NCBI RefSeq assembly: GCF_018476525.1
Contig: NZ_JAHCST010000038.1
Location: forward strand, 1-64,000
Source: Acrocarpospora catenulata
GTDB taxonomy: Bacteria; Actinomycetota; Actinomycetes; Streptosporangiales; Streptosporangiaceae
Direction: 5' to 3'
Length of the DNA: 64,000 bases
Below the pieces are notes generated by a model, which had not been told where the DNA came from, made no database searches, and worked only from the letters and a program-made list of their open reading frames with translations. This document shows, one piece after another, positions 1-64,000 of the stretch. Position 1 is the first letter of the stretch. Each line of letters opens with the position of its first letter. The position numbers and the translations under genes are program-made.

Positions 1-608
1 CCCGCATTCCCGCGCGACCAACTCGCGCAGTGCGATTGATTGCCGTGGGTCACCCACCCACCCTCTTGACCCTCCGGGTCCGGGCCCGGCTCCGCCGGGG
101 TGGATGGTTGCCGTGGGGCGGTGGCCACCAGCTTCTCCGGGTCCGGGCCCGGCTCCACCGGGGTGGATGGTTGCCGTGGGGCGGTGGCCACCAGCTTCTC
201 CGGGTCCGGGCCCGGCTCCGCCGGGGTGGATGGTTGCCCTGGGACGGTGATCACCGGCAGTTCGACCGGTGTGGGTGGGTCGACGACCTGGGCGGGGGTG
301 CCGTCTATTTCGGCGTAGCGGGTGCGTAGCACCTCGTGTCTGGACACTATGCCGGTCAGGGCGGCCGACAGGGCCGGCACGTCGAGCGGGCCGCGTAGCC
401 GCAGGGCGGCGGGGGCGTTGTAGGCGGGGCTGGCGGGCTCCATGCGCCACAGGAACCAGAGCCGCTCCTGGGCGAACGACAACGCCAGCGGCCTGCCGTC
501 GCGCGGCGCCCGGCGGCGCGGGCCCGAGGCGCGCGACAGGCGCTCAAGCAGCAGCTTGCGCCGCTCGGGCGACAGCTGGGCGATCCGGGTGGCGAACGTC
601 TCGGACAT
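1..608 (-). CDS. NRPS subunit, N-terminal part of a condensation domain (partial, possible frameshift)
   Basis: Third NRPS subunit of the operon, cut by the window edge with about 200 codons visible. ATG 608 follows a GAGGA box and lies 16 bases after the stop of the preceding NRPS gene. The protein opens with a helical stretch (SPERRKLLLERL, residues 13-24), then condensation motif C1, LSFAQERLWFLWRM (43-56), and RHEVLRTRYAE (90-100). From about residue 121 the frame reads through a Pro/Glu-rich 21-residue repeat. Beyond the repeat the original frame gives nothing NRPS-like, whereas a frame shifted by one base gives ALRELVAREC, the helix that normally comes just before the RPFDL motif of C domains. 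Either the gene is broken, or the repeat arose or was misassembled with a one-base error. The substrate and the rest of the subunit lie outside the window. Confidence 0.8.
   Translation of the reverse strand, partial: MSETFATRIAQLSPERRKLLLERLSRASGPRRRAPRDGRPLALSFAQERLWFLWRMEPASPAYNAPAALRLRGPLDVPALSAALTGIVSRHEVLRTRYAEIDGTPAQVVDPPTPVELPVITVPGQPSTPAEPGPDPEKLVATAPRQPSTPVEPGPDPEKLVATAPRQPSTPAEPGPDPEGQEGGWVTHGNQSHCASWSRGNA
73..250. repeat. 63-base tandem repeat, about 2.8 copies, inside an NRPS condensation domain
   Basis: Copies begin at 73, 136 and 199, each starting TCCGGGTCCGGGCCCGGCTC. The period is exactly 63 bases (21 codons), so extra copies keep the frame. Copies 1-3 are nearly identical (for example one CCGCCGG/CCACCGG change), and the third copy decays after about 238. 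On the coding (minus) strand a unit reads as a Pro-, Glu- and Ala-rich segment containing TPxEPGPDPE. It sits where a C domain normally has the loop between the N-terminal strands and the RPFDL motif. Confidence 0.9.
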
Positions 609-624
609 TGCGGTGCGGGTCCTC

Positions 625-3600
625 TCAGGAATCGGACAGAAGAAGCCGCTCGATCTCGGCGTCGGAGAGCGCTTCGATGGCGTCCAGGGCTTCGGGCAGG
701 TCGGCCGTCCAGGAAGAAGCGGAGACCCGCTCGAGTTCCTCGGTGACGCGCCGCGCCAGGACGCTGACCCGCGGTTCGGCGAGGATCTGCTTGATGCCGA
801 GCTCGACGCCGAAGGTCGTCCTGATGCGGAAGGCCACCTGCACCGAGTGGAGGGAGTGGCCGCCCAGGGCGAAGAAGTCGTCCTCGGCCCCGACCCGTGC
901 CACCTCCAGCACCTCCGACCAGATGCCGGCGATGGCCTCCTCGACCGGGTCGCGCGGGGCGACGTACTCGGCGGCCGTCCCGGACTGCCCGGAGTCCGGC
1001 TGGGGCAGCGCGCCCCGGTCGATCTTGCCGTTGGGGTTGAGCGGCAGCCGATCCATGATCATCAAGATGGTCGGCACCATGTGCTCGGGCAGCCGTTCCG
1101 CCAGGTGGCCGAGGAGCTCGGTCACGCTGACCGCCGCCTTGGGCTCCACGTAACCGACCAGCTTGCCGCCGGGCGCGGTCACCACGCAGACGGCGACCGC
1201 CGGGTGGGCCGAGAGCACCGCCTCGACCTCGCCGAGCTCCACCCGGAACCCGCGGATCTTGACCTGGTGGTCGCGGCGGCCGAGGAACTCCAGCGTTCCG
1301 TCGGGCCGCCAGCACGCGAGGTCGCCGGTGCGGTACACGCGGGAGCCCGGCACCCCCGAGAAGGGGTCGGCGACGAACTTGTCGGCGGTGAGGCCGGGGC
1401 GCCGCCAGTAGCCGGCGGCCACGCCGGGACCGCCCAGCCACAGCTCGCCCGGCACGCCGACCGGCGCCGGGTTGAGCGCGTCGTCCACCACCCAGGCCTG
1501 GGTGTTGGCGATCGGCGGGCCGATCTGCCCGTTGGTGAGCGGTACGTCGGCCAGCGGCCGGCAGGTGGAGATGCTGGTCACCTCGGTCGGGCCGTAGATG
1601 TTGTTGAGCCCGCCGTGCTCGGCGGCGCGCACGCTGGCCAGGTTGACCCGCTCGCCGCCGATGTAGACCTGGCCGACCGTGGCGAAGGCGTCGGGCGCCT
1701 CCCGTACGGTGGCGTTGAACAGGGCGGTGACCAGCGCCAGCATGGTCACGCCCTCCTCGCGCAGCAGCGCGGCCAGGCCGGTGGGGGACAGCACGGTCTC
1801 GTTGGGCACGATCACCAGCCGGCCGCCGTTGAGCAGCGCGCCCCACACCTCGAAGATGAGCGGGTCGAAGGAGGAGTTCGACAGCTGGGCCACCACGCTG
1901 TCGGGGCCCAGGTCGACGTAGTCGGTGTCGCACACCAGGCGGACCACGCCGCGGTGCGGCACCGCGACTCCCTTGGGCCGTCCGGTGGAGCCCGAGGTGT
2001 AGACGACGGTCGCGACCGCGTCGCCGCCCCCGCCCGGCAGGTCCTCGTCGAACGCCGCGTCGGGGATGTCCTCCACGGGCAGGGCTTGGTGGTCCTCGAT
2101 GGGCAGCCCGGCCAGCAGGTCGCGGTGGCCGACCACCACCGGGACGCCGGTGTCCTCGACCATGAAGGACAGCCGCTCCGGCGGGTAGCCGGGGTCGAGC
2201 GGCACGTAGGCCGCCCCGGCCCGCAGGATGCCGACCATCCCGGCCACCAGGTCGGCGCCGCGCTCGCAGCACAGCCCCACCAGGTCGCCCGCCGTCACGC
2301 CGGCCCGGCGCAGCGCGGCCGCGATCGACCCGGCGCGCGCCCAGAGTTCGGCGTAGGTCAGCCGCCGCGTGCCGTCCACCACCGCGACGCTGTCCGGCCG
2401 CTGCCGCACGTGGTCGGCGACCAGCGACTGCATCGATCGGGCCAGCGCTCCCGGCCGTTCTGTCCTGTTCCAGCGCCGTACGAGCGCCCGCTCGGCCGGG
2501 GCCGACAGCGGCAGGGCCGCCACGGGGGCGTCCGGGTCGGCGACCACCTGGTGCAGCGCGGTCAGGTAGCAGTCCCTGATCCGCCGGACCTGCTCGGGCG
2601 CGAACTCGCCGAGGTGGAAGTCCAGGCCCATCAGCAGGCCGGTGCCCGAGCGCGGGTTGCGCAGGAAGCCGCAGACGAACGGGTAGTTGGTCGGTTCGAC
2701 GCGCACCGTGGTGAAGGAGTCGAGCTTGGGGTCGACGAAGGCCACCTCGCCGCCGTCGAGCACGTCCTTGAGCACGTGGAAGTGGTTGTAGACGAAGTGC
2801 GTCTCGTACAGCTGGTCGCCGCCGGCCAGCCGCTGGATCTCCGAGGTGGGGAACCTGCGGTGCGGCAGCAGCGCGTTCTCCTCGGCGAAGACGCCGCGGA
2901 TCAGGTCCGTCCAGGTGCCCGCCACCTGGGCCCGCACCGGCAGGGAGTTGAGGAACAGCCCGCGCGTCTCGGTGCCGCCGGTCTCCTCAAGCCGTCCGTT
3001 GAACGCCATGCCGGTGACCACGTCGGCGGTCCCGGTCAGGTAGCCGAGCACCCGCATGTGCACGGCCAGCAGCACGCTCTTCAGCGGCACGCCGAGCCGC
3101 TCGGCCACCCGCTCCAGGCCGTGGCAGAGCTCGTCGGGGATCTTGGTCTCCCGCCAGCCGTAGAAGTCGCTGCTGTCCGGCGGCAGCGTCCAGTCCTGCA
3201 CGTCGTAGGCCGGCGCCACCTCGTCGGCCGGGCAGTCCTGCGGCCAGCGCGGCAGCTCCAGCCGGTCGAGCCCGGCCATCCTGGCCATCCACCACTCGCG
3301 CTCGTCGTCGGACTCCAGCGCGCGGCGCTCGGCCTCGACGAAGTCGCGGTAGACCGAGGCCGGGCGCGGCTCGGGCTCGCTCGCCGGGTCCTTGAGCAGC
3401 GCGAGGTAGCGCTCCAGGATCTCGGCGATCGTGGAGTGCAGGCTCCAGCCGTCCAGGATGGCGTGGTGCTCCACCAGCGTCCACTGGAAGGTCTCGTCGC
3501 TGCGCAGGTGGACGAAGAAGCGCCACAGCGGCGGGGCCGACAGGTCGAAGGGGCGCCCGCGCTCCCGCTCGACCAGCTCGCCGATGACGCGCGCCTGCTC

Positions 3601-6600
3601 CTCGGGGTCCAGGTCGCGCACGTCCGCCACGACGACGGGCAGCTCCGCCGTGCGGTGGACGAGCTGCAGCATGTCGCTGTACTCGCTCAGGTGGAAGGAG
3701 GTGCGCAGGATGTCGTGCCGCTGGACCACCTGGTCGGTGGCGGCGCGGAAGAGGTCCTCGACGAACGGCGCGCGCAGGTGGAAGCTGTCGACGTTCTGGT
3801 AGAGCATGCGCTCGTCGGATTCCATGTGGAAGACCATGCCGACCTGGAGCGCGGCCATCGGGTAGGCGTCCACGACGTCCTCGGGCAGTCTGGCCCGGTC
3901 CGCCGCGGAGATCAGCTCGTACGGCTCACGCGCCCGTTCCACCGGCGTGGCCGGCACGATGTCGGCGGCCAGCTGCGCGACGGTGGGCAGCTGGAAGAGC
4001 CGCTGGAGCTGGAAGTCGAGCCCGCGGTCCCGGGCCAGCGCCAGCACCTGCACGCTCCGGATGGAGTCCCCGCCGAGGTGGAAGAAGTTGTCGGTCACGC
4101 CGACCCGCTCCAGCTCCAGCACCTCGGCCCACACCTGGGCGAGCTCCCGCTCGGTCTCGGTGCGCGGCTCGACGTACCCGTGCGCCAGCGCGGGCCGCGC
4201 CTCGTCGGGCGAGGGCAGCGCGGCGCGGTCGATCTTGCCGTTGGTGGTGAGCGGCAGCTCGTCGAGGATGACCACGACCGAGGGAACCATGTGGACGGGC
4301 AGCCGGGGTTCGAGGTACTCGTGCACGGTCTCGACGCTCAGCCGGACGCCCGGCCGTGGCACGACGTAGGCGGCCAGCCGCCGGTCGGTGTCGCCGTGCG
4401 CGACGACCACGCACTTGGACACGTCGGGGTGCGCGGTGATCGCCGCCTCCACCTCGCCGGGCTCGATGCGGAAGCCGCGGATCTTCAGCTGGTGGTCGAT
4501 CCGGCCGTGGAACTCCAGCGTGCCGTCGGGCTTCCAGCTGGCCAGGTCGCCGCTGCGGTAGAGCCTGGCCCCGGGACGTCCGGAGAAGGGGTCGGGCAGG
4601 AACCGCTCGGCGGTGAGCGCGGGCCGGTTCCAGTAGCCGCGCGCCACGCCGTCGCCGCTCACGTAGAGCTCGCCGATCACGCCGACGGCCACCGGGCGGC
4701 CCGCCGGGTCCAGGAGGTGGATGCCCAGGTCGGGCAGCGGCACGCCGACGGGGCTGGCCCGCTCGGCCAGCAGCTCGCGGGTCAGCGGGCCGTAGGTGCT
4801 GTGCACCGTGGTCTCGGTGATCCCGTACATGTTGACCAGCCGCGGCGTGTCCGTGCCGTGCCGCTCCCACCAGCGCAGCACCGAGTCACGGTCGAGCGCG
4901 TCGCCGGCGAAGACCACCAGCCGCAGGTCCAGGTCGGCCGCGGTGCGCTCGTCGACCGCCACGAACTGGCGGAAGACGGCCGGGGTGGCGTTCAGCACGG
5001 TGACCCGCTCGCGGCGGACCAGGTCGTAGTACGCCTCGGGCTCCCTGCTCTCCCAGTGGGAGACCACCACGAGCCTGCCCCCGGTGGTGAGCGCCCCCCA
5101 CACCTCCCAGACCGAGACGTCGAAGGAGCTGGAGTGGAGCAGGGTCCACACGTCCCCGTGGCCGAAGCCGTACCACTCGTGGGTGCCGCCGAGCAGCCTG
5201 ATCACGTTGTGGTGGGTGACCATGACGGCCTTGGGCGTGCCGGTGGAGCCGGAGGTGTAGATCAGGTAGGCCAGGTCGTGCGGGCCGGGTTCCGCGTCGG
5301 TGAACGGCTGCCCCGGCGCGTCGGCCAGGACGGTCCGGTAGTCGCCGGGCGGCAGTTTGACCCCGCGCTGGGTGACGACCACGTCCAGGCCGGTGTCCGC
5401 CAGCATGAAAGCCAGGCGGCTGTCCGGGTAGGCCGGGTCGAGCGGCACGTACGCGGCTCCGGTGCGCAGGATGGCGAGCATGCCGACGACCAGGTCGGCG
5501 CTGCGCCGGCAGGCGAGCCCCACCAGGTCGCCGGGACCGGTGCCGAGATGGCCGGCCAGCGCGCCGGAACGTGCCCACAGCTCGGCGTAGGTGAGCTGGG
5601 TGGCGCCGTCGGTGAGGGCGACGGCGTCCGGCCTGGCCCGCACCTGCTCGGCCACCAGGCCGGGCAGCGACGCGACGGCGGGCAGCTGTTCGCGGGGCCC
5701 CGACCAGGCGGCCAGCAGCTCGGACTCCGCCGCGGGTAGCGCGCTGACGTGCGAGACCGGCACGGCGGGGTCGGCCAGCAGGCCGCGCAGCAGCGTCTGC
5801 CACTGCTCGGCGAGCCGGTCGGCGGTGCGCGCGTCGAACAGGCTGGTGGCGTACTCCAGCTCCACCCGCATCTGGTCCGGCGTGTCCACGACGGTGACGG
5901 TGAGGTCGAACTTGGCGGTGCCGGTGTCCACCGGCAGCTGGACGGCGCGTACCCCGCCGTCCAACTGCCAGCTGCTGCGCTCCTGGCGGTGCAGCCCGAA
6001 CTGCACCTGGACGAGCGGCGGGTGCGACAGGTCGCGGTCCGGCTGGAGCGCGTCGGCCAGCAGCGCGAACGGGATGTCCTGGTGGGCCTGCGCCTGACCG
6101 GCCGACTCGCCCACCCTCGCCACCAGCTGCGCGAAGGTCGGGTCGCCCGCCAGGTCGGTCCTGATGACCAGGGTGTTGACGAAGAAGCCGACCAGGTCCT
6201 CCAGCTCGCGGGCCGGCCTCCCGGCCACCGGGGAGGCGACCACCACGTCGGTACGGCCGGTCCACCGCCCCAGGAGCAGCGCGAAGGCGGCCAGCAGCAC
6301 CTCGAACACGGTGGCGCCGCCGGTCCTGGCCAGGCCGCGCACCTGCTCGGCCAGCTCCGCGGGCAGCACGAAGTGCTTGGTGTCCCCGGTGAAGTCCTGT
6401 ACGGCCGGGCGCTGGCGGTCGGCGGGCAGGTCGAGCAGCGGCGGCAGGCCGTCCAGGTAACCGCGCCACCAGGACAGGCCCGTCTCCCGGGTGGCGCCGG
6501 TGAGGGCGTCGCGCTGCCAGGCGGCGTAGTCGGTGTAGTCGATGGCCGTCTTGGCCTCCCGCTCCCCGGCCAGCTCGTCGAGGAGCAGGGCGAGGGACCA

Positions 6601-7104
6601 GCCGTCCACGGCGATGTGGTGGATGGAGATCCACAGCAGGTGACGTCCGGCGGTGTGGGTGATCAGCCCGGCTCTGATGAGCGGCGGGGCGGTCAGGTCG
6701 AAGGGCTCGCGCAGCCGCTCGTCGGCCAGCTCCCTGGCCTGCTCCCAGGTGCCGGCGGCGGCCTCGCTCCACGGCACGGCGGCGGGCGCCGTGTACGGCT
6801 CCGGCCTGCCGTCCACGGAGGTGAACGCGGTGCGCAGGGCCGGGTGCCGGTCGGCCAGCCGCTGGACGGCCGCGCTCAGCCGCGCCGGATCGGCGGGCCC
6901 GCTGAGCTCAAGCAGCACGGGCACGTTGTAGAGCGCGGTGCCGGGCCGCCACTGGTCCAGGAACCACAGCCGCTCCTGGCCGAACGACAGCGGAGCCGGT
7001 CCTGGCCGGCGGCGCGGGACGGCGGCCGGCCGTGTCTCGTCCTCGATGCCGGCTTCGGCGAGCAGCCTGCTGATCAGCTGCTCCTCGGCGTGCTGGGTGT
7101 CCAT
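625..7104 (-). CDS. Nonribosomal peptide synthetase, two modules C-A-T-C-A-T
   Basis: A 2159-residue NRPS subunit that adds two amino acids to the growing peptide. C1 starts [14 protein letters not shown] (~39) with catalytic HHIAVDG near residue 161. A1 has YTSGSTG near 616. T1 carries LGGDS near 1011. C2 has HHAILDG near 1214. A2 has YTSGSTG near 1703. T2 carries LGGHS near 2081. The protein ends about 75 residues later with an acidic tail and has no thioesterase, epimerase or reductase domain, so the chain must pass to the next subunit. By hand alignment A1 reads DVWNVAMVHK, close to threonine-type signatures, and A2 reads DPFAYGISIK, which I cannot assign. ATG 7104 overlaps the previous stop as TGATG, so translation is probably coupled. 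Confidence 0.95.
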
Positions 7105-10100
7105 CAGGCGTTTTCCTCTCCTTGACGCAGCCGGGCTTCGCGCTCTTCCGGTGTCAGGCTCCGGACCGCCAGGACCACGCGGGCGACCCGGTCCATGCGG
7201 TCGGCGTCGCGCTCGCGCAGTGCGGCGGCCAGCCGCCGTACGGTCTTGTGCTGGAAGAGCTCGCGCACCGACAGCGGGGTGCGCAGCGCCCGCTCGATGC
7301 GGGTGGTGACCTTGAGCGCGTCCAGCGAGTGGCCGCCCAGTTCGAAGAAGTCGTCCTCGGCGCCGAGCTCCGCGCGGCCGAGCACCTCGGCCCACACCTC
7401 GGCCAGGAGCTGCTCGACCGGCCCCTCGGGCGGCGCGAGGCCGAGGCCGGCGCGCGCGCTCCGCGGGGCGGGCAGGGCGGCGGTGTCGATCTTGCCGTTG
7501 GGGTTCAGCGGCAGCCGGTCCACCAGGATCAGGTGCGCCGGGATCAGGTGGTCGGGCAGCTCTCCGGCCAGCGCCTCGCGCAGGGCGACCACGTCGGCCC
7601 CGGCCCGCGGCTGCACGTAGCCGACCAGCTCCACGGGCCCGCCCTCCGGCTGGAGTGCGACGACGGCGCAGGCGCGCACCTGCGGGAGGGCCGACAGGGC
7701 CAGTTCGACCTCGCCGAGTTCGACGCGGAAGCCCCGGATCTTCAGCTGGTGGTCGATCCGGCCCAGGAACTCCAGCGTGCCGTCCGAGGTCCATCTGACC
7801 AGGTCGCCGGTGCGGTAGAGCCGGGCTCCCGCCGTACCGGAGAAGGGGTCGGGCACGAAGGAGCGCGCGGTGTGGCCCGGCCTTCCCCAGTAGCCGCAGG
7901 CCACGCCGGGGCCGCCGAGCCACAGTTCGCCGGGCACGCCCACGGGCGCGAGGTCGCCGGTGCCGAGCTCGACCACCCAGGCGGTGGTGTCGGCGATGGG
8001 ACCGCCGATCGGGCCCCGGGTGGCCGGCGGCTCGGTGAGCGGCTGGTAGGTGGAGAAGGTGGTGACCTCGGTCGGCCCGTAGATGTTGTGCAGGGCCCGG
8101 GGCCCCTGCCCGCCGCGCAGGACCTCGGCGACCCTGGCGACGTCGAGGGCCTCGCCGCCGAAGTAGAGCTGCGCCACGGTGGCGAAGGCGTCGGGCACCT
8201 CGCCGGTCGCCGCGTTGAACAGGGCCGTGGTGATGAACACCGTGGTGACGCCGGTGTCGCGCAGCAGGCCCGCCAGCGCGGGCGGCGACAGCACCGCCTC
8301 GGGCGGCACGACGACGATCTGTCCGCCTGCCGCCAGCGCGCCCCACACCTCGAAGGTGATGGCGTCGAAGGAGGCGTTGGAGAGCTGGGCGAGCACGGTC
8401 GACTCGTCGAGCGTGACGTAGTCGGTGTCCTCGACCAGGCGGGTGATGCCCCGGTGCTGTACTACCACGCCCTTGGGACGGCCGGTGGAGCCGGAGGTGT
8501 AGATCACGTACGCGGCGTCGTCCGGCGTCGTGGCCACCTCGGGCGCGTCCGCCTCGGCCGCCTCCCGCACGTCGATTCCGGTACGGCCGTCCAGCGGCAG
8601 CTTCGCGAGCAGGTCGCGGTGTCCGACCACCCGGCGAGCGCCCGTGTCCTCCAGCATGAAGGCCAGGCGGCCGACGGGGTAGGCCGGGTCGAGCGGTACA
8701 TAGGCGGCCCCGGCGCGCAGGATGCCGAGCATGCCGACCACGAGGTCGGCCCCCCGGTGGCAGGCCAGCCCCACGAGGTCGCCGCGCGAGGGGCCGAGCA
8801 GGGAGGCCAGCGCCCCCGCCCTGGCCCACAGCTGCCCGTAGGTCAGCTCGGTGTCCCCGTCCCGCACGGCCACCGCGTCCGGGCGCTCGCGCACCCGGCG
8901 GGCGACCAGCTCGGTGATCGGCGGCAGCGGCCGGCCGCTGAGTTCGCCCGCCCAGTCGACGACCACCCGTCGCTGGTGGGCGGGCAGCTCGGTGATCCGG
9001 GAGACCGGCGCGACGGGGTCGGCCAGCAGGCCGCGCAGCAGCGTCAGCCACTGCTCGGCCAGCCGGTCGGCGGTGGCCGCCTCGAACAGGTCCTCGGCGT
9101 ACTCGACCGCCACGACCATGCCGTCCGGGTTGTCGTGCAGAGTGAGGGTCAGGTCGAACTTGGCCGTGCCGGTGTCGGCGGGCCGCAGCCGCGCGTCCAG
9201 CTCGCCGGTCAGCGGCCAGGCGTAGGGGGAGGGCCGGTAGTGGGCGAAGGCCAGCTGGGCCAGCGGCCCGTAGGCCAGGTCGCGTTCCGGCCGGAGCGCC
9301 TCCACCAGCGCGGAGAACGGGATGTCCTGGTGGCTGAGCGCGCCGGCGGCGCTGTGGCGCACCCGGTCGACCAGCTCGCGGAAGGTGGGGTCGCCGGTCA
9401 GGTCGGTCCTGATGACCAGGGTGTTGACGAAGAAGCCGACCAGGCTCTCCAGCTCGGGCAGCGGCCTGCCTGCCACCGGCGTGGCGACCGCCAGGTCGGT
9501 GTGCCCGGTCCAGCGGCGTACCAGCAGCGCGAAGACGGCCATGCCCACGTCGAAGGCGGTGGCCGAGCACGACCTGGCGAACTCCGCCAGCGCCGCGGCC
9601 AGCTCGGGCGGCACCTGGTGGTACGTGGTCCCGCCGGCGAAGCTCTGTACGGCCGGGCGGCGGCGGTCGGCGGGCAGGTCGAGCAGCGGCGGCAGGCCGT
9701 CCAGGTAGCCGCGCCACCAGGTCAGGCCCGCGTCGAGGGCAGGGCCGGTGAGGGTGGCGCGCTGCCAGGCGGCGTACTCGGCGTAGCCGTACTGGCCCTG
9801 ACCGGACAGGGGCTCATCCTGGTAGGCGGCCGTGAGGTCGTCCAGCAGGAGGGTGAGGGACCAGCCGTCCACGGCGATGTGGTGGATGGAGATCCACAGC
9901 AGGTGGCGGTCGGTGGTGTGGCTGACCAGCCCGGCCTTGATGAGCGGCGGGGTGGTCAGGTCGAAGGGCTCGCGCAGCCGTTCGTCGGCCAGAGCTCCGG
10001 CCTGCTCCCAGGTGGCGGCGGTCGCCTCGCTCCACGGCACGTCCGCGGGCGCGGTGTACGGCTCCGGCCTGCCGTCCACCGGGGCGAACGCGGTGCGCAG

Positions 10101-11102
10101 GGCGGGGTGCCGGTCGGCGACCCGCTGGACCGCCGCGCGCAGTCGCGCCGGGTCCACCTGGCCGGTGAGCTCCAGCAGCACGGGCACGTTGTAGAGGGCG
10201 GTGCCCGGCCGCCACTGGTCCAGGAACCACAACCGCTCCTGTTCCAGCGAGGCGACGGCCTCCCCGGCCGGCACCGGCGCCAGCGGATGGGCGGGGGCGC
10301 CCGTGGCGGCGGAGGACACCGCCCGCGCGCAGGCCGCCAGCGTCGGAGCGGCGAACAGCTGGTCGAAGTGCACGTCGACGCCGAACACCGCGCGGATCCT
10401 GGTCAGCACGCGGGCCGCGAGGATGGAGTGGCCGCCGAGCGCGAAGAAGTCGTCCTCGGCGCCGACCTTGTCCACCTGCAGGACCTCCGCCCAGATGGCG
10501 GCCAGGGCCTCCTCGGTGGGGGTGCGCGGCGCGACGTAGGCCCGCTCCTGCCAGCCGTCGTCGTCGGCCAGCGCCTCCGGCGCCACCATGACGTCGTACA
10601 GCGGCGCGCCGGGGTCGGTCTCCAGCAGTTCGAGGATCGACTCCAGCCGGTCCAGGTGCCATTCCATGGTCGGGGCGCCGTAGCGGTCGGCGTCGTAGTC
10701 GCACTCCAGCGACCAGCCGTCGGCGTCGCCGTACAGCAGGAACACGCAGTCGCAGCCGGGCAGCGCGAGGGCGAGCCGCTCCACCTCGGCGCGGTCGGCG
10801 TCGACCGCCACGACGACCCGCGCCTCCGGGTCGATCTCGCCGTCGGCCGCGTCGAGCAGTGCCCCGATCCGGGTGCCCTCGCCCAGTGGTGAACGCAGGC
10901 CGCGCAGCCCGCCACCGGAGACCGCCACGACCGCCACCGCCTCGGCGTCCGGCCCGGCGATGAGGGCCTGCACCGCCGCCGCGAGCACGGCCAGCGGATC
11001 AGCGCCGTACCGGCCGTCCAGCGAGCGGGTCAGCGAACCGCGTGCGTAGGTGGGGCGGGCCGGCTCGGCGACGTCGGGGGCCAGCGTGGTCGAGACGCTC
11101 AT
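7104..11102 (-). CDS. Nonribosomal peptide synthetase T-C-A-T, with a remnant C domain at the N-terminus
   Basis: A 1332-residue subunit that lacks an adenylation domain for its first carrier. Residues ~1-170 resemble only the back half of a condensation domain ([17 protein letters not shown], then a helix typical of the C-domain end) without HHxxxDG. T1 follows (LGGHS near 223), then a complete C domain (HHIAVDG near 408), an A domain (YTSGSTG near 867) and T2 (LGGHS near 1256). The A-domain signature read by hand is DAFFYGITFK, which as I recall equals a published isoleucine code (Ile type 2). T1 is probably charged in trans by the free-standing A protein encoded two genes upstream. ATG 11102 overlaps the carbamoyltransferase stop as ATGA. 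Confidence 0.93.
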
Positions 11103-12916
11103 GACGAGCCTCCGGGCAGCACCACGTGATCGCCGATGACCAGCCGGTCGAGACCGCCGCGCAGGAAGGTGTCCACCGCCTCGCGCGGGGTCCGGACGAT
11201 CGGCTGGCCGCGCAGGTTGAAGGAGGTGTTGAGCAGCGCGGGCACTCCGGTGCGCGCGCCGAACGCGGTCAGCAGCTCCCACAGCCGCGGGTTGCCCGCG
11301 CGGCTCACCGCCTGCACGCGCGCGGTGCCGTCGATGTGGGTGACCGCGCCCAGGTGCTCGCGGTGCTCGGGGCGGGTCCTGGTGGTGAAGAGCATGTGCG
11401 CGTACTGCCGCTCGCGCCCGCGCCTGATCTCGAACAGCTCGGCGGCCGCCTCCTCCTTCACGACCGGGGCGAAGGGGCGGAAATCCTCGCGCTTCTTGAT
11501 CAGGTTGTTGATGTGGTCGCGCATCCGGGCCTCGCGCGGGTCGGCCAGGATGCTGCGGTTGCCCAGCGCGCGCGGGCCGAACTCCATGCCGCCCTGGAAC
11601 CAGGCGACCACTTCGCCGCGGTCCAGCGCCGCCGCCGTGTCGGCCAGCAGTTCCTCCTGGTCGGGCACGTGCCGGTACCCGCAGTCGGTCCTGGTCGCCA
11701 GGTGCTCGGCGATCTCCGCCGAGCTGAACGAGGTGCCCCAGTACGGCATGACCATCGGCGTGATCGGCGTCTCCGGCTTGCGCGTGGCGTGCAGGTAGAG
11801 CGCGGCGCCCACCGCGGTGCCGTCGTCGCCCGCGCCCGGCGGGACGAACACCCGGTCGAACAGGCGGGAGCGCAGGATGAGGCTGTTGGCGGTGCAGTTG
11901 AGCGCGACGCCGCCGGCGTAGCACAGGTCGCGCAGCCCGGTCTGGCGGCGGTAGTGGCGCAGCACGTGCAGCAGGCAGCGCTCCAGCGCGCCCTGCGCGG
12001 CGGCGGCGATGTCCATGTGGTGCTGCTCGATCGGCCCGCCGGGTATCCGCGCGGGGCCGAAGGTCTCCTCCAGGACGGCGAGCACGCCGCGGTGCGTCTC
12101 GCGCTGCAGCAGGTCGCCGTCGCGGGCCAGCAGCGGGATGCTGTACTCGGGCCCCCCGGGGCGCAGGTTGATCATCTGCCGCAGGTGGCGCTCGTAGCGG
12201 GTGCGGTCGCCGTAGGAGGCCAGGCCCATCATCTTGTACTCGTCGAGGGCCATCTCGAAGCCGAGGTAGAGGGTGAAGACCCCGTAGAGCGTGCCGAGCG
12301 AGTGCAGCGCCGGCACGCTGTGCAGCGGCTCCAGCTTGCCGCCGATGCCCGTGTAGACCGTGAGGCACTCGGTCTCGCCCCGGCCGTCGGCCACCAGCAC
12401 CAGGCAGTCGTCGAACCCGCTGGCGTAGTACGCGCTCGCGGCGTGCGCGAGGTGATGCGGGACCGGCACGAAGCGGGAGGCGAAGCCCTCGCCGGGGGAG
12501 CGCTCACCGGGGAAGTTCTCGCCGGGGAAGTTCTCGCCGGGGAAGTGCTCGGCCAGCCAGCGCAGCTGCACCGCGGGGTCGTAGACCTCCCGGTAGCGGC
12601 GCGCCAGGTACTCCTCGCCGGCCTCCAGCTCGGACGGCTCGTGCGCGAAGCCGTGGCCGATCAGGTCGATGTCGGCCAGCCGCAGCCCCGCCCGGTCCAG
12701 GCAGTCGCGCATGGCGTTGACGGGGAAGCTGCCGGTGCTCTTCTCGCCGGTGAAACGCTCCTCGGCGGCGGCGGCCACGATCTTGCCGTCCACCACGAGC
12801 GCGGCGGCGGAGTCGCGGCCCTGGCTGACGCGGTACTCGCGCTCGGACAGGCCGGGCAGCTCCCGGCGCTTGAACTCCTCGGAATTGTGCAGGCCGCTGA
12901 TACCCAGGATTCTCAT
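11099..12916 (-). CDS. NodU/CmcH/TobZ-family carbamoyltransferase
   Basis: A 605-residue member of the carbamoyltransferase family, which uses carbamoyl phosphate and ATP to move a carbamoyl group onto an acceptor, usually a hydroxyl of an antibiotic or nodulation factor. Visible features are the N-terminal MRILGISGLHNS segment, the kinase-like-fold histidines in VPHHLAHAASAYY, VLVADGRGE, CYAGGVALNCTANS, the C-terminal GPRALGNRSILADPR, and PALLNTSFNLRGQPIV. Length is normal for the family. A short duplication (NFPGE repeated, residues ~126-140) lies in the N-terminal half. It sits between the free-standing A gene and the T-C-A-T gene with ATGA overlaps at both ends, so it is made with the synthetase. 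Its likely job is to carbamoylate the starter unit or the finished peptide; the acceptor is not known. Confidence 0.9.
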   Translation of the reverse strand: MRILGISGLHNSEEFKRRELPGLSEREYRVSQGRDSAAALVVDGKIVAAAAEERFTGEKSTGSFPVNAMRDCLDRAGLRLADIDLIGHGFAHEPSELEAGEEYLARRYREVYDPAVQLRWLAEHFPGENFPGENFPGERSPGEGFASRFVPVPHHLAHAASAYYASGFDDCLVLVADGRGETECLTVYTGIGGKLEPLHSVPALHSLGTLYGVFTLYLGFEMALDEYKMMGLASYGDRTRYERHLRQMINLRPGGPEYSIPLLARDGDLLQRETHRGVLAVLEETFGPARIPGGPIEQHHMDIAAAAQGALERCLLHVLRHYRRQTGLRDLCYAGGVALNCTANSLILRSRLFDRVFVPPGAGDDGTAVGAALYLHATRKPETPITPMVMPYWGTSFSSAEIAEHLATRTDCGYRHVPDQEELLADTAAALDRGEVVAWFQGGMEFGPRALGNRSILADPREARMRDHINNLIKKREDFRPFAPVVKEEAAAELFEIRRGRERQYAHMLFTTRTRPEHREHLGAVTHIDGTARVQAVSRAGNPRLWELLTAFGARTGVPALLNTSFNLRGQPIVRTPREAVDTFLRGGLDRLVIGDHVVLPGGSS

Positions 12917-14856
12917 CGCGTCTCCATAGCTGCGGCGGCGTGCCGCTGGAGCGCACGCCTGTCGATCTTCTGGCTGCCGGTGCGGGGAAGGCTGGGCAGG
13001 ATGGTGATCCACTGGGGCATCAGCGCCCGGGGGAGCCACTGCTCCAGGTGCGCGCGCAGCTCGGCGGGCTGCACCCGCGTGGCCTGCGCGTACAGGGCGA
13101 GCCGCTGGTCGCCCGCGGTGTGCTCGACCACCAGCGCCGCCGCACGGGTCACGTCCGGGTGGCGCTCGGCGACGGCCTCGATCTCCTCCAGTTCGATGCG
13201 CTGGCCGCGCAGCTTCACCTGGTGGTCGATGCGGCCGTGGTAGGCCAGTGCGCCGTCCCGCCGCCACGCGCACAGGTCGCCGGTTCGGTAGATCCGGCCC
13301 AGCTCGGGGTGGTGCTGGAAGACCGCCGCGGTACGGTCGGGGTCGCCGACGTACCCGATGGCGAGTTGCGGCCCGCCCAGGACGAGCTCGCCGACCTGGC
13401 CGACCGGCGCCGTCCTGCCCCACTGGTCGAGGACCGCGGCCCGGGTGCCGGCCAGCGGGCGGCCGATCGGTATGGGGTCGAGCGGCGGTTCCGGCACCAG
13501 GTGGGTGACGGTGTAGATGGTGACCTCGGTCGGGCCGTACCCGTTCCACACCCGCGCGCCGGTCCGGTGCAGGGCGGCCACCAGGTCGGCGCTGAGCGCC
13601 TCGCCCCCGCAGATGACGTCCACGTCGCGCAGGCCGCCCTCCGGCAGGTACGGCACGGTCATCCGCCAGGTGGTCGGGGTGGCCTGCACCAGCTGGAGGG
13701 GGCGGCCGGTCAGCCAGGCGGCCAGCCGTTCCGGGTCACGCTGGAGCTCCTCGCGGACCAGCACGAGCCGGCCGCCCCTCGCCAGCGGCAGGAAGATCTC
13801 CATGGTGGACATGTCGAAGGTGAGCGTCGCCATGCAGGTCACGTGCGGCCGGTCGGCGCCGATCATGGCGCCGATGGCGCCGACCGAGTGCCGCAGCGCG
13901 GCGTGCGGTATCGCCACCGCCTTCGGCACGCCCGTCGAGCCCGAGGTCGACAGCGCGTAGGCCACGCCGTCCAGCGCCACGGGGAAGGCGGGCACCTCGC
14001 CGGGGACCGGGTCGGCCGAGGCGGACAGCACGTGGATGCCCGGCAGGTCCAGCGCGGCGTCGTCGGGGAGCACCGCGAACCTGGCCCCGGCCGCCGTCAG
14101 CTGCTGTCCCAGGCGCAGCGGCGGGTGCTTGAGGTCCAGCGGCAGGAAACCGGCGCCCAGCGACCAGACGGCGAGCAGCGCGGCGATCGTCTCCACACGG
14201 CGGGGCAGGCCGATGCCGACCATGTCGCCGGGGCCGGCGCCCGCGCGCGCGAACTGGCCGGCCAGCCCGGCCACCAGCTCGCCCAGCTGCCGGTAGGTGA
14301 CCGCGCGCGAGCCCTCCTCGATGGCGACCGCGTCGGGCGTGTCCAGCATGTGGCGCCTGATCAGCGAGGCCACCGTCTCGGTGGTGTCCCAGGAGCGGGG
14401 GGAGTGCGCTGCGGCGACGATCCGCTCGTCCTCGGCGCTCCACAACCAGGCACGGCCCGCGGGCAGCTCGGGCTCGGCGGCCAGCGCCGCCTGCAGGCGC
14501 GAGCACAGCAGCGGCTCGGCGGCCACCTCGCGCCGGTCGAGATCGATCAGGATGGACGGATGTGAATCCGCTTGGCTGGAATCCGCGTCGGCCAGGCGGA
14601 CGAGCAGGCGGGCGGGCGGCAGCGGCAACCCGGCCACCCGCTCGACCAGCTCCCGCAGCCTGACCCGCCAGGGCAGCAGCACCTCGCCAGGGCTGCCGCC
14701 GTCCGGGTCCGAGACCACTCCGCGGATCTGCTCCTCGCCCGCGCCCTGGGCCAGGACCACCAGGCAGCAACCGGCGAGCACCGCACCGACCGGGACACCG
14801 AATTTGACCGCGAATCGCTCCGCGGCCTCGAATATCGGATTCTCCATCGGGATCAC
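12913..14856 (-). CDS. Free-standing adenylation protein with a remnant condensation segment
   Basis: First gene of the NRPS operon, 647 residues from GTG 14856 (ATG 14847 is an alternative; neither has a strong ribosome site). Residues ~1-145 look like the tail of a condensation domain with no HHxxxDG. Residues ~160-640 form a complete A domain with TYRQLGEL, STSGSTGVPKAVA (~304), GYGPTEVTIY, YRTGDL, GRIDHQVKLRG and the catalytic lysine motif GSQKIDR. There is no carrier domain, so it must load a carrier on another protein, most simply T1 of the T-C-A-T subunit. The signature read by hand is DMMQVCGIYK, which I do not recognise. It would supply the starter amino acid of the peptide. Confidence 0.9.
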   Translation of the reverse strand: MIPMENPIFEAAERFAVKFGVPVGAVLAGCCLVVLAQGAGEEQIRGVVSDPDGGSPGEVLLPWRVRLRELVERVAGLPLPPARLLVRLADADSSQADSHPSILIDLDRREVAAEPLLCSRLQAALAAEPELPAGRAWLWSAEDERIVAAAHSPRSWDTTETVASLIRRHMLDTPDAVAIEEGSRAVTYRQLGELVAGLAGQFARAGAGPGDMVGIGLPRRVETIAALLAVWSLGAGFLPLDLKHPPLRLGQQLTAAGARFAVLPDDAALDLPGIHVLSASADPVPGEVPAFPVALDGVAYALSTSGSTGVPKAVAIPHAALRHSVGAIGAMIGADRPHVTCMATLTFDMSTMEIFLPLARGGRLVLVREELQRDPERLAAWLTGRPLQLVQATPTTWRMTVPYLPEGGLRDVDVICGGEALSADLVAALHRTGARVWNGYGPTEVTIYTVTHLVPEPPLDPIPIGRPLAGTRAAVLDQWGRTAPVGQVGELVLGGPQLAIGYVGDPDRTAAVFQHHPELGRIYRTGDLCAWRRDGALAYHGRIDHQVKLRGQRIELEEIEAVAERHPDVTRAAALVVEHTAGDQRLALYAQATRVQPAELRAHLEQWLPRALMPQWITILPSLPRTGSQKIDRRALQRHAAAAMETR

Positions 14857-15168
14857 GGCAATTCCGAGAAGGGGATTTTCGGAAAAGTCATCGGGGCCTC
14901 CGAGAACCGGACCGATTAATGAGAAGGCCGTGGTCCGGACGTCCGCAGTGGTAAGTCGCCTGGTCGGCGGCCATGCGGCTGTCTATGGATGGCTTTCTCG
15001 CTGAGAATGATGATTCGGAAGTTAGCCGGGTTCCTCCGGCGCGACCGGGTCCGGCGGCCAAGGTGGCAAGTTCGCGCCACGTTCCCCAACCAGGGCAGAC
15101 CGCGATGTTAGCTTGAGGCTCGGCTCAACCATCCCTGACGCGAACACTGAGAGAAAGCGACCAGAGAA
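14857..15168. other. Divergent promoter region between NRPS operon and MFS exporter
   Basis: This 312-base gap separates the minus-strand NRPS operon from the plus-strand transporter and must carry both promoters. It is locally richer in A/T than the genes. I see no confident -35/-10 pair, no long palindrome and no small gene. Confidence 0.5.
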
Positions 15169-16434
15169 ATGGTGCCCCTACTCAGGATTCCTCAGCTGCG
15201 CCTCTACATTCTCGGGGACGCGCTTTCCAACTTCGGCGACTTCGCGCTGTTCCTCGCGATGGCCATCTGGGTGAAGACCCTCACCGGCAGCACCACGGCC
15301 GCCGGCTTGGTGATGTTCGCGTTCGCCGGAGGCAGCCTGCTGCTACCCGTGTCGGGCCTGCTGGTCGACAGGTTCCGGCGCCGCCCCCTGCTGGCCGGCT
15401 CCTACCTGTCCTCCGCCGCCGTCGTCCTCCCGCTCCTGCTGGTACGCGACAGCGGCGACATCTGGATGATCTACGTGATCATGTTCCTGTACGGCGCGCT
15501 CGGCAGCGTGACCGGCCCGGCGCAGAACGCCTTCCTGCCCTCGGTGGTGCCCGAGGATCGGCTGGGCGACGCCAACGGCGTGGTCCAGTCCCTGCGCGGG
15601 TTGCTCCGCGTCTTCTCCCCGATCATCGGGGCCGGGCTGTTCGCCTGGCTCGGCGCGGAGGCGGTGGTCGTCCTCGACGCGGCCGTCTTCGTGCTGGCCG
15701 CGGCGTCGATCGCGCTCATGAAGGTCACCGAGTCCGCGCCCACCCCCACCTCCGAGCCCTGGGTGGCCGAGACCACCGGCGGGCTGCGCTTCCTGCGCGG
15801 CAACGCCACCCTCCGCGGGCTCGTCGTCGCCTGCGCGCTCACCATGCTGGTCATCGGCTTCTACGAGTCCATCGGTTTCGCGGTGGTCACCGAGGGCCTC
15901 GGACGCGCCGCGACCTTCCTGGCGGTACTCGGCGCCGTCCAGGCGGTGGGGACCATCATCGGCGGCGCCACGGCCGGCGCGGTGATCCGGCGCACCAGCG
16001 AGCTGAAGCTGGTGGTCATCGCCCTGGCGATGGTGGCCGCCAGCAGCCTGCTGCTGACCACGCCCATCGTCGCGGTGGTGATCGCCGGCATGCTGGTGCT
16101 CGGCATCTCCACGCCGTGGATCGTGATCGGCGCGACCACCGCGCTCCAGCGCTCCACGCCGGAGGACCTGCGCGGGCGCGTCTTCGCCGCCTTCGAGTTC
16201 GGCGTCACGGTCCCGCAGGTGGCCTCGATCGCGGTGGGCGCGAGCCTCATCGCGCTCCTCGATTACCGGGTCCTGCTGCTCGTCGTCTGCGGCGTCGTAC
16301 TGGCCTCGGCCGCCTTCCTCGCCACCAAGCGCGCCGTCCCCGCAGTCGCCGCTTCGGAGGATGCGGACGCCGCCGAGGCCGACGTCCCGTCAGGCGACGA
16401 CCAGGTCACGGTGCCGGCGGGCGACAAGGCCTGA
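15169..16434 (+). CDS. MFS transporter, probable exporter
   Basis: A 421-residue membrane protein of the major facilitator superfamily, of the macrolide/enterobactin-exporter-like type. About 12 hydrophobic segments are visible. The MFS loop motif is GLLVDRFRRRPLLAG (~63-77), and VTGPAQNAFLPSVVPEDRLGDAN (~110-133, written here as a span only by its ends VTGPAQ and LGDAN) matches the family's TM4-5 region. The last 30 residues are acidic and unstructured. ATG 15169 lies after AGAGAAAGCGACCAGAGAA. It is divergent from the NRPS operon, which suggests export of or self-resistance to the peptide; that link is inferred from position only. Confidence 0.85.
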   Translation: MVPLLRIPQLRLYILGDALSNFGDFALFLAMAIWVKTLTGSTTAAGLVMFAFAGGSLLLPVSGLLVDRFRRRPLLAGSYLSSAAVVLPLLLVRDSGDIWMIYVIMFLYGALGSVTGPAQNAFLPSVVPEDRLGDANGVVQSLRGLLRVFSPIIGAGLFAWLGAEAVVVLDAAVFVLAAASIALMKVTESAPTPTSEPWVAETTGGLRFLRGNATLRGLVVACALTMLVIGFYESIGFAVVTEGLGRAATFLAVLGAVQAVGTIIGGATAGAVIRRTSELKLVVIALAMVAASSLLLTTPIVAVVIAGMLVLGISTPWIVIGATTALQRSTPEDLRGRVFAAFEFGVTVPQVASIAVGASLIALLDYRVLLLVVCGVVLASAAFLATKRAVPAVAASEDADAAEADVPSGDDQVTVPAGDKA

Positions 16435-16458
16435 CCTTGCACGGGCCTTGCCCGACGA

Positions 16459-17424
16459 TCACGACACGGCTCCCCTGTGGGAGGGGCCGTGGGGGGCGGC
16501 GCAGTGCGCCGCCTCCGTCGTGCCGACGGTCAGCAGTTCCGCGGGGGCGTGGTCGACCTGGAGAGTGGTGTGGTCGATGCCGTACTGGTCGTGGGCGAGT
16601 CGTTCGGCGGCGAGGCGGACCGCGTGGCAGTCGGCGCCGGGTTCGACCAGGATGTGCGCCGACATGGCGGGGTAGCCCGAGGTGACCTCCCAGATGTGCA
16701 GGTCGTGTACTTCGACGACCTTGTCCAGGGCGGCGGTCCTGGTGCCGATCTCGGTGGGGTTCATGCCGGCGGGGGCGGCCTCCATGAAGACCCGGCCCGC
16801 GTCGCGGACCAGGCCCCACCCGGCCTTGAGCATGAGGGCGGCCACGACCAGGGCGGCGAGGGCGTCGGCGCGGCCCCAGCCGGTGAGCCAGACGATCGCT
16901 CCGGCGATGGTGGTGGCGATGAAGGCGAACAGGTCGTTGAGGATGTGCTGGTAGGCGCCTTCGACGTTGAGGCTGCTCCGGTTGGCCTTGGACAGCAGCC
17001 AGGTGGCCGCGATGTTCACCGCGATCCCGGCCAGGCCGGTGACGACCACGTACAGTCCCGCCACTTCGGGAGGGTCCACGATCCGGCGTACGCCTTCGAC
17101 GACGAAGTACACACTGAGCAGTAGCAGCGTGATGCCGTTGATCTGGGCGGAGATGATTTCCGCGCGTTTGAGGCCATAGGTGAAGCCTCCGCGCGGCGGG
17201 CGGGCGGAGATGCGCATCGCGATCAGGGCGAAGACGATGGCGATGGCGTCGGTGAGCATGTGCCCGGCGTCCGAGATCAGGGCCAGGGACTGGGCGATGA
17301 CGCCGACCACGACCTCGACCGCCATGAAGGCGACGATCAGGATGAGCGCACCGGTCAGGTAACGGCGGTCGGTTTCCGCCCTGACCCCGTGACCGTGTCC
17401 GTGCTGGTGGCCGTGGTCAGTCAC
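16459..17424 (-). CDS. Cation diffusion facilitator (CDF) metal efflux transporter
   Basis: A 321-residue proton-coupled exporter of divalent metals such as Zn or Co. The His-rich N-terminus (TDHGHQHGHGHG) is followed by six membrane segments. The metal site shows as SDAGHMLTDA in TM2 and HILND in TM5. The C-terminal cytoplasmic domain contains VVEVHDLHIWEVTSGY, typical of ZitB/CzcD-like CDF proteins. I start at GTG 17424 because AAGGAGT lies 8 bases upstream; an in-frame GTG at 17442 has no such site. It is divergent from the His-rich peptide and ZIP-like genes, with two candidate metal-regulator operators between, so repression by an ArsR- or Fur-type sensor is plausible. Confidence 0.93.
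   Translation of the reverse strand: MTDHGHQHGHGHGVRAETDRRYLTGALILIVAFMAVEVVVGVIAQSLALISDAGHMLTDAIAIVFALIAMRISARPPRGGFTYGLKRAEIISAQINGITLLLLSVYFVVEGVRRIVDPPEVAGLYVVVTGLAGIAVNIAATWLLSKANRSSLNVEGAYQHILNDLFAFIATTIAGAIVWLTGWGRADALAALVVAALMLKAGWGLVRDAGRVFMEAAPAGMNPTEIGTRTAALDKVVEVHDLHIWEVTSGYPAMSAHILVEPGADCHAVRLAAERLAHDQYGIDHTTLQVDHAPAELLTVGTTEAAHCAAPHGPSHRGAVS
16465..16491. terminator. Hairpin at the MFS/CDF convergent junction
   Basis: CACGGCTCCCC and GAGGGGCCGTG flank a short TGTGG loop, forming a GC-rich imperfect stem that overlaps the 3' end of the CDF gene. It could stop transcripts from both convergent genes. Confidence 0.45.
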
Positions 17425-17443
17425 CGTTCCACTCCTTAACACT

Positions 17444-17457
17444 TGAACCCATGTTCA
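17444..17457. promoter_or_regulatory. Inverted repeat TGAAC-N4-GTTCA upstream of the CDF gene
   Basis: Five-base arms TGAAC and GTTCA lie 20 bases before the CDF start. The TGAAC/GTTCA half-site resembles operators of ArsR/SmtB-type metal sensors. The function is inferred. Confidence 0.4.
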
Positions 17458-17501
17458 CATGTTGGAGTGTGGCGGGAGTGCTGCGTGCTGTCAACGCATG
17501 A

Positions 17502-17517
17502 ACATCTGATCAGATGT
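17502..17517. promoter_or_regulatory. Perfect 16-base palindrome between CDF and His-rich peptide genes
   Basis: ACATCTGATCAGATGT is fully self-complementary and sits in the divergent promoter region, 85 bases from the CDF start and 68 bases from the His-rich ORF start. Its position and symmetry suggest the operator of a dimeric regulator controlling both directions, for example a metal sensor. No regulator gene is adjacent. Confidence 0.6.
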
Positions 17518-17584
17518 GTAAACGCTGAGTGATTGGCTATCTACCCTCCGTGATGACCGCCGGGTTATCCCCAGGGAGGCAGCC

Positions 17585-17731
17585 ATGACCCATACCCACC
17601 ATCATTCGCACGCCGGAGATGCGGAAATCCACGACGTCCACGAACACCACGTGGACGCGGAACACGAGGAAACCGGCGCTGATCAGTGTGTCGGCCTGCC
17701 AGATCAGGACGGTTGCTGCGCGACGGAGTGA
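17585..17731 (+). CDS. Small His-rich putative metal-binding protein (48 residues)
   Basis: A 48-residue ORF with AGGGAGG nine bases before ATG 17585. It begins MTHTHHHSHAGDAEIHD and has ten histidines in the first 27 residues. The middle is acidic, and three cysteines lie near the end (C35 and CC at 44-45). There is no signal peptide or membrane segment, so it is predicted to be cytoplasmic. It lies 73 bases before the ZIP-like gene on the same strand and faces the CDF exporter across a palindrome, which fits a metal buffer or chaperone for Zn, Ni, Co or Cu. I recognise no family. It was found by direct reading and is below common ORF length limits. Confidence 0.7.
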   Translation: MTHTHHHSHAGDAEIHDVHEHHVDAEHEETGADQCVGLPDQDGCCATE

Positions 17732-17804
17732 AGTTACCCGGGGACCGTCGCCCCCGGCGGTCCCCCTCAGAACGGTCTTTCCGCTGGCAGGACGGAGGAG
17801 AACC

Positions 17805-18995
17805 ATGCGCACGTCCGGATGGACGCATTTGATGAGCCCGGCATTGGAACCCGCCCTTGAGGGACGATCGTCAGGGGTGTCGGTGTGGCTGGCGGTCGTC
17901 TTGATCTCGTTGTCCACCCTGGCCGGGGCTTGGCTGGCCAGAAGGAAGTCCCGGCAGGTCACCGCCTTGCTCTCGGTCGCGTCCGCACTGATGCTGGTCA
18001 CCGCGTTGATCGACATGCTGCCCGATGCCTGGCAGGAGGCGAGCGAGACCGGCGTCCCGCTGTGGGCGCTGGGGTTGGCGATCGCCTTTGGCTTCCTGGT
18101 CATCACCTATTTCACCCGCAAGGGTTGCGGACACGGTCACGGGCACGAGGACGGCGCACCGGCCGCGGGCAGGCACCGGCCCGGCCTGCACCGCCGGGTC
18201 AAAGAGGTGGTCAGCGCCACCGTCTTCGGCGGCGTGGGCACCGCCGCGGCACTGTCGGTCCACCGGGCGGTCGAAGGCGCGACGCTCGCTCTGACGGCGT
18301 CGGCCGTGGTCGTGATCGCGCTCATGGTGCATTCCACCAGCGAAGGGCTGGCCCTGACCGCGCTGCTGGACATGGCCAAGCAGCGGGTGACCCCGTGGCT
18401 GACGGTCTCCTGTGTCAGCCCTGCGGTCGGCGTCCTGATCGCAACGGTCCGCCCTATACCTCCGCAGGTGGAGCCCATTCTGATCGGCGTGGTGGCCGGC
18501 GTTCTCCTGCGTACCGCCGTGGTGGGCATCAAGCTGGCGGCCAGCAGGCAGCAGGATGGGCGGCTGCCCCGGCGGCACATCGTCAGCGCCCTCCTCCTGG
18601 CCGGGATCTTGGCGGTGCTCATCGGCGCCATGCGCTGGATGCCCACCGACCAGGCCGAACAGGCACAGGTCTCCCTCGGGCAGACCATGGCCCGCCTGCC
18701 GTCGCCGGCGAGCTCGCCACCGGCCTCGTTCACTCCTCAGAGCAGAGAGGAACTACGGGCGGCGCTGGCCTCAGGGCAACTGAGTGTGGCCGAGGTGCTG
18801 GCTCGTACCGACAAGCTGACCACGGGCACCTACATCGGATGGCTCCTGCGCGGCCTGCCCGGCTACCAGCCGGCCGAGGTCAGGACACTGCTGTCCGCCA
18901 AAGGCATCGAGTTCACCCGCCCTGTCGGTGAGCTCACCCAGTCACAGCGGGCCTATCTCATCGATGCCGTCGCCTCTCGGCGAAAGGTTGGGTGA
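17805..18995 (+). CDS. ZIP-like membrane protein fused to a C-terminal sIHF-like domain
   Basis: A 396-residue protein with about eight membrane segments between residues 20 and 300 and a His-rich loop (CGHGHGHEDG, ~108-117) between segments 3 and 4, the ZIP layout. TM4 holds HRAVEG and TM5 holds HSTSEG, a weakened version of the ZIP metal motifs. After a Ser/Pro linker, residues ~314-396 (LSVAEVLAR, YIGWLLRGLPGY, LTQSQRAYLIDAV) line up with the actinobacterial integration host factor pattern of a helix, a LL..LPG turn and a final RxLG.xQR.ALL helix. That family is a cytoplasmic nucleoid DNA-binding protein, so the fusion is odd. GGAGGAG precedes ATG 17805 at ideal spacing. It probably moves or senses a divalent metal; DNA binding is inference. 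Confidence 0.75.
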   Translation: MRTSGWTHLMSPALEPALEGRSSGVSVWLAVVLISLSTLAGAWLARRKSRQVTALLSVASALMLVTALIDMLPDAWQEASETGVPLWALGLAIAFGFLVITYFTRKGCGHGHGHEDGAPAAGRHRPGLHRRVKEVVSATVFGGVGTAAALSVHRAVEGATLALTASAVVVIALMVHSTSEGLALTALLDMAKQRVTPWLTVSCVSPAVGVLIATVRPIPPQVEPILIGVVAGVLLRTAVVGIKLAASRQQDGRLPRRHIVSALLLAGILAVLIGAMRWMPTDQAEQAQVSLGQTMARLPSPASSPPASFTPQSREELRAALASGQLSVAEVLARTDKLTTGTYIGWLLRGLPGYQPAEVRTLLSAKGIEFTRPVGELTQSQRAYLIDAVASRRKVG

Positions 18996-19476
18996 TAAGG
19001 ACGCCTTCGGGAATTTTCTCGTATCTGCAATACCGGACATTGCGATAACCCAACTTTCCGACGTGCGGCGTCAATGACCTTCGGCGCGTACAAAGGCCAA
19101 TCTACAAGATCACGGGGAATCGGCTGGTTTACCGCCGGGGGTGGTTCTCCGTGGTCAAATGGATGGTCGGTCACCTTGTCGGGTTTCAGCGGGGGCGCAC
19201 GTCCGGCGTGGCGATCTTGTTTCGGGTATTCGCGTGACTACTTTGTGTGTCGGGTGTCGCCTGACTTATCAGCTGAATCGCTGGAAGAAGAATATGTGTA
19301 ATCTCCGCCGACCCGGCGCTTTTGCCATGCTCGCCTTGGCATCGGCGTCCGTCGCCCCCTGCGCCTTCCCGTGGGCGCGACCACTCCCGCCGGCACCAAC
19401 CGCGGCCGCACTCCCTGACGTCACACCCTGCCGCAGGCCCTATCGTCCCGGTACGGCCTGCGGCGCGAAAAGCCGG
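18996..19476. other. Intergenic stretch without a supported gene
   Basis: A 481-base gap between the ZIP-like gene and the LuxR gene. It is less GC-rich than its surroundings. Short ORFs exist on both strands, but none combines a ribosome site, sensible codon use and a recognisable product. The only structure I see is the hairpin at 19430-19464. Confidence 0.6.
19430..19464 (-). terminator. Terminator hairpin after the LuxR-type gene
   Basis: GCCGCAGGCC and GGCCTGCGGC form a perfect 10-base-pair stem around a 15-base loop, beginning 13 bases after the LuxR gene stop on the minus strand. Confidence 0.65.
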
Positions 19477-20517
19477 TCAGCCGAGGACTCGGGCGAACAG
19501 TTCGCGTCTGCTCCGCGTACCCGTCTTGAGGAAGATCGACTTGAGGTGGTCCTGCACCGTGTGCGGGGACAGGTTCAGCCGCGAGGCGGCCTGGCGGGTG
19601 TCGGCTCCGTGCGCGAGCACCGTGAGGAGCTCGCCTTCACGGGCGCTGAGCGCGCAGGCTCGGCTGAAGACGTCCAGTCGTTCCGCCGGTGTGGCGTGTT
19701 CGATGGTGACCGTGATGTCGCCGTCCCCGATTCTGGCCGCCCGCAGCGTGACCCAGACTCCGTGCGCCAGATGAACGCTCGCGGCGGACGGGTGCTCGTC
19801 GACGCCCTCCTCCAGCGCGACCAACTGCGCGGCGACGTTGTAGGCGGCGGCAGGGACAGGGGATCGCTCCGCGGGGGTCGGCAGGAGTTGGCGCAGATAG
19901 TCGTGGGTCTGCCGCGTCTGGGCCCGGATCGTCAGTTCCGGTGACAGCAGCAGCACCAGCGGGGTGTGCGGGCCGGTGTCCCCAGGTGGGGCCGTGAACG
20001 TGGCGGCCTGGCAGCGGCGCAGCGCTTCGGTCACCGGGGGAGCGACCGCAGTGAGGAAGCCGGCGTCCGCGTCGGTGAACGGTGTCGCCGGCGCGGCTCG
20101 CCACAGGTCCAGGAAACCCCAGCAGCCGAAACGATCACGGAACACCACGGAGGCGACATCGACTATGCCGGCGAGCTCCAGCATGTCGCGCCACAGCGGG
20201 CTCTGCTCGCGCCGCCCGTCGGTGCCCTCCCACAGCAGCGCCACCGGGGGTTCACTCAGGCTGGTCCACCGGTTGACGGCGGTGACGTACTTGAGCTTGA
20301 TCAATCGCGGCAGCTCGTCGAGGAGCGGCACGTCGGCCAGGGGATCGCAGCCCACACAGGTACGCGGGTCGGTGAGCGTGAAGACGTAGAAGTCGAACTC
20401 GATCACGTGGCGCAGCTGATCGAGCACCTCCGCGCGTAACTGCCGCGCCTGCGTTGCGCCGCGGCACAACCGCACGATGCGCTCACGGATGCGCTCGTGA
20501 GCGAGAGACGCCGCCAC
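19477..20517 (-). CDS. LuxR-family transcriptional regulator with GAF-like N-terminal domain
   Basis: A 346-residue regulator. Residues ~20-170 look like a GAF-type sensor (EFDFYVFTL, then DRFGCWGFLDLWR and PFTDADAGFL). The C-terminus carries a LuxR helix-turn-helix, LSAREGELLTVLAHGADTRQ (~289-308) followed by ASRLNLSPHTVQDHLKSIF. No receiver aspartate pattern is present, so it probably responds to a ligand rather than a histidine kinase. It starts at GTG 20517 and is transcribed away from a small monooxygenase-like gene 91 bases off. Targets are not evident; the divergent small gene is a candidate. Confidence 0.88.
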   Translation of the reverse strand: MAASLAHERIRERIVRLCRGATQARQLRAEVLDQLRHVIEFDFYVFTLTDPRTCVGCDPLADVPLLDELPRLIKLKYVTAVNRWTSLSEPPVALLWEGTDGRREQSPLWRDMLELAGIVDVASVVFRDRFGCWGFLDLWRAAPATPFTDADAGFLTAVAPPVTEALRRCQAATFTAPPGDTGPHTPLVLLLSPELTIRAQTRQTHDYLRQLLPTPAERSPVPAAAYNVAAQLVALEEGVDEHPSAASVHLAHGVWVTLRAARIGDGDITVTIEHATPAERLDVFSRACALSAREGELLTVLAHGADTRQAASRLNLSPHTVQDHLKSIFLKTGTRSRRELFARVLG

Positions 20518-20608
20518 GAGGCGAAGCGTACCCAGACTTCTGGGATATCTCCGACCGCGAGCACGGGCCCATCCTTGGGGCAGTCAGGTCAGCCGGAAGG
20601 AGAACACC

Positions 20609-20896
20609 GTGGTCACCTTGCACATCGAGCACGCGATCAGCGACTTCGGCACGTGGAAGCAGGCGTTCGACAGCTTCGCCGACATGCGCCGCAGCAGCGG
20701 TGTGCTGAGTCACCGAGTCCACCGCCCATCGGACGACGACCGCTACGTGCTCATCGACCTCGACTTCGGTTCCGAGGACGAGGCCACAAGATTCCTGGAA
20801 TTCCTCACCACCCGGGTATGGTCCACGCCCGCCAACGCGCCGGCACTGGTCGGCACCCCCAACACCAGACTTCTCCAACTGGTCGAACAATCCTGA
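20609..20896 (+). CDS. Small dimeric alpha-beta barrel (ABM/cyclase-like) protein
   Basis: A 95-residue protein starting at GTG 20609 after GGAAGGAG at good spacing. The pattern IEHAISDFGTWKQAFDSFA, then VHRPSDDDRYVLIDLDF and FLEFLTTRVW matches small ferredoxin-like barrels of the antibiotic-biosynthesis-monooxygenase superfamily. These dimerise and either oxidise small molecules or only bind them. No catalytic residue can be assigned. It is divergent from the LuxR-type regulator and may be its target. Confidence 0.65.
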   Translation: MVTLHIEHAISDFGTWKQAFDSFADMRRSSGVLSHRVHRPSDDDRYVLIDLDFGSEDEATRFLEFLTTRVWSTPANAPALVGTPNTRLLQLVEQS

Positions 20897-20977
20897 GGGT
20901 TCCCGCCGCGGCGAACCCATCATCGTGTTCGACCGTCTCAGGGTGCTACCTGGAGGAGCTCGAAGGCTACGACGCCA

Positions 20978-21313
20978 ATGACTTCCAGTTCATGGAGCGA
21001 TACGCCCAAGCGGCTGGTGCTGAACCTGCGTTTCACCGGCGACGTGGCCACCCGCGAGCCCATGATCCGCGAACTCTGGGGTGGCGCGCTGTGCCTGAGC
21101 CAGGCCCAGCACACCCAGGAGGAACTGGAGACCCTCCAGAAAAGGGCATACAAGGAGATCAAAGGGGTCTTTTCCGGCTCGGTCGACGAACTGACGGGCC
21201 AGGTCGAAATCGGGGTCTGGCTGGCCACACCGGAACTCCAGCACGAGGTCGACGAAAAGTGCGGAAAGGGCCTCGTGGTCCTCAACAGCTTTCTCAGGCC
21301 CGTGGGCTCATAA
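20978..21313 (+). CDS. Hypothetical protein of an actinobacterial unknown family
   Basis: A 111-residue soluble protein from ATG 20978 with CGAAGG 11 bases upstream; GGAGGAG lies further off. Codon use is typical of the genome. It has two halves: RLVLNLRFTGDVATREP with RELWGGALCLSQA, then QVEIGVWLATPELQHEVDEK and GKGLVVLNSFLRPV. The overall pattern resembles short uncharacterised actinobacterial proteins I have seen without an assigned role. It lies 80 bases after the ABM-like gene. The 40 codons after its stop contain a short SDR-like tail in another frame, so the area may have been rearranged. Confidence 0.55.
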   Translation: MTSSSWSDTPKRLVLNLRFTGDVATREPMIRELWGGALCLSQAQHTQEELETLQKRAYKEIKGVFSGSVDELTGQVEIGVWLATPELQHEVDEKCGKGLVVLNSFLRPVGS

Positions 21314-21586
21314 CGGCTGGTTGATCGACGGCGGCTCGGCGGTGAGATAGAGATCGGATCACAACACCGTCAGCAGCCTGCCCAGGACCTCACCACGCTC
21401 GAGCCGCGAACACCCAGACGAACCACCTCGGTTAAGTTTCCACGCCCAACAAAAAACTTGAACCTTTCACCCTAATGAGAGCGAAAGCCCAGTTCGCCTG
21501 CGCGTGGCCGCGCATCACCGTTGTTCCTGACTTGCGGTTAGGAGATCGTGGCGCCCGAATGCACCCTCAACTCCAGGAGGAACCCT

Positions 21587-22648
21587 GTGCATACGCTCCC
21601 CCGCAGATTGCTCCGAAGTCTGCTCGCAGCCGTGAGCGCCACGCTGCTGCTAACCACCGCGCTGGTCGTGCCCGCGTCGGCGCACGGCTCGGTGAGCGAC
21701 CCCCCGTCCCGGAACTACGGTTGCTGGCAGCGCTGGGGCAGCGACTTCCAGAACCCGCAGATGGCCACCCTGGACCCCATGTGCTGGCAGGCCTGGCAGG
21801 CTGACGTCCAGGCCATGTGGAACTGGAACGGCCTGTACCGCGAGGGCGTGGCCGGCAACCACCAGGCGGCCATCCCCGACGGCCAGCTCTGCAGCGGCGG
21901 CAGGACCCAGAACGGCCGCTACGCCGCGATGGACGCCATCGGCGACTGGAAGACGGTCGACAAGCCCGCCCGCTTCACGCTGAACCTCCTCGACCAGGCC
22001 ATCCACGGCGCGGACTACATTCGCGTGTACGCGACCAAACAGGGCTTCAACCCCAAGACGCAGGCCCTGCGCTGGAGCGACCTGGAACTGGTCGGCCAGA
22101 CGGGCAAGGTCCCCACAGGTGCCGTGACCCCTGTCGAGGTGAACGCCCCCGGCCGCTCCGGCCACCACATCGTGTTCACGATCTGGCAGGCCAGCCACAT
22201 GGACCAGTCGTACTACTTCTGCAGCGACGTGAACTTCGTAGGCTCGAACCCCTCACCCACGCCTACTCCGACTCCCACGCCCACCCCCAGCCGCACCCCC
22301 ACGCCGACTCCCACGCCCACGGTCTCTCCCAGCCCCACTCCCACCGCCAGCCGGGGTTGCTCGGCCACCTACCAGCTCGTGAACTCGTGGAGCGGCGGCT
22401 TCCAGGCCGAGGTCCGCGTCGTCGCCGGCTCGGCCTCGATCACCGCCTGGACGGTCAACTGGACGTACACCAGCGGCCAGACAGTCAGCTCGGCATGGAG
22501 CGCAACGGTAACCAGCAGCGGCTCCGCCGTAACGGCCCGCAACGTCTCCTACAACGGCTCACTAGGCGCCGGAGCCGCAACAACGTTCGGCTTCCTCGCC
22601 AACGGCACCCCCGGCACCACACCAACCCTGACCTGCAGCGCCACCTGA
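21587..22648 (+). CDS. Secreted lytic polysaccharide monooxygenase (AA10) with CBM2
   Basis: A 353-residue extracellular copper enzyme that oxidatively cleaves chitin or cellulose. GTG 21587 follows AGGAGG at ideal spacing; the longer ORF start upstream lacks a site. The signal peptide ends PASA, and the mature protein begins with His33 (HGSVSDPPSRNYGC), the first ligand of the copper histidine brace. The second brace histidine is probably in GADYIRVYAT or GRSGHHIVFTIWQASH. The AA10 domain (~33-222) is followed by a PTPTPT linker and a C-terminal family 2 carbohydrate-binding module (CSATYQLVNSWSGGFQAEV, ending TLTCSAT). It is an isolated gene ended by a strong hairpin. Confidence 0.95.
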   Translation: MHTLPRRLLRSLLAAVSATLLLTTALVVPASAHGSVSDPPSRNYGCWQRWGSDFQNPQMATLDPMCWQAWQADVQAMWNWNGLYREGVAGNHQAAIPDGQLCSGGRTQNGRYAAMDAIGDWKTVDKPARFTLNLLDQAIHGADYIRVYATKQGFNPKTQALRWSDLELVGQTGKVPTGAVTPVEVNAPGRSGHHIVFTIWQASHMDQSYYFCSDVNFVGSNPSPTPTPTPTPTPSRTPTPTPTPTVSPSPTPTASRGCSATYQLVNSWSGGFQAEVRVVAGSASITAWTVNWTYTSGQTVSSAWSATVTSSGSAVTARNVSYNGSLGAGAATTFGFLANGTPGTTPTLTCSAT

Positions 22649-22664
22649 TCACCTAACAACCCAC

Positions 22665-22695
22665 GCCCGCCCGCCGGATCATTCCGCGGGCGGGC
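22665..22695 (+). terminator. Terminator hairpin after the LPMO gene
   Basis: GCCCGCCCGC and GCGGGCGGGC form a perfect 10-base-pair stem with an 11-base loop, 17 bases after the LPMO stop. Confidence 0.8.
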
Positions 22696-22760
22696 GCACC
22701 CATCACGTCACCACCACGACCCAGAGCGGCGATGAACCAAATCGCCCTGCACCATACGGG

Positions 22761-23318
22761 TCAAGATGCGGGCGTGGAAGTCTGAGCCAGAAGGACCGGT
22801 CCGAGTTGCCGGAGAAACTCGATCGCGTCCGCTTTGCGATCCCTGCCGGGCGCCTCTTTGTAGATCTCGATGGTGAGCAGGCGCGTGCCACGGTAGGTCT
22901 GCGCGAACATGCCGATGACCTGGTCGTCGTCACTGTCTCTGATGGAGCCGCTGACGCCTTTCCCGATATCAGCGGGAATGGGAGGAAAACCATTTTTGAG
23001 GCGACTGCTGACCTCCTCCTCCGCTGTATTCATCGCCGGTTCCTGAAGATCGACGGCGAACAGCAGGTCGCCTTCACTGACCCCCCCGAGTTTCTCGTAG
23101 ACCTCGCATTTCGGGAACGGTCGACCGTGGACCAATTGCCCGTTAAAACGGAGATTTTCCACCCCGGTAGCCAGTCGCACGGCCTGCTCCGCCAGCAATT
23201 CGCACCCCGCACCCCTGAGGACAACGTCCCCCAAGGGCCGGTTGTCCGGCTGCTGGGAGCACGCGGCCACGAGCAGCACCATGAGCCCGAGCGCCCATCC
23301 GCCTTTATTGACGTTCAT
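22761..23318 (-). CDS. Putative lipoprotein, last gene of a three-gene operon
   Basis: A 185-residue protein with a lipoprotein signal (GLMVLLVAAC), so it should be anchored to the outer face of the membrane. Two further cysteines lie in the mature part (GAGCELL and FPKCEVY). I find no enzyme motif. The start at ATG 23318 overlaps the end of the 698-residue gene by 14 bases; an in-frame ATG at 23345 would add KKLR to the signal and is a real alternative. Its tight overlap suggests it works with the large upstream protein. Confidence 0.65.
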   Translation of the reverse strand: MNVNKGGWALGLMVLLVAACSQQPDNRPLGDVVLRGAGCELLAEQAVRLATGVENLRFNGQLVHGRPFPKCEVYEKLGGVSEGDLLFAVDLQEPAMNTAEEEVSSRLKNGFPPIPADIGKGVSGSIRDSDDDQVIGMFAQTYRGTRLLTIEIYKEAPGRDRKADAIEFLRQLGPVLLAQTSTPAS

Positions 23319-25401
23319 AGTATTTCTCAGCTTTTTTGAACCCATCGTCTATGGCGGACTCAGGGTCGAAGAAGACACGCCCAGTGTCGACGTAGGTGAT
23401 CCACTCGATGTAGGCACGTTGCTGATCGGTCGTCATTCGCTCCCACGGGACGATTTCGCCCTTCCGTAAGAAGTCACCGACCGTACCTGGCCTGGAATTC
23501 TCCATACTGTACGGATGGGTGACCGCCGGAACACCACCGTCGCCGAACAGACCGTGGCGCATCATGGCACCGGCTGTGATGTCACGGAACAGGTCCACGG
23601 TTTGGTCGCGAGTCTCCTGAGCACGGCTCCGCGCTTCTCCTTCATAGTCAGATGAGATCTGCCCGATTCCCGCCTCCTTCGCCTGATCGATTCCCCACTC
23701 CAGAAGTTGGTTCTGGCTGACCAGATTCGGCAACGGCACCAGTCCACTCGCGCTGTTCACGATGTCGGCGAAGGCCTGCACATTCGCGTCATGTTTCTTG
23801 GCTTCGTTGATATCGGAGATCGCTCCGGCATCGACAATTACCCCGAAGGTGGAGGCCAACGCGCGTGTCAGCGAGCTGAATGCTTGACCTCCGTGGGCGT
23901 TCATTCGATCCTCCAGGACCTCCTGACGCTGATCGTCCAGTTCTTTCGCAGTCGCACCCGGGTGGTCGGCCTTCCACTTGGCGAATACGGTGTCCACCTC
24001 GTCCTTGAGCTTGGCAGCCTGGGCATCGAGCACCTCGGCGCTGTACTGCGCCTGGGCGGCGGCTACCGACTTGAATGCGCCGCTGTCCGTGAAGGCCCAG
24101 GTCATGGCCTGCTTCAAACCTGTTGCTGTGAAATCCGCCCCATAGGGCTGCACACCGGCGAGATTCCGATCCGGGTCCCCCGAGCGGACACCGATTTGAC
24201 TGTCCCCGCTCCACCGCATTGCGGAGTTCACGTCGCTGACATAGGAGGCCAAGAGCCGACCCGCGCTGTCGCGCGTGTTGGGGAGGTTCCTCTGGACATC
24301 CTCGCCTTTCCAGAAGTGGACAGCCCAAGCGGCGATCAACGCCGACTTCCAGCCGCGCGACTGCCTAGGCGGCTCCTCGTGGTCGCGAAATACGGTGGTG
24401 GCCGCCTCGATGGCCCGGCCGAGGTCGTCGTCGTTGCCGGCGCGCCAGTCCCGCTCCCGCATCAGATAAGCGAGCGGCTTGCGCTTCGGGTCGGTGAAGA
24501 AGTCCTGCGCCGCGGCGGGATTGTTGGCGAACGCGGCCATGACAGCCGCCATCGGATCGGTTTGCGGCAACATCACCGTGGCACCCCAGCGGCTTGCCGC
24601 GCCCACGCTCGGATTCACCGTTTGCCAGTATGGCGTGCCCGCAGGTTGCGAGCGCTCGTAGTCGTAGACCTTTGTGGCCAGATCGAGCAGAAACGTCTCC
24701 TCGAACGTCCCGTACCTCAGCAGCTTGTTGAGTGCGAAGGCGGTTTCCGGCGAGCCGAGATCCTCGATCAGCCTGTCAGCGTAGCCGCCTTGAACTTTCA
24801 AGGTGCCCTTGAGCCTTGACGCCGTGCCGAGGATGCCGCTTAGCGCAGCGGCGAGTTTCTCCTGGTCTTGGGCGCTGACCGAGGCGCGCGTATCGGCACC
24901 GGACTGACTGAGCACGTCGGCACGGAAGAGTTGGGCGAAGAGGCCCTTGAGGTTCGGGAGTTCGCGGGCGAAGGCGGCGGCGAAGTAAGGATCGTTCTGG
25001 TACTTGTTCAGGTCGGCAAGGGTCTCCGCGCTCAGTTTTCCGTTGCCGGCCTCGACGCGAAGCCTGTCGGCGAGCAACCTGGCTTCGGCCGCCCCGGCGG
25101 CCGGTGTCGCAGTCAGCCACCCGGAATCGTCAGCCCACAAGATGCCTGCGCCCCCGAGTTCCACCTCAGGTGCGGCCAGGATCAGGTCCAGACGGCGCTG
25201 CAGATCTGGCACGCGGGCACCGATCTGATGGCCGATATCGCGGAGCGTCCCCGGACCGGTCAACGACAGGTTCAGCGTGGCAAGTATCTGGTCGATCTGC
25301 TGGGAGACCGACGGCAACTCGGTGCCGGCGCGCTTGGCCTGGTTGATGAGCTGGGTCATCAACGTCGGATCGATACCCACCATTCCTGAGCCCGCGCTCA
25401 C
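23305..25401 (-). CDS. Large soluble protein of unknown function, WXG100-associated type
   Basis: A protein of about 698 residues, largely alpha-helical, with no signal peptide. It resembles long actinobacterial proteins that follow a small helical ORF in surface or secretion-associated operons (DUF6571-like; recalled, not checked). Notable segments are NPAAAQDFFTDPKRKPLAYL, the central AIEAATTVFRD, and a C-terminal amphipathic region ending KAEKYYERQ. The start is uncertain: GTG 25404, GTG 25401 and ATG 25383 are all in frame. I chose 25401 because a 28-codon ORF beginning at GTG 25484, after a strong AAGGAGG, ends exactly there with a GTGA overlap. Confidence 0.6.
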   Translation of the reverse strand: MSAGSGMVGIDPTLMTQLINQAKRAGTELPSVSQQIDQILATLNLSLTGPGTLRDIGHQIGARVPDLQRRLDLILAAPEVELGGAGILWADDSGWLTATPAAGAAEARLLADRLRVEAGNGKLSAETLADLNKYQNDPYFAAAFARELPNLKGLFAQLFRADVLSQSGADTRASVSAQDQEKLAAALSGILGTASRLKGTLKVQGGYADRLIEDLGSPETAFALNKLLRYGTFEETFLLDLATKVYDYERSQPAGTPYWQTVNPSVGAASRWGATVMLPQTDPMAAVMAAFANNPAAAQDFFTDPKRKPLAYLMRERDWRAGNDDDLGRAIEAATTVFRDHEEPPRQSRGWKSALIAAWAVHFWKGEDVQRNLPNTRDSAGRLLASYVSDVNSAMRWSGDSQIGVRSGDPDRNLAGVQPYGADFTATGLKQAMTWAFTDSGAFKSVAAAQAQYSAEVLDAQAAKLKDEVDTVFAKWKADHPGATAKELDDQRQEVLEDRMNAHGGQAFSSLTRALASTFGVIVDAGAISDINEAKKHDANVQAFADIVNSASGLVPLPNLVSQNQLLEWGIDQAKEAGIGQISSDYEGEARSRAQETRDQTVDLFRDITAGAMMRHGLFGDGGVPAVTHPYSMENSRPGTVGDFLRKGEIVPWERMTTDQQRAYIEWITYVDTGRVFFDPESAIDDGFKKAEKYYERQ

Positions 25402-25496
25402 CACGTCCCCCCACCTGGCGAGCCGCCGATCGTGGTCGACGCCGAGGGGGACCGGTAGCGGAGGTCTACCGCAGGCCCGTTCACGCACCCTCCTTG

Positions 25497-25724
25497 TCAA
25501 ACTTTGTCAGGCTGGGCACTGTCCACTAGAGCCAAGGCGCGACGGAAGACGTTCTTCAGACCCGCGTCGAACCCCTCCAATTCCCGGGTGAGGGTGTTCG
25601 CGGCCTTCCCCTTGATCGCTCCGCTGTCGATGAGTTTGAGCAGGTTCCGCACGTCATTGCCATGCTGATCAATCAGTTGCTCAATCTTCTGCCGAGCCGC
25701 GTCGATCTCCCCCTGCGTGGCCAT
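25497..25724 (-). CDS. Small helical protein, WXG100-like
   Basis: A 75-residue all-helical protein (MATQGEIDAARQKIEQLID, then LKLIDSGAIKGKAANTL) of a size and pattern like WXG100 or related small helical-hairpin proteins, though no WxG is present. ATG 25724 follows CGGGAGATGC; GTG 25787 would add 21 residues. It is the first gene of the operon with the 698-residue protein and the lipoprotein. A partner role for the large protein is inferred from order and spacing. Confidence 0.6.
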   Translation of the reverse strand: MATQGEIDAARQKIEQLIDQHGNDVRNLLKLIDSGAIKGKAANTLTRELEGFDAGLKNVFRRALALVDSAQPDKV

Positions 25725-25900
25725 GCATCTCCCGGGCGTGAAAACTTCCTCCGCAGTGTGATGAATATCCTCCGGTATGGTAGCCACGCACCCGCCCGAA
25801 TAAAAGGCTCCTGGCAGGACTGGCTAATTGGTGTTGTTTCATCCCTAAACCCGGTACATTTCCCGATCTGGTCATTCGTGCCCGGTAAGGGGACGGCCGA

Positions 25901-27157
25901 TCAAGATTCGATGCCGGACTTGTCCTGTTGTGGATCGGTGTGGGGGCGGGTGGCGGTCGACTTGACTACTGCTACCGCGACTGCGGTGGTGAGGGGGATG
26001 GCCAGTACGAGGCCGATGGAGCCGACCAGGGTGCGTATCACCTCTTCGGCTACCGCCTCGGTGCCGAGTACGTCGAGGAGGGGGCGGCCGTAGGTGTCGA
26101 CCAGGAGGAGGATGGGGAGGGTGGCGCCGGCGTAGGCGAAGGCGATTGTGTAGACGGTGGAGGCGATGTGGTCGCGGCCGATGCGCATCGCGCTGGTGAA
26201 CAGGTCGCGGGCTGAGCGGTTGGGGGAGAGTTCGTGGAGTTCCCAGACGGCGGAGGACTGGGTGATGGTCACGTCGTTGAGGACGCCGAGTCCGGCCACG
26301 ATGATGCCGCACAGGACGAGGCCGGACAGGTCGATTCGCCCGTTGAGTGCGGTGAGCGCGACTCCTTCGGTGTCGGCGAGTCCGGTCAGGTGGGCGGCGT
26401 GGACCGCCCAGGTGCCGAGCCCGGCCGTGGAGAGTAGGCCGAACAGCGTGCCGACCAGGGCGGTGGTGGTCCGGGCCGAGAAGCCGTGGGCCAGGTAGAG
26501 CACGATGAACATGATGGCCGAGGAGCCGACCAGCCCGATCAGGAGTGGGGACTCGCCCGCGAGTAGTGCGGGCAGCATGAACCTCATCAGTACGAGGAAG
26601 GCGAGACCCAGGCCGATCAGCGCCGCCAGGCCGCGGAGCCGGGCCACCGCGACGACCACGACCGCGAACGCGATCGCCAGCACGCCGATGGGGGTCTGGC
26701 GCGCGTAGTCGTAGAAGCCGTAGGCCGACGGACCGTCGAGGTGGTTGAAGACGCGGGTCAACCTGATCCGGTCGCCGGTCCGCATGCCGGCCCGGTAGCT
26801 TTCCGCGGGCACGTCGACGTTGACGCGCTGACCCTGATCCCGCCCGGTCTCCACGAGGACTTCCACGTTGGCGCAGGTCACCATCCGTTGCGTCCCGGTG
26901 GGACCGGGACGCTGATTGATGGCCGGGCACTCGTACGGGCTGATGGCCAGTACCGTCGCCTCGGGATGGGTGACCCCTCGCGCGGGCTGGGGGTTCGCGG
27001 CGCCGGGGGCCGGCTGGTTCGTCTGCCCAGGCCAGAGCAGCGCCAGGCCGACCAGGGTCGCCAGCGCGAGCGGCACGAGCACCAGGGCGAGCACGATCAG
27101 CGTGCGGCGGGGGGTGGGGCCGCGTACGCCGTCATGGGTGTGGGCGTGCCTGGTCAA
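25901..27157 (-). CDS. YibE/F-family multi-pass membrane protein
   Basis: A 418-residue membrane protein starting at TTG 27157 with GGAGGATC just upstream. One N-terminal membrane segment is followed by an outside beta-rich part (ATVLAISPYECPA, VNVDVPAESY) and then about seven membrane segments with LNDVTITQSSAVWEL and GRDHIASTVYTIAFAYAGA. These are typical of the YibE/F family, whose transport role is not settled. The gene stands alone and is followed by a 188-base gap to the next gene on its strand. Confidence 0.85.
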   Translation of the reverse strand: MTRHAHTHDGVRGPTPRRTLIVLALVLVPLALATLVGLALLWPGQTNQPAPGAANPQPARGVTHPEATVLAISPYECPAINQRPGPTGTQRMVTCANVEVLVETGRDQGQRVNVDVPAESYRAGMRTGDRIRLTRVFNHLDGPSAYGFYDYARQTPIGVLAIAFAVVVVAVARLRGLAALIGLGLAFLVLMRFMLPALLAGESPLLIGLVGSSAIMFIVLYLAHGFSARTTTALVGTLFGLLSTAGLGTWAVHAAHLTGLADTEGVALTALNGRIDLSGLVLCGIIVAGLGVLNDVTITQSSAVWELHELSPNRSARDLFTSAMRIGRDHIASTVYTIAFAYAGATLPILLLVDTYGRPLLDVLGTEAVAEEVIRTLVGSIGLVLAIPLTTAVAVAVVKSTATRPHTDPQQDKSGIES

Positions 27158-27345
27158 CAGATCCTCCAGCTGGCGCCCGGCGGGCGGCAGGTCAGCCCGC
27201 TTCGGACGCTCGATGGGTGGAAGTCTTGGGTAGCGAAGATCAGCAGGTCAACCCGTCATCAGAACCGTTATAGGGATAAGTCGTACTACGCGGTGATATT
27301 TGCCCAGTTCGGCGGCAATATTGGGCAGGCCGATATGTCAAACCG

Positions 27346-30300
27346 TTACATCGCCGTCGCGGGCATGCGCTCGTTGAGCTGGGTGAGAAGGGTCCGAGCC
27401 TGCTCGTGGAAGTCGGCGACGCGGGCGAGCTTGATGTCCTCGTAGCCGCGGATCGCCTCCGGCAGGGCAGCGATCTCGGTCACGGCCTCGGCGGTGGCGG
27501 GGGTGAGCCGGGCCAGGGCCTGGCTCATCAGGTCGCGGTACTCGGTGATCAGGGCCCGTTCGACCCGCCGTACCTTCGCGTAGCCGAACACGTCGAGCGC
27601 GGTGCCCCGCAGCCCGCGGGCGGCGCGCAGCCCCCGGAACAGCAGCCCCGCCGAACGGCGCAGCCTGATCTTGCGCCGCATGCCCAGGGCCCGCAGCACC
27701 GGCGGGTGCAACAGGACCGACACCACGGCGCCGGGACCGAACTCGCGCTCGCGCCGCGCCTGCTCCGCCGGGTCCAGGTGCAGCCGGGCGACCTCGTACT
27801 CGTCCTTGTACGCCATGAGCTTGTGCAGCCCACGGGCGTACGCGAGCCCGACACGCGCGCCCGCCGCCTCCCCGGCGTTCTCGACGGCGAGCGCGGCCAC
27901 CCGCCGCACATCCTCGGCATACGTCTGGGCGTAGGCCGCGTTCTGGTAACCGGTCAGGTCGGCCACCCGCACGGCCAGCGCCTCCTCCAGCGACTCAGAA
28001 CCGGCCGCTTCCACCGGCGCAGCCGACGGATAGGCGGCCCGGAACACGGCCTCGCGGTCCAGTACGGCCGCGCGCCCCCAGCGGAAGGCCGCCAGGTTCT
28101 GTTCGACCGCGGCCCCGTTGAGCCGGATCGCCCGCTCGATCGCCGCCGCAGAGACCGGGACGCAGCCGTGCTGGTAGGCCGCCCCGACGAGCAGCAGGTT
28201 GGCGGGCATGTGGTCGCCGAACAACGCCTCGGACAGGCCGCCCGTGTCGAGGTAGAGGTTGCCGGCCCGGTCGGTGGCCGACTCGATGCGGGCGAGCGCG
28301 TCGTCGGGCGTGCCGGGTACGGCGACGCGCCCCGTGACCATGGCGGCGGTGGGCACGACGGCGGTGTTCACCACGGCGACGGTACGCTCCGGCGAGGCGG
28401 TCGCGAGGTTGCCGTCGGCGGCGGCGCCGAGCAGGTCGAAGCCGATCAGCACGTCGGCCGTGCCGCGCGTCGCGCGGATGGAGCCGATGATCGGCCACGG
28501 GGAGACGCGGACGTCGCTGACCACGGGCCCGCCCTTCTGCGCCAGGCCGGTCTGCTCGAGACCGGCCGCGTGCAGGCCGTCGAGGTGCGCCGCCATCTGC
28601 AGGATCTGCGAGACCGTGACGACGCCGGTGCCGCCGATGCCGGGCATGCGCAGCAGCACCGCCCGATCCGGGAAGCGCATGACCGGCTCGGTCAGTTCCA
28701 CCGTGAGTTCCGGCACCGTACGCGGGCGGCGGGCGCGGGGCTCCACGAGCAGGAACGACGGGCAGTCGCCCTTGAGGCAGCTCAGGTCGGAGTTGCAGGA
28801 CGCCTGGTGGATGCGGGTCTTGCGGCCGAACTCGGTCTCCACCGGCTGCACCGACAGGCAGGTGGAGACATCGCCGCAGTCGCCGCAGCCCTCGCACACC
28901 CGCTCGTTGATCACGATCTTGGCCCGCGGCGTGGGGAGGGTGCCGCGCTTGCGCAGCCGGCGTTCCTCGGCCGCGCACCGGTCGTCGTGGATCAGCACCG
29001 TGACCCCGTCGATTCCGGCCAGTTCCCGCTCCACGTCCGGCAGGTCGTCGCGGTGCCGTACCGACGCGATCGGCGCGAGCCGCACGCCGCGGTAGCCGTC
29101 CGGCTCGGGTGTGGTGACCACGATCCGGCGGACTCCCTCGGCGGCCAGCGACCGGGTCAGCGTGGGGACGTCGAGCCGGCCTTCGGCGCGCTGGCCGCCG
29201 GTCATCGCCACAGCGTCGTTGTAGAGGAGCTTGTAGGTCATGGTGACCCCGGCCGCGACGGCGGCCCGGATCGCCAGCGAGCCGGAGTGGTGGAAGGTGC
29301 CGTCGCCGAGGTTCTGCACGAAGTGCCGGTCCTGGGTGAAGGGGGCCAGGCCGAACCACTGGGCCCCCTCGCCGCCCATCTGGGTGATGCCGATCTGGGC
29401 GCCCCTGCCCTTGCCGTCCAGGGCGATCATGGCGTGGCAGCCGATCCCCGCGCCGACGAGCGTGGTGTCGGCGGTGCGGGTGGAGGCGTTGTGCGGGCAG
29501 CCCGAGCAGAAGAACGGCGTACGCGCGGCGACCACCGGGAGCTGGCGGCGCGGCTGGGGAGCCGGCGTCAGGACGGCCGCCGTCCGGGGCAGCCGGTCCG
29601 GGTCGACGCAGGCGGCCAGCGCCTTGGCCACGTCCGCGGCGCCGAGCGTGCCCCTGGCGGTCAGCAGGTCACGGCCGATCACGTCGGGGGACCAGGGGCT
29701 CCCGTACAGCGCCTGCTTGAGCTGGCCTTCCAGGAAGGGCGTCTTGTCCTCCACCACGAGCACCGTGTCGAGACCCGCGCTCATGGTCGCCAGGTCCTTG
29801 TGGTCGAGGGGGTACGGCATGGCGAGCCGGATCAGCCGGAGTCCGAGGTGGTCCATCGCAGCCTTGTCCACGCCGAGGTCGGCCAGCGCCCGCCGGACCA
29901 CGGCGTAGCCGGCGCCGGAGGCGAGGATGCCCAGCTTGGCCTGCCGCGCCTCGAACATCACCCGGTTGAGCCCGTGGGCGCGCGCGTACTCGCGGGCGAG
30001 GCCGAGCCTGCGGGTGAGCATGTCGTGCTCGGCGTCCAGGGAAGCGGCGCCGACCAGGGTGGGCGGTTTGCCGCGGTTGGCCCTGGCCGGTGGCGGGAGG
30101 TCCGGCCGTACCGCGCCGAGGTCGACGGTGGCGGACGCGTCGGCGACGTCGGCGAGGATCTTCAGACCGGTCCACAGGCCGGTGGCGCGCGACAGCGCCA
30201 CCGCGTGCAGTCCGAACTCGATGATCTCCCCGACCGAGCCCGGCGCCAGCAGCGGCATGGACAGGCTCTGGCACATCGGTTCGCAGGAACTGGGCACGGT

Positions 30301-30759
30301 GGAGGATTTACTCTCCGGGTCGTCCCCGATCCAGGCCACCGCTCCGCCGAGCGGCGAGGTGCCCATGACGTTGCCGTGCCGGATGGCGTCGGCGGCCCGG
30401 TCCAGACCCGGGTTCTTGCCGTACCAGAAGCCGGTCACCCCGTCGTGCCGGCGGCCGGGGACCTGGTCAAGCAGCTGCGTGCCGGCCACGGCCGTGGCGG
30501 CCAGTTCCTCGTTGAGCCCCGGACGGAACACCACCCCCGCGGGTTCGAGGAACTTCCTGGCCCGTCCCATCTCCAGGTCGAGGCCGCCGAGGGGGGAGCC
30601 CTGGTAGCCGGAGACGAAGACCCGCGTGTTCAGGCCGCGCTCACGATCCAGGCGACGCTGTTCGAGCGTCAGGCGGACCAGCGCCTGAACGCCCGAGATC
30701 AGCACTGTCCCGTCCGCTGCCGCGTACTTGTCGTCGAGCGACACCTGAAGGGGAGTCAT
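27346..30759 (-). CDS. Indolepyruvate ferredoxin oxidoreductase, fused alpha-beta form
   Basis: A 1137-residue 2-oxoacid:ferredoxin oxidoreductase that decarboxylates aryl- or branched-chain 2-oxoacids to acyl-CoA. The N-terminal TPP-enzyme part holds VFVSGYQGSPLGGLDLEM and GVTGFWYGKNPGLDRAADA; a middle C-terminal TPP core has GGEGAQWFGL. A ferredoxin-like part follows with cysteines in CEGCGDCGDVSTC and SCLKGDCPSF, and the gamma domain has GIGGTGVVTVSQIL. ATG 30759 has AGGAG seven bases upstream; an earlier in-frame start at 30858 encodes unrelated residues. It is divergent from an Lrp/AsnC regulator, which very likely controls it in response to an amino acid. Confidence 0.93.
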   Translation of the reverse strand: MTPLQVSLDDKYAAADGTVLISGVQALVRLTLEQRRLDRERGLNTRVFVSGYQGSPLGGLDLEMGRARKFLEPAGVVFRPGLNEELAATAVAGTQLLDQVPGRRHDGVTGFWYGKNPGLDRAADAIRHGNVMGTSPLGGAVAWIGDDPESKSSTVPSSCEPMCQSLSMPLLAPGSVGEIIEFGLHAVALSRATGLWTGLKILADVADASATVDLGAVRPDLPPPARANRGKPPTLVGAASLDAEHDMLTRRLGLAREYARAHGLNRVMFEARQAKLGILASGAGYAVVRRALADLGVDKAAMDHLGLRLIRLAMPYPLDHKDLATMSAGLDTVLVVEDKTPFLEGQLKQALYGSPWSPDVIGRDLLTARGTLGAADVAKALAACVDPDRLPRTAAVLTPAPQPRRQLPVVAARTPFFCSGCPHNASTRTADTTLVGAGIGCHAMIALDGKGRGAQIGITQMGGEGAQWFGLAPFTQDRHFVQNLGDGTFHHSGSLAIRAAVAAGVTMTYKLLYNDAVAMTGGQRAEGRLDVPTLTRSLAAEGVRRIVVTTPEPDGYRGVRLAPIASVRHRDDLPDVERELAGIDGVTVLIHDDRCAAEERRLRKRGTLPTPRAKIVINERVCEGCGDCGDVSTCLSVQPVETEFGRKTRIHQASCNSDLSCLKGDCPSFLLVEPRARRPRTVPELTVELTEPVMRFPDRAVLLRMPGIGGTGVVTVSQILQMAAHLDGLHAAGLEQTGLAQKGGPVVSDVRVSPWPIIGSIRATRGTADVLIGFDLLGAAADGNLATASPERTVAVVNTAVVPTAAMVTGRVAVPGTPDDALARIESATDRAGNLYLDTGGLSEALFGDHMPANLLLVGAAYQHGCVPVSAAAIERAIRLNGAAVEQNLAAFRWGRAAVLDREAVFRAAYPSAAPVEAAGSESLEEALAVRVADLTGYQNAAYAQTYAEDVRRVAALAVENAGEAAGARVGLAYARGLHKLMAYKDEYEVARLHLDPAEQARREREFGPGAVVSVLLHPPVLRALGMRRKIRLRRSAGLLFRGLRAARGLRGTALDVFGYAKVRRVERALITEYRDLMSQALARLTPATAEAVTEIAALPEAIRGYEDIKLARVADFHEQARTLLTQLNERMPATAM

Positions 30760-30916
30760 GCTCACGCTCCTGGGGGGTGGTACGTGTAAGGACCCCAGCA
30801 CAGCAACGCAATATGGACATACGCAAGTATCTGGCCACAAGATGCACACAAGACGCAAAAATCTCTACATTGACTCCAGAGTGGGCTCTTCTTCTTTGCG
30901 CAGAGGACGGAACATC

Positions 30917-31384
30917 GTGCCAGATGTGGATGACATCGACCATCGGCTGCTGAGTTTGCTGCGCGAGGACGGGCGCCGGACCTTCTCCGAGATGGCGGCC
31001 GAGGTCGGCCTGTCGGTGGCCGCCGTCAAACGGCGGGTGGACCGGCTCCGCGAGATCGGCGTGATCACCGGCTTCACCGTGCAGGTCGACTACGCCAAAC
31101 TCGGCTGGGGCATCGAGGCCTTCACCGAGCTGCGCTACGCCGGGACCACGCCGGTCAGCAGGATCGTCCGTACCGCGACCGGCGTCCCCGAGGTGCAGGC
31201 GGTGTTCACCATCGCCGGTGACCAGGACTCCCTCATCCACATCCGCGTCCGCGACCTCGGACACCTCCAGCAGGTCGTCGACCGCCTGCGCCGCACCGGC
31301 GAGGTCACCGGCACCAAGACCCTGCTGGTACTCGGCTCCTGGAAACGCGACGCCGCCGGACCCCCGCTACCGGGGGGCGTTTGA
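30917..31384 (+). CDS. Lrp/AsnC-family transcriptional regulator
   Basis: A 155-residue regulator. The N-terminal HTH (DDIDHRLLSLLREDGRRTFS, then AAEVGLSVAAVKRRVDRL) precedes the ligand-binding RAM domain (EVQAVFTIAGDQDSLIHIRV). GTG 30917 follows AGAGGACGG. It faces the indolepyruvate oxidoreductase gene across 157 bases that include AT-rich stretches suited to an Lrp operator. An amino acid or its 2-oxoacid is the probable effector. Confidence 0.93.
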   Translation: MPDVDDIDHRLLSLLREDGRRTFSEMAAEVGLSVAAVKRRVDRLREIGVITGFTVQVDYAKLGWGIEAFTELRYAGTTPVSRIVRTATGVPEVQAVFTIAGDQDSLIHIRVRDLGHLQQVVDRLRRTGEVTGTKTLLVLGSWKRDAAGPPLPGGV

Positions 31385-31451
31385 GCATTGATGTGACTGG
31401 TGTGAAGGTCAGATTGGTAGCGGGCCGGTGACGTGCGATGATGGCGGCGCA

Positions 31452-31997
31452 ATGTCAGCCACGATGCTGCTGAGAGTCGTCCGGGCCGCCGCCTTCGCCG
31501 TGGTCTCGGTCGTACTCGGCATCGGGGCGCACGTTTTCGCTGGTGGGGGCGTTTCCGCGGGCACTGTGGTGATCGCCCTGGTCGCGGTCTTCCTGTTCGC
31601 CGGTGTGCTGGCGGGGCGGGAACGATCCAAAGCGGTGATTTTCCCGGCGTTGGCGGCATCCCAGGCGGGGCTGCACGTGCTCTTCTCGTACGGGCACGGC
31701 GTGGAGCCGCTCGCGGCTCAGCACCATGCGCATTCGGGGCTGGGCATGCTGGTGGCGCACGTGTGGGCGGCCGGGATGACCGCGCTGTGGCTGGCGCGCG
31801 GCGAGGCCTTCGTGTGGGCGCTGCTGCGACGGCTGGAGAGCCGGTTGCGGCCCCTGGCCGTGGCGGTCGCCGATCCGGCGGACACCTCCAGCGTGCCGCC
31901 CATGGTGGAGCGGATCACGATCCCGCGTCCCGTCATGCTCGGCCATGAGGTGGGTCGGCGCGGCCCGCCGCCTTCTGTGAGCACCGTTACGGCCTGA
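31452..31997 (+). CDS. Integral membrane protein, copper-gene associated
   Basis: A 181-residue protein with four hydrophobic segments (for example AFAVVSVVLGIGAHVFAGG and TVVIALVAVFLFAGVLAG) and a His-rich loop, YGHGVEPLAAQHHAHSG, between segments 3 and 4, ending in a soluble Pro-rich tail. I recognise no enzyme motif. It lies 89 bases before a PCu(A)C copper chaperone and a Dyp peroxidase on the same strand, so a role in copper handling is likely. ATG 31452 is chosen over an upstream in-frame GTG at 31428; neither has a strong ribosome site. Confidence 0.7.
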   Translation: MSATMLLRVVRAAAFAVVSVVLGIGAHVFAGGGVSAGTVVIALVAVFLFAGVLAGRERSKAVIFPALAASQAGLHVLFSYGHGVEPLAAQHHAHSGLGMLVAHVWAAGMTALWLARGEAFVWALLRRLESRLRPLAVAVADPADTSSVPPMVERITIPRPVMLGHEVGRRGPPPSVSTVTA

Positions 31998-32086
31998 CCT
32001 TCTCAGGCCCACCAACCCCTGGATCAGGGGCGTTTCGGCGTGCGAACGCCGCCGAGTTCATCAGTGCTTGTCAGAAGGGCATTTCC

Positions 32087-32635
32087 ATGTCAACGCGCCA
32101 TGCCTTCGCATCACTCGCGCTGGCCGCCGTCGCGGCGGCCTCCGCCTGCGGCTCGCATGGAGCCGCATCATCCGTCGCCGCCGCGGTGACGGGTCCGATA
32201 GCTCCGGTGACCTCCTCGTCCACGGCGACGGCCACCGCGCTCACCATCACCGACCCCTGGGTCAAGACCACCAAGGAGGGGATGACCGCCGCGTTCGGCA
32301 CCCTGGTCAACCACTCCGGCACCGACATCGTCGTGGTGTCGGCGAGCACGCCGTTCGCGCCCAAGGCGGAACTTCACGAAGTCGTGAACTCGGGCGGCAA
32401 GACCGTCATGCAGCCCAAGAAGGGCGGCTTCCTGGTCCCCGCCCACGGCACCCACGTGCTGAAGCCCGGCGGTGACCACATCATGCTCATGGGCGTCACG
32501 AAAGAGGTGAAGCCGGGGGCGGAGATCCCGTTCACGCTCACCCTCAAGGACGGAAGCACGTTCAAGTTCAACGCTGTCGGCAAGCCCTACGCGGGCGCCA
32601 AGGAGAACTACCAGCCGGGCGGCTCGCATGGTTGA
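32087..32635 (+). CDS. PCu(A)C-type copper chaperone lipoprotein
   Basis: A 182-residue lipoprotein (signal ending AAASAC) that binds Cu(I) outside the membrane and passes it to cuproenzymes such as cytochrome oxidase. The family's H..M..H.M set is visible: LHEVVNSGGKTVMQPKKGG supplies a histidine and a methionine, and GGDHIMLMG the H-x-M pair. ATG 32087 follows GAAGGGC. Its stop overlaps the Dyp peroxidase start by eight bases, so the two are translated together. Confidence 0.92.
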   Translation: MSTRHAFASLALAAVAAASACGSHGAASSVAAAVTGPIAPVTSSSTATATALTITDPWVKTTKEGMTAAFGTLVNHSGTDIVVVSASTPFAPKAELHEVVNSGGKTVMQPKKGGFLVPAHGTHVLKPGGDHIMLMGVTKEVKPGAEIPFTLTLKDGSTFKFNAVGKPYAGAKENYQPGGSHG

Positions 32636-33833
32636 ACCGACCCCACCTCCGGCGCCGCGGTTCTCCCGGCGAGGGCTCATCAGGGGAGGGGCCCTCGCCC
32701 TCGGCGCGGCAGGCATCGGGATGGCGGGCGCCGGGGTGGCGCTCACCCAACCGCAGGACAGGACCGCCTCGACGGCGGCTGCGACGGGCGCCACCACCGA
32801 GCCCTTCCACGGGCCGCGCCAGGCCGGCGTGGCCACCCCCGCCCAGGCGCACGCGGTCTTCCTCGGGCTGGACCTGCGCGCCGGCGTCGACCGGGACGGC
32901 GTGACGCGGCTGCTGCGGCTGCTCACCGACGACGCCCGCCGTCTCACCCAGGGCAGGGCCGCCCTGGCCGACACCGAGCCGGAGCTGGCGGCGCTGCCCG
33001 CCCGGCTCACCGTGACCTTCGGCTTCGGCCCCGGCCTGTTCCAGGCGGCGGGCCTGGCCGCCCCGCCGTCCGTCGCGCCGCTGCCCGCCTTCTCCATCGA
33101 CAAACTCCAGGACCGCTGGAGCGGCGGCGACCTGCTCGTCCAGATCTGCGCCGACGACCCCCTGACGGTCAGCCACACGCTACGCATGATCGTCAAGGAC
33201 GCCCGCGCGTTCGCCACCGTCCGGTGGACCCAGCGGGGCTTCCGCCGCGCCGCCCAGACCGAGGAGCCCGGCCGCACCCAGCGCAACCTGATGGGCCAGC
33301 TCGACGGCACCGTGAATCCGCTCCCCGGCACCGCCGAGTTCGACCGCGCCGTCTGGAACAGCCACGGCACCACCCTGGTCCTGCGCCGGATCCACACCGA
33401 CCTGGAGACCTGGGACGCCGCCGACCCCACCGCCAAGGAGTTCACCATCGGCAGGCGGCTGTCGGACGGCGCGCCGCTGACCGGTTCCCGCGAGCACGAC
33501 GAACCGGACTTCCAACGGCTCACCCCGGCCGGGTTCCCCGTCATCTCGGAGTACGCCCACATCCGCCGCGCCCGCGTCGAGGACCCGGCCTCGCGGATCC
33601 TGCGCCGCCCCTACAACTACGACGACGGCCTCACCGCCGACGGCGTCCCCGACACGGGCCTGCTGTTCGCCTCCTACCAGGCCGACATCGCCCGCCAGTT
33701 CGTCCCGATGCAACAACGCCTGGCCGAAGCCGACCTGCTCAACGAGTGGACGACCCCGATCGGCTCGGCCGTGTTCCTGATCCCGCCGGGCTGCGGCCCT
33801 GATGGCTGGATCGGCGAGACGATCCTGACCTGA
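32628..33833 (+). CDS. Tat-exported Dyp-type heme peroxidase (EfeB-like)
   Basis: A 401-residue peroxidase of the dye-decolourising family. The N-terminus has the twin-arginine motif SRRGLIRGG followed by a hydrophobic core, so the folded protein is exported with its heme. The GxxDG catalytic motif appears as GQLDGTVN, the probable proximal heme histidine is in SEYAHIRRAR, and LRRPYNYDDG lies near the end. Family members oxidise dyes, porphyrins or lignin-like compounds, and EfeB homologues serve iron uptake. No EfeU or EfeO gene is next to it; it is coupled instead to a copper chaperone. Confidence 0.93.
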   Translation: MVEPTPPPAPRFSRRGLIRGGALALGAAGIGMAGAGVALTQPQDRTASTAAATGATTEPFHGPRQAGVATPAQAHAVFLGLDLRAGVDRDGVTRLLRLLTDDARRLTQGRAALADTEPELAALPARLTVTFGFGPGLFQAAGLAAPPSVAPLPAFSIDKLQDRWSGGDLLVQICADDPLTVSHTLRMIVKDARAFATVRWTQRGFRRAAQTEEPGRTQRNLMGQLDGTVNPLPGTAEFDRAVWNSHGTTLVLRRIHTDLETWDAADPTAKEFTIGRRLSDGAPLTGSREHDEPDFQRLTPAGFPVISEYAHIRRARVEDPASRILRRPYNYDDGLTADGVPDTGLLFASYQADIARQFVPMQQRLAEADLLNEWTTPIGSAVFLIPPGCGPDGWIGETILT

Positions 33834-33888
33834 AGGATGACGGCTTTCGTTCCCGCTCACCGCGGGCCCCGGCTCTCTGGAGGGAGGC

Positions 33889-34458
33889 TCAGCCGGTGGG
33901 CGCGCCCACCGCGAAGACCGTCATCAGCTGGGCCAGCGTCCGGTAGTAGCCGACCAGCACGGTCAGGTCGATCAACTGCCGGTCGGTGAGCACCTGCGAG
34001 GCCGCCGCGAACTCCGCGTCGGTGACCGTGGCCGAGGTCAGCAAGGTCGCGACGAAGGTGGCGGCGGCGTTCTCGGCCGGGTCGGGGGAGTGGAAGGCGC
34101 CGAGCGAGAGCGCGGTCAGCTCGGGGCCGGTGAGTCCGGCCGCCCGGCCGACCCGCTCGTGCGCCCACCACTCGAAGGTGCTCCCCGTGGCGTGCGCCGT
34201 CTGCAGGATGGCGATCTCCCGGATCCGGGGAGTCAGGTCGGCGCCGAACCGGACGGCCGCGCCGAGAGCCTGCAACGCCAGGCCGACGCCCGGGGCGTGC
34301 AACATGATCCCGAACGGTCCGTGCAGCGAGCCGTCGGCGGCGGTGAGCGGAAAGTGTTGCACGCCCTTGGCCCGGTCTCCCCCCGCGATGGCCTGGTAGA
34401 CCGCGTGCTGGGCCTCGTCCAGGTCGGCGGGGGTCAGCCGGGGCAGGCGCTCGGTCAT
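33889..34458 (-). CDS. Carboxymuconolactone decarboxylase/AhpD-like protein
   Basis: A 189-residue all-helical protein of the CMD/AhpD superfamily, with TPRIREIAILQTAHATGSTF and EWWAHERVGRAAGL. The CxxC peroxidase pair of AhpD is absent, so it is more like the decarboxylase branch or a binding protein. It is the last gene of the molybdenum-hydroxylase operon, and ATG 34458 overlaps the CoxG-like gene stop as ATGA. It probably acts on a carboxylated or lactone intermediate of that pathway. Confidence 0.85.
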   Translation of the reverse strand: MTERLPRLTPADLDEAQHAVYQAIAGGDRAKGVQHFPLTAADGSLHGPFGIMLHAPGVGLALQALGAAVRFGADLTPRIREIAILQTAHATGSTFEWWAHERVGRAAGLTGPELTALSLGAFHSPDPAENAAATFVATLLTSATVTDAEFAAASQVLTDRQLIDLTVLVGYYRTLAQLMTVFAVGAPTG

Positions 34459-35075
34459 CGCCGGCGACCGAAGACGAGCCAGCCGAGCAGGAAGCCCAGC
34501 AGGACGCCCGCCGCCGCCTTGCCATACCGGTCCCGGAGCACCGGGAGGATCAGCTCGGCGGCGTTGAGGCCGCCCGCCTCCGGTTCCTGCGGCGGCGGGG
34601 GTGGGGCCGCCGCTTCCCGGGGGGTGTCGGCGGGCACCAGCTGGGTGCTCAGGTTGCTGACGAACTGGCCGATCAGGCGGTTGCTGACGTCGGCGATGGC
34701 GCCCCGGCCGAACTGGGCCATCCGGCCGGAGATGTCCAGGTCGGTGTCGATCAGCACCCGGGTCCTGGCCGGGCCGACCGGTTCCAGGCGGGCGTGGATC
34801 CGGGCGGCGGCGGTGGCCTGCCCGCGGGGGTCCTTGCCGCTGGCGGCGATCACCGCGACCCGGGCCGCGTCGTCCCGGTGGTCGAACCTGGCCGTCCCGG
34901 TGAAGTGCGCGCCGATCGGGCCGACCTTCACCCGGACGCTGCCCAGGTAGGCGTCGCCGTCCCGGCCGTCCAGCCGGGCCCCCGGCATGCAGGGCGCGAT
35001 GCGCTCCAGGTCGGTCAGGAGCGCCCAGGCCAGATCCAGGTCGGCGTCGAGTTCGAACTCGTTCTTGAGCAGCAC
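34455..35075 (-). CDS. CoxG-like SRPBCC protein with C-terminal membrane anchor
   Basis: A 206-residue protein of the CoxG family. The helix-grip fold (FELDADLDLAWALLTDLERI, PCMPGARL) spans ~1-150. A Pro-rich linker follows, and a C-terminal hydrophobic segment (AAGVLLGFLLGWLVFG) ends in RRR. CoxG in CO-oxidising bacteria recruits the dehydrogenase to the membrane, and this one should do the same for the hydroxylase encoded upstream. It starts with GTG 35075, four bases after the cyclase-family stop. Confidence 0.88.
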   Translation of the reverse strand: MLLKNEFELDADLDLAWALLTDLERIAPCMPGARLDGRDGDAYLGSVRVKVGPIGAHFTGTARFDHRDDAARVAVIAASGKDPRGQATAAARIHARLEPVGPARTRVLIDTDLDISGRMAQFGRGAIADVSNRLIGQFVSNLSTQLVPADTPREAAAPPPPPQEPEAGGLNAAELILPVLRDRYGKAAAGVLLGFLLGWLVFGRRR

Positions 35076-35079
35076 GGTG

Positions 35080-35913
35080 TCAGCCCTTCCGGCCGGCCAG
35101 GCCCTCGATGACCTCGTCGGCGCCGCAGTCGAAGAAGGCCATGATCCGGCACGGGCACGCCTCGCCGCCCTCGATCTTCCACGGGAAGGCCCCGATGATC
35201 GCGCGCTGGTTGAGCACCGTCTTCAGGTCGCCGCCGACGTTCTCGGCGTGGATGCAGCCGTCCTGGAAGGCCAGGTGGTGCATGGGGAAGATATCGGAGG
35301 TGATCTCCCGGCCGGACATGTGGTGGGTGTAGGTGTACTCGCCGAAGAACTCCCGGTAGCTCATGCCCACGTGCTCCTCGAACTTCTTCAGCAGGTCGGG
35401 GCGCATGTTGCGGATGGTGGTGTTCATCGGGTGGTCGCCGGACCCGGCGTCGATGCCCCACCAGGCGATCTCCATCTCGGCCATCCACCTGGCCAGCCGC
35501 GGGCTGCCGCCCGGGTGCATGGTGAAGTAGCGGACCAGGTCCTGCTTCTCCCGGCCCTGGTAGTAGTCGATGAACCCGGTGTGGATGATCAGGATGTCAC
35601 CCTTGCGGACCTCCACCTTGCCGGTGATGTGCTCGGGCTCGATGAGGTCCCAGTCGGACACCACGTCGGAGACGTCCACGATGGCCCCCGGGTGGATCAG
35701 CTTGGTCAGCGGCAGCGAGGCCATGTCCAGGCCGCCGTCGGTGCCGTGCATCGGGCCGTCCAGGTGGGTGCCGCTGTGCAGGGAGCTCTCGATCCGCTGC
35801 GAGACGATCTGGTTGGTCTGGAGGTTCTGGGTGTAGTACATCTTGCCGCCCGGGTAACCGACCCAGCCGGGAGTGTGGATGCCCCAGGGGTGGGTCAGGT
35901 CGACGATCCGCAT
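35080..35913 (-). CDS. Cyclase-family (kynurenine formamidase/isatin hydrolase-like) amidohydrolase
   Basis: A 277-residue metal-dependent hydrolase. The family metal motif is clear as HSGTHLDGPMH (~46-56), with KGDILIIHTGF and WWGIDAGSGDHPMN further on. Members open cyclic amides or formamides such as isatin or N-formylkynurenine. In an operon with molybdenum hydroxylases and a nitrilase, it may open an oxidised N-heterocycle. ATG 35913 has GGAGCC nearby, and an 89-base gap separates it from the large-subunit gene, so a secondary promoter is possible. Confidence 0.88.
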   Translation of the reverse strand: MRIVDLTHPWGIHTPGWVGYPGGKMYYTQNLQTNQIVSQRIESSLHSGTHLDGPMHGTDGGLDMASLPLTKLIHPGAIVDVSDVVSDWDLIEPEHITGKVEVRKGDILIIHTGFIDYYQGREKQDLVRYFTMHPGGSPRLARWMAEMEIAWWGIDAGSGDHPMNTTIRNMRPDLLKKFEEHVGMSYREFFGEYTYTHHMSGREITSDIFPMHHLAFQDGCIHAENVGGDLKTVLNQRAIIGAFPWKIEGGEACPCRIMAFFDCGADEVIEGLAGRKG

Positions 35914-36002
35914 GATGTGGCTCCGTTCAATGTGACTGATAGGTGTTCGATGGAAGTGAAATCTGATGGGCTGGTACGGCCGTTGACCGGGGTCACCGGG
36001 GG

Positions 36003-38333
36003 CTAGCCGAGCAGGCGGCGGACCTGGGCGGGATGGATGGGCACCGAGGTGATCGCGTTCGGCCGGCCCAGCGCGTCGTCCACGGCGGCGGCCACGGCCG
36101 CGGCGACCGCCGTGGTGCCGCCCTCGCCCGCGCCCTTCACCCCCAGCGGGTTGATCGGGCTGGGCGCGTCCTCGGTGATCAGGGTCTCGATCGGGGGGAT
36201 CTCCAGGGCGGTGGGGATCAGGTAGTCCATGAACGTCGTGCAGAGCGGGGTGCCGTCCTCGGCGTACCGGAACTCCTCGTACAGCGCGCCGCCGAGGCCC
36301 TGCGCGACGCCGCCCGCGATCTGGCCCTCCACCAGGGTGGGGTTGAGCGCGCGGCCGACGTCGTAGCCGACGATGAACCGCTCGACGTGCGGCCGGCCGG
36401 TGCCCGGGTCGATCCGGACGACGGCGGCGTGCAGCCCGTACGGGTAGGTCATGTGGTCGGAGTGGAACCAGCCCTCGGCGGTCAGGCCAGGTGATTCCCC
36501 CAGCTCGGCCGCGCCGGACGGGTCCAGCAGGCGGGCGATCTCGGCCAGGGTGAGCGCCCGGGCCGGGTCGCCGGTCACCAGCACCCTGCCGTCCGCCAGG
36601 CCGAGGTCCTCGACCGGCACGCCGAGGGTGTGCGCGGCCACCCGGCGGGCCTTGCCCGCCAGTGCCCGCGCGGCGTTGGCGACCGCGGAACCGGCCATCA
36701 CGGCCAGCCGGGTGGCGAACGCGCCCCGGCCGTACTCGAACTGGTCGGTACGGCCCCGGACCACCCTGATCGTGTCGTGCGCGATGCCCAGCACCTCGGC
36801 GGCGACCTGGGCCAGCACGGTGTCCACGCCCTGGCCGACCGAGGACGCGCCGCAGGTCACGGTGACCGCGCCGGAGCTGTCCACCGAGACCCGGGCCCCC
36901 TCGTACGGCCCGATCCCGCTCTTCTCCACGAAGAACGCGAATCCGAAACCGGCCAGCTCCCCGGCCGCCCGCCGTTCCGCGACGCTCCGCCGCACGCCGT
37001 CGAGGTCGAACTTCTCCCACACCTTCGCGCGCAGCAGCGCATAGTCGCCGGAGTCGTGCACGAGGTGGGTGCCCATCGCCTGAATCGGCCGCTCGTACGG
37101 CATCGCCCCGGCCGGGATGAAGTTGCGCTCGCGCACCTCCACCGGGTCCAGCCCCAGCTCACCGGCGATCCGGTCGACCAGGCGCTCGCGGGCGAAGGTG
37201 CCCTCGTACCGGCCGGGCGAGCGGTAGGTCCCGGCCGGGGTCTTGTGGGTCAGCCGGACCTGGGCGCGGGCCCGGAAGTGCGGGATGCGGTACGGCCCCG
37301 GCAGCATCGAGGCGGTCAGCGAGGCCACCGTCGCGCCGTGGGTGCGCACGTAGGCGCCCTGGTCCAGGACGAAGGCGGCGTCCAGCGCCTCGATCTCGCC
37401 GTCCGGCCGGACCAGGGCCCGCAGGCGGTGGTGCTGCCCGCGGGAGTGGTTGGTGGCCACCAGGTGCTCCTGCCGGTCCTCGATCCACTTGATCGGGCGG
37501 CGCAGCCGTACGGCGGCCAGGGTGACCAGGACGTCCTCGGGGTAGAGCTCGCCGCGCGGGCCGAAGCCGCCGCCGACGTGGGTCTCCCTGACCTGCACCT
37601 GCCGGGGCGGCAGGCCGCACATGGCGGCGACCGCCTCCCGGTTCCAGAACGGCACCTTGGCCGCGCCGTCCACGATCAGCTGCTGCTCGGCCTCGTCATA
37701 GACGGCCGCCAGGCCGCGGCACTCCATCGGCACGCCGGTGTGCCTGCCGATCCGGGCGTCCGTCTCGATCACCCGCCAGCCGGGTCCTGGGGCGGCGAAA
37801 GCGGCGTCCACGTCGCCGTACTCCACGGTGAAGGCGGTGGCCTGGGAGTCCTGCGCGGGCAGCTCGACGTCCAGGCCCGCCGCCCAGGTGGCCTGCTCGG
37901 CGTCGAGCCAGGCCGTCGGTTCCGCGTCGGCGTCCAGGTGCGCGGGCAGCGGGTCGAGGTCCAGCCTGACCAGCTCGGCGCCGTCCTCGGCCAGGTAGGC
38001 GGAGGTGGCGAAGACCACGGCCACCGGTTCGCCGACGTACCGGACGATCCGCCGGGCCAGCACCGGCTGCCGGTAGGGCAGCAGGTCGGCCAGCGGGGTC
38101 AGCCGGAACCCGATGGCGGGCAGCTCGGCGATGTCGGCGTGGGTCCACGCGGCCACCACGCCGTCCAGCAGCAGCGCCGGGGTGACGTCGACCGAGCGGA
38201 TCCGGCCGTGCGCGATGGGCGAGCGCACCACCCGCATGTGCAACTCGCCCGGGCGGATGACGTCGGCGGCGAACCGGCCGGCGCCGCGCAGCAGCACCGG
38301 GTCCTCGATGCGCAGCGCCCGTGCCCCGATCAT
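36003..38333 (-). CDS. Molybdenum hydroxylase large subunit 1 (xanthine dehydrogenase family)
   Basis: A 776-residue molybdopterin-cytosine-dinucleotide type catalytic subunit. It shows RRIVRYVGEPVAVVFA, THVGGGFGPRGELYPED, PAGTYRSPGRYEGTFA and GVKGAGEGGTTAVAAAVAAA with the active-site glutamate. The CO dehydrogenase loop AYxCSFR is replaced by TYRSPGR, so this is not a form I CoxL. ATG 38333 overlaps the FeS-subunit stop as ATGA. It must pair with the single FeS and FAD subunits encoded just upstream. The substrate is unknown; an aldehyde or N-heterocycle is likely. Confidence 0.92.
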   Translation of the reverse strand: MIGARALRIEDPVLLRGAGRFAADVIRPGELHMRVVRSPIAHGRIRSVDVTPALLLDGVVAAWTHADIAELPAIGFRLTPLADLLPYRQPVLARRIVRYVGEPVAVVFATSAYLAEDGAELVRLDLDPLPAHLDADAEPTAWLDAEQATWAAGLDVELPAQDSQATAFTVEYGDVDAAFAAPGPGWRVIETDARIGRHTGVPMECRGLAAVYDEAEQQLIVDGAAKVPFWNREAVAAMCGLPPRQVQVRETHVGGGFGPRGELYPEDVLVTLAAVRLRRPIKWIEDRQEHLVATNHSRGQHHRLRALVRPDGEIEALDAAFVLDQGAYVRTHGATVASLTASMLPGPYRIPHFRARAQVRLTHKTPAGTYRSPGRYEGTFARERLVDRIAGELGLDPVEVRERNFIPAGAMPYERPIQAMGTHLVHDSGDYALLRAKVWEKFDLDGVRRSVAERRAAGELAGFGFAFFVEKSGIGPYEGARVSVDSSGAVTVTCGASSVGQGVDTVLAQVAAEVLGIAHDTIRVVRGRTDQFEYGRGAFATRLAVMAGSAVANAARALAGKARRVAAHTLGVPVEDLGLADGRVLVTGDPARALTLAEIARLLDPSGAAELGESPGLTAEGWFHSDHMTYPYGLHAAVVRIDPGTGRPHVERFIVGYDVGRALNPTLVEGQIAGGVAQGLGGALYEEFRYAEDGTPLCTTFMDYLIPTALEIPPIETLITEDAPSPINPLGVKGAGEGGTTAVAAAVAAAVDDALGRPNAITSVPIHPAQVRRLLG

Positions 38334-38821
38334 GGCAGCTCCTCGCCGCGCATGGCCCGGGCGGCGCACATCGTCGCGGTCAGAATGTTCTGGTATCCGG
38401 TGCAGCGGCACAGGTTGGAGGAGAGCACCTCGCGCAGCTCCGCCTCCTCCGCGTCCGGATGTTCCTCCAGGTAGCCGGCGACCAGCACGAGGAACCCGGG
38501 GGTGCAGAACCCGCACTGGAGGCCGTGGTTCTCCCAGAACGCCTGCTGCACCGGGTGCAGCCGCTCCTCGTCCGGAGCCAGGCCCTCCACCGTGCGCACC
38601 GAGCTGTCCTCGGCCTGGACGGCGAACATCAGGCAGGACCGGACCGGCTGCCCGTCCACCAGCACCGTGCACGCGCCGCAGACGCCGTGCTCGCAGCCCA
38701 GGTGGGTGCCGGTCAGGCCGCAGTCCTCGCGAAGCGCGTCGGCCAGGGTACGGCGGGGCTCGACCGCGATCTCGTACCGGTCGCCGTTGACGTAGAGGCG
38801 GAGGGGAATCGCGGACGTCAT
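38330..38821 (-). CDS. Molybdenum hydroxylase [2Fe-2S] subunit (CoxS-like)
   Basis: A 163-residue small subunit carrying two [2Fe-2S] clusters. The plant-ferredoxin-type cluster ligands are in GCEHGVCGACTVLVDG and the next cysteine at RSCLMF. The second cluster is in QCGFCTPGF and NLCRCTGYQNI. It passes electrons from the Mo site to FAD. It lies between the two large-subunit genes with ATGA overlaps on both sides, so it probably serves both. Confidence 0.96.
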   Translation of the reverse strand: MTSAIPLRLYVNGDRYEIAVEPRRTLADALREDCGLTGTHLGCEHGVCGACTVLVDGQPVRSCLMFAVQAEDSSVRTVEGLAPDEERLHPVQQAFWENHGLQCGFCTPGFLVLVAGYLEEHPDAEEAELREVLSSNLCRCTGYQNILTATMCAARAMRGEELP

Positions 38822-41220
38822 GGTGCGGTCCCTTTCTCGGTTCTGCGGACGTCGGTGCCGGTGCGGACGGCGGTCCTGACCCGGTGCGGGGTGGCGGGCA
38901 GGTGGAAGACGCCGAGGCCGAACGGCGCCAGCGCGTCGCTGACGGCGTTGGCGATGGCGGCGGGCGCACCGATGGTGCCGCCCTCGCCGACCCCCTTCGC
39001 GCCGGTGATCGACTCGGGGGAGCGGGTGTCCAGGTGCACGATCTCGATGCCGGGCAGCTCCGCGATGGTCGGCGGCAGGTAGTCCATCAGCGAGGTGGTC
39101 ACCAGCACCCCACGCTCGTCGTAGATCAGCTCCTCGTAGAGCGCGTTGGCCACCCCCTGCGCCACCCCGCCGTGGATCTGGCCGTCCACGATGGCCGGGT
39201 TGATCAGCCGCCCGGCGTCCTCGGCGACCAGGAACCGGGTGACCGACACCCGGCCGGTCAGCGGGTCCACTTCGACCTCGGCGACGTGGCAGGCGTTGGC
39301 GAACGTCCCGGACGGGTCGTACAGGCCGACCGCCTCCAGCGCGGGTTCGCCCTTGTCGGGGATGAGATGCGCGTTCAGGTAGGTGTCCCGGGCCAGCGTC
39401 GCCAGCGACACCCCCGTCTCGTCCCCCGCCCGTACGGCCCGGCCGCCGGTGAGTTCGATGTCACCGGGCAGCCCGCCCAGCCGGTCGGCGGCGAGCACCC
39501 GCAGCCGGGCGGCCAGCTCCCGGGCGGCCAGCAGCGCCGCCCCGCCCGCGATCACCATCGCCCGGCTGGCGAAACTGCCCCACCCGTACGGCGTGGCGTC
39601 GGTGTCGGAGGCGATCACCCGGACCGCGTCCGGCGCCAGCCCCAGCTCGTCGCAGACCAGCTGGGCCAGCGTGGTCCGCAGCCCCTGCCCGTGCGGGGAG
39701 GCCCCGATCCGCAGCGTGAGCGCGCCGGACGGGTCCATGGTCAGGACCACCCGCTCGTACCCGGGGGTGATCAGCGGCGCGGGCTCCCGGCCGAGCCGGA
39801 TCGGACGGGACCTGGCGGCGAAGGCGGGCGTGCCGTAGCCGGTGCGCTCGGCGAAGCAGGCGATGCCGAGGCCGAGGTAGCGGCCCTGGGCGCGGGCTCG
39901 CTCCTGCCGGTCCCGGAAGTCGTCCAGATCGGCCAGTTCGGTGGCCGCGCGCAGCGTCTCCAGGTGGGACGCCTGGTCCAGGACCAGGCCGCTGGGCGAG
40001 CGGTGCGGGAACTCCACGATCAGGTTCCGCTCCCGGATCGCGACCCGGTCAAGACCCAGCTCGGCGGCGGCCACGTCGAACAGCCGCTCCATGGCCAGCA
40101 CCTGGACCGGCCGGGACACGCCGCGGTAGGGCGCGATCGGGCACTTGTTGGTGGCGATCGCCCGGGACCGCACCGAGTACTCCCGCACCCGGTAGGCTCC
40201 CGGCAGCTCGGCCATTGCCATCAGCGGCTCCACACCCCAGGTCACCGGGTAGCAGCTGTAGGCCCCGACGTCGCAGACGAGGTCGCCGCGCAGAGCCAGC
40301 AGCTCGCCGTCGGCGGCGAAGGCGCCGGCGATGTCGTAGACCTGCTCGCGGCTGTGCCAGGCGGCCAGGAAGTTCTCCTCGCGGGTCTCCAGCCAGGCGA
40401 TGGACCGGCGCAGCCGCCGGGACGCCCAGACCAGGGCCACGTCCTCCCTGGCCAGCGCCATCTTGGCGCCGAAGCCGCCGCCCACGTCCGGAGCGACGAC
40501 CCGCAGATCGTCCTCGCGCAGGCCGAGGGCGTCGGCGATGCCGGTCCGGATGACGTGCGGCATCTGGGTGGTCACGTGCAGGGTGGAGCGCCCGCCGGCC
40601 CGGTCGTAGGCGACATGCGCGGCGCGGGCCTCCAGCGGCATCGCGCTCTGCCGGGCCGAGCTGACCTGGATCTCGACGATCCGGTCGGCCCGGGCGAAGG
40701 CCGCGTCGAAGCCCTCGGTGTGGATACGGCCGTCCACCACGGTGTTGGGGTCGCCGGGATACGCCACCGCGTGCACCAGCGGCGCGCCGGGGGCCAGCGC
40801 CTGCTCGGCGGAGACCACGGCGGGCAGCGGCTCGATCTCGATGTCCACCAGCTCCAGCGCGTCCTCGGCCGCGGCCTCGGAGGCGGCGATCACCAGGCCG
40901 ACCGGCTCGCCGACGAAGCGGACCATGTCTTCGGCCAGGATCGGGGTGTCCACCGCGACGAAGTCGGGCCGGTTCAGCACGGCCCTGATGGGCTTCACGC
41001 CGGCCAGGTCGGCCGCGGTGAACAGGGTAATGCCGGGTGGGGCGGTGACCGAGACCAGCCGCCCGGCGGCCACGCCGCTCCGGACGAACCGGGCGTGCAG
41101 GCAGCCCTGGTCGCGGGCGGCGATGTCGCCGACGTAGCGGCCCCAGCCGCGCACGATCGCCGGATCCTCCAGCCGGGGCAGCGCCCGGCCGGTCCAGGTC
41201 GGCGGCTCGGTCCCGGTCAT
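38818..41220 (-). CDS. Molybdenum hydroxylase large subunit 2 (xanthine dehydrogenase family)
   Basis: An 800-residue second catalytic subunit, clearly different from the first. It contains DMVRFVGEPVGLVIA, PDVGGGFGAKMALARED, IAPYRGVSRPVQVLAMERL and GAKGVGEGGTIGAPAAIANA with the catalytic glutamate. PYRGVSRP is the pattern of aldehyde or heterocycle hydroxylases rather than CO dehydrogenase. ATG 41220 overlaps the FAD-subunit stop as ATGA. Two large subunits sharing one S and one M subunit could hydroxylate two successive intermediates, or form a larger assembly. Confidence 0.92.
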   Translation of the reverse strand: MTGTEPPTWTGRALPRLEDPAIVRGWGRYVGDIAARDQGCLHARFVRSGVAAGRLVSVTAPPGITLFTAADLAGVKPIRAVLNRPDFVAVDTPILAEDMVRFVGEPVGLVIAASEAAAEDALELVDIEIEPLPAVVSAEQALAPGAPLVHAVAYPGDPNTVVDGRIHTEGFDAAFARADRIVEIQVSSARQSAMPLEARAAHVAYDRAGGRSTLHVTTQMPHVIRTGIADALGLREDDLRVVAPDVGGGFGAKMALAREDVALVWASRRLRRSIAWLETREENFLAAWHSREQVYDIAGAFAADGELLALRGDLVCDVGAYSCYPVTWGVEPLMAMAELPGAYRVREYSVRSRAIATNKCPIAPYRGVSRPVQVLAMERLFDVAAAELGLDRVAIRERNLIVEFPHRSPSGLVLDQASHLETLRAATELADLDDFRDRQERARAQGRYLGLGIACFAERTGYGTPAFAARSRPIRLGREPAPLITPGYERVVLTMDPSGALTLRIGASPHGQGLRTTLAQLVCDELGLAPDAVRVIASDTDATPYGWGSFASRAMVIAGGAALLAARELAARLRVLAADRLGGLPGDIELTGGRAVRAGDETGVSLATLARDTYLNAHLIPDKGEPALEAVGLYDPSGTFANACHVAEVEVDPLTGRVSVTRFLVAEDAGRLINPAIVDGQIHGGVAQGVANALYEELIYDERGVLVTTSLMDYLPPTIAELPGIEIVHLDTRSPESITGAKGVGEGGTIGAPAAIANAVSDALAPFGLGVFHLPATPHRVRTAVRTGTDVRRTEKGTAP

Positions 41221-42077
41221 CGCCGCGCGTCCAGGCCGAGCGCCCGGGGGACCAGGGCGCGGACGAGGTCCCGGCGGTAGGCCGGGTCGCCGTGCGCGTC
41301 GCCCGGCGGGTCGCAGTCGGCCGCGGCGGCTTCGGCCGCGGCGGTCACCAGCTCCGGCGACCAGCGTTCGCCGAGCAGGACCCGCTCGGCGGCGGCGCTG
41401 CGCAACGGCACCTCGGCCACCCCGCCCAGGCAGATCCTGGCCTCGGTGACCAGCCCCTCCTCGACCCGGACGGCGGCGGTGGCGGCCACGATGGCGAAGT
41501 CCCCCGCCCGCCGGGCGAACTCCGCGATGCCGGTGCGGTAGTGCTCGTCCAGCGCGGGCAGGGCGATCGAGGTGAGAATCTCGTCCGGGGCCATCGCGGT
41601 GGTGAAGACGGCCTGGAAGAAGTCCGCCGCCGGGATCACCCGGGTTCCCCTGGCCTGGCTGCGCACCGTCATCTCGGCGTCCAGCAGCCTGGCCACCAGG
41701 CACCACTCCGAGGCGGCGTCGCAGTGCGCGAGCGAGCCCCCGAACGTGCCCCGGGTGCGGATCGGCAGGTGGCCGACGTGGGCGGCGGCGCGGCGCAGCA
41801 GGCCGCCGAGCGGGCCGGGCAGCGGGTTGTGCTCCATCGCGTGGTGCCGGGTCAGCGTGCCCACCCGCACCCGGTCCCCGTCGCTCGCCAGGCCGGCCAG
41901 GCCGGGCACCCGGTTCACGTCGACGAGGCGGGCGGGGCGGGCCAGGCGGAAGTTCATCATCGGGATGAGGCTCTGACCGCCGGCCAGGATCTTGCTTTCG
42001 TCCGGGTCCTCGGCGATCGCCGCCAGCGCCTCGGTGAGGGTGCGTGGGCGGACGTACTCGAACGGGCTGGGCTTCAC
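41217..42077 (-). CDS. Molybdenum hydroxylase FAD-binding subunit (CoxM-like)
   Basis: A 286-residue medium subunit. FAD-binding motifs are ILAGGQSLIPMMNFRLA (~29-45) and TRGTFGGSLAHCDAASEW (~108-125), both typical of the CoxM/CutM family. It accepts electrons from the FeS subunit. GTG 42077 overlaps the nitrilase-family stop (GTGA). It is a single copy for two large subunits. Confidence 0.94.
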   Translation of the reverse strand: MKPSPFEYVRPRTLTEALAAIAEDPDESKILAGGQSLIPMMNFRLARPARLVDVNRVPGLAGLASDGDRVRVGTLTRHHAMEHNPLPGPLGGLLRRAAAHVGHLPIRTRGTFGGSLAHCDAASEWCLVARLLDAEMTVRSQARGTRVIPAADFFQAVFTTAMAPDEILTSIALPALDEHYRTGIAEFARRAGDFAIVAATAAVRVEEGLVTEARICLGGVAEVPLRSAAAERVLLGERWSPELVTAAAEAAAADCDPPGDAHGDPAYRRDLVRALVPRALGLDARR

Positions 42078-42919
42078 CAGGACTCCCCACGGTAGTTCAG
42101 GGAATAGACGTCCGTCCTGCGGTCCTCCCGGGGACGGATCGCCGGGCCGCGTACCCGGGCCGCGCGCACCGCCGCGATGTCGATCCGCACCAGGGCGGCG
42201 TCGGCCGCGGTGCGGGAGAGCGGACCGGCCAGCACCTCACCGTACGCGTCGCAGGCCACTGAACCGCCCAGGGTAGCCGGGCCCCCGTGCGAGGCTCCGG
42301 CCACCTGGGACACCGCGACCACGGCCACCTGGTCCAGGTTGGCCTGCGCGAGCACCGAGTCGACGTGGCGGGTGGCCCCGGCGACGGGGACGGTGCGGTC
42401 GAAACCCGCCACCCAGGCGGCGGGCGCGATCACCAGGTCGGCGCCCTGGAGGGAGAGGGCGCGCAGGACCTCCACGAACCGGAGGTCGTAGCAGACGCAC
42501 AGGCCGAGCACGCCGTACGGCGTCTCGCGGACCGGCAGGCCCAGGTCGCCGGGGGTGTAGACGCCCTTCTCCCGGTCGAACAGGTGGAGTTTGCGGTAGT
42601 GCAGGACCGGTCCGTCCCCGTCCACCGCCACGACCGTGTTGAACAGATCGTCGCCGTCGCGCTCGCAGAAGCCGTACACGACCAGACCTGCCCGGCCGGC
42701 GACCCGGGTGAAGGCGGCCAGGCTCGGCCCGTCGAGCGGTTCGGCGACCGTACGGGCGAGCACCGGATCGACGACGTAGCCGCTGACCGCCAGCTCCGGC
42801 AGGACCACCAGGTCGGCGCCCGCCTGGAAGGCCGCCGCGGCCCGGGTGGCGGCCAGGGCGCGGTTGGCGGCGACCTCGCCGGCCACCACGTCGATCTGCT
42901 CCAGCGCGACGGTGGTCAT
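42074..42919 (-). CDS. Nitrilase-superfamily carbon-nitrogen hydrolase
   Basis: A 281-residue amidase of the nitrilase superfamily. The Glu-Lys-Cys triad is visible in VVLPELAVSGY, HYRKLHLFD and GLCVCYDLRF. The family cleaves amides, carbamoyl groups or nitriles. Placed between the bicupin and molybdenum-hydroxylase genes with ATGA/GTGA overlaps, it should release ammonia from an amide intermediate made after ring oxidation and opening. Confidence 0.92.
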   Translation of the reverse strand: MTTVALEQIDVVAGEVAANRALAATRAAAAFQAGADLVVLPELAVSGYVVDPVLARTVAEPLDGPSLAAFTRVAGRAGLVVYGFCERDGDDLFNTVVAVDGDGPVLHYRKLHLFDREKGVYTPGDLGLPVRETPYGVLGLCVCYDLRFVEVLRALSLQGADLVIAPAAWVAGFDRTVPVAGATRHVDSVLAQANLDQVAVVAVSQVAGASHGGPATLGGSVACDAYGEVLAGPLSRTAADAALVRIDIAAVRAARVRGPAIRPREDRRTDVYSLNYRGESW

Positions 42920-43731
42920 CGCGTGGCGCCGGTCAGCGGCAGGGCGTCCACGTCCACCCCGGCGGCGCGCAGCATGTCGGTGTCCGCGGGGCAGGGGCCG
43001 CCGACGCTGACCACCCGCTCGCCCTGGTCGGCGGCCACCGCGTGCCAGTAGCCGATCTCGATGTGGATGGTGTCGCCGGGCCCGAATCGGAACTTCTCCC
43101 CGGTGGTCACGTTCTCCGCGGTGCCGTGCCCGGCCAGGATGTGGATGGTGTCCTCGGACTCGGCGTGCACGTGTTCCCGGTTGCGCTCGCCCGGCTCCAG
43201 GACGACGTAGTTCATGTTGGCGGTGACCGCCCCGGCGCCGAGCCAGACGACCAGCCGGGCATCGGCCGAGATGAACGGCACCAGCAGGCCCGGCCGGTCC
43301 CGGTGGTAGGTGGTCACGCCGGGCTCGGCGGGGGGTTCGGCGGGCGCGGTGCCGAGCGCCGGGTCCACTGGGCTGGGGCCGCCGACCAGCCGGGCTCCCG
43401 CCTCGGCCGCGAGTGTGTAGAGCGATCCGGCGCGGAGGTGCGCCATCGCGCCCTCGGCCAGCTCGTGACCGGCGGCGCGGCCCCCGGCCAGCTGTTCGGT
43501 GACCGTCACGGTGCCGCCGACGACGTAGTAGACGGCCTCGCCGGGATGGGCGAGCGCCCGGGTGGCGGCGCCCGGTCCCAGGTCGATGGCGTAGAGGCTG
43601 CGGCAGCGGGCGCCGGTGCCGGGTCCGATGATCTCTCGCCACGTGCCGCCCGCGACAAGGCCCAGGTCGGGGCCCCACTGGTCGGGGGAGACGACGCGCA
43701 TGCCCGGGGAGGTCTGGTGGTTCTGCGTCAC
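42916..43731 (-). CDS. Bicupin protein
   Basis: A protein of about 271 residues with two cupin domains. The first has AHPGEAVYYVVGGTVTV. The second has EPGERNREHVHAESEDTIHI and FGPGDTIHIEIGYWHAVA, with His/Glu metal ligands. Family members include (S)-ureidoglycine aminohydrolase and ring-cleaving dioxygenases, so it could be an enzyme or a sensor. The start is uncertain: GTG 43731 is chosen, with TTG 43752 and ATG 43701 also in frame and none with a good ribosome site. It is the first enzyme gene of the catabolic operon. Confidence 0.8.
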   Translation of the reverse strand: MTQNHQTSPGMRVVSPDQWGPDLGLVAGGTWREIIGPGTGARCRSLYAIDLGPGAATRALAHPGEAVYYVVGGTVTVTEQLAGGRAAGHELAEGAMAHLRAGSLYTLAAEAGARLVGGPSPVDPALGTAPAEPPAEPGVTTYHRDRPGLLVPFISADARLVVWLGAGAVTANMNYVVLEPGERNREHVHAESEDTIHILAGHGTAENVTTGEKFRFGPGDTIHIEIGYWHAVAADQGERVVSVGGPCPADTDMLRAAGVDVDALPLTGATR

Positions 43732-43806
43732 GCCAAGGACGATAGCATTCAATTGGATCGAACTTGTTAAGTGACGTTAAAATCCGTCATGACGGGACGA
43801 ACGGCA

Positions 43807-44400
43807 TCAGTCGATGTTGATCCACACCGCGACGGCCTCGTTCGCCCCGGAGTTGACGATGCGGTGCGGGCGGGCGGACGGGTAGGCGATCACGTCGCCC
43901 GCCGCCAGCTGGTAGATCTCACCGTCCAGCTCCACGGTGAGCGAGCCCGAGACCACCATGCCGAACTCCCGGCCGCGGTGATGGGTGGCCGCCGGGCCGC
44001 TCGCGCCGCCCGGCTCGTAGGTGTTGACCGCCATCTCGACCCCTGCCTGCGCGTCGCTGTGCGCCACCCGCCGGGTGGTGCCCTCCCCGGCCCGGATCAG
44101 GGTCTGCTCGGCCAGCCGGGTCACCGGCGATCCGGCGCCCTGGTCCGGCCGGTCGAAGAGGTCGTACATGTGCAGGCCGAGGGCGGAGGCCACCGAGACC
44201 AGCGTGCCGACCGAGGCGTTGGAGACGCCGCGCTCCAGCATGCTCAGCATGGAGGTGCTGATCCCCGTCCGCTCCGCGACCTCCTTGAGGGTCAGTCCCT
44301 GCCGGGAGCGCAGCTGCCGGATGCGGGCGCCCACCTGTGCCATGGTCTGGTCGGCGCTCTGCTGGTTCGGTGCGGGGAGAGCTGCGTCCGGCGCGTTCAA
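43807..44400 (-). CDS. XRE-family regulator with C-terminal cupin
   Basis: A 197-residue regulator. The HTH (RIRQLRSRQGLTLKEVAERT, then STSMLSMLERGVSNAS) lies at ~27-70, and a cupin sensor domain spans ~110-197 (HHRGREFGMVVSGSLTVEL, YPSARPHRIVN). Such XRE-cupin proteins usually sense a small molecule and control a neighbouring catabolic operon. It lies directly upstream of the bicupin gene on the same strand with a 75-base gap containing AT-rich sequence, so it probably controls the hydroxylase operon and itself. Confidence 0.92.
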   Translation of the reverse strand: MNAPDAALPAPNQQSADQTMAQVGARIRQLRSRQGLTLKEVAERTGISTSMLSMLERGVSNASVGTLVSVASALGLHMYDLFDRPDQGAGSPVTRLAEQTLIRAGEGTTRRVAHSDAQAGVEMAVNTYEPGGASGPAATHHRGREFGMVVSGSLTVELDGEIYQLAAGDVIAYPSARPHRIVNSGANEAVAVWINID

Positions 44401-44741
44401 GGGACCTCCGATCCAAGGGTGGGCGGGCAGCGCCCACGGTTTCAGCCACAGTGAACTGGGTCAAGCGGTCTGTGGCCATCCCGCTCTATAAGCGGTGATG
44501 TTGCGTTAACAGTGTGTAACGAAGTTTAAACAATCTTGTACGCCTTCAATCATAGTGAAAGATCAGGTCGGCTGGACGGGTGTGGGGGTGGGTGCCGATT
44601 TCAGTGGCACTGTAACTACTTCATAGATATTTAACGCGCGACTATTGCATAAATCGGCTCGCACGCCACATAGTGGCTCGCACGCAGCCCGTCGGGAAGC
44701 TGCCGGACCACCCCCACCTCCACTCCCGAAGGACGATGCAC
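44401..44741. other. Divergent promoter region between XRE regulator and sugar ABC operon
   Basis: A 341-base gap, notably AT-rich at about 44500-44660 (for example GTTTAAACAATCTTG). It should carry the promoters of the regulator and the sugar operon and the ROK operator. No clear operator palindrome or small gene was seen. Confidence 0.5.
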
Positions 44742-46037
44742 ATGATCATTAAGAAGTGGGCCACCGGCCTGGCCCTGGTCACCGCCGCCTCCCTCACCCT
44801 GACCGCCTGCGGCCGCGACGCCGGCGGCGACACCGCGAACGCCCCCTCCGCCCCCGCCGCCGCCATCGACGACAGCCCCGCCAAGGGCGAGATCACCGTC
44901 TGGGCGATGGGCGGCGAGGGCGACCAGCTGCCCAAGATCGGCGAAGCCTTCCAGCAGGCCAACCCCGAGGCCAAGGTGACCGTCACCGGCGTGCCCTGGG
45001 ACGACGCCCCCACCAAGATCTCGACCGCCATCGCCTCCGGCCAGACGCCCGACATCACCCTGCTCAACCCCGACGCGCTCGCCACGTTCGTGGCCGCCAA
45101 GGGCTTCGCCCCCGTGCCCGCCGGCCTGATCGACGAGTCGGGCTTCGACGCCAACGCCATCGCCGCCACCAAGATCGACGGCACGAGCTACGCGGTCCCC
45201 CTCTACGTCGACACCCGGACCCTCTTCTACCGCAAGGACCTCGCCGAGAAGGCCGGCGTCAGCGCCCCCAAGAGCTGGGACGAGCTGAATACCTTCGGCG
45301 CCGCGCTGAAGAAGGCCGGGGCCAAGGACGGGCTGCTGCTGGCCACCGGCGAGGCCGGTTTCACCCACCAGGTGCTCCTGCCGTACGTCTGGCAGGCCGG
45401 GGGCGCCCTGACCAACGCCGACCAGACCGAGTTCACCCTGAACACCCCGCAGGTGATCGAGGGTCTGGCCAAGTACCAGTCGCTGGTCAAGGACGGCGTG
45501 TCCAGCCAGACCGGGACCTACGAGCCGTGGGGCTCGGTCGAGGAGCGGCTGGCCCGCGGCGAGATCGGCTCGGTGGTGAACGGCTCCTGGCTGATCGGTC
45601 CGCTCAAGGAGTTGCTCGGCGACGAGTTCGACCAGAAGATCGGCATCGCCACGGTGCCCGCCGGACCCGGCGGCGGCGTGAGCTGGCTCAGCGGCGGCCA
45701 GCTTGCCGTCTTCGCCGACGCCAAGAACCCCGACGGCGCCTGGAAGTTCATCCGGTTCATCTCCACCCCCGAGCAGGCCGCGCACTTCAGCGAGTTGACC
45801 GCCGACCTGCCCGCGGTCACCGCCGCGTGGGGCGTGGCCGGACTGGACAAGGACCCCGCCGTGGCGGTCTTCAACGACCAGCTCAAGTCCACCGCCACCC
45901 CGCCGGTCATCCCGACCTGGGCACAGCTCTCCTCGATCATCGACGGGTACGGCGAGCGGCTGGCCCGGGGCACCGTCACCCCGCAGGACGCGGCGGCGGG
46001 CCTGCAGAAGGACATGTCGGCCGTCGGCCTCAAGTAA
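44742..46037 (+). CDS. Sugar ABC transporter solute-binding lipoprotein
   Basis: A 431-residue family 1 extracellular solute-binding protein. The lipoprotein signal ends SLTLTAC. The body shows EITVWAMGGEGDQLPKIGEA, GVPWDDAPTKISTAIASGQT, VPLYVDTRTLFYRKDLAEKA and a C-terminal helical bundle. ATG 44742 has GAAGGA eight bases upstream; ATG 44736 is too close to it. First gene of the operon with two permeases and a GH3 glucosidase, so the ligand is probably a beta-linked glucose oligosaccharide. Confidence 0.94.
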   Translation: MIIKKWATGLALVTAASLTLTACGRDAGGDTANAPSAPAAAIDDSPAKGEITVWAMGGEGDQLPKIGEAFQQANPEAKVTVTGVPWDDAPTKISTAIASGQTPDITLLNPDALATFVAAKGFAPVPAGLIDESGFDANAIAATKIDGTSYAVPLYVDTRTLFYRKDLAEKAGVSAPKSWDELNTFGAALKKAGAKDGLLLATGEAGFTHQVLLPYVWQAGGALTNADQTEFTLNTPQVIEGLAKYQSLVKDGVSSQTGTYEPWGSVEERLARGEIGSVVNGSWLIGPLKELLGDEFDQKIGIATVPAGPGGGVSWLSGGQLAVFADAKNPDGAWKFIRFISTPEQAAHFSELTADLPAVTAAWGVAGLDKDPAVAVFNDQLKSTATPPVIPTWAQLSSIIDGYGERLARGTVTPQDAAAGLQKDMSAVGLK

Positions 46038-46064
46038 CCCCCGCTGCCCAGGAGACGTACCGAA

Positions 46065-47009
46065 ATGAACCCCACCGCCAACGCGCCCGCGACGGCGGCC
46101 AGGCACGCCGTCCCGCACCGCCGCCGACGGCCCGCGTGGCGCCGGCGCCGCGCCCTGGCCGGCTGGCTGCTGGCGCTGCCGTTCACCGCGCTGTTCGCCG
46201 CCTTCATGATCGGGCCGCTCGGTGCCTCGCTGGCGCTGAGCTTCACCGACGCGACCAGCCGCGACCTGCGCACGCCGTTCGCGGTGGGGTTCGTCGGGCT
46301 GTCCAACTTCGCCGACCTGTTCACCGACGAGAAGTTCCTGCGGGCGGTCGGGAACACCCTCTACTTCGCCGGAGTCGGTGTGCCGCTCACCGTGGCCGTC
46401 GCGATGCTGATCGCGCTGGCCCTCAACAACGGCATCAACCGGTTCCGGGCGTTCTTCCGGGTCGGCTTCTACACGCCGGTGGTGACCAGCATCGTCGCCA
46501 TCGCCGTGGTCTGGAAGTACATCCTGGAGCCGGACGGCCTGCTCAACCAGGGCCTGGCCGCCCTGGGCGTGACCGGTCCCGACTGGCTGCACGACACCGC
46601 CTTCGCGATGCCGTCGCTGATCCTGATGGCGATGTGGCGGAACATGGGCACGCTGATGATCGTGTTCCTGGCCGGGCTCCAGGGCCTGCCCGCCGAGGTG
46701 TACGAGGCGGCCCGGATGGACGGCGCCGGGCCCTTCCAGCGCTTCCGCGACCTCACCCTGCCGCTGATGCGGCCCACCATCCTGCTCGGCTGCGTGCTGA
46801 TCAGCGTCTACTACTTCCAGTTCTTCGAGGAGGCGTTCGTGATGACCGGTGGCGGTCCGCTGGACAGCACGCTCTCGATCACCTACTTCACCTACAACCA
46901 GTTCGGCTACGGCGACTACGGGCACGCCTCCGCCGCCAGCTACATCCTGGCCGTCGCGATCGCCCTGGTGACGCTGGTGCAGTTCCGCGTCCTGCGCGCG
47001 AAGGACTAG
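46065..47009 (+). CDS. Sugar ABC transporter permease 1
   Basis: A 314-residue inner-membrane permease with six membrane segments. The EAA loop that contacts the ATPase is EVYEAARMDGAGPFQRFRDL. A basic N-terminus (HRRRRPAWRRRR) precedes TM1. It lies 27 bases after the binding-protein gene. Confidence 0.95.
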   Translation: MNPTANAPATAARHAVPHRRRRPAWRRRRALAGWLLALPFTALFAAFMIGPLGASLALSFTDATSRDLRTPFAVGFVGLSNFADLFTDEKFLRAVGNTLYFAGVGVPLTVAVAMLIALALNNGINRFRAFFRVGFYTPVVTSIVAIAVVWKYILEPDGLLNQGLAALGVTGPDWLHDTAFAMPSLILMAMWRNMGTLMIVFLAGLQGLPAEVYEAARMDGAGPFQRFRDLTLPLMRPTILLGCVLISVYYFQFFEEAFVMTGGGPLDSTLSITYFTYNQFGYGDYGHASAASYILAVAIALVTLVQFRVLRAKD

Positions 47010-47013
47010 AGCA

Positions 47014-47844
47014 TTGACCATCAGAAACACCCGGCACAGCCGGTGGTACCTCTACATCCCGCTGCTGATCGGCCTCGGCCTGACCGTGCTGCCGTTCGTG
47101 TGGATGGTCAGCGGCGCGTTCAAACCGCAGAGCGAGATCCTCTCCGGCGAGTTCACCCTGCTGCCGGAGAACGGCACGCTGCGCAACTTCGCCGACCTGT
47201 TCACCCGGGTGGACTTCGGCTCGTACTTCGTGAACAGCGTGCTCGTCGCGGTCGCCGTCGTCCTGGGCAACCTGATCTTCTGCTCCATGCTCGGGTACGC
47301 GCTGAGCAAGATCGAATTCCCCGGGCGGCGCGCCCTGTTCGCGGTGGTCATGACCATGCTCATGGTGCCCACCGTGGTCACCTTCGTCCCGCTGTTCGTC
47401 CTGGTCACCCGGATGGGCCTGGCCAACACCTACGGCGCGCTGATCCTGCCGTTCCTGGCCACCCCGCTCGGCGTCTTCATCATGCGGCAGTTCATCCGCG
47501 AGATCCCCGACTCGCTGATCGAGGCCGCCAGGCTGGACGGCGCCGGCGAGTTCCGGATCTTCTTCACCATCATCATTCCGCTCTCCGGCCCCGCCCTGGC
47601 CACCCTGGCCATCCTCCAGTTCCTGTCCTCCTGGAACGAGTTCCTCTGGCCGCTGGTCGCCGCGCAGACCGAGGACATGTACACGCTGCCGGTGGGCATC
47701 GCGCTGATCTCGGCCGGCGCCAACACCGTCAACTACGGTCTGCTGCTGGCCGGGGCCACCGTGATCGTGCTCCCCATCCTGGTGCTGTTCCTGTTCCTCC
47801 AGCGCTACTTCATCCAGGGCATCTCCACCACCGGCCTGAAATGA
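47014..47844 (+). CDS. Sugar ABC transporter permease 2
   Basis: A 276-residue second permease, started by TTG 47014 four bases after the first. Its EAA loop is SLIEAARLDGAGEFRIFFTI. It ends FIQGISTTGLK, the usual C-terminus of MalG-type permeases. No ATP-binding subunit is encoded in the operon; actinomycetes commonly share a MsiK-type ATPase from elsewhere. Confidence 0.95.
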   Translation: MTIRNTRHSRWYLYIPLLIGLGLTVLPFVWMVSGAFKPQSEILSGEFTLLPENGTLRNFADLFTRVDFGSYFVNSVLVAVAVVLGNLIFCSMLGYALSKIEFPGRRALFAVVMTMLMVPTVVTFVPLFVLVTRMGLANTYGALILPFLATPLGVFIMRQFIREIPDSLIEAARLDGAGEFRIFFTIIIPLSGPALATLAILQFLSSWNEFLWPLVAAQTEDMYTLPVGIALISAGANTVNYGLLLAGATVIVLPILVLFLFLQRYFIQGISTTGLK

Positions 47845-50321
47845 CGAAAGGCGAAACCCCCGCGATGTCCGCGAACCTGCACCGGCTCTGCGCCGAGCTC
47901 ACCCTGGTGGAGAAGGTCTCCCTGCTGACCGGGCGCGACTTCTGGTCCACCCGGGAGCTGGCCCGGATCGGCCTGCGTTCGATCGTCTTCTCCGACGGCC
48001 CGTCCGGGATCCGCGGCCAGGCCTGGGACGAGCGCGACCCGTCGGTGAACCTGCCCTCGCCCACCGCCCTCGCCGCCGCCTGGGACCGCGCCGTGGCCGG
48101 CAGCTACGGGGCGGTGCTGGCCGGGGAGGCACAGCGCAAGGGCGTGGACGTGGTACTCGGCCCGACCATCAACATGCACCGCACCCCCGGCGGGGGCCGG
48201 CACTTCGAGGCGTTCAGCGAGGACCCGGTGCTCACCGCCGAACTGGCCGCCGCCTACACCGAGGGCATCCAACAGCACGGCATCGGTGCCACCCCCAAGC
48301 ACTACCTGTGCAACGACTTCGAGACCGAGCGCTACACCGTGGACGTCCGGGTGTCCGAACGCGCCCTGCGCGAGGTCTACCTGGCGGCCTTCGAGGGCGC
48401 CGTCAGGCAGGCCGGCGCCTGGCTGGTGATGAGCGCCTACAACGCGGTCAACGGCGCCACCTCCAGCGAGAACCCGTTGCTGGAGACACCGCTCAACGAC
48501 GAGTGGGGGTTCGACGGGGTCGTCATCGGCGACTGGACCGGCGTACGCAGCCTGAACAGCGCCCGGTACCCCCAGGACCTGGTCATGCCAGGACCGGACG
48601 GCCCCTGGGGGGAGGCTCTGGTGAAGGCGGTGGAGGCCGGGGAGATCGACGAGGCGGTGGTCGACCGCAAGGTGGTCCGCCTGCTGCGCCTGGCGGCCCG
48701 GCTCGGCAAGCTGGACGGCAGCCCGCTCGCCGTCCCCAGAACCACCCCTGACCTGGACCCGGTGCGGTTCGCCAGGGAGGCCGCCGCCGAGGGCGCGGTG
48801 CTGCTGGAGAACCGGGGCGTGCTGCCGATCGACCCATCCGGGGTGCGCCGGGTGCTCGTCGTCGGGCACGGCGCCGCCCACCCCCGCACCCAGGGCGGCG
48901 GCAGCGCGACCGTGGTCCCCGCCCACGTGGTCACCCCGCTGGACGGCATCCGGGCGGCCTTCCCCGCCGCCCAGGTCACCTACCGGCCGGGGCCGCTGGT
49001 CGAGAACGGGCTCACCCATCTCGCGCCCGGCCGGATGACCAACCCCGCCACCGGCGAGCCCGGCGCGCGGGTGCGCTTCCTGGACGCCCACGGCTCCGTC
49101 ATCCACACCGAGGAGCGCCGCTCCAGCGACCTGGTCTGGTTCGGCGGCGACGCCCCCATCGAACGCGCCGCCACCGTGGAGGTCAGCACCCGCTACCTGC
49201 CGGAGACCGGCGGCGAGATACGGCTCGGCGTCAGCACCCTCGGCCTGCTCCAGGTCACCGCCGACGGCCAGGTGGTCGGCGAGCGCCACATCGAACCGGT
49301 CGGCACCGACCTCGGCGCCGCCCTGCTCGCCGCCCCCGTGGAAGCCTTCCCGTTCGCCGTACACCAGGACCGGCCGGTCGACCTCAAGCTGACGCTCGCC
49401 CCGCGCCGGGCCGACGCGGGCCTGCGCAACGCGCTCGGCTTCCGGATCGGCCTGCTCCCACCCGAGATCGACGATGAGCGGCTGATCGCCGAAGCCGTCG
49501 CCGACGCCCGAGACGCCGACCTGGTCGTGGTCGTCGTCGGCAGCAACAAGGAGTTGGAGGCCGAAGGCGCGGACCGCCACACCCTCGCCTTGCCCGGCCG
49601 CCAGGACGACCTGGTCGCCGCGCTCGCCCAGGCCAACCCGGCCACCGTCGCCGTGGTCAACTGCGGCGCCCCCATGCTGCTGCCGTGGGCCCGCGACGTG
49701 GGCGCCGTGCTCCAGGTCTGGTTCGGCGGCCAGGAGATCGGCGGCGCCGTCGGCGACCTGCTCACCGGTGCCGCCGAACCCGGCGGGCGGCTGCCCACCA
49801 CCTGGCCCGCCGACGAGGCCCAGGTGCCCATCCTCCGGATCGAGCCGGTGGCCGGCCAGGTCCACTACGACGAGGGCGTCCACGTCGGCTACCGTAACTG
49901 GCTCCGCCTCGGCCGCACCCCCGCCTACCCCTTCGGCCACGGGCTCGGCTACACCACGTGGGCCCTGGAGGACCTCCGCGCCCCCGCCGCCGTCGACCCC
50001 GCCGCCGTCGACCCCGCCACCGACGACACCTTCACCGTCCGGGTCCGGATCCGCAACACCGGCGACCGGGCGGGCAAGCAGGTCATCCAGTTGTACTGCG
50101 CCCGCGCCGAAACCGCGATCGAGCGCCCGGTGACCTGGCTCGCCGGTTTCGCTACTGTACGACTGGCTGCGGGCGCGACCGGCGAGGCCGAGATGCGCAT
50201 CCCCGTCCGGGCCTTCGCCCACTGGGACGGGGGGTGGGCGTACGAGCCGGGGGACTTCACCCTCACGGCCGGGTTCTCCTCCGCCCACCGTCCGCTGACC
50301 GCCACCGTCCGCGTCGGCTGA
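47841..50321 (+). CDS. GH3 beta-glucosidase with PA14-like insert
   Basis: An intracellular glycoside hydrolase of about 826 residues with no signal peptide. The N-terminal barrel has FSDGPSGIRGQAWDERDPS, GPTINMHRTPGGGRHFEAF and the nucleophile aspartate in GVVIGDWTGV. The second domain has GAVLLENRGVLP. A PA14-like insert follows (VRFLDAHGSVIHTEERR through LLQVTADGQVV), and a fibronectin III-like C-terminus has RNTGDRAGKQVIQLY. ATG 47841 overlaps the permease stop (ATGA); ATG 47865 is an alternative that loses eight residues. It hydrolyses the imported beta-glucoside. Confidence 0.93.
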   Translation: MTKGETPAMSANLHRLCAELTLVEKVSLLTGRDFWSTRELARIGLRSIVFSDGPSGIRGQAWDERDPSVNLPSPTALAAAWDRAVAGSYGAVLAGEAQRKGVDVVLGPTINMHRTPGGGRHFEAFSEDPVLTAELAAAYTEGIQQHGIGATPKHYLCNDFETERYTVDVRVSERALREVYLAAFEGAVRQAGAWLVMSAYNAVNGATSSENPLLETPLNDEWGFDGVVIGDWTGVRSLNSARYPQDLVMPGPDGPWGEALVKAVEAGEIDEAVVDRKVVRLLRLAARLGKLDGSPLAVPRTTPDLDPVRFAREAAAEGAVLLENRGVLPIDPSGVRRVLVVGHGAAHPRTQGGGSATVVPAHVVTPLDGIRAAFPAAQVTYRPGPLVENGLTHLAPGRMTNPATGEPGARVRFLDAHGSVIHTEERRSSDLVWFGGDAPIERAATVEVSTRYLPETGGEIRLGVSTLGLLQVTADGQVVGERHIEPVGTDLGAALLAAPVEAFPFAVHQDRPVDLKLTLAPRRADAGLRNALGFRIGLLPPEIDDERLIAEAVADARDADLVVVVVGSNKELEAEGADRHTLALPGRQDDLVAALAQANPATVAVVNCGAPMLLPWARDVGAVLQVWFGGQEIGGAVGDLLTGAAEPGGRLPTTWPADEAQVPILRIEPVAGQVHYDEGVHVGYRNWLRLGRTPAYPFGHGLGYTTWALEDLRAPAAVDPAAVDPATDDTFTVRVRIRNTGDRAGKQVIQLYCARAETAIERPVTWLAGFATVRLAAGATGEAEMRIPVRAFAHWDGGWAYEPGDFTLTAGFSSAHRPLTATVRVG

Positions 50322-50356
50322 CCGGCGGTCCCGGGATGCGCGGCAGGAGGACACGA

Positions 50357-51535
50357 GTGGCGGCACTTGACCCGAAGGCGATGCGGCAGGCCAACGCGGA
50401 AACCGTGCTGGGCACCCTCTACGAGCACTCGGTCGTCTCGCTGGCCCAGCTCACCGCCCGTACCGGACTGTCCAGGCGGACCGTCGAACTCATCCTCACC
50501 GACCTCGACGACCGGGACTGGATCCAGACCCACCCGCCCGACCCGCAGGCCAACGGCCGGGGCCGCCCCGCCCGGCTCTTCTCGTTCCGCGACGACGCCG
50601 GCATGGTTCTCGGCGTGGACATCGCGCACGGCCACTGCGCCGCCGCCGTCGCCGACCTGCGTGGCGTCGAACTCGCCCGGCGGGTGCTCCCCGTCCGCGG
50701 CGAACCCGGCCGGGCCGAACGCCTGGACCTGGCCCGGGAGGCCATCGCGCAGGCTCTCGGGGCGGTCGGCCTCAGCCCCGGCCAGATCGGCGCGGTCGGT
50801 GTGGCCACCCCCGGCAACGTGGACGACCGGGGCATGGTGGCCGTCCGCCTGTCCATGCGCGACTGGATGGGCGTCCGGCTCGGCGCGGAGTTCGCCGCCG
50901 ACTTCAGCTGTCCCATCCACGTCGAGAACGACGCCAAGCTGGCCGCGCTGGCCGAACTCCGCGAAGGCGCCACCCCCGGCGCCGACCACATGCTCTGGCT
51001 GATGCTCGAGGGCCGCCACAACGGCCTCGGCATCGTCGTCAACGGCACCCCCTTCCGCGGTGTCGACGGCGCGGCCGGAGAGATCTTCTGGGCCAAGGCA
51101 CTCGGCCTGGACGACCTCAGGACCTCCCCGCTGATCGGCCTCGGCCGCCTTCAGCCGGAATCCCGGCGCGCCGAGGCCGCCGCCCTGCTGGCCCGCGCCC
51201 ACACCGGCGACCCCGCCGCCCTCGCCGAGGTGCACCGCTTCGCCGCCATCCTCGCCCGCGCCCTGTCCACGCTCAGCTGGACGCTGGCCCCCCGTCACAT
51301 CGTCCTGGGAGGTTCCCTCACCTGGGCCTTCGGCGACCTGCTCACCACCACCGTCAAATCCCTGCTGACCGACGCGCCTCCGTTCGTCACCGTCCATCGC
51401 TCCGCCCTCGGCGACTCGGCCGTCCTCCGCGGCACCATCCGCACCGCCCTGGACCACTTCGACTGGACGACCACGACACCGGTCCGCTTAGCCCGGCAGG
51501 AAGGTGTCCGCGCCCATGCAGACGAAGCCGGCTGA
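50357..51535 (+). CDS. ROK-family transcriptional repressor
   Basis: A 392-residue sugar-responsive repressor. The N-terminal winged helix (LYEHSVVSLAQLTARTGLSR, RTVELILTDLDDRDW) is followed by a ROK fold (VLGVDIAHGHCAAAVADLRG, VGVATPGNVDDRG, DGAAGEIFW). The zinc motif CxCGxxGC of ROK sugar kinases is missing, which supports a regulator over an enzyme. GTG 50357 follows AGGAGG at ideal spacing. It is the last gene of the sugar operon and probably represses it until the glucoside binds. Its 3' end overlaps the convergent CHAT gene by 48 bases. Confidence 0.92.
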   Translation: MAALDPKAMRQANAETVLGTLYEHSVVSLAQLTARTGLSRRTVELILTDLDDRDWIQTHPPDPQANGRGRPARLFSFRDDAGMVLGVDIAHGHCAAAVADLRGVELARRVLPVRGEPGRAERLDLAREAIAQALGAVGLSPGQIGAVGVATPGNVDDRGMVAVRLSMRDWMGVRLGAEFAADFSCPIHVENDAKLAALAELREGATPGADHMLWLMLEGRHNGLGIVVNGTPFRGVDGAAGEIFWAKALGLDDLRTSPLIGLGRLQPESRRAEAAALLARAHTGDPAALAEVHRFAAILARALSTLSWTLAPRHIVLGGSLTWAFGDLLTTTVKSLLTDAPPFVTVHRSALGDSAVLRGTIRTALDHFDWTTTTPVRLARQEGVRAHADEAG

Positions 51536-53887
51536 GGCGGTGCGATGGTCGGCCTGGGTCTGGGCGAGGGCGGCGGCCGCCGAGAGGCCGGACAGGAGGA
51601 GGCGGTGCAGGGTGACCATCATGGCGGCGGTCGCCGCGTCGGGGACCGACACCACGGGAGCGATGATCGTCCGGGTGCCGAGGCTGAGGAAGGTGGCGCT
51701 CAGGCCGAGCAGTTCGTCGCCCGTGCGCACCACTGAGCGGCCGCTGTCGCAGGCGGCCAGCACGACCATGCGGGGCGCGTGACGCAGGCCCTCCAGGTCG
51801 TAGATGGTGAGCGGGCCGTCGGCCAGCCGGAGCGAGGAGAACAGCGGGTTGCTGCCGTGCAGGCGCCCGTGCGCCGCCAGGTGGGCCAGGCGGGCACCGT
51901 CCAGGGCGGAGAGCACCCGGGCGGCGGTGGCGCGGGGACCGGTCAGCGGGCGGTCGCCGAGCTGACCGGCCAGCGGGCCGAGCAGGATGGCGTCCAGCCT
52001 GCCGGTGGCGTCGGTGAGCATCGCCTCGGCCGCCGCCCGGCTGGCGGCGGGCGCGCGGCTGTTGAGGCGGCGCAGCGCGAACGGAATGCGATCGATCAGA
52101 TCGCCGACCGGGGTCAGCGGCGCGAGCGGCGTCGTACGCAGGCGGCCGTCCACCAGCGTCACCGCGTGCAGGTGGTTCTCCACCTGGAAGTACTCGACCA
52201 GCGCCTGGCCGTCCAGCGCCTCGCGCAGGGCCGCGACCGGGACGGGCGCGGCGGGACGGGCGGCGGCCCCGGACGGGGGCAGGCGGCGGGAGAGGTCGCG
52301 CACCTGGCGTTCCAGGGCGATCTGCCGCTCGACCAGCGGCCCGCGCGCGGCGCCCGCCTTGTTGAGGCGGCTCATGGTGGTACGCAGCTCGGCGAGCGCC
52401 GCGGTCAGCGCGGGATCCTCCGGCGCCCGGGCCGGGCGGATCATCAGGTGGCTGGCCCGGCCCTGCTCGGCCCAGTGGAAGACCCGCTCGGGCCGCCCCC
52501 GCCGTACGGCCATGCGCAGGCCGAGCGCGGTCAGCTCGGCCCGGTACTGGAAGCCGTACCCGCGCAGGTCGGTGGCGGTCAGGGTGGCCCGGTGCTCGTC
52601 CAGGATCCGCAGGCCGGACCGTACGGCCGCGTACGCGCCGCGCGGGTTGCCCCGCTCGCCCCGGAGCAGCGCCTCGGCGTGCCAGCCCCGGCTGCGCAAC
52701 AGGGCGGGCCCCCGCAGCCGGGCCGTGGCGGCGCCCTCCAGCTGGCGGCGGCCCCGGTCGCCGTGACCGCGCGCGAACGCCAGCCGGGCGGCCAGCAGCC
52801 GCGCCTCCACCTCCCCGTGCGGCCAGCCCGCCGCCGCGAGCCGGTCGGCGCTCCGTTCGAGCGCGCCCAGCAGGCCGCGGCCGTCCGGCTCCTGGAAGGT
52901 CCGCGACCGTAACACCGCGAACTTCGCCAGAGCCGACCATTCGGGGCGGCGCTGGCGGGCCAGTTCCGCCACCGCCCTACGGCCCTCCGCGAGCGCGCGC
53001 TCGTGGTCGCCCTGAAGGGTGGCGGTGCGGGCCAGCAGGAGCCGTACCTCGGAAAGGCCGATCATCCGGTCCCGGCGGCGCAGCTCCTCGACGGACTGCT
53101 CGGCGGCGGCCCTGGCCTCGGTGACCAGGCCCGCCGAGAGCAGCAACTCCGCGCGGTCGTGCAGCAGCCACCCCAGCTGGTGCGTGCCCAGCGCGCGGAA
53201 GCGCTCCTCGGCGGCGTCGAAGTGGCCGAGCGCGGTGGGCACGTCCCCGCGCTGGGCGCTCACCCAGCCGAGGTTGAGCCGGACGACGGCCAGCGACAGG
53301 TCCAGGCCGAGCGCCTCGCAGAGCGCCTGCGCCTCCCGCAGGTCGGCCTCGGCGGCGGCGAACCGGTGCTGGTAGCCGTACACGATGGCGCGGTTGGACA
53401 GCACGCGCTGCAGCCAGACGTGGTCGCCCGCGCGGCGCAGCGCGGGGATGACGACCCGGTAGACGGCCAGCGCGTCCTCCCGGCGCCCCAGGTGGTTGTA
53501 GACGGCGGCGCGCTGGGCCTCGCCCCGCGCCCTGGCGGCGCCGTGCAGGTCGGGCAGGGCGGCCTCGATCTCGCGCAGCGCGACCTGGGAGCGCCCGCGC
53601 AGGCTGAGCACGAAGGCCAGCCGGATGCGCGCCTCGGCGGCCAGCGCGGGGGAGTGGGCCCGGCGGGCCAGCGCCATCGCGGCGCGCTGGTGGGCGGCGG
53701 CGGTGCGCAGGTCGTCGAGGTGGTGGGCGGCCACGCCCAGGGCGCGCTCCACGACCGAGAGCAGAGCCAGATCCCCCCGCTCCCGGGCGGCGGCGCTCAC
53801 CTCGGCCGCGGTCCCGGTCAGGCGGGCGGGGTCGTCCTCCGCGAGGCGTAACAGCTCATCGCCGAGATCGAGGGCCGTCGTCTCCAC
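51488..53887 (-). CDS. TPR-CHAT caspase-like protease
   Basis: A 799-residue protein. Residues ~30-460 are repeated helical hairpins of TPR type (for example AEAQ-like ALCEALGLDLSLAVVRLNLG and DVPTALGHFDAAEERFRALG). The C-terminal third is a CHAT domain, a separase/caspase-fold cysteine protease. The catalytic pair is visible as His673 in AHLAAHGRLHGS and Cys713 in VVLAACDSG, followed by GDELLGLSATFLSLGTRTII. There is no signal peptide, so it acts in the cytoplasm. In known systems the TPR part is the regulatory or target-binding surface. It is divergent, by 103 bases, from an operon with a subtilisin, an ECF sigma factor and a beta-rich protein, which suggests one proteolytic signalling module. 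It starts at GTG 53887. Confidence 0.9.
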   Translation of the reverse strand: METTALDLGDELLRLAEDDPARLTGTAAEVSAAARERGDLALLSVVERALGVAAHHLDDLRTAAAHQRAAMALARRAHSPALAAEARIRLAFVLSLRGRSQVALREIEAALPDLHGAARARGEAQRAAVYNHLGRREDALAVYRVVIPALRRAGDHVWLQRVLSNRAIVYGYQHRFAAAEADLREAQALCEALGLDLSLAVVRLNLGWVSAQRGDVPTALGHFDAAEERFRALGTHQLGWLLHDRAELLLSAGLVTEARAAAEQSVEELRRRDRMIGLSEVRLLLARTATLQGDHERALAEGRRAVAELARQRRPEWSALAKFAVLRSRTFQEPDGRGLLGALERSADRLAAAGWPHGEVEARLLAARLAFARGHGDRGRRQLEGAATARLRGPALLRSRGWHAEALLRGERGNPRGAYAAVRSGLRILDEHRATLTATDLRGYGFQYRAELTALGLRMAVRRGRPERVFHWAEQGRASHLMIRPARAPEDPALTAALAELRTTMSRLNKAGAARGPLVERQIALERQVRDLSRRLPPSGAAARPAAPVPVAALREALDGQALVEYFQVENHLHAVTLVDGRLRTTPLAPLTPVGDLIDRIPFALRRLNSRAPAASRAAAEAMLTDATGRLDAILLGPLAGQLGDRPLTGPRATAARVLSALDGARLAHLAAHGRLHGSNPLFSSLRLADGPLTIYDLEGLRHAPRMVVLAACDSGRSVVRTGDELLGLSATFLSLGTRTIIAPVVSVPDAATAAMMVTLHRLLLSGLSAAAALAQTQADHRTASAGFVCMGADTFLPG

Positions 53888-53990
53888 TTCCCGAAGTGTG
53901 CCCGAGGATCTTGGGGCTGTGATGTATCAGGCGGGCGACATCCCGCTCTGTTCCGGGTGACGCACATCTTCTTCCGGACTGGAGAGCCCG

Positions 53991-55280
53991 ATGACCATCG
54001 CCCAGCTTCCTGTCACCACCGACCGAGAGACCTACCACGCCGACCAGCTCGTCGTCGAGCGCGCCCACCGCGACCTGGTCGTCAAACTGATCGTCGAATG
54101 GGGCGGCGAGACGGCCGTCGCCATCGTGGACGACAGCCCGGCCCTCGGTCTGTCGCTGCTGTCCGTGCCCGGCCTGACCGCCGCCGAGAACACCCTGCGG
54201 CGCGTCGAGGGCCTGGCCGAGGCCGCCACCAAGGAACGGCGCGGCTCGTACGCGACCGACATCGAGCCGCTCGACCTGCTGCTGTACGCGCTCCGCGAGC
54301 ACGCCCGTACCGCCTACGACGGCTGGCAGCCGACAATAGGCAAGCACCGGCTGGTCGAGGGGGTGGAGGCTCGGCCGTACACGGGCGGGGCCGACGGCAG
54401 ACCCGAGGCGCTGAGCGCCCCCCTCATGTTGCCCGAGCGGCCGGAGCCGTCCGGGCCACCCATCAGGGTCGCGCTCCTGGACACCCGGGTCGCGCCCCTG
54501 GCCGCGCTCGACGGCCGGTATCTGGCGTCCGGGCAGGCCGTGCTGCCGCGCACGCCGACGGGTGCCCTGCCACCGATGGCGGGACACGCCACGTTCATCC
54601 TTGGGCTCATCCTCCAGCGGGTGCCCGGCGCCGACGTGCTGGTCCGGCCGGTGCTGGACGACACCGGGTTCGGCACCAGCTCCTGGGCCGTGGCCAAGGC
54701 CATGGCGGAGTTGCTCGACGCCCGGATCGACGTGGTCAACCTGTCCTTCGGCTGTTTCACCGTCGACCGCGAGGCGCCGCTGGTGCTGGCCCGCGCCGTG
54801 CAACGGCTCGCCGCCCGCGCCGTGCTCGTCGCCGCCGTCGGGAACCACGGCGCGGAGGATGCCGGTAGCCCCGCCAAGGTCACCCCGACGACGCCGATGT
54901 GGCCCGCCGCCTGCGACGAGGTCGTCGCCGTCGGAGCCTTCGGGACGGGCGGGGCGAAGCAGGCGGCGAGATTCTCCCCGCAGGTGCCGTGGACCGACCT
55001 GATGGCGCCCGGCGAGCACGTCCAGAGCCTCTTCCTGGACGGGTACGTCAACCTGCCCGCCACCAAGGAGCACGCGGCCAAGACCGCGCTGTTCACCGGC
55101 GGTGCGACGTGGAGCGGCAGCTCCTTCGCCACGGCCGCCGTGACCGGCGCCGTCGCGGGCCTGGCCGCCGAGCGGGGCATCGACGCCCACGCGGCCATGG
55201 AGGTCCTACTCCGGCGAGGTGTCGACCCGGTCCGCGGCAGCGGCTATGAAGACATCGAGCCATTCGACCCAGTCAATTGA
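53991..55280 (+). CDS. Intracellular S8 (subtilisin-like) serine protease with novel N-terminal region
   Basis: A 429-residue subtilisin-family protease. The triad is complete: Asp164 (VALLDTRVAP), His199 (AGHATFILGL) and Ser378 (WSGSSFATAAV), with oxyanion Asn285 (VGNHG). There is no signal peptide and no recognisable I9 propeptide. Instead residues 1-155 form an uncharacterised acidic domain (QLVVERAHRDLVVKLIVEWG, DIEPLDLLLYALREHARTAY). It should therefore work inside the cell. ATG 53991 follows GGAGAG. It is the first gene of the operon with the ECF sigma factor and divergent from the CHAT protease. Either protease could activate the other or cleave the 155-residue protein; this is inference. 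Confidence 0.9.
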   Translation: MTIAQLPVTTDRETYHADQLVVERAHRDLVVKLIVEWGGETAVAIVDDSPALGLSLLSVPGLTAAENTLRRVEGLAEAATKERRGSYATDIEPLDLLLYALREHARTAYDGWQPTIGKHRLVEGVEARPYTGGADGRPEALSAPLMLPERPEPSGPPIRVALLDTRVAPLAALDGRYLASGQAVLPRTPTGALPPMAGHATFILGLILQRVPGADVLVRPVLDDTGFGTSSWAVAKAMAELLDARIDVVNLSFGCFTVDREAPLVLARAVQRLAARAVLVAAVGNHGAEDAGSPAKVTPTTPMWPAACDEVVAVGAFGTGGAKQAARFSPQVPWTDLMAPGEHVQSLFLDGYVNLPATKEHAAKTALFTGGATWSGSSFATAAVTGAVAGLAAERGIDAHAAMEVLLRRGVDPVRGSGYEDIEPFDPVN

Positions 55281-55301
55281 CTCACCACCTTGGGAGAGCC
55301 C

Positions 55302-55904
55302 ATGGCAGAAGACTCGACCGTCGCCGACCTGGTGGTAAGGGCCAGGAAGGGCGACCAGGACGCATGGGATCAACTCCTTGACCGGTACAACCCGTTCATC
55401 CTGGCGATCTGCCGCCGTTACCGGCTGAGCCGCGAGGACATGAACGACGTGGCCCAGACCGTGTGGTTGCGCGCGGTCCAGAAACTGGGGTCCCTGCAGA
55501 CCCCCGGCGCCTTTCCCGGCTGGCTGGCGACGGTCACCCAGCGGGAGTGCCTGCACACCGCGCAGGCGGCCCGCAGGCGGGACGGGGGCGAGTACTTTGT
55601 GGACTTCGACAGGAGTCCGGACGAACAGGCGGCGATGGTGGGGCGGGAACTGGAGCTGGCCGAGCTGCGTGCCGCGCTCCGGGCGGCGTTCGCGCAGCTC
55701 CCACCGCGGTGCCGGGAGCTGCTGCTCCTGCTCATGCGGGACGAGCCGATGGCGTACGTGGAGATCGCCGAACGGTTGCGCATGTCCGTCGGTGGGATCG
55801 GCCCGACCCGGGGTAGGTGCCTGGAGCGGCTCCGGCAGAGCCCGTACCTGATGGGTTTTCTCGGCCCTGAGGCCGATGATGTGGGGAGCGGCGGCGATGG
55901 ATGA
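55302..55904 (+). CDS. ECF-type RNA polymerase sigma factor
   Basis: A 200-residue sigma factor with region 2 (WDQLLDRYNPFILAICRRYR, DMNDVAQTVWLRAVQKL) and region 4 (LPPRCRELLLLLMRDEPMAY, VEIAERLRMSVGGIGPTRGR). No anti-sigma factor with a zinc finger or membrane segment is next to it. ATG 55302 follows GGGAGAG. It lies 21 bases after the protease gene, and its stop overlaps the next ORF by eight bases. Its targets probably include this operon. Confidence 0.95.
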   Translation: MAEDSTVADLVVRARKGDQDAWDQLLDRYNPFILAICRRYRLSREDMNDVAQTVWLRAVQKLGSLQTPGAFPGWLATVTQRECLHTAQAARRRDGGEYFVDFDRSPDEQAAMVGRELELAELRAALRAAFAQLPPRCRELLLLLMRDEPMAYVEIAERLRMSVGGIGPTRGRCLERLRQSPYLMGFLGPEADDVGSGGDG

Positions 55905-56364
55905 CCAGAAGCCGGGATGGGACGATGACGAGCTGATGGCGGAGCTGGCCCTGGCTCTGCGCGCGCCCGGTGAGGTGCCCCTGGAGTTCGCCGAGGCCGG
56001 GCAGCTGGCTTTCACCTGGCTCAGCATCGACGATGAGCTGGCCGAGCTCACCTACGACTCCGCGTACGACGGCGACCGGGCCGGCACCCTCACCCGGGAC
56101 GAGTCCGCCCCGCTGCGCGCGCTCACCTACTCCTCGCCCGAGCTGACCTTCGAACTGGAGATCACCGACGAGGCCGTGCACGGGCAGATCGTGCCCTGCC
56201 AGGTGCTCGACATCCAGGTGCTCACCCTGTCCGGCGAGGAACTGGTCGTCACCACCGACCAGGTCGGCTGCTTCACCCTCCGCCCGATCCCGCGCACCCC
56301 CTTCTACCTGCGCTGCCACACCGCCGTCGGCATCGACGTGGTGACCAACTGGATCGCCATCTAG
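55897..56364 (+). CDS. Beta-rich protein of ECF sigma operon, possible sigma partner
   Basis: A 155-residue soluble protein from ATG 55897 with GGGGAG nine bases upstream. Residues 1-50 are helical and acidic (DDDELMAELALALRAPGEVP, AFTWLSIDDELAEL). Residues ~60-155 are a beta-sandwich-like domain resembling carboxypeptidase-regulatory folds (VLDIQVLTLSGEELVVTTDQ, TPFYLRCHTAVG). Similar proteins often follow ECF sigma genes in actinomycetes (recalled). With the helical N-terminus it could act as a soluble anti-sigma factor, and the two neighbouring proteases could remove it. That role is inference. Confidence 0.7.
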   Translation: MDDQKPGWDDDELMAELALALRAPGEVPLEFAEAGQLAFTWLSIDDELAELTYDSAYDGDRAGTLTRDESAPLRALTYSSPELTFELEITDEAVHGQIVPCQVLDIQVLTLSGEELVVTTDQVGCFTLRPIPRTPFYLRCHTAVGIDVVTNWIAI

Positions 56365-56474
56365 GACTACCAGCTCGCCGACAGACACCGGCTGACGGAA
56401 GGTTTGTGCGCGGGCCAAGACGGGACGGTACGGCTCCCCTCCCATGTCGCCGGCATCGCGCTCGCTGAAACGGA

Positions 56475-56603
56475 TTACATTTTGGTGACCTGTCCGCCGT
56501 CAATAACAAAATCGGCGCCGGTTGAGTAGCTGGAATCATCCGATGCGAGGAAGAGCACGAGGTTCGAGGATTCTTTGGGCTGCCCCATCCTCCGCAGCGG
56601 CCA
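56475..56603 (-). pseudogene. C-terminal remnant of a short-chain dehydrogenase (SDR)
   Basis: The minus strand reads [20 protein letters not shown] then [17 protein letters not shown] and a TAA stop, the unmistakable end of an SDR enzyme. The frame breaks at about 56600, where the MFS fragment begins on the other strand, so about 40 of 250 residues remain. Confidence 0.8.
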
Positions 56604-56606
56604 AGT

Positions 56607-57554
56607 TTCGTGATGCTGGCGTCGCTGGTGATTCCGCGCACAACTGAGAGGGCAACCGGCCAGGTGGACTTCCTCGGCGCTGCCTTGCTGGGCGGATCGA
56701 TGGTCGCCTTACTGGCGGGGGTGAGCCTCGGCCCCGAACGGGGATGGTCCTCAGGTCTCGTTTTGCTGCTGCTGATCACTGGAGCGGTTGGATCCGTGCT
56801 GTGGATCATCTCCGCATTGCGCCTGAGAGAGCCCTTGATCGATCTACGCGTGCTGTCAAATCGATCCATTATCGCGACGATTGCCGGCTATTCGCTCGGG
56901 ATGGCAGTCGGCCCGATCTTTCTCGCCATCTTGAGTACAGTGTCATTCATCTCTGATGACGCGGGGCTTGGGTACGGGCTGGGCATCGGTGCCACGGGGT
57001 ATGCGTGGATATTCCTGTGCTACACGGTTGGTTATGCGAGCGGCGGAGTGATCGGGGGCCTGGCTGCTCGACGGGTTGATGGGCGATTGATCATGGTCGC
57101 GGGCATGGGCCTCATGATCGTCGCGCTCCTTGTCGTGCTCGTCGCCATGGACAGCGAGGTCGCCTTGGCGATGTCCGGTCTGATCTTTGGCAGCGGTGGC
57201 GGCCTCTACGTGAGCACCGTGTGGAACCTCGTGAACCAGTTCGCTGTTCCTGAACGTCTCAGCTCTACCGCCAGTTTCACCCAGGCGACGAACTCGCTGG
57301 CCAGCGCGGCCTTCCCGATCCTGGCGGTTGCGCTGGCCACGGCTGCGTTCCCATACACGGCCGAAGGCGGCCAGCCTCTGGAGGCGATCCGCACGCTGCT
57401 GGTGGTCGGGATCTGCATGCTCGTGGTCACGGCGGTCGTCTCGCTGAGCATCCGACGAAACGTCAGTCGCCGCCGAACGCTTACGGGGAATGCGGTGTGG
57501 GAGCACATCGACTCCGGGGTCCGCGGTCACTCACGTCGCCATTCAGCACCTTGA
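56607..57554 (+). pseudogene. 5'-truncated MFS drug-efflux transporter (DHA2 type)
   Basis: About 314 residues in frame, beginning mid-protein at [20 protein letters not shown], a loop normally near residue 180-200 of a 14-helix DHA2 transporter. The helices that follow ([73 protein letters not shown]) are well kept. No ribosome site precedes it, and the first six helices are missing, so it is very likely non-functional. It joins the SDR remnant head to tail at about 56600. Confidence 0.75.
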
Positions 57555-57559
57555 CGTGA

Positions 57560-57829
<270 letters not shown>

Positions 57830-58040
57830 GACAGGCCCTGGCCGTCCGCCGCCGGAACATCGACGCCGAACTCGAATGGGTGACTTCCGAGCGCTGATTT
57901 CCGCGTCTGATACATCTGGCCGTCACTTTTTTGTTAGGAAAAACCCTGGGTCTGGGGACTAGGGGACTTCCGGATGTTCTCCCCGAGGCGGCGAAAGCCC
58001 GCGTTTCCTACCGTTTTAAGTAAGCAAAACGGAGGAAATC

Positions 58041-58481
58041 ATGACATTTGTAGCCGGGAGTTTTCAGAATCCCTTCGGGCTGGGGCCGGCCCTGCTGGCC
58101 GGGACGATCCGGGCCGAGCTGACCGACACCGCGGGCGGGCCGCCGCCGGCCATCTTCGAGGCCAACGCGCCCTTCCAGGTCAACTTCGAGTGGGAGCTCA
58201 ACGGCGCCCTCGCTCCGCTGATCGGCGGCAGCTGGCAGCTGCGCGTGCTGGTCGACGAGATCGGCGGGCCCTTCGAGGCGCCCTTCCCCACCCCGCCGCT
58301 GGCGGTGCCGCTCACCGGGGTCACCGCGTACGCCGCGAGCATCGTGATCGGGGGACTGCCGGGGGCGGTCGGCGGCCGGAGTTACGCGATCATCGCGTCG
58401 CTCACGTACCTCAACGTCGCCGGTACGCCGAGCCCGATGGGCGGTTTCGTCCCTCTCGGAGTGGTCGCCGTCGTCGGTTGA
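58041..58481 (+). CDS. Unknown beta-rich protein
   Basis: A 146-residue protein with a strong CGGAGGA site before ATG 58041. It is rich in Gly, Pro, Ala and beta-forming residues (GTIRAELTDTAGGPPPAIFE, FQVNFEWELNG, SWQLRVLVDEIGGPFEAPFP). There is no signal peptide, membrane segment or enzyme motif. It may fold as an immunoglobulin-like sandwich. A 15-base-pair hairpin follows it, and the large LuxR regulator begins 94 bases after its stop. I recognise no family. Confidence 0.7.
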   Translation: MTFVAGSFQNPFGLGPALLAGTIRAELTDTAGGPPPAIFEANAPFQVNFEWELNGALAPLIGGSWQLRVLVDEIGGPFEAPFPTPPLAVPLTGVTAYAASIVIGGLPGAVGGRSYAIIASLTYLNVAGTPSPMGGFVPLGVVAVVG

Positions 58482-58504
58482 TCCCTTCCGGGGACGGTCG
58501 CGGT

Positions 58505-58547
58505 TTTCGGGAGGCGACGAACACAAGGGGGCCGTCGCCTCCCGAAA
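58505..58547 (+). terminator. Terminator hairpin after the beta-rich protein gene
   Basis: TTTCGGGAGGCGACG and CGTCGCCTCCCGAAA form a perfect 15-base-pair stem around a 13-base loop, 24 bases after the stop codon and just upstream of the LAL regulator. Confidence 0.85.
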
Positions 58548-58574
58548 TCCGGTGCTCTATCGAAGCTGTATCAA

Positions 58575-61403
58575 ATGGCCCGGAACCACCTCTTCTCCAA
58601 TGTGAACATCGAAGCGGAGGTATTCGCCGGGCGAGGCACGGAATTGGCCGCTCTCGCGGCCGAACTCGACCGGGTACGCGACGGACACCCCGGAATCGTG
58701 CTGATCGAGGGCCCGGCGGGCATCGGCAAGACCGCGCTGACCCGTCGGGCGCTCGCCCAGGCCAAGGAATTCACGGTGCTGTGGGCCAGCGGCGACGAGA
58801 TGGAGATCACGCTGCCGTACGGGATGATCGCCCAGCTGACCGACGGGCTCAGCCCAGGGACGTCGTCCGGCGGACTTGGGCTTGGGGGATTCGGCCCAGA
58901 AGGCGGGCCCAGGGGATTCGGCCCAGGGGGCGGGCCCGGGGGATTCGGCCCAGGGGGCGGGCAGGCTGATGGGTTCGTTCCGGGCGGTGAGCCGATCGCG
59001 GTGGGGGCGGCGCTGGTCGCCCTGCTCGGCGAGTTGGCGGAGGCGGCGCCGCTGGCGATCGTCCTCGACGACGTGCAGTGGGCGGACGGTGAGTCCCTTC
59101 AGGCGCTCACCTACGCGCTGCGCCGGATGCGCGCCGGACGGGTGCTGACCGTGGCGATCACCCGGCGGCTGAGCGCCACCCGCGTGCCCGCCGGAATGGC
59201 CCGCCTGCTCAGCCGGGGGCCCTCGCTCCGGCTGGCCCTGGCCGGGCTGACCCTACCGGAGCTCCGGCTGATGACCGGACTCGGTCCGACCGCCGCTGCC
59301 CGCCTGCACCACCACGCCGGCGGCAACCCTCTCTACGTGGCCGAGACGCTCCGGCAGGCACCTCGTCTCGACGATCCGGCCGCCGACCTTCCCGCTCCTC
59401 CGGCTTACGCCCGAGGCGTGCGGGCCAAGCTCGCCACGTGCGGTCCGCCTGCCCATGCCCTGGCGCGGGCCGCGGCCGTCCTGGGCGAATCCTGCTCGGT
59501 CCGGCATGCCGTGACACTGGCCGATTCGGTACGGCACGCCGAGACGGGGGCCGACCCGACGGCCCGGGAGACGACCCCGGAGTCGGCCGAGGCGCTCGCC
59601 GTGCTGAAGGAAGTCGTGGCAACCGGTGTGCTGCGGTATGCGCGGAACACGGGCGAGCTTCGGGTGGAATTTCCGCATCCCCTCGTACGTGCCGCCGTTT
59701 ACCAGGACATCGGCCCGGCCGAACGGACCGCCGCGCACCGGATCGCCGCCGATCTGGTCGGCGACGAAGCCGACCGGTTGCGGCATCGCCTGCGGGCCGC
59801 GTCCCGCCCGGATCCGGAAGTCGCCGCTGAAATCGCCGCGTTCGCCCGGCGGCAGGCGGCGGCGGGCCACTGGGAGAGCGCCGCCGCGCACTTCGCCGAC
59901 GCGGGCGAGCTGGCGGCCGGGACACGTGAGCGGAGCCCCCTCACCGCCGCCACCGTGGACGCGCTTCTACGGGCCGGGCGGCTGGCGCGGGCGGCCGAGG
60001 TGGCGACGCGGGGGCCTCTCGACGCGGTCACCCGCCCCTACGTACTCGGGGCGATCGCGCACGCGAACGGCGACACGGGACGGGCGTTCACACTGATGAA
60101 GGACGCCTGGACACGGTGCGACCCCAGGCGCGACGGGGAACTCGCCGCCCGCATCGCCGGCCAGCTGGCCTTGCTGTCCCTGGTCCAGGGGGATCATGGC
60201 GTACTCGACCAGAAGGTGTGGCTGCTGGAGGTTGACCCCGACTCCTGGCAGCGGCTGCTGCTCCCCTTCCTGGAAGGACGCGCGGAGGACGCCCTGAAGG
60301 TAGCCGCCGCCCTTCCCGATCCGGCGTTGGCGTCCGCCGGTCAGCTCGGCTCGCTGGTGGTCCGGGGAGCCCTGCGGATCTGGTGTGACGAGCTGGAAGC
60401 GGGGCGCGGGGATCTGGCGGGAGTGGTTGCGGACGCGCATGGTCAGGACACCCGGCTGGCCGCCATGGTGCTGCTCGCGCTGGCCGAGTTCCGGCTCGGC
60501 GCGTGGGACACCGCGCTCGCCCTCGGCAAGGAGGTGATCGCCGCGGAGAGCGAGCGGGAGCAGTACTGGCTCACCCCGTACGCGCGGGCCGTGCTCGTGT
60601 TGCCACTGGCGGCGCGAGGGGAGTTCGCGCGGGCGCGGAGCCAGCTGGAGCTCGCCCGGCGGCGAGAGCTGAGCGTGCTCGCGGAGATGTGTCTCGCCTA
60701 CGCCGAGGGCTGGTTGTGCGCGGTTCGCGGTGATTTCGAGGATGTGGTGCGGGTCCTTGAGCCACTTCGCCGGAAGGCCGGGCGCGAGATGCTGCCCTGG
60801 CGTGACCTGCTGGCCGACGCCTACAGCGCGCTCGGGCGGTTCGCCGCGGCGGAAGCCGTGCTCGGGCGGTTTTCCGAGGCGGAAGCTGGCGGAACGGGCG
60901 ACTTCTTAGCCGCTGTCCGGGGCGCGCGTGCTCGGGCGACCCTGGATGCCGCGCGTGGGCGGCCGGCCGGGGCGGTGGGATTCTTCGAACGGGCGCTCGC
61001 CGGCCTCGGTCCGGCTCCTGTGCCGTTGGAGCAGGCGAGGGTCGAGATGGCGTACGGGGTGTTCCTGCGGCGGCTGGGACGGCGGGCCGCCGCGGCCGCG
61101 CACCTCACGACGGCCGGCGGGCTGCTGCGGCGGTTGGCGGCGCGACCCCTCCTCGACAGGTGTGAGCAGGAGCTGGCGGCCTGCGGGCCGGGGCAGGGTC
61201 ACCCGGACGGGCTCACCTCGCAGGAGCGGCGGGTGACCCGCCTGGCCCTGACCGGGCTGAGCAACAAGCAGATCGCCAGGAGGCTGGACCTCAGCGTCAA
61301 GACGATCGAGTACCACCTCGGCCATGTCTACGCCAAGCTCGGCGTCTCCTCCCGCGCGGCGCTGGTCGCGAAGCTGGCGGGACCCGGGGGGATGACGGCG
61401 TAG
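58575..61403 (+). CDS. LAL-type (large ATP-binding LuxR) transcriptional regulator
   Basis: A 942-residue regulator. The N-terminal ATPase has Walker A GPAGIGKTAL (~46-55) and Walker B LAIVLDDVQWAD (~160-171). A long helical TPR-like middle (~390-860) should sense a ligand or protein. The C-terminal LuxR HTH reads LTSQERRVTRLALTGLSNKQ (~876-895) then IARRLDLSVKTIEYHLGHVY. A 27-residue Gly/Pro/Phe repeat is inserted between Walker A and B. ATG 58575 lacks a clear ribosome site. LAL proteins usually activate secondary-metabolite or carbon-use genes; the target here is unknown, and the RiPP/P450 genes downstream are possible. Confidence 0.93.
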   Translation: MARNHLFSNVNIEAEVFAGRGTELAALAAELDRVRDGHPGIVLIEGPAGIGKTALTRRALAQAKEFTVLWASGDEMEITLPYGMIAQLTDGLSPGTSSGGLGLGGFGPEGGPRGFGPGGGPGGFGPGGGQADGFVPGGEPIAVGAALVALLGELAEAAPLAIVLDDVQWADGESLQALTYALRRMRAGRVLTVAITRRLSATRVPAGMARLLSRGPSLRLALAGLTLPELRLMTGLGPTAAARLHHHAGGNPLYVAETLRQAPRLDDPAADLPAPPAYARGVRAKLATCGPPAHALARAAAVLGESCSVRHAVTLADSVRHAETGADPTARETTPESAEALAVLKEVVATGVLRYARNTGELRVEFPHPLVRAAVYQDIGPAERTAAHRIAADLVGDEADRLRHRLRAASRPDPEVAAEIAAFARRQAAAGHWESAAAHFADAGELAAGTRERSPLTAATVDALLRAGRLARAAEVATRGPLDAVTRPYVLGAIAHANGDTGRAFTLMKDAWTRCDPRRDGELAARIAGQLALLSLVQGDHGVLDQKVWLLEVDPDSWQRLLLPFLEGRAEDALKVAAALPDPALASAGQLGSLVVRGALRIWCDELEAGRGDLAGVVADAHGQDTRLAAMVLLALAEFRLGAWDTALALGKEVIAAESEREQYWLTPYARAVLVLPLAARGEFARARSQLELARRRELSVLAEMCLAYAEGWLCAVRGDFEDVVRVLEPLRRKAGREMLPWRDLLADAYSALGRFAAAEAVLGRFSEAEAGGTGDFLAAVRGARARATLDAARGRPAGAVGFFERALAGLGPAPVPLEQARVEMAYGVFLRRLGRRAAAAAHLTTAGGLLRRLAARPLLDRCEQELAACGPGQGHPDGLTSQERRVTRLALTGLSNKQIARRLDLSVKTIEYHLGHVYAKLGVSSRAALVAKLAGPGGMTA
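58884..58964 (+). repeat. Three in-frame 27-base repeats encoding GFGPxGGP in the LAL ATPase
   Basis: Three consecutive 27-base units encode GGFGPEGGP, RGFGPGGGP and GGFGPGGGQ (residues 104-130). They lie between Walker A and Walker B of the ATPase. The near identity of the DNA units points to recent slippage or duplication. Confidence 0.9.
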
Positions 61404-61441
61404 GGGCAGGTATCGGTGCGGGATTCCTGCCCCTACGCCGT
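61395..61441 (+). terminator. Terminator hairpin overlapping the LAL gene stop
   Basis: ACGGCGTAGGGGCAGG and CCTGCCCCTACGCCGT form a perfect 16-base-pair stem around a 15-base loop. The left arm contains the TAG stop of the LAL gene. It could also end the convergent SH3-protein transcript, whose stop is at 61487. Confidence 0.85.
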
Positions 61442-61486
61442 CGCCGTGCGTCCCGACGTCAGCTCTTCGGCCTGAGCCGGCGAGCG

Positions 61487-62065
61487 TTATCGGGCGCGCA
61501 GGTAGTAGGCGTAGGCCCAGCCGGTCCTGCCGTTGTCGGCGGTGACCTTCACCCACTTGGTGTGGGTGGTGGGCGAACCGTGGACGTGGGCGTTGCGCCA
61601 GTTCAGGGTGCCGACCACCCGGTGGTGCAGGCTCGGGCCCGACCGGACGCGGAGGTGGTGACCGTAGCGGACGTGCACCACGCGGTAGTGGACGACGGCC
61701 TTCTTGGCGGAGACGGTCAGCGTGCCGACCGCGGCCGCCTGGGTCTGGCTCTGGCAGGTGACGGTGACGGTGTACTTGCCGGGAAGGGTGTTCTTGCTGA
61801 CCGTTCCGGTGCCCGAGGCCTGGTAGCCGTTGGTGGCCAGGGTCGCGGCGCCGGTGAGGGCAGGGGAGTTGGCGTAGGCGGGCCTGGTGCCGCAGGCGGT
61901 GGTGGTCATCTTGACTGACTGCCCGGCGTGGACCGTGGTCGGCGAGATGTTCACGGCCGCGTAGGCGACAGGGGAGAGCGGGACAGCGGCTTGCGCCGAG
62001 GTAGCCAGGCCGAGCATGGTGCCGGTGGCGGTGGCGGCCAGGATAGCCGGTCTGATGAGATCCAT
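61487..62065 (-). CDS. Secreted protein with C-terminal SH3-like domain
   Basis: A 192-residue protein with a signal peptide (AILAATATGTMLGLATSAQA). A first beta-sandwich part follows (VNISPTTVHAGQSVKMTTTA, LPGKYTVTVTCQSQTQ) with cysteines C58 and C104 positioned for a disulfide. A C-terminal SH3b-type domain has LRVRSGPSLHHRVVGTLNW and WVKVTADNGRTGWAYAYYL. Such domains usually bind cell wall, so the product probably acts in the envelope. Upstream bases 62072-62078 (AGAAGGAG on the coding strand) give a good ribosome site. Confidence 0.85.
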   Translation of the reverse strand: MDLIRPAILAATATGTMLGLATSAQAAVPLSPVAYAAVNISPTTVHAGQSVKMTTTACGTRPAYANSPALTGAATLATNGYQASGTGTVSKNTLPGKYTVTVTCQSQTQAAAVGTLTVSAKKAVVHYRVVHVRYGHHLRVRSGPSLHHRVVGTLNWRNAHVHGSPTTHTKWVKVTADNGRTGWAYAYYLRAR

Positions 62066-62222
62066 GATCGCTACTCCTTCTGGGGTTGCGGTGCCCCTTA
62101 CTGCGTTAGCAGGTTGTGGTTACCCTGCTATTACTACGGATAGTAATCATGTGAACACTCATTGTGAATAGCTTGGGGCGCGCCGATACCCCCGGGGGGC
62201 CAGTCTTTACCTGCCAGCCGGG

Positions 62223-63590
62223 TCAGCCGGCCGCCGGCCGGTTCCACAGTTTGGTGACGGTGCCGGTGACCGGCCCGGCGGCCGCGGAGGGGCCGGAACC
62301 CATGCTGACCATGATCGGCTTCTTCGGGAACGCCGTCGCGCCGGACTTGATCTGGTAGTCGACCTCGGTGGTGAGCAGTCGCGGCCGGCCGGAGGCGAGG
62401 ATGAGGGCGAGCGTCGTTCTGATCTGCAGATCCGCGAACGACGCCCCCAGGCAGCGCCGCTGGCCGACGCCGAACGGCAGGAACGCGTACGGCGAGGGCC
62501 GCGCATCGGTCCAGCGCGACGGCAGGAAGGCGCCGGGGTCGGGGAAGGCCACCGGATCGCGGTGTTCGAGCAGCGGCGCCGCGAAGGCCAGCGCGCCGGC
62601 CGGGATCGGCGGCGCCCCCTTGATCTCGACCTCCCGCGTCACCCGTCGCGGCAGCGAGAGCGGCACGGTCGGAATCAGCCGCTGCGACTCCCTGACCACG
62701 GCGTCCAACTGCTCCTGGTCGGAGACCTCCAGGCCAGGCGTCCCGAGGATGGTCAGCAGGGCCCACGTCATGGACATCGCGGTGGTCTCGAACCCGGCCA
62801 CGAACAGGCCGTGCAGTTCTCCGGCGATCTCCGGCGTGGTCAGCGAGTCGCCGTTCTCGTCGATGGTGTGGCAGAGGATGGACAGCGCGTCCCGGCGGGG
62901 CTCCTCGGCGCGCTTGCGCTCGATGATCTCCGCCAGCCGGTCGTACACGCCGGCGACCTGCCGGGTCCACCTCCCGTACGGGGTCCAGGCGCGTTCCTGC
63001 TGGTACATGAAGACCATCGGGTTCAGCGTGGCCTGGAGGAGCCGGTGGACGGCGTGGGCCAGCCGGACGTTCTCCTCGTCCGGTTCCAGGCCGAGCAGGC
63101 AGATGAGCATGTTGGCGCGGGTGATGTCGAGGAACTCGGCCACCATGTCGAACGGCTCGCCGTCGGCCGCCGCGAACCTGGTCCGCTTGAAGGTGACGGC
63201 GAACACCTCGGCGTAGTGCTCCATCGCGCTCTTGTGCACGATCGGCATCAGCAGCTTGCGCGCACGGCGGTGCTGTTCCCCGTTGAAGGTGAGGACGGCG
63301 TCGAACATCCGCGACCAGGGCCGCCCTTCCGGGAGCGTGAAGAGGCCGTCGCTCAGCCGATGGAAGACGTCGTTGTCGGTGAAGTACCGCCGGACCGCCT
63401 CCTCGCCCCTGAGCAGGACCACCGATCCGTTCCCCCGGGTCAGCGGAACGACCGGCCCGGGATGCTCCGGTGCGATGCGATCCAGCACGTACCAGGCGGG
63501 GTGCCGGAGAAAACGGAGATTATTGAGGACAGGAATCCCACCGGGCCCTGCCGCGTCCACCCGCAGCGCGGTGTCGAACATTTTCGCCAT
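62223..63590 (-). CDS. Cytochrome P450, probable RiPP tailoring enzyme
   Basis: A 455-residue soluble P450 with no membrane anchor. The I-helix oxygen-binding motif is FVAGFETTAMS (~271-281), the K-helix is VVRESQRLIP, the PERF-like segment is FLPSRWTD, and the heme-binding loop FLPFGVGQRRCLGASF places the thiolate at Cys380. It is transcribed in the same direction as two Cys-rich precursor-like peptides that end 136 bases upstream, separated by a hairpin. P450s in RiPP pathways form carbon-carbon, carbon-nitrogen or ether crosslinks or hydroxylate side chains. The substrate link is inferred from gene order. Confidence 0.92.
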   Translation of the reverse strand: MAKMFDTALRVDAAGPGGIPVLNNLRFLRHPAWYVLDRIAPEHPGPVVPLTRGNGSVVLLRGEEAVRRYFTDNDVFHRLSDGLFTLPEGRPWSRMFDAVLTFNGEQHRRARKLLMPIVHKSAMEHYAEVFAVTFKRTRFAAADGEPFDMVAEFLDITRANMLICLLGLEPDEENVRLAHAVHRLLQATLNPMVFMYQQERAWTPYGRWTRQVAGVYDRLAEIIERKRAEEPRRDALSILCHTIDENGDSLTTPEIAGELHGLFVAGFETTAMSMTWALLTILGTPGLEVSDQEQLDAVVRESQRLIPTVPLSLPRRVTREVEIKGAPPIPAGALAFAAPLLEHRDPVAFPDPGAFLPSRWTDARPSPYAFLPFGVGQRRCLGASFADLQIRTTLALILASGRPRLLTTEVDYQIKSGATAFPKKPIMVSMGSGPSAAAGPVTGTVTKLWNRPAAG

Positions 63591-63687
63591 GCTTCACGCA
63601 TCCGTTCCCTCGTGGGGAGCGTATGCGCCCGGCAAACCGTCATCAAGGAGGTAAATGTTGCTTCCGGCTCACCTGGGACGGAAAAGC

Positions 63688-63713
63688 GGAGTGAGCCACG
63701 ACGGGCTCACTCC
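63688..63713 (-). terminator. Hairpin between RiPP precursor and P450 genes
   Basis: GGAGTGAGCC and GGCTCACTCC form a perfect 10-base-pair stem with a six-base loop, starting 12 bases after the first precursor stop. Such stem-loops commonly act as partial terminators that keep precursor transcripts more abundant than enzyme transcripts. Confidence 0.7.
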
Positions 63714-63725
63714 GGGGAAGGAGAA

Positions 63726-63857
63726 TCAGATCTCCAGCTTCGTCGCGGCCACGCACGTCTTGAGTGCGCACGAGGTCAAACCGCAGGTCAGCTGGCATGG
63801 CCGTAGGCCCGTTCCCTCTGCGGGAAAGAGCTCCAGCGCTCGAATGTCGATTTCCAT
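63726..63857 (-). CDS. Putative RiPP precursor peptide 1 (43 residues)
   Basis: A 43-residue peptide. Its leader is MEIDIRALELFPAEGTGLRP (residues 1-20). The core has four cysteines (21, 25, 30, 35) interleaved with Thr/Ser as CQLTCGLTSC then ALKTC and a tail ending TKLEI. ATG 63857 follows AGAAGGCAGGAC. It shares LEL[FL]PAExxGL[RK]PC with a second peptide 34 bases upstream. Short length, acidic leader and Cys/Thr-rich core are the hallmarks of lanthipeptide- or sactipeptide-like precursors. No lanthionine synthetase or radical SAM gene is in the window; the downstream P450 is the only visible enzyme. I cannot name the family. Confidence 0.7.
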   Translation of the reverse strand: MEIDIRALELFPAEGTGLRPCQLTCGLTSCALKTCVAATKLEI

Positions 63858-63890
63858 GTCCTGCCTTCTTTCCGGGACGGAATTCTTGTG

Positions 63891-64000
63891 CTAGTCGTTA
63901 CGGCTCATGCGGGTGTAACCGGGAATACAGGTGAACCCGCAGGTACCCCCTGGCCTGCACGGCTTGAGCCCGTCGATCTCGGCCGGCAGCAGTTCAAGCG
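63891..64000 (-). CDS. Putative RiPP precursor peptide 2 (partial, N-terminus beyond window)
   Basis: The last 35 codons of a second precursor-like peptide before TAG at 63891. It reads LELLPAEIDGLKPCRPGGTC then GFTCIPGYTRMSRND, with three cysteines. The leader motif matches peptide 1 (LEL-hydrophobic-PAE, GL-basic-PC), while the core differs in length and sequence, the usual sign of a conserved leader with variable cores. Its start lies beyond base 64000. Confidence 0.65.
   Translation of the reverse strand, partial: LELLPAEIDGLKPCRPGGTCGFTCIPGYTRMSRND

Follow-up and report, generated by a model that had tools for sequence, protein, structure and literature searches.

Class IV lanthipeptide systems, which rely on a LanL synthetase, are the closest described relatives of the locus considered here. 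A lanthipeptide survey lists 815 clusters and 401 precursors of class IV, 83% of which are the sole precursor of their cluster, and the portion of the survey consulted states that precursors were drawn from the neighbourhood of the synthetase and mentions nisin-like precursors outside the neighbourhood analysed (PMC7268733). A different arrangement is found among the prochlorosins (class II, ProcM/SyncM), where one synthetase is accompanied by precursor genes scattered among unrelated genes, according to the sections of the account drawn on here (PMC10783134). Ribosomally synthesized and post-translationally modified peptides (RiPPs) that depend on a cytochrome P450, such as the biarylitides, atropopeptides and aminopyruvatide, have a small precursor gene beside a P450 gene in the parts of their descriptions used here, as does the present locus. 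No case of scattered class IV precursors was found among the matches listed in the open literature; with this, and with the scatter of prochlorosin genes already known, the locus is not presented as a new RiPP class.

The window analysed (the whole stretch of 64,000 nucleotides from Acrocarpospora catenulata) ends on its right side in two tandem small ORFs of the minus strand, A1 and A2, followed by a hairpin and a P450 gene. In an initial annotation they had been taken as Cys-rich RiPP precursors modified by the P450, with the rest of the cluster expected past the right edge of the window. The comparisons reported below, all made at the level of sequence, indicate that A1 and A2 are probably class IV lanthipeptide precursors and that the P450 beside them is probably just a neighbour.

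Results

Both precursor ORFs are intact (Table 1), the stop codon of A1 lying at window position 63891 and its ATG at contig position 64019, which is 19 bases beyond the window edge. They lie where the initial annotation had placed them, and its description of a common leader with unlike cores holds: the two leaders are identical at 12 of 21 positions and the cores differ. There are four Cys residues in A2 and three in A1, several of them immediately preceded by Thr or Ser, and the cores of both contain the Ser/Thr and Cys residues from which (methyl)lanthionine could be formed. A2, the one of the pair that was scanned, was assigned to no family in Pfam or NCBIfam. When used as a query against its own genome, A2 recovered A1 at 5e-4 and three copies on another contig, C35, at 2.5e-7 to 2.5e-4, with additional weaker matches from 0.03 upward. 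Judged by these scores, the leader likeness of A2 to A1 and to the C35 copies is beyond chance.

Table 1. Features near the right edge of the window, inside and just beyond it (window positions unless stated otherwise)
Feature	Position	Strand	Details
Cytochrome P450, 455 aa, whole ORF	62223-63590	-	Pfam PF00067, 167 bits
Conserved block upstream of P450	63591..63672	-	kept in 5 Acrocarpospora genomes
Terminator-like hairpin after precursor pair	63687-63714	-	11 pairs, -21.8 kcal/mol
Precursor A2, 43 aa, MEIDIRALELFPAEGTGLRPCQLTCGLTSCALKTCVAATKLEI	63726-63857	-	intact ORF
Parts of A2: leader MEIDIRALELFPAEGTGLRPC and core QLTCGLTSCALKTCVAATKLEI			3 core Cys beyond the Cys that ends the leader
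Precursor A1, 42 aa, MNVDVNSLELLPAEIDGLKPCRPGGTCGFTCIPGYTRMSRND	63891..64000 (part in window)	-	profile match 1.4e-14
Repeat element of A1	contig 64062-64080, outside window	-	43 bases before ATG

The three C35 precursors with the A2-type leader are flanked on one side by an S9 (prolyl oligopeptidase family) peptidase and on the other by two ABC transporters; further upstream is a synthetase with RamC_N, kinase and LANC_like domains (Pfam). In NCBIfam this synthetase scores 1094 bits as a LanL (cut-off 650) and 459 bits as a class III enzyme (cut-off 575). It has the lyase, kinase and LanC domains of a LanL and passes the curated cut-off; it is also the only protein of its genome to do so among the 50 of 77 candidates that were scored. 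Motifs of the WCxG and CHG types, which we take to hold zinc ligands, occur together in 39 of 40 LanL-like ORFs. Since the sole LanL above the cut-off sits on C35, A1 and A2, on contig C114, are not in its gene cluster, and the gap between them is at least about 79 kb, as estimated from the lengths of the two separate draft contigs and their places on them. The lanthionine synthetase that the initial annotation had suggested looking for past position 64000 does exist in the genome, on a different contig. A second lanthionine synthetase, of class III (1041 bits, cut-off 575), is encoded on C107 (L210 6064-8595) and adjoined by ABC transporter genes; the surrounding 15 kb gave no precursor of the family (best match 0.29). 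This class III enzyme could in principle act on A1 and A2 instead.

With leader sets chosen by hand, the leader of A2 is identical to that of C35 precursor 1 at 18 of 21 positions, and the leader of A1 matches those of C35 precursor 3 and the third precursor of the A. macrocephala cluster at 15 of 21. The A2 core (CQLTCGLTSCALKTCVAATKLEI) also resembles the core (CELSCGLVSCVLKTCVAATKIEV) of precursor 3, the last in the LanL cluster of A. macrocephala, with all four Cys residues kept. A2 and its relative in that cluster differ by 12 synonymous and 14 replacement codon changes, giving a dN of 0.25 and a dS of 1.31 over 43 codons, the latter being near saturation; the comparison of dN with dS points, weakly, to A2 being under constraint. 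The initial annotation's view of the pair as RiPP precursors, in which the leader is conserved and the Cys/Thr-rich cores vary, is supported, and they fit a class IV lanthipeptide precursor family.

A five-row profile of the precursors matched 28 of 341 genomes of the bacterial family. With a 34-row profile the number was 34, the matches in G287 and G336 being chance-like. Because both profile searches score about 20 candidates per genome, and one further search 2, the counts are lower bounds. Fifty loci were read, two of A. catenulata itself and 48 stretches surrounding profile matches, the latter of 20 kb at most. These gave 81 local profile matches, of which 78 were counted after removal of L088 (the same gene as L179) and of L191 and L192 (chance-like Cys-rich frames); the count includes the doubtful L189 11272-11715, while the match at G119:C6:217907 was not recovered in the local scan, and L087 and L089 are first-profile matches unconfirmed by the better profile. 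With a LanL-like protein defined as one scoring over 400 bits to the C35 synthetase, 72 of the 78 plausible members, own genome included, have such a synthetase in the same stretch. A1 and A2 thus carry the leader of a family whose precursors lie beside a LanL.

Only six of the 78 lie in stretches without a LanL-like protein, and they come from three genomes: A1 and A2, the A. macrocephala members on C81 and C13, and the G326 members on C4 and C68. The C81 orphan is 3 kb from its contig end, and the C68 contig of G326 is just 14 kb long. The two LanL-free stretches of G326 (L071 and L178) belong to a genus other than Acrocarpospora. One protein of A. macrocephala, on C42, exceeds the LanL cut-off (50 of 82 candidates scored), whereas A. 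corrugata has none above it (best 378 bits) and its best precursor match is 0.34. A. phusangensis has a further LanL locus (G003:C23), outside the count of 78, at which three weaker members lie beside a LanL-like gene. A search across the taxonomic order, covering 345 genomes that are nearly all from this one family, added one weak match. The cores of the two A. macrocephala orphans (L059 9706-9828 on C81 and L060 9534-9682 on C13) look eroded; by eye, one of the two is next to a small secreted-protein-like gene and the other follows a LacI-type regulator gene.

The hairpin reported between the precursors and the P450 is real, none of 200 shuffled sequences being equally stable (z -5.9), and a pattern scan of the 800-base region around it found 2 terminator-like sites where shuffles gave 0.5. 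Stems of like design lie behind A2, C35 precursor 3, the last precursor on C42 of A. macrocephala and the C81 orphan; the first three stand out in the shuffle test (0/200 each) and that of C81 does not (18/200). Upstream of A1 is an element of direct repeats, TGGAACNNNrTGGAACGCC, with a 10-bp period, which also precedes the LanL genes of C35 and A. macrocephala and the C81 orphan. The 10.3-Mb genome of A. catenulata has 4 exact matches to the repeat pattern at 3 places (the LanL operon, A1 and one other gene) and 7 with at most one mismatch; a reversed control pattern has none there and three across the genus. No promoter was predicted upstream of either A1 or the P450 in a simple sigma-70 scan, and for this reason the repeats are treated here as a putative promoter element.

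The possibility that the repeats mark a private lanthipeptide regulon was considered and rejected, since the motif also stands before other genes. Genus-wide it precedes many unrelated genes (e.g., G000:C116:136261-136299; L118-L147), and by eye, from the 30 of 66 listed sites that were read, these encode secreted proteins (often), regulators and proteins of no recognizable kind.

By eye, the C81 orphan resembles the sequence preceding LanL for some bases past the repeats before changing to the start region of a precursor, which suggests that it is a copy of the operon after loss of the enzyme genes. A1 and A2 could have the same origin and be relics, no longer modified or used, and this is a fair alternative because the two A. 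macrocephala orphans look eroded. The layout of element, precursors and hairpin at the A1-A2 locus does resemble a LanL operon from which the enzyme genes are missing, much as C81 still shows a trace of the pre-LanL sequence. On the other hand, both ORFs, their start regions, the repeat element and the hairpin are intact, and A2 retains the four Cys residues of its cluster relative with dN below dS, so that we regard decay to relics as unlikely.

The P450 gene beyond the hairpin is a whole ORF and has a conservation of its own. It is present in all 5 Acrocarpospora genomes examined, at 86-90% identity in the other four (A. macrocephala, A. phusangensis, A. corrugata and A. pleiomorpha), and six more orthologues, in two other genera and at 70-75%, were found among 150 genomes of the family. 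None of these 10 other orthologues has a flanking precursor match at 0.01 or better (best 0.08), the flanks read being 11-20 kb stretches for seven of them and about 1.5 kb per side for three. A profile of 5 P450 orthologues and a haem-motif scan detected no P450 in the other 49 stretches read, of which 45 have a plausible precursor. The DNA similarity of the four Acrocarpospora relatives stops at one same base (L005 1672, equal to window position 63672), 15 bases short of the hairpin, and this shared end places the precursors outside the conserved P450 unit. The block between that base and the P450 start is putatively the promoter region of the P450 itself.

The initial annotation had the P450 crosslinking or oxidising the Cys-rich cores of A1 and A2. 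The genes do adjoin on one strand, P450s that act on RiPPs are known, and the best NCBIfam match of this one is such an enzyme, ApyO; however, that match reaches 163 bits, far short of the cut-off of 525. Searches of the PDB with the P450 gave no relative at 1e-30 and, at 1e-5, 432 sequences of which the best 60 are led by CYP51 entries below 100 bits, an uninformative result. The co-occurrence of leader and P450 in related genomes, by which the annotation itself had proposed to judge the matter, came out against it, none of the 10 orthologues having a precursor in the flanks read and none of the 49 other stretches a detected P450. The leader family, moreover, resides beside LanL, and a hairpin and a conserved upstream block separate the precursors from the P450. 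On the orthologue comparison and this boundary the proposal was set aside; we consider it very improbable, and the P450 is probably a bystander, an unrelated neighbour of the precursors.

A mixed scheme was also weighed, in which ring formation falls to a lanthionine synthetase acting in trans and the P450 next to the precursors oxidises these two peptides only. Adjacency in one orientation would allow the genes to be expressed together by read-through of the hairpin, but the P450 occurs in all five Acrocarpospora genomes, including one that has neither a LanL above the cut-off nor a precursor, which implies that the older role of the P450 is something else, and the other stretches have no detected P450. 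Such a scheme seems to us scarcely credible.

Contig C114 is 84,041 bases long. To the right of A1, where the remainder of a RiPP cluster had been predicted, it encodes, among others, an epimerase-like protein in convergent orientation, a LacI regulator, glycoside hydrolases and the products of a sugar ABC operon. Pfam named no RiPP enzyme among 14 chosen proteins from this side, all encoded before the final 2 kb of the contig (L006), nor any lanthipeptide, YcaO or radical SAM enzyme among 14 chosen window proteins from 42.9 kb on, and the idea of a maturase near the pair was dropped. In relatives, the P450 is found apart from the epimerase, and the LacI-ABC block apart from both, indicating that A1 and A2 stand where pieces were rearranged.

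Two gene groups elsewhere on the contig may be recorded here. Beyond the window, an EACC1 (effector-associated) gene (L005 17014-17406) overlaps a caspase (Peptidase_C14) gene (17399-19216) whose C-terminal half is PP2C-like by eye, and the two are perhaps a conflict-type effector pair. Within the window, genes for a CHAT-TPR protein, a subtilase (Peptidase_S8) and a sigma-70-like protein lie side by side (51488-53887, 53991-55280 and 55290-55904), possibly another conflict-type locus.

Discussion

This study focused on a pair of small precursor genes that would have been easy to assign to the P450 gene beside them. It is likely, in our judgement, that A1, A2 and the hairpin form a satellite mini-operon of class IV lanthipeptide precursors on whose products the C35 LanL acts in trans. 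The sequence basis for this is their membership of the precursor family, the repeat element and hairpin design shared with the LanL operon, the presence of a single LanL above the cut-off, and P450 orthologues that are free of precursors. There are counterpoints to the satellite reading: the repeats are a wider motif of the genus, the two A. macrocephala orphans have an eroded appearance, and the C81 hairpin is ordinary when compared with shuffles.

From these observations we infer a sequence of events in which the repeat element would act as promoter. Transcription would start behind the repeats and give an A1-A2 message ending at the hairpin, and the C35 LanL would then recognise the A1 and A2 leaders in trans. 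By the chemistry of known class IV enzymes, it would phosphorylate Ser and Thr residues of the cores, eliminate the phosphate and add Cys to form (methyl)lanthionine rings, after which the S9 peptidase of C35 may trim the product and its ABC transporters export it. The P450 downstream would stand apart from this unit, as a gene preceded by a conserved stretch of its own.

Compared with described class IV systems, the C35 cluster and most of the relatives read are alike in having the precursor family beside LanL, an S9 peptidase and ABC exporters. A1 and A2 differ in being encoded on a contig other than that of the LanL, where no modifying enzyme was seen near them, and there are several precursors per genome here, unlike the mostly sole precursors reported in the consulted portion of the survey (PMC7268733). 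The prochlorosins share with the present case a conserved leader, variable cores and scattered precursors with one synthetase, as far as the sections used here describe them (PMC10783134). They differ in using a LanM, in belonging to another leader family and in having dozens of precursors, whereas here the enzyme is a LanL, the satellites are few and modification in trans is our proposal. Of a prochlorosin-like dispersal, the scatter of precursors and the single LanL above the cut-off are seen directly, and a class III synthetase is present as well. From the P450 RiPPs, in so far as their descriptions were available, the locus is set apart by its LanL-linked leader, by a P450 whose orthologues in 10 other genomes are free of precursors in the flanks read and by an ApyO score far below the cut-off. 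The case is also a warning that a precursor gene adjoining a P450 does not on its own count as evidence for a P450 RiPP.

More generally, Acrocarpospora may have non-autonomous mini-operons dispersed over unrelated sites, each combining the element found before the LanL operon with one or two precursors and a terminator of like design, that are served by one LanL in trans, a tentative extension whose chances we place a little short of even. The present locus offers a cheap and direct way to ask whether distant substrates are handled in trans by a class IV synthetase. Since the lanthipeptide survey, in the portion consulted, took its precursors from the synthetase neighbourhood, satellites of this kind would be missed and the diversity of class IV undercounted (PMC7268733). 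If the proposal is true, an actinomycete would have a ProcM-like arrangement of one enzyme and dispersed substrates, built on another class of enzyme, and its satellites would arise as copies of the operon lose their enzyme genes.
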